DNA from: an uncultured Lentisphaeraceae bacterium
GTDB lineage: Bacteria > Verrucomicrobiota > Kiritimatiellia > RFP12 > DVOR01
Direction of reading: 5' to 3'
DNA length: 10,219 nt
Assembly (NCBI GenBank): GCA_946056345.1
Contig: CAMGJH010000012.1
Location: 1 to 10,219, forward strand
The notes beneath the pieces were generated by a model. It was not told where the DNA came from. It saw only the letters and a list, made by a program, of their open reading frames with translations, and searched no databases. This document shows, piece by piece, positions 1-10,219 of this stretch. Numbering within the stretch: position 1 is the stretch's first letter; the number at the start of each line of letters is the position of its first letter. A program made the translations under genes and the position numbers.

Positions 1-10
1 GGCGGGCGCG

Positions 11-48
11 GCCGGAGGGCTTGGGGGCGAGCAGCCCCCACACCCGGC
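11..48 (-). terminator. Possible hairpin downstream of uppP
   Basis: Just past the uppP stop codon on the minus strand there is a two-part stem. The outer stem pairs GCCGG (11-15) with CCGGC (44-48). The inner stem pairs TGGGGGC (22-28) with GCCCCCA (34-40) around a 5-base loop. No T-run follows, so this would not be a classical intrinsic terminator. It may be a 3' stabilising hairpin or chance pairing in very GC-rich DNA. Positions 1-49 hold no gene I can support. Confidence 0.3.
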
Positions 49-49
49 G

Positions 50-844
50 TTAGAGGAGGCAAAGGGCGGCGAGGCCGAGGAGGAGGCAATAGGGGCCAAA
101 GAGCCAGAAGCGGTCGCGATTGAGGAGGCGGACCATCCAGGCGACGCTGGCGTAGCCGAGGGCGGCGGCGGTGAGGAAGCCGAGGATGGCGAGGCCTGGG
201 GTCAGGCCGGCAAAGGCGCTTTCGCCCTCGCCGCCAAGGGCTTTGAGGAGGTGGAGGGCGTTGCCGGCAAGGATGATGGGAACGACCATCAGGAAGGAGA
301 AGGCGGCGGCTTTCTCGCGGTCAAGCCCGAGGAAGCGGGCGACGGAGAGGGTCGAGCCGCTACGGGAGATGCCCGGGAGCATCGCGAAGGCCTGGGCGAT
401 GCCCATCGCGAGGGCCGCGCGCCAGGAGACAGGACGGCGGAGGTCGCGCCCGAGAAAGCGGGTGGAAAGGAGGAGGAGGCCGGTAAAGAGGAGGGCGCAG
501 GCGACAAAGCGGGGGGTGTCGGCGAGGGCTTCGAGGCGCGCTTCGGCGGCGAGGCCGAGGAGCACGGCGGGAATCATCGAGAGGAGGACGGCCCCGGCGA
601 AGCGCCAGGCTTCGGGGTCGCGCCGGAAGAGACCGAGGAGGGTCTTGGCGATGAAGGAGCGGTCGTAGGCGAAGACGGCGAGGAGGGTGCCGGCGTGGAG
701 GAGAAGCTCGATGCCTAGACCGCTGATAGCCTTGAAGCCGAGGAGCTCTTTGGCCAGGACGAGGTGCCCGGAAGAGCTGACAGGGAGGAACTCGGTGAGG
801 CCTTGGACGGCGGCGAGGAGGAGCATCTTGAGGGCATCGGTCAT
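50..844 (-). CDS. uppP: Undecaprenyl-diphosphate phosphatase UppP (BacA family)
   Basis: This integral membrane enzyme removes a phosphate from undecaprenyl pyrophosphate, recycling the lipid carrier for peptidoglycan and other envelope polymers. The 264-residue length is usual for the family. Both family signatures are present. The first is QGLTEFLPVSSSGH at residues 14-27, with the catalytic Glu18 and His27. The second is PGISRSGST at 157-165, with the essential Arg161. Most of the rest is hydrophobic segments (about 7 or 8), including a C-terminal helix that ends the protein. The ATG at 842-844 places the first motif at the normal depth. Only a weak AGG-like ribosome site precedes it, and the peptidase stop lies 9 bases upstream, so translational coupling is likely. 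It is the last gene of the coaE-rho-ubiA-M16-uppP run. Its product, undecaprenyl phosphate, is the kind of acceptor the UbiA-type enzyme two genes upstream would use. Confidence 0.97.
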   Translation of the reverse strand: MTDALKMLLLAAVQGLTEFLPVSSSGHLVLAKELLGFKAISGLGIELLLHAGTLLAVFAYDRSFIAKTLLGLFRRDPEAWRFAGAVLLSMIPAVLLGLAAEARLEALADTPRFVACALLFTGLLLLSTRFLGRDLRRPVSWRAALAMGIAQAFAMLPGISRSGSTLSVARFLGLDREKAAAFSFLMVVPIILAGNALHLLKALGGEGESAFAGLTPGLAILGFLTAAALGYASVAWMVRLLNRDRFWLFGPYCLLLGLAALCLL

Positions 845-853
845 AGCGGAAAC

Positions 854-2125
854 CTAGTGGACGAGGCGGCCCCAGGCGGCGGCCGGGGAGCGGGTGCCTT
901 CGGGGAGGATGGCGGTGAGGGCGAGGTTGCCGGGGGAGAAGACCTGCTCGGCGCAGGCGCGGATCTCCTCGGCCGTGATGGCGCGCAGTTGGGCGAGGCG
1001 CGCGGCGGGGTCGACAGGCAGACCGAAGAGGGTGCGGCTGGCGACGAACCAGAGGGGCGCCTCGTCGAGGCGGAGGCGGAAGCGGCCGCAGAGGTAATCG
1101 CGCGTGCGGCGGAGTTCGGCGGCGCTGAGGGGTTTGGAGGCCACGCGGCGGCACTCGGCGAGGATGGCACGGGCGCAGGTGAGGGCCTGGTCGGGGGCGC
1201 AACCGGCGTTAATGGCCAACAGGCCGCAGTCGGGCATCTGCGAGACGCCGCTGGAGATGTTGTAGCAGAGGCCGCGCTTCTCGCGGATGCTCTGGAAGAG
1301 GCGGCTCATCATCGTCTCGCCCAGGAGGCAGGAGAGGGCCGCGAGGGCGGGCGGGTTCTCGACGGCTTGCCAGGGGCCGGTGCGCCAGCCGAGGGCGAGC
1401 TGGGCCTGCTGGATGCCGGCGCGGCGCTCGACGCAGAGGGGGTCGAGGGGGATGGCGCGGGAGAAGGGCTCGGGCTCGCACAAGGTGGGCGCGGCGGTGA
1501 GGTGATGCGTGAGGCGCTCGACGTCGGCCACGCAGCGCGCGGGGTCGATGCGGCCAACGAAGGCGAAGAGGGTGCGGCTGGGGGCGTATTGGCCGCGCCA
1601 GTAGCTCAGGAGCGCCTCACGCGGCATCGAGCGGATACCCTCGATCGTGCCGAGGATGGGGCGACCGAGGGGGTGGCCGGACCAGATTTGCGCGACGAGG
1701 CGGTCGACGGCCACGCTGTCGGGCTGGTCTTCGTACATCCGGATTTCTTCGCAGATGACCTGGCGCTCGCGGTCGAGCTCCTTGGGGTCGAAGGTGGCGT
1801 GGTAGAAGAGGTCGGTGAGGACGTCGAGGGCGACGGCGGCCTTGTCGTATGGCACCTTGGCGTAGTAGCAGGTGTGGTCGCGGTCGGTGTAGGCGTTGAG
1901 GGAACCGCCCTGGCCCTCGATGGCCTGGGTGAGGGCCTTGGCCGAGCGGCGCTCGGTGCCCTTGAAGAGCATGTGCTCGATGAAGTGGCTGGCGCCGTTC
2001 ACGGCCTCCCACTCGTTGCGCGCGCCGACGCGGGCGTAGATGGCCACGCGCACGCTCTCGGCGTCAGGCTTGGGGAGGGTGAGGACGCGGATGCCGTTGG
2101 GCAGCGTCGTGAGCTGGTGCGTCAT
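854..2125 (-). CDS. M16 family zinc peptidase (pitrilysin/processing peptidase type)
   Basis: Predicted zinc metallopeptidase of the insulinase/M16 family. The inverted zinc motif HFIEH is at residues 47-51 (His47, Glu50, His51). The third ligand is expected in the CEEI segment about 75 residues later (Glu126 or Glu127), as in family members. The region around it (RQVICEEIRMYED) is typical of the bacterial YmxG/processing-peptidase-like subgroup. At 423 residues it has the N-terminal catalytic half and a C-terminal half without a second HxxEH, the usual single-chain M16B layout. I see no convincing signal peptide, so it is probably cytoplasmic. The start at 2123-2125 lies 3 bases after the ubiA stop and has no Shine-Dalgarno match; translation probably depends on coupling. 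Substrate unknown. Confidence 0.95.
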   Translation of the reverse strand: MTHQLTTLPNGIRVLTLPKPDAESVRVAIYARVGARNEWEAVNGASHFIEHMLFKGTERRSAKALTQAIEGQGGSLNAYTDRDHTCYYAKVPYDKAAVALDVLTDLFYHATFDPKELDRERQVICEEIRMYEDQPDSVAVDRLVAQIWSGHPLGRPILGTIEGIRSMPREALLSYWRGQYAPSRTLFAFVGRIDPARCVADVERLTHHLTAAPTLCEPEPFSRAIPLDPLCVERRAGIQQAQLALGWRTGPWQAVENPPALAALSCLLGETMMSRLFQSIREKRGLCYNISSGVSQMPDCGLLAINAGCAPDQALTCARAILAECRRVASKPLSAAELRRTRDYLCGRFRLRLDEAPLWFVASRTLFGLPVDPAARLAQLRAITAEEIRACAEQVFSPGNLALTAILPEGTRSPAAAWGRLVH

Positions 2126-2128
2126 AGG

Positions 2129-3172
2129 CTAGCGCAGGAGGGCCACGCAGAGGGCAAGCCAGGCGACCAGGGCGCAGAGCAGGGGCGGGTCGCGGAAGAG
2201 GGCGCTTTCGGGGTTGCCGGTGGCGCGCTCGCCATAGGTCAGGCGCAGAAAGCGGAAGAGACCGAAGAGGACGAGCGGGAGGAGCCAGATGAGCGCGTTG
2301 GTGCCGAACTTTGCGGCGGTGGCCGGGGAACAGGCATAGAGGCTGTAGGCGGCAATGGTGCTAGCGGCAGAGAGGATGATCTCGAGGTCGAGGATGCGCC
2401 CCTCGGCAGCCGGCAGCTGAGGGGAGGTTTTGAGGAAGCTCATCGCGCGGCGCTTGCACAGCGCCACGAAGAGCGCGCCCAGGAAGACGCACAGCAGCAG
2501 CCAGCCAGAACACGGCACATCAATCGCCGCCGCGCCGGCCAAAGCCCGCAGGACGAAGCCCGCAGCCACGGTCATCGCCGCAATCTCGGTGCCCAGCCGC
2601 CGCGCCACGAAGGTGTAGAAGGGCTGGAGGAGCACGTAGGCCGCCGCCACCCAGAGGAAGGGCGAGGCGAAGCCGCACTCGCGCCCCACCTGCCAAGCCG
2701 CCGCCAAGCCCAGCACCAGGCAACAGCCCAGCAGAACACCGGCGGCACCGGCCGAGACCTTGCGGGCGGCCAGGGGGCGCTCCTTGCGCAGGGGGTTGCG
2801 CGCGTCGCTGGCGAGGTCGGCCAGGTCGTTGAGCACGTAGGCCGCGCCGGAGAGAAGGACGAAGGCGATGAAGGCCAGGCCCAGGCGCTCCTGGAGGTAG
2901 ATGGGGTCCCAGGGGCTCGAGCAGGGACAGGCGCTAGCGTGGGCGCTCTTGTCGAAGAAGGCGAAGAAGGGCGCGGCCAGGAGGAGCAGGTTCTTGACCC
3001 ACTGCCCGGGGCGCAGGCACTTGACCAGGTCGACGAGGCGGTTGGTGTAGAGCGCCTCGCAGCCCTCGTGGTCGGACCAGTCGGCGCTTTCGCCGAAGGT
3101 GCGCGAGGCACTCTTGCGGGGCTTGGCCGAGCGGTGGTAGACGCGCCCGGTGTTCTTGCGATTGTCAGCCAT
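2129..3172 (-). CDS. UbiA-family prenyltransferase, decaprenyl-phosphate phosphoribosyltransferase-like
   Basis: A membrane prenyltransferase-fold protein of 347 residues. In sequence it resembles the group that transfers phosphoribosyl from PRPP to a polyprenyl phosphate. Supporting segments are LRPGQWVKN (53-61), the Asp-rich NDLADLASD (115-123) followed by NPLRKERPLA (126-135), GFVLRALAGAAAIDVP (205-220), KRR (240-242), and the C-terminal LFGLFRFLRLTYGERATGNPE stretch (302-322) ending in LFRDPP. About eight hydrophobic segments are visible. A basic, polar tail of about 45 residues precedes the first conserved segment, and a Cys-containing insert (AHASACPC, 78-85) follows the first helix. 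The start at 3170-3172 has a good AAGGAG ribosome site 7 bases upstream, which supports the long N-terminus. The second Asp-rich motif is not obvious; Glu196 lies near its expected place. Other UbiA specificities (haem, quinone) fit the sequence less well. It sits between rho and the M16 gene in one operon. Confidence 0.87.
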   Translation of the reverse strand: MADNRKNTGRVYHRSAKPRKSASRTFGESADWSDHEGCEALYTNRLVDLVKCLRPGQWVKNLLLLAAPFFAFFDKSAHASACPCSSPWDPIYLQERLGLAFIAFVLLSGAAYVLNDLADLASDARNPLRKERPLAARKVSAGAAGVLLGCCLVLGLAAAWQVGRECGFASPFLWVAAAYVLLQPFYTFVARRLGTEIAAMTVAAGFVLRALAGAAAIDVPCSGWLLLCVFLGALFVALCKRRAMSFLKTSPQLPAAEGRILDLEIILSAASTIAAYSLYACSPATAAKFGTNALIWLLPLVLFGLFRFLRLTYGERATGNPESALFRDPPLLCALVAWLALCVALLR

Positions 3173-3197
3173 AGAGATTCTCCTTGCGGGGCGGCGC

Positions 3198-4997
3198 TTA
3201 GCGCGCGTCGCCCTCCTTGATGCTCATCAGGAACTCGGCGTTCGCGCCGGTCAGGCGCAGGCGCTTGAGGACCGAATCCATCGCCTCGCTCGGGCCGATG
3301 GAGGTGAGGACCTTGCGCATCGCCCAGATACGCGAGAGTTCGTCGGGGTGGACCAGGAGGTCCTCCTTTCGGGTGCCGGACTGCTCGATGTTGATGGCCG
3401 GGAAGATACGGCGGTCGGAGAGGAGGCGGTCGAGCCGCAGCTCCATATTGCCGGTTCCCTTGAACTCCTCGAAGATCACGTCGTCCATCTTGCTGCCGGT
3501 CTCGATGAGGGCGGTGGCCAAGATGGTGAGCGAGCCACCGAACTCGATGTTGCGCGCCGCGCCGAAGAAGCGCTTGGGCTTGTGCATCGCGTTGGCATCC
3601 AGACCGCCGGAGAGGATTTTGCCCGAGTGCGGGGCGGCAGTGTTATAGGCGCGCGCCAGGCGGGTGATGGAGTCCAAGAGGATGACCACGTCCTTGCCGC
3701 TCTCGACCTTGCGCTTGGCCACCTCGATGACCATCTCGGAGACGGCGCAGTGGCGCTGGGGCTCCTCGTCGAAGGTGGAGTAGAAGACCTCGGCCTTCGT
3801 GTTGCGCTGCATATCGGTCACTTCCTCGGGGCGCTCGTCGATGAGCAGAATCATCAGCTCCACGTCCGGGTAGTTCGCGCTGATGGCGTTGGCGATCTTC
3901 TGCAGCAGCACGGTCTTACCGGTGCGCGGCGGGGCCACGATGAGCCCGCGCTGACCGAAGCCCACGGGCGCAAAGAGGTCCATCACGCGCGTGCTCATCT
4001 CCTGCTTGGTCGTCTCCAAAAGAATGCGCCGGTCCGGGAAGATAGGCGTGAGATACTCGAAGTGCGCGATGCGCTTGGCCTGCTCCACGGGCAACTCGTT
4101 GATAAGCGTGACGTTGGCGAGTGCAAAGAACTTATCGCGGTCGCGCGGCTCGCGGATGGGGCCCTCGACCAGGTCGCCGGTGCGCAGCCCGTGGCGGCGA
4201 ATCTGCTGCTGGCTCACGAAGACATCCTCGGGGAACTGCAGGTAGTTGTTCGCCGCTGAGCGCAGGAAGCCGAAGCCGCCGTTGACCAGCTCGAGGGTGC
4301 CGGTGGCCACCACCGTCCCCCGCCGCTTGAGGTGCACGCGGATGAGTTCCATAATCACCTCGTGCCGGCGCATATTGATGGCGTCCTCCGCGCGGTCCGG
4401 CGGCAGACGGCTCACCAGTTCCTCGAAGGGCACGCTCTCGAGCTGCTTGAGGTAGAGTGGCGGCGTCTCCGGCGGCAGGGGCTCATACTGCGGCACCGGC
4501 GGCTCTGCCGGCTGCCCCTGCGGCGCCTCTCGATAGCCCTGGCGCGCCATCTTCCGCCGCTCCCAACGCGACTTCTTCCGCTCCCAGCGGTTCTGCCCCT
4601 GCGGCGCTTCGGCCACCGGTTCAACCGGCTCGGGCTGCACGGGCTGGGCCGGCGCGCTCTCGACTGGCTCCTCGCCGGGCATCTCGTCAAACTCCGGCAA
4701 CGCCGCCGCCACCTCCGAGGTCAACTCCGGCCCAGGCGTCATCGAGGGCACCCCGCCATCAATCATCGGCAACGCGGCCGCCGGCGCAGGCATCGGCATC
4801 GGCTGCTCGGCCTCCGGCACGGGCGCTGCCGCCATAGGGGCCACCTCGGCCGGACGCTGTTTCGGGGGCCGCCCACGCGGACGGGCCATCCGCCCGCCAC
4901 CATTCTCCGCCGCGCCCTCGGCCTCCATCTTCTTGGGTCTTGCCACCCGGCGTGCCCGAAACGCAGGTCCTTGCGCCTGTGTCTGCTCTGCTTCCAT
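3198..4997 (-). CDS. rho: Transcription termination factor Rho with a long N-terminal extension
   Basis: Hexameric RNA helicase/ATPase that terminates transcription. The conserved Rho body occupies roughly residues 182-599. It has an RNA-binding cold-shock-like fold with [14 protein letters not shown] (240-253) and DVFVS (258-262), a P-loop APPRTGKT (355-362, Lys361), a Walker B region [16 protein letters not shown] (381-396), the [10 protein letters not shown] segment (443-452), and the [10 protein letters not shown]-loop (540-548). At 599 residues it exceeds E. coli Rho (419) by about 180, nearly all of it N-terminal. That extension is Pro/Ala/Glu-rich and looks disordered. It carries an AT-hook-like RPRGRPPK (39-46) and a tandem basic motif RWERKK/RWERRK (137-148). 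The start at 4995-4997 has AAGGA 7 bases upstream. It lies 9 bases after coaE and 25 before ubiA, so it is probably cotranscribed with both. Confidence 0.98.
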
Positions 4998-5006
4998 GCG
5001 AGTTCC

Positions 5007-5621
5007 TTACTTGCTCCCTGCGCGGTCATCGCTCCGGATTGCCGCCAGGACCTCTTCAACCTGCGCCTTGAGCGCATCCAAATCGTCTGTATCGTTGTGC
5101 AGCACCCACTGCGCGCGCCGCGCCTTCTCGGCGACGGGCATCTGCGAAGCCAACCGTGCCCGCGCCTGCGCCTCGCTCATTCCGCGCTTCTCCACCATCC
5201 GCCGCACCTGCGTGGCCTCCGAGGCCGCCACGCACACCACGACCGGCCACGCCGCCTCCCAGCCGCACTCATAGAGCAGCGCCGCCGAGAAGATGCTCAC
5301 CTCCCCCGCTTGCGCCTCCCCCAGCCAACGCGCCACCGCCGCGCGCACCAACGGGTGTACAATCGCCTCCAACGCCCGCCGCGCCTGCGCGTCCCCAAAG
5401 ACCCGCTCAGCCAACGCCCTGCGGTCAATCCCCCCATCGCTCCCCAACACCTCGCGCCCGAAGCGCGCCACGATTGGCCCCACCGCCTCGCCCCCCGGTG
5501 CCTCCAGCGCCCAGACCACGCGGTCGGCATCCAGCACACGGCACCCGCAGGCCCGGAAACAGGCCTCCGCCATACTCTTACCGCACGCAATGCCGCCCGT
5601 TAGGGCCACTTGAGATGTCAT
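5007..5621 (-). CDS. coaE: Dephospho-CoA kinase
   Basis: Catalyses the last step of coenzyme A synthesis, ATP-dependent phosphorylation of the 3'-hydroxyl of dephospho-CoA. The P-loop GGIACGKS is at residues 9-16. The VLDADRVV segment (29-36) carries Asp33, the expected catalytic base. VHPLV (88-92), the SAALLYE lid-region segment (112-118, usually PLLFE) and the C-terminal Q-x-x-R/LASQMP region (138-162) are all in order. The 204-residue length is normal. The ATG at 5619-5621 is right for the P-loop position but has no clear Shine-Dalgarno sequence. A candidate promoter lies about 75-105 bases upstream, making this the first gene of the coaE-rho-ubiA-M16-uppP operon. Confidence 0.95.
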   Translation of the reverse strand: MTSQVALTGGIACGKSMAEACFRACGCRVLDADRVVWALEAPGGEAVGPIVARFGREVLGSDGGIDRRALAERVFGDAQARRALEAIVHPLVRAAVARWLGEAQAGEVSIFSAALLYECGWEAAWPVVVCVAASEATQVRRMVEKRGMSEAQARARLASQMPVAEKARRAQWVLHNDTDDLDALKAQVEEVLAAIRSDDRAGSK

Positions 5622-5697
5622 CGTAAACCAATAAAGACAAGGGGAAATACAGGCTCATCCGCCCGCAGAAGTTCGGCCACTCCGCCAAAACGCACAC

Positions 5698-5727
5698 ACT
5701 ATACCAAAAGCCCGGCCGCCTCTGCAA
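5698..5727 (-). promoter_or_regulatory. Candidate sigma-70 type promoter for the coaE-rho operon
   Basis: Read on the minus strand, TTGCAG (5722-5727) is followed after 18 bases by TATAGT (5698-5703). TGG directly before it gives an extended -10 (TGGTATAGT). A start about 7 bases downstream would leave a leader of about 70 bases before the coaE ATG at 5621. The same GGTATAGT is found upstream of the lipoprotein gene at 9903-9910. The 10-mer CTTTTCCCTA lies just upstream (5729-5738, minus strand) and recurs before the ATPase promoter. The -35 match is weak; the extended -10 is the main support. Confidence 0.55.
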
Positions 5728-5749
5728 CTAGGGAAAAGTCGACAGAGAG

Positions 5750-5878
5750 CAGTTGACAGTCGACAGTCGCTAACGCGACGGCCCGGCGTGGAGGGAAACC
5801 GTGACACCCCCGCCCTCAGACGCAGGCCAATCCGTCGCGGAACGCGCCCCTGCCGACTGTCGACTGGCGACTGCCGAC
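5750..5878. repeat. Intergenic inverted heptamer-array element, copy A
   Basis: The left arm is a run of 7-bp units: CAGTTGA (5750), CAGTCGA (5757), CAGTCGC (5764), then TAACGCG (5771). The right arm has units TGCCGAC (5851), TGTCGAC (5858), TGGCGAC (5865) and TGCCGAC (5872), which on the other strand read as CAGTCGN units. The arms are therefore inverted copies, pairing at about 18 of 21 positions. A second inverted pair lies inside: CGCGACGG (5774-5781) and CCGTCGCG (5832-5839). The core carries GAAACCG (5795-5801) and CTCAGACG (5815-5822), both shared with copy B. It fills the gap between the Nudix stop (5898) and the coaE promoter. It could form a long hairpin in RNA or single-stranded DNA. 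The family and function are unknown to me. Confidence 0.8.
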
Positions 5879-5897
5879 TCTGCGGCGGCAGCTGCCC

Positions 5898-6347
5898 TCA
5901 GTGCGCTTCCAAGTGCTGGCCGGGGCGCTCGAGCACGCGCGGCAGGTCGGCAATCAGGTGCGCGGGCAGGAGATTGGCCTCGCGCAGCGCCGCTTCGGTG
6001 AAGGGCACCCAGCGGAAGGTGATCCAGCCCTCCTGCGCGCTCACTTCGCCCCCCACCCCACGCAGTTCCGGCACCTCCATCGCAAAGAGGAGGTTGATCT
6101 CGCAGTGCGGTTCGCCCGCCTGCTCAAAGCGATTCTCGGCCACGGCCAGGAAGTCGCCCACGCGCGCCTCCAACCCCAGCTCCTCGCGCATCTCGCGCGC
6201 CAGCGCCACGCGGGCGGTCTCGCCGAACTCGATATGCCCGCCAGGCAGGTAGCAACGCCCGCCCGCCTTCGGCTGGCAGACCAACACCTGCCCTTCGCGC
6301 ACCAACACGCCCCGGGCAATCGTCTCGATATTCGCGTTCTCGTACAT
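5898..6347 (-). CDS. Nudix hydrolase
   Basis: A 149-residue Nudix-fold pyrophosphohydrolase that would cleave a nucleoside diphosphate linked to another group, using Mg2+ or Mn2+. The complete Nudix box runs from Gly37 to Leu59. Its ligands are Glu43, Arg51, Glu52, Glu55 and Glu56 (GHIEFGET... REMREELGL). The box is preceded by the usual CYLPGGHIE strand. Residues 110-127 (GWITFRWVPFTEAALREA) are also usual for the fold. The substrate cannot be told from sequence. The ATG at 6345-6347 puts the box at the normal depth; only a distant GGAG precedes it. The gene stands alone between repeat copies A and B: 166 bases separate it from ychJ and 276 from coaE, so it may have its own promoter or depend on read-through from asd-ychJ. 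Confidence 0.92.
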   Translation of the reverse strand: MYENANIETIARGVLVREGQVLVCQPKAGGRCYLPGGHIEFGETARVALAREMREELGLEARVGDFLAVAENRFEQAGEPHCEINLLFAMEVPELRGVGGEVSAQEGWITFRWVPFTEAALREANLLPAHLIADLPRVLERPGQHLEAH

Positions 6348-6349
6348 CG

Positions 6350-6370
6350 TTTGCTCGCTCCGCTCGCAAA
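6350..6370. repeat. Small GCTCGC repeat/dyad directly upstream of the Nudix start
   Basis: Two GCTCGC units (6353-6358 and 6362-6367) are separated by TCC. The outer pentamers TTTGC (6350-6354) and GCAAA (6366-6370) are an inverted pair. The dyad begins 3 bases from the Nudix ATG, so it lies in the leader and could affect initiation. It may equally be simple-sequence DNA. Confidence 0.35.
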
Positions 6371-6377
6371 TTGCCGT

Positions 6378-6504
6378 CAGCGGACAGCCGATAGCGGACA
6401 GCCGCTAACGCGACAGTGAAACCGCTGAGGCAACAAGAACAAGCTGTAACGGCTCAGACGGCCATTCCACCTCGAGCGCCAGCGCTGTCAGCTGTCCGCT
6501 GTCC
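6378..6504. repeat. Intergenic inverted heptamer-array element, copy B
   Basis: The left arm has units CAGCGGA (6378), CAGCCGA (6385), TAGCGGA (6392) and CAGCCGC (6399), then TAACGCG (6406), exactly the unit that closes the left arm of copy A. The right arm has units GCTGTCA (6484), GCTGTCC (6491) and GCTGTCC (6498). On the other strand these read as CAGCGGA and CAGCTGA, so the arms are inverted relatives. The core contains GAAACCG (6418-6424) and CTCAGACG (6453-6460) followed by GCCATTCC (6461-6468). Copy A has matching GAAACCG and CTCAGACG, then GGCCAATCC after a 3-base insertion. The element fills most of the gap between the Nudix start and the ychJ stop, its right arm ending 9 bases from that stop codon. 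Confidence 0.8.
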
Positions 6505-6513
6505 GCCGGGCGC

Positions 6514-7011
6514 TTACTTCCCGCAGCACTTCTTGTACTTCTTGCCCGAACCGCAAGGGCAGGGATCGTTGCGGCCGGGGCGGGGCTGCTCGTTGACGAT
6601 AGGCTTGGGCTTGACCAGCTCGCCGTCAATGAACTTCCACTGCCCGTCCACACGCTTGAAGAGCGAACGCTCGTGGTGCTCGAAGTCGGTCTTGTTCACG
6701 CGATAGCGCGCCACGAACTCGACCACGCCCTCGTCGTCGGCGGCCGTGCCGGCTTCGGTGGCGAGGACCTCCATTCCCAACCACTCGGAGCCCTCGGACC
6801 AGCGGCGGGAGGACTCGGCATCGAACTCCGCCTGCACCTGGGGGCCGGAGGAGTTGTAGAGGAAGTCGATATTATCGGTGGCGTAGGCGGCGTAGCGCGC
6901 GCGCATCAACTGCTCGGCCGTCTCGGCCTGGCGCGCACCATCCAAAATCGGTCCGCAGCAATCGGCCTTGGCCTTGCCGGACCCACAGGGGCAAAGAGAA
7001 GTATCAGACAT
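6514..7011 (-). CDS. YchJ-like SEC-C zinc-binding protein (UPF0225 type)
   Basis: A 165-residue protein with a SEC-C zinc motif at each end. The first has Cys7, Cys9, Cys18 and Cys19 ([13 protein letters not shown]). The second has Cys151, Cys153, Cys162 and Cys163 ([17 protein letters not shown]). Between them is a YchJ/NTF2-like middle domain, recognisable by the [21 protein letters not shown] segment (32-52) and the later ERSLFKR...GQWKFIDGE part. The same three-part layout and similar length are known for E. coli YchJ; the function of that family is not established. The start at 7009-7011 has an AAGGG-like site 4 bases upstream. It follows asd by 28 bases on the same strand, so cotranscription with asd is likely, but I see no functional link. 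Confidence 0.9.
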
Positions 7012-7039
7012 AACGCCCTTCTATTCTATCGCGCGGGCC

Positions 7040-8068
7040 TTAGACCAGCTCGCGCTTGATGAGTTCCTCGGCAATCTGCACGGCGTTGAGCGCGGCACCC
7101 TTGCGGATGTTGTCGCCCGAGCACCACAGCGCGATGCCATTCTCCTCGGAGGGATCGATGCGAATGCGGCCGATGCCCACGTTGTCCTTCCCGCCAAAGT
7201 CCTTCGGCATCGGGTAGACGGCGCTCGGCAGGTCGTCGACCAGCTCCACGCCCGGGGCCTTGCGGATAATCTCGCGCACCTCTTCCACGGTGAAGGGCCG
7301 CTCGAAGGTGGCGTGCACTGCGATGCTATGCGCGTAGAAGACCGGCACGCGCACGCAGGTGCAGGCAATGCGCAGGTTCGGCGCGCCGAGGATCTTGCGG
7401 CTCTCGAAGGTCAGCTTGGCCTCCTCGGTGGTGAAGCCGGGCATCTCGGGCTTGGGCCCGCCAATCTGCGGAATCACGTTGGCCACAATCTGGTGGGCAA
7501 AGGCCTTCGGCTCGGTCGCCTCGCCATTGGCCACCTGCTTCATCTGCGTGCCGAGCTCCTCGATGGCCGCACGCCCGGCACCCGAGACGCTCTGGAAGGT
7601 GACTGCGGTCATGTGGCGCAGAGGGTTGACGCGGTGCAGCGCGGCAATGCCCATCAGCGTGATAATCGTCGAGCAATTCGGGTTGGCAATGAAGCGCGAA
7701 CCCTTGCGAATCATCGCCTCCATATCGTCGGCATTAATCTCGGGGATGACCAAGGGCACATCGTCGTGCATCCGGAAGTCGTCGCCATTATCGATGACAA
7801 AGGCCCCCTTGTCGGTCGCCACCTTGCCCCACATCTTGCTGGCGCCCTTCGAGCCCTCCGTCCCGGCAAAGAGGACGATATCCAGCCCCTCGAAGCTCTC
7901 GGGCTTCGTCTCGAGCACATGGAAGGTCTCACCCGCAATCACCTCGTCGCGCTCACGCGTGGCCAACACGCGGATCTCGCTCGCGGGGAACTGCCGCTGG
8001 CGCAGCACCTTGATCATTTCCGTACCAACGGCACCAATGCCGACCAGACCGACTTTGTATTGCTTCAT
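7040..8068 (-). CDS. asd: Aspartate-semialdehyde dehydrogenase
   Basis: Reduces aspartyl-4-phosphate to aspartate semialdehyde with NADPH, the branch point to diaminopimelate/lysine, threonine and methionine. At 342 residues it is of normal length. The N-terminal Rossmann segment is KVGLVGIGAVG (5-15). The catalytic Cys132 lies in NPNCST (130-134). TFQSVSG (157-163) carries Gln159, and RVPVFYAHS (240-248) carries Arg240 and His247, the expected substrate-binding and acid/base residues. The reading frame is open for 20 more codons upstream to 8128, but the ATG at 8066-8068 is preferred. It puts the Rossmann motif at the true N-terminus, has GGGAG 9 bases upstream, and leaves the promoter outside the gene. 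It leads the asd-ychJ unit. Confidence 0.96.
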   Translation of the reverse strand: MKQYKVGLVGIGAVGTEMIKVLRQRQFPASEIRVLATRERDEVIAGETFHVLETKPESFEGLDIVLFAGTEGSKGASKMWGKVATDKGAFVIDNGDDFRMHDDVPLVIPEINADDMEAMIRKGSRFIANPNCSTIITLMGIAALHRVNPLRHMTAVTFQSVSGAGRAAIEELGTQMKQVANGEATEPKAFAHQIVANVIPQIGGPKPEMPGFTTEEAKLTFESRKILGAPNLRIACTCVRVPVFYAHSIAVHATFERPFTVEEVREIIRKAPGVELVDDLPSAVYPMPKDFGGKDNVGIGRIRIDPSEENGIALWCSGDNIRKGAALNAVQIAEELIKRELV

Positions 8069-8105
8069 CTTCTCAAACTCCCGGTTGGGTGTGAAAAACA
8101 GGTGC

Positions 8106-8128
8106 ATAATACCACAAACCCTCGTCAA
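8106..8128 (-). promoter_or_regulatory. Candidate promoter of asd
   Basis: On the minus strand TATTAT (8106-8111) is preceded by TGG, an extended -10 (TGGTATTAT). It would start transcription about 30 bases before the asd ATG, leaving room for the GGGAG ribosome site. The 11-mer GTTTGTGGTAT covering it (8109-8119) occurs again, identical, before the lipoprotein gene (9897-9907). TTGACG (8123-8128) is a good -35 hexamer but lies only 11 bases from the -10, too close for normal use. At the proper 17-base distance the sequence is TTTCCC. I therefore read it as an extended -10 promoter. Confidence 0.5.
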
Positions 8129-8166
8129 GGGAAACTAGAAAGAAACGAACCCCGCCCCCAACGCCC

Positions 8167-8196
8167 CCTTATATAAGGTATACGCGCGCACGCGCG
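8167..8196. promoter_or_regulatory. Palindrome next to an alternating purine-pyrimidine tract
   Basis: CCTTATATAAGG (8167-8178) is a perfect 12-bp palindrome, notable in DNA this GC-rich. It overlaps by one base the palindrome GTATAC (8178-8183), which runs into a CG-rich stretch. From 8178 to 8196 purines and pyrimidines alternate strictly for 19 bp, a pattern that favours Z-DNA. CGCGCG, CA, CGCGCG (8183-8196) is also an inverted pair. It lies about 100 bp upstream of the asd ATG, so an operator or easily melted site is possible. The function is inferred. Confidence 0.4.
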
Positions 8197-8215
8197 AGGC
8201 GGATGGCGCAGTGCT

Positions 8216-8334
8216 CAGCAGTTAGCAGTTAGCGGTTAGCGGTTAGCGCGCGTGCCGCGACGGAGAGGCTGGCGGTCCATTGACCGGGCTCCCCACCTCC
8301 GGCAACAGCCTTCTCGCCTAGCGCCTAGCGCCTA
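8216..8334. repeat. Intergenic inverted heptamer-array element, copy C
   Basis: The left arm has five 7-bp units: CAGCAGT (8216), TAGCAGT (8223), TAGCGGT (8230), TAGCGGT (8237) and TAGCGCG (8244). The right arm has TCGCCTA (8314), GCGCCTA (8321) and GCGCCTA (8328), which read TAGGCGN on the other strand. Unit length, orientation and overall size match copies A and B. CCGCGACGG (8255-8263) sits just inside the left arm, as CGCGACGG does in A. Unlike in A and B, the two arms are only loosely complementary (about 11 of 17 in the best register I find), and the core shows only a weak match to B near GGTCCATT (8274-8281). Confidence 0.7.
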
Positions 8335-8344
8335 TCGAAAAAGC

Positions 8345-8397
8345 AACCCGGCCCGGGTCGACCTCGAACCCGGGCCTACCTCGAGGCGAACCCGGGG
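8345..8397. repeat. AACCCGG repeat cluster
   Basis: AACCCGG occurs at 8345, 8367 and 8389, each exactly 22 bp from the next. The first two copies, with CCCGGGT (8352-8358) and ACCCGGG (8368-8374), also form an inverted pair around a 9-base loop. CCTCGAGG (8379-8386) is a further palindrome. A related ACCCGGGTT lies at 8503-8511. The units between the AACCCGG blocks are not well conserved, so this is either a decayed tandem repeat or a cluster of protein-binding sites. Confidence 0.45.
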
Positions 8398-8561
8398 CGG
8401 ACAAAAATGTAAAGCAGCCGGGGGGTGAGGGAAGAGAGCGGAGGCGGAGGACCCAGCGCCCCCTTGCAAACACCCGTCTAGCCCAAGCCCAGAGCGCCCT
8501 CGACCCGGGTTTAGAGTTCCCCTGAGGCAACTTTTCCCTATCGCCGCGCACGAAGAAAGTG

Positions 8562-8606
8562 TATAATGGCGGCGAACACTTTTGTTCGTTAGTAGTAAAC
8601 ACTTTT
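8562..8606 (+). promoter_or_regulatory. Promoter and operator-like dyad of the ATPase gene
   Basis: A consensus TATAAT at 8562-8567 has no good -35 hexamer at 16-18 bases. Six bases after it starts a perfect inverted pair, CGAACA (8573-8578) and TGTTCG (8583-8588), with a 4-base spacer, sitting on the expected transcription start. The 9-mer AACACTTTT occurs at 8575-8583 and again at 8598-8606, two helical turns apart. A repressor bound here would block transcription, so the layout suggests tight control; alternatively it is a leader hairpin. The leader to the ATG at 8630 is about 55 bases. Confidence 0.5.
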
Positions 8607-8629
8607 CACCTCAGAGCAGGGAGGCATCG

Positions 8630-9856
8630 ATGATACGCGAGAGCGTGCTTGCGAATATCGCGGAGAGACAGCGCGAACGGGTTCGTCTGCGTGAGCCGGG
8701 GTTGTCGCGCGTGGCGCGGTTATCCAAGGTTCCGCCGGGCTTCGTCTCCATCATCACAGGGGTCCGCCGCTGCGGCAAATCCACCTTGATGGAACAGTGT
8801 ATGCGCACGCGGTTGGCGAAGGCATTCTACCTGAACTTGGAATCGGCGGCCTTGGCCGGGCTGGAGCTTGGGGATGCCGCGCAGCTCGACCGGGTTATCG
8901 CGCGCTGTGGCGCAACGGCGCTCTATTTTGACGAAGTGCAACAGCTGAAGGGATGGGAGCACTACGTCCGCACCAAACTCGACGAGGGCTTCGAGGTCTT
9001 TGTGACGGGGTCCAATGCCTCCGTTTTGGGCCAAGAGTTGGGCACCAAGTTGACAGGGCGGCACATTGATTGCGAGCTTTTTCCCTTCGACTATGCCGAG
9101 TATTTGGCCTTTATGAAGGTTCCTGCCGGGGAAGCGGCCACACGCAATTATCTTGTTCGCGGCGGCTTCCCGGCCTACCTGGCCTCGCAAGACGAGCGGC
9201 TGCTCGAGACGCTCTTCGAGGACATCCTCATTCGCGATGTTGCCGTGCGCTATGCCATTCGCGAGGTTGATGCCCTGCGGCGCTTGGCCGCCTACCTGAT
9301 TGACAACATCGCCGGGCGCATCTCGGCCACGCGCTTGCGTCAACCCCTGTCCATCGCCGCAACCTCCACCATCTTGAAGTGGTGCGAAGCCTTCTCCAAC
9401 GCTTACCTCTTCGACTTCATCCCCTGCTACAGTCCCTCCGTCAAGGTGCAGTTGGTCAATCCACGTAAGGTCTATTGCATCGATACCGGGCTGCAGCACG
9501 TCCTAACCGCCACCCCAGCTCCAGACGATGCCCGCGCCTTCGAGAACCTCGTCTACCTGGCCCTCCGCCGACACTGCCGCACGATCTTCTATTACACAGA
9601 AGGGCAGCGTGGCGAGTGCGACTTCATCCCGCTACGCGGCAAACGCCTCGGAGCCCCCGTCCAAGCCACGGTGACGCTCAACGGCGACTCCGAGACGCGG
9701 GAAATCAATGGTCTACGCCAGGCGATGCGCGCCCTCAAGCAGCCGGTCGGTTGGATTGTCACCCTGGCCGATGAGGAGACGCTGCGCGTTGAGGAGGGAA
9801 TCATCCGGATCGTCCCCTTCCACCACTTCACCCCGCAACTGGTCCTTCCCGCCTGA
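8630..9856 (+). CDS. AAA_14/DUF4143 family ATPase
   Basis: A predicted P-loop ATPase of 408 residues, with the two-part layout of the AAA_14 plus DUF4143 family common in anaerobes and archaea; the biological role of that family is not established. The Walker A motif is GVRRCGKS (44-51, Lys50) and the Walker B motif LYFDEVQ (98-104, Asp101, Glu102). VFVTGSNASVL (123-133) is the sensor-1 region. GRHIDCELFPFDYAEYL (143-159) and GGFPAYL (178-184) are family hallmarks. The C-terminal half has ENLVYLALRR (305-314) and GECDFIPL (328-335), resembling the region compared with PD-(D/E)xK nucleases; here the usual EVK/EIK strand reads VQATV, so nuclease activity is doubtful. The frame is open upstream to a TTG at 8582, but the ATG at 8630 has AGGGAGG 5 bases upstream and begins the family-typical N-terminus. 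By eye its codon use is more mixed than in the minus-strand genes, and it faces away from them, both consistent with acquisition by transfer. Confidence 0.9.
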   Translation: MIRESVLANIAERQRERVRLREPGLSRVARLSKVPPGFVSIITGVRRCGKSTLMEQCMRTRLAKAFYLNLESAALAGLELGDAAQLDRVIARCGATALYFDEVQQLKGWEHYVRTKLDEGFEVFVTGSNASVLGQELGTKLTGRHIDCELFPFDYAEYLAFMKVPAGEAATRNYLVRGGFPAYLASQDERLLETLFEDILIRDVAVRYAIREVDALRRLAAYLIDNIAGRISATRLRQPLSIAATSTILKWCEAFSNAYLFDFIPCYSPSVKVQLVNPRKVYCIDTGLQHVLTATPAPDDARAFENLVYLALRRHCRTIFYYTEGQRGECDFIPLRGKRLGAPVQATVTLNGDSETREINGLRQAMRALKQPVGWIVTLADEETLRVEEGIIRIVPFHHFTPQLVLPA

Positions 9857-9864
9857 TAGTTCTG

Positions 9865-9900
9865 CTGCGCCAACCGCTGCGAGCGCAAGGCGCAGTGTTT
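9865..9900 (+). terminator. Likely intrinsic terminator after the ATPase gene
   Basis: CTGCGCC (9865-9871) pairs with GGCGCAG (9889-9895). Inside it CGCT (9875-9878) pairs with AGCG (9882-9885) around a GCG loop. AAC and CAA form a symmetrical unpaired bulge between the two stems. The short T-rich run TGTTT follows (9896-9900). It begins 9 bases after the ATPase stop, the right place for a terminator, though the T-run is short. The T-run overlaps the upstream edge of the next promoter. Confidence 0.55.
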
Positions 9901-9902
9901 GT

Positions 9903-9915
9903 GGTATAGTATAGG
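9903..9915 (+). promoter_or_regulatory. Extended -10 promoter of the lipoprotein gene
   Basis: TGGTATAGT (9902-9910) is an extended -10, and GTTTGTGGTAT (9897-9907) matches the asd promoter exactly over 11 bases. No -35 hexamer is recognisable; the upstream 30 bases are the terminator hairpin. Transcription would begin at about 9916-9918, only 2-4 bases before the ATG at 9920, so the message would be leaderless or almost so. Confidence 0.5.
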
Positions 9916-9919
9916 CATT

Positions 9920-10219
9920 ATGAAACGAGTTCTTCCTTTGATGGTGATTGCGGCCCTGCTGTCGGGCTGCGCGAGTGTGGTTTATGAGCGCGTGAGCGAG
10001 CCGGCGGGCGAGGTGCTTTCGGTGCACCGGACGGTGGCGCGCTTTGAGGGCTTTGAGGAGGTGCCGTGCCAGCACTTGACCGCGCAGTGCCCGAATGCGT
10101 GCACGCACGGCGGCAAGTACGCGCGCTTTGCGATTGTGGAATACACCGGCTACGAGAAGCCCGGACAGCTCGGCGACGAGAAGCAGGCGGTCTTTGCCTT
10201 CCGCTTGGCGCTGCGCGAT
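9920..10219 (+). CDS. Lipoprotein of unknown function (5' part, cut by the window end)
   Basis: The first 100 codons are present and the gene continues past the right edge. MKR, a hydrophobic core (residues 4-14) and the lipobox LSGC give a type II signal peptide cleaved before Cys17. Ala18 after the Cys suggests outer-membrane sorting by the Lol rule known from Gram-negative bacteria. The mature part has a compact cluster of Cys50, His52, Cys57, Cys61 and His63 (PCQHLTAQCPNACTHGG), which may bind a metal or form disulphides. Aromatic and charged segments follow (YARFAIVEYTGYEKPG and VFAFRLALRD), resembling a beta-sandwich or OB-like fold. I cannot name the family. The ATG at 9920 is the only start that keeps the positively charged signal-peptide end. 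No real Shine-Dalgarno site is present, only AGG at 9912-9914. Confidence 0.82.
   Translation, partial: MKRVLPLMVIAALLSGCASVVYERVSEPAGEVLSVHRTVARFEGFEEVPCQHLTAQCPNACTHGGKYARFAIVEYTGYEKPGQLGDEKQAVFAFRLALRD

What the first reader, a model, noticed from the sequence alone, without database searches (positions are those of the whole stretch)
5750..8334. Three intergenic elements built from inverted arrays of 7-bp repeats
Elements at 5750-5878, 6378-6504 and 8216-8334 are 119-129 bp long. Each has a left array of YAGNNGN heptamers, a 63-73 bp core, and a right array of the same heptamers in inverted orientation. All lie between genes, in the only long gaps of the window. The shared unit length, orientation and size make chance unlikely. 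Degenerate heptamer repeats (STRR) are known from cyanobacterial intergenic DNA, but I know of no description of paired inverted arrays around a core like this. Candidate roles, all inferred: a structured RNA, a miniature mobile element with heptamer ends, or a terminator/insulator hairpin.
Basis: partly seen in the sequence, partly recalled or inferred. Interest (0 to 1): 0.8.

Follow-up and report, generated by a model that had tools for sequence, protein, structure and literature searches.

The report
Small mobile elements with seven-base ends
The three repeats look like copies of a small selfish DNA element that has spread through one bacterial genome, and their odd ends, inverted runs of seven-base repeats, are of the same kind as those that surround a widespread but poorly understood bacterial gene called S23.

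Summary
The arrays are real. E1 and E2 are inverted heptamer arrays around a core; E3 is a hybrid whose right array is another heptamer and does not pair with the left. Core models for E2 and E3 find 29 and 26 copies (48 distinct places) in this Kiritimatiellota-type genome and none in 18 relatives; E1 is hit by neither. E2 is absent from 9 of 9 comparable congeners read. A sister copy sits exactly between purA and uppS; 13 of 13 congeners read lack it. So the E2 family has been mobile.

This genome's only S23 gene (PF05635, 23S rRNA intervening-sequence protein) is bounded by inverted heptamer arrays, and E2's right end matches that element's right end. S23 genes in many phyla are bounded likewise: inverted flanks in 50/80, 24/30 and 24/30 loci, against 0-3 in six control sets. 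Best reading: ORF-less, non-autonomous S23 elements; the mobilising enzyme is unknown. Paired or four-unit heptamers were already published for Xanthomonas and Geobacter, without an S23 link in what I read.

The parts
5738..5771 (+). E1 left heptamer array (AGTTGAC AGTCGAC AGTCGCT clean at 5751-5771, degraded units before)
5772..5850 (.). E1 core, with a GCGACGG-type hairpin module at both ends (by eye); not hit by model R1 or R2
   Evidence: absence from the hit lists
5851..5879 (-). E1 right array, inverted, four units (AGTCGGC AGTCGCC AGTCGAC AGTCGGC on the minus strand)
6378..6406 (+). E2 left heptamer array, four units
6402..6484 (+). E2 core (model R1 match, 59.9 bits, E 3.5e-16; one of the 11 training sequences)
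6485..6508 (-). E2 right array, inverted
8216..8247 (+). E3 left heptamer array (AGCAGTT AGCAGTT AGCGGTT AGCGGTT)
8245..8316 (+). E3 core (model R2 match, 76.7 bits, E 1.9e-21; one of the 8 training sequences)
8312..8338 (-). E3 right array, a different heptamer (GATAGGC-like type), not complementary to the left array

Best explanation
E1-E3 are ORF-less, non-autonomous members of an S23-type element family. A full element is: an array of about four heptamers, a short hairpin module, the S23 gene (a four-helix-bundle protein; a solved Xanthomonas relative is a ring of five), a second end, and the inverted array. The ORF-less copies keep the ends, have a core of roughly 60-130 bp in place of the gene, and have spread through this one genome. 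SHOWN by sequence: many copies of the E2 and E3 families restricted to this genome among those searched; absence from orthologous sites in congeners at two places; a precise insertion between purA and uppS, with the purA stop codon TAG now completed by the first heptamer; inverted heptamers around S23 genes in many phyla; concordant units in the two arms; E2's right inner end equal to that of this genome's S23 element. INFERRED: the S23 ring binds the heptamers, perhaps one subunit per unit, in the hairpin of RNA or single-stranded DNA and helps full and ORF-less copies to move; the cutting or copying enzyme comes from elsewhere and is unknown; copies survive at gene 3' ends because many arrays start at the stop codon.
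For: Copies: R1 29 and R2 26 hits in own, 0 in 18 relatives; the array pattern hits 114 times in own (reversed-pattern control 21), 0 in 13 and 2-4 in 3 of 16 congeners. Empty sites: 9 of 9 and 13 of 13; 164-bp insert. S23 link: own S23 gene has arrays on both sides; R1 positions 58-83 match L031 1877-1901, 13.8 bits, E 0.0015, ending where the right array is called to begin; the exact end motif occurs in 16 of 258 loci then held, all of own. Generality: inverted flanks of at least 20/24 in 50/80 (controls 1/54, 3/54), 24/30 xanthomonad (0/30, 0/28) and 24/30 own order (0/30, 0/26). Arm concordance: mean unit distance 0.88 within a locus against 3.25 (sd 0.19) for shuffled partners, in the 26 of 80 loci with arrays on both sides. 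PDB relatives 2gsc and 2rld with five chains each.
Against: No experiment shows S23 binding or any movement. R1 hits only L031 of 8 S23 loci, with a 25-nt match. Array presence goes with S23 presence over 59 genomes (27/49 against 1/10, p 0.013) but not inside the genus (3/10 against 1/7, p 0.60), and the own genome's S23 arrays (GTGAACG) are not of the main type of the ORF-less copies. 30 of 80, 6 of 30 and 6 of 30 S23 loci did not reach the inverted-flank threshold. S23 carries no known catalytic domain, and no reverse transcriptase was found in own or 11 congeners. E1's own family was not modelled. The MAG is 78% complete, so an enzyme may be missing.
Confidence: 0.62

Rival explanations
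1. REPIN-like elements: two inverted CGTC-tagged palindromes mobilised by a RAYT-type Y1 transposase, with the heptamer arrays as passengers.
For: The module CCGTCGCGnnnCGCG resembles a CGTC-tagged REP (Di Nocera et al. 2013, PMC3733652, abstract and passages), and E1 has it at both ends in inverted orientation (by eye). That paper says CGTC REPs lack a known transposase. Own has one Y1_Tnp match below the cut-off.
Against: 15 of 16 congeners have no Y1_Tnp match. 0 of 24 Y1_Tnp loci have a period-7 array within 900 bp on either side, against 18 of 30 S23 loci; 15 of the 24 do have inverted flanks of another kind.
Confidence: 0.12
2. Regulatory sites: paired sites for a global regulator, or structured RNA or terminator parts at gene 3' ends, kept for their effect on expression.
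For: Location between genes, often at stop codons; E1 and E2 fold; several congeners have a terminator-like hairpin, by eye, at the E2 gap. Geobacter four-unit heptamers were read as regulatory sites (PMC2700814, passages), TAACTGA repeats as translational sites (PMC4679880, abstract and passages).
Against: Copies are specific to one genome, absent from orthologous gaps, and lie beside unrelated genes in the few pairs identified. E3 does not fold. No promoter and no terminator-like site inside E1 or E2 in the scan.
Confidence: 0.13
3. Miniature elements of an ordinary DNA transposon whose full copy is missing from this incomplete assembly; the S23 likeness of the ends is shared capture or chance.
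For: MAG 78% complete; no full copy with a transposase was seen; no S23 copy with the E2 core as a whole.
Against: The E2 right end equals the S23 element's right end in own; inverted heptamers around S23 genes are widespread.
Confidence: 0.1
4. Plain tandem repeats made by polymerase slippage (STRR, G-quadruplex repeats).
For: Unit number varies and long arrays exist, such as 14 units at C163.
Against: Conserved cores with an inverted partner array; two or more units on both sides of 16 of 27 uncut R1 hits, against 3% of random sites per side (11 of the 16 are training copies); precise 164-bp insertion.
Confidence: 0.03

Closest known systems
23S rRNA intervening sequences with an S23 ORF (Coxiella IVS; PMC4990558, passages seen)
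   Same: S23 gene between terminal inverted repeats that form a stem; the paper notes tandem heptamers (GACAGAT) at the IVS 5' end and calls the IVS selfish.
   Different: The elements here are outside rRNA (no Rfam match in 20 S23 loci, nor in the window), and E1-E3 lack the ORF.
GGGAATC heptamer repeats of Xanthomonas (Rehm et al. 2015, PMC4692102, sections 10 and 16 and passages read)
   Same: Mostly four units; 70 and 75 convergent inverted pairs; intergenic, nearer the 5' neighbouring ORF. S23 loci of the xanthomonad family carry units of this kind.
   Different: Explained there through G-quadruplexes, function left open; no S23 link in the sections and passages read. The main units here (AGCNGAC, AGTNGAC, AGCNGTT) lack GGG runs.
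Four- and five-unit heptanucleotide elements of Geobacter metallireducens (PMC2700814, passages)
   Same: 49 elements of four tandem heptanucleotides; 15 of 16 class-3 sites of five.
   Different: Read there as regulatory; no mobility or S23 link in the passages seen.
REP/REPIN with RAYT (PMC3733652, abstract, outline and passages)
   Same: Small intergenic inverted elements; CGTC-tagged palindrome at some ends.
   Different: Heptamer arrays; no RAYT association.
Diversity-generating retroelement protein Avd (PMC10053308, passages)
   Same: Homologous to PF05635 according to that paper.
   Different: Avd works with a reverse transcriptase; none found in own or 11 congeners.

Membership tests
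S23 (IVS-type) element | S23 (PF05635) ORF inside | tested here: not met
   One PF05635 match in own, on C96, none in C12; E1-E3 cores are under 100 bp. They are called ORF-less relatives, not members.
S23 (IVS-type) element | terminal inverted repeats forming a stem | tested here: inconclusive
   Met for E1 and E2, not for E3.
S23 (IVS-type) element | inverted heptamer arrays as ends (proposed here) | tested here: met
   E1, E2; S23 loci 50/80, 24/30, 24/30 with inverted flanks; E3 hybrid.
S23 (IVS-type) element | location inside 23S rRNA | tested here: not met
   No Rfam match in the window or in 20 of the S23 loci.
MITE | short, no ORF, inverted ends, many copies | tested here: met
   E3's ends differ.
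MITE | absent from orthologous sites | tested here: met
   E2 9 of 9 read; C172 copy 13 of 13 read. E1 and E3 have no comparable site.
MITE | target-site duplication | tested here: inconclusive
   None evident at the one precise site, by eye.
MITE | ends shared with a transposase-bearing element | tested here: inconclusive
   Ends shared with an S23 element, which bears no transposase; Y1_Tnp loci lack the arrays.
REP/REPIN | RAYT associated with the repeat | tested here: not met
   0 of 24 Y1_Tnp loci have period-7 arrays; 15 of 16 congeners have no match.
Rfam RNA family | match to a curated family | tested here: not met
   0 matches in the window at gathering scores.

The most novel reading that the evidence does not exclude
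S23 proteins are the dedicated factor of a widespread class of mobile elements that has no transposase of its own: a pentameric ring reads paired arrays of about four heptamers, one unit per subunit, and brings the hairpin to a host or borrowed enzyme that inserts it at gene 3' ends. The dispersed four-unit heptamers of Xanthomonas, Geobacter and others are its ORF-less offspring, and rRNA intervening sequences are one specialised landing site.
Probability: 0.35. Interest if true: 0.88.

Novelty: new variant of a known kind. Interest (0 to 1): 0.74.

Why it matters
Heptamer arrays have been reported separately in Xanthomonas, Geobacter, cyanobacteria and Beggiatoaceae with separate guesses (G-quadruplex, regulator site, translational control), and PMC4990558 says S23 proteins have no known function. 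Joining the two gives a testable partner: S23 as reader of the arrays. It also asks for a reason other than G-quadruplexes for the preference for four units, since the main units here lack GGG runs, and it shows a small element that inserted exactly between two genes that overlap in related genomes.

Tried and rejected
G-quadruplex account of the four-unit preference: not fitting here, the main units lack GGG runs. Pure base-pairing account of the arms: weakened, the fourth base of the unit is complementary in 11 of 33 pairs, expected fraction 0.371. Heptamer as a three-frame stop cassette: only thought through, many units hold no stop codon. RT-driven (DGR-like) movement: no RT in own or 11 congeners. 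RAYT: see rivals. E1 and E3 orthologous sites: in the congeners read the neighbours differ, so no test. Literature: the ten searches listed no paper that I could see linking S23 genes with heptamer arrays, apart from the heptamers inside the Coxiella IVS; two searches were swamped by unrelated hits, only 4-40 rows per search were listed, and subscription papers and bioRxiv are mostly not held.

Limits: genome searches with models score only up to 150 candidates per genome, so counts are lower bounds and absence is within that limit. The four-unit mode (48 of 73) is biased, because loci were fetched with a pattern needing nearly four units; a few of the 73 overlap on opposite strands. The core-anchored count avoids that bias, but 11 of its 29 hits are the training set: right arm exactly 4 in 15 of 27 uncut hits; left arm 4 or 5 (junction unit counted) in 18 of 27; of the 16 uncut hits outside the training set 5 have two or more units on both sides and 12 on at least one. 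Gene calls are by codon statistics; of 36 elements 16 lie between co-directional genes, 4 divergent, 3 convergent, 7 overlap a called ORF, 6 are at contig edges. The array pattern is not specific in every genome: in G048 the reversed control equals the hits. E2 empty sites: 11 congeneric loci were fetched, 2 dropped (L037, L040, no NUDIX neighbour), 4 matching congeners not fetched, 1 without a match.
Full report
1. Observation. The five period-7 arrays of the window all lie in its three long intergenic gaps; periods 5, 6, 8, 9 and 10 give 0-2 in the whole window; motif hits 10 against a shuffle mean of 0.003. Neighbouring genes by Pfam: CoaE, NUDIX, YchJ/SEC-C, semialdehyde dehydrogenase, AAA_14/DUF4143. 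E1 and E2 pair and fold, E3 does not, because its right array is another heptamer. No Rfam match.

2. Copies. The window is contig C12 of a 1.45-Mb, 78%-complete genome in 293 contigs. The four-unit pattern hits 114 times, reversed-pattern control 21. In 16 same-genus genomes it hits 0 times in 13 and 2-4 times in 3. From 50 segments (107 kb) I listed 22 motif pairs and 73 arrays of three or more units. Eleven E2-like copies align with a conserved core and eight E3-like copies with 82% mean column identity. Core-only, sequence-only models give 29 (R1) and 26 (R2) hits in own and none in 18 relatives, 11 of the genus and 7 of the order. Seven places are hit by both, so 48 distinct places; the weakest cover only part of a model. 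Neither model hits E1; copies with a GACGG-type module at both ends like E1 (C47, C80, C185) were seen by eye only.

3. Anatomy. Left array, a short hairpin followed by GCGAC(G/A)G, a variable middle, in the E2 group CGGCTCAGACGG and CTCGAGCGCCAGCG, then the inverted array. Over 321 units (the unit pattern used there fixes or limits positions 1, 2, 3, 5 and 7) position 4 is C 132, G 110, T 64, A 15. Position 4 of paired units is complementary in 11 of 33, expected 0.371, so the stem is six-pair blocks broken at every seventh base. In the RNAalifold consensus 6 of 28 pairs have changes on both sides; three of these are the C-to-T change shared by the three AGT-type copies, and the covariation term is small (-0.78). 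Unit number: 48 of 73 arrays have exactly four (biased); core-anchored right arms have four in 15 of 27.

4. Mobility. E2: 11 congeneric loci were fetched; two lack the NUDIX neighbour; in the other 9 of 9 the gap has no array, and several have a terminator-like hairpin by eye. C172 copy: between purA and uppS by Pfam. In 13 of 13 congeners read the element is absent; in 10 the purA stop and the uppS start overlap (TGATG or TAATG). In own, 164 bp lie between the last purA codon and the uppS ATG, beginning with the stop TAG, whose AG is the start of the array. No target duplication is evident by eye. The insert also holds an outer module (CCGAGCGTAGCGAGG); its CGCTNCGC form is in the outer flank of 20 and the inner flank of 4 of 73 arrays. 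Of 27 arrays with a coding frame running in, the stop lies in or overlaps the array in 13, 3-15 nt before it in 9, further off in 5.

5. The S23 link. The genome has one PF05635 gene, L031, with GTGAACG arrays on both sides; the stop of the gene before it (gatB, read by eye) lies in the first heptamer. Of 7 congeneric S23 elements printed, a left hairpin ending in GCGAC is visible in three (L048, L062, L063) and a (C)GTCGC- or ATCGC-hairpin before the right array in four (L057, L060, L062, L063), by eye. R1 hits L031 at 1877-1901 (13.8 bits, E 0.0015 over 24.9 kb) and none of the other 7 loci; the exact end motif is in 16 of 258 loci then held, all of own. Generality: of the best 80 of 589 S23 loci in public genomes, 50 have inverted flanks of at least 20/24 (controls 1/54, 3/54); 39 have a period-7 array on at least one side (controls 3/54, 2/54; other periods 0-5 of 80) and 15 on both. 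Own order: 24/30 inverted, 17 either, 11 both; xanthomonad family: 24/30, 19, 11; inverted flanks in controls 0/30, 0/26, 0/30, 0/28. In 26 of 80 loci with arrays on both sides the arms share the unit (0.88 against 3.25). In the xanthomonads 13 of 30 loci have comparable units; 10 lie before the same start motif (accB-accC, recognised by eye); arms agree at position 2 in 13/13 (expected 8.0), position 5 in 12/13 (6.7), position 7 in 10/13 (7.3); positions 1, 3, 4 and 6 are fixed by the unit pattern. Two of these proteins align over most of their length with XCC0516 (PDB 2gsc), which PMC4990558 describes as a homopentamer.

6. Mechanism. Shown: spread, precise insertion, ends of the same kind as S23 elements. 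Inferred: trans action of the S23 ring and a borrowed enzyme. Against: no RT, Y1 transposases not linked, no within-genus association of arrays with S23 presence. I put the claim 'ORF-less S23 relatives that were mobile' at about 0.75 and the S23-in-trans step at about 0.45.

7. Known or new. Paired heptamer arrays were described in Xanthomonas, four-unit heptamers in Geobacter, TAACTGA repeats in Beggiatoaceae and cyanobacteria, heptamers in the Coxiella IVS. I saw no link between S23 genes and dispersed heptamer arrays in the listings of ten searches (see tried and rejected). So: a new variant of a known kind, with a case for a new class of element.

Noticed in passing
window 8338-8424: A separate GC-rich dispersed repeat lies just right of E3; matches of up to 97% identity lie on many other contigs (C83, C72, C111, C162), often but not always near E3-like copies.
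   Followed up: partly
G000 C25:4602-4725 and C163:3694-3791: Very long arrays: a GTTCACC-type array of about 124 bp and a 14-unit AGYNGAC array, no function seen.
   Followed up: no
G000 C40:2598-2760 and C113:2470-2616: Two copies lie inside long frames that codon statistics call as genes: perhaps in-frame insertions or miscalled ends.
   Followed up: no
outer flank of copies on C4, C83, C97: GATAACGTGGCA-like sequence stands just outside one array in several copies, perhaps another element module.
   Followed up: no
L060 and L062 (G005, G006): Two congeners carry an S23 element after the same gene end, so that insertion is shared or the site is favoured.
   Followed up: no
G022: One genome of the order has 23 PF05635 matches, a possible S23-element burst.
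   Followed up: no
G000 C131:2369-2533 (L121): Weak Y1_Tnp match below the cut-off in a 405-aa frame; no heptamer array near it.
   Followed up: partly
[quoted passage not shown] whether heptamer arrays play any part is open.
   Followed up: no
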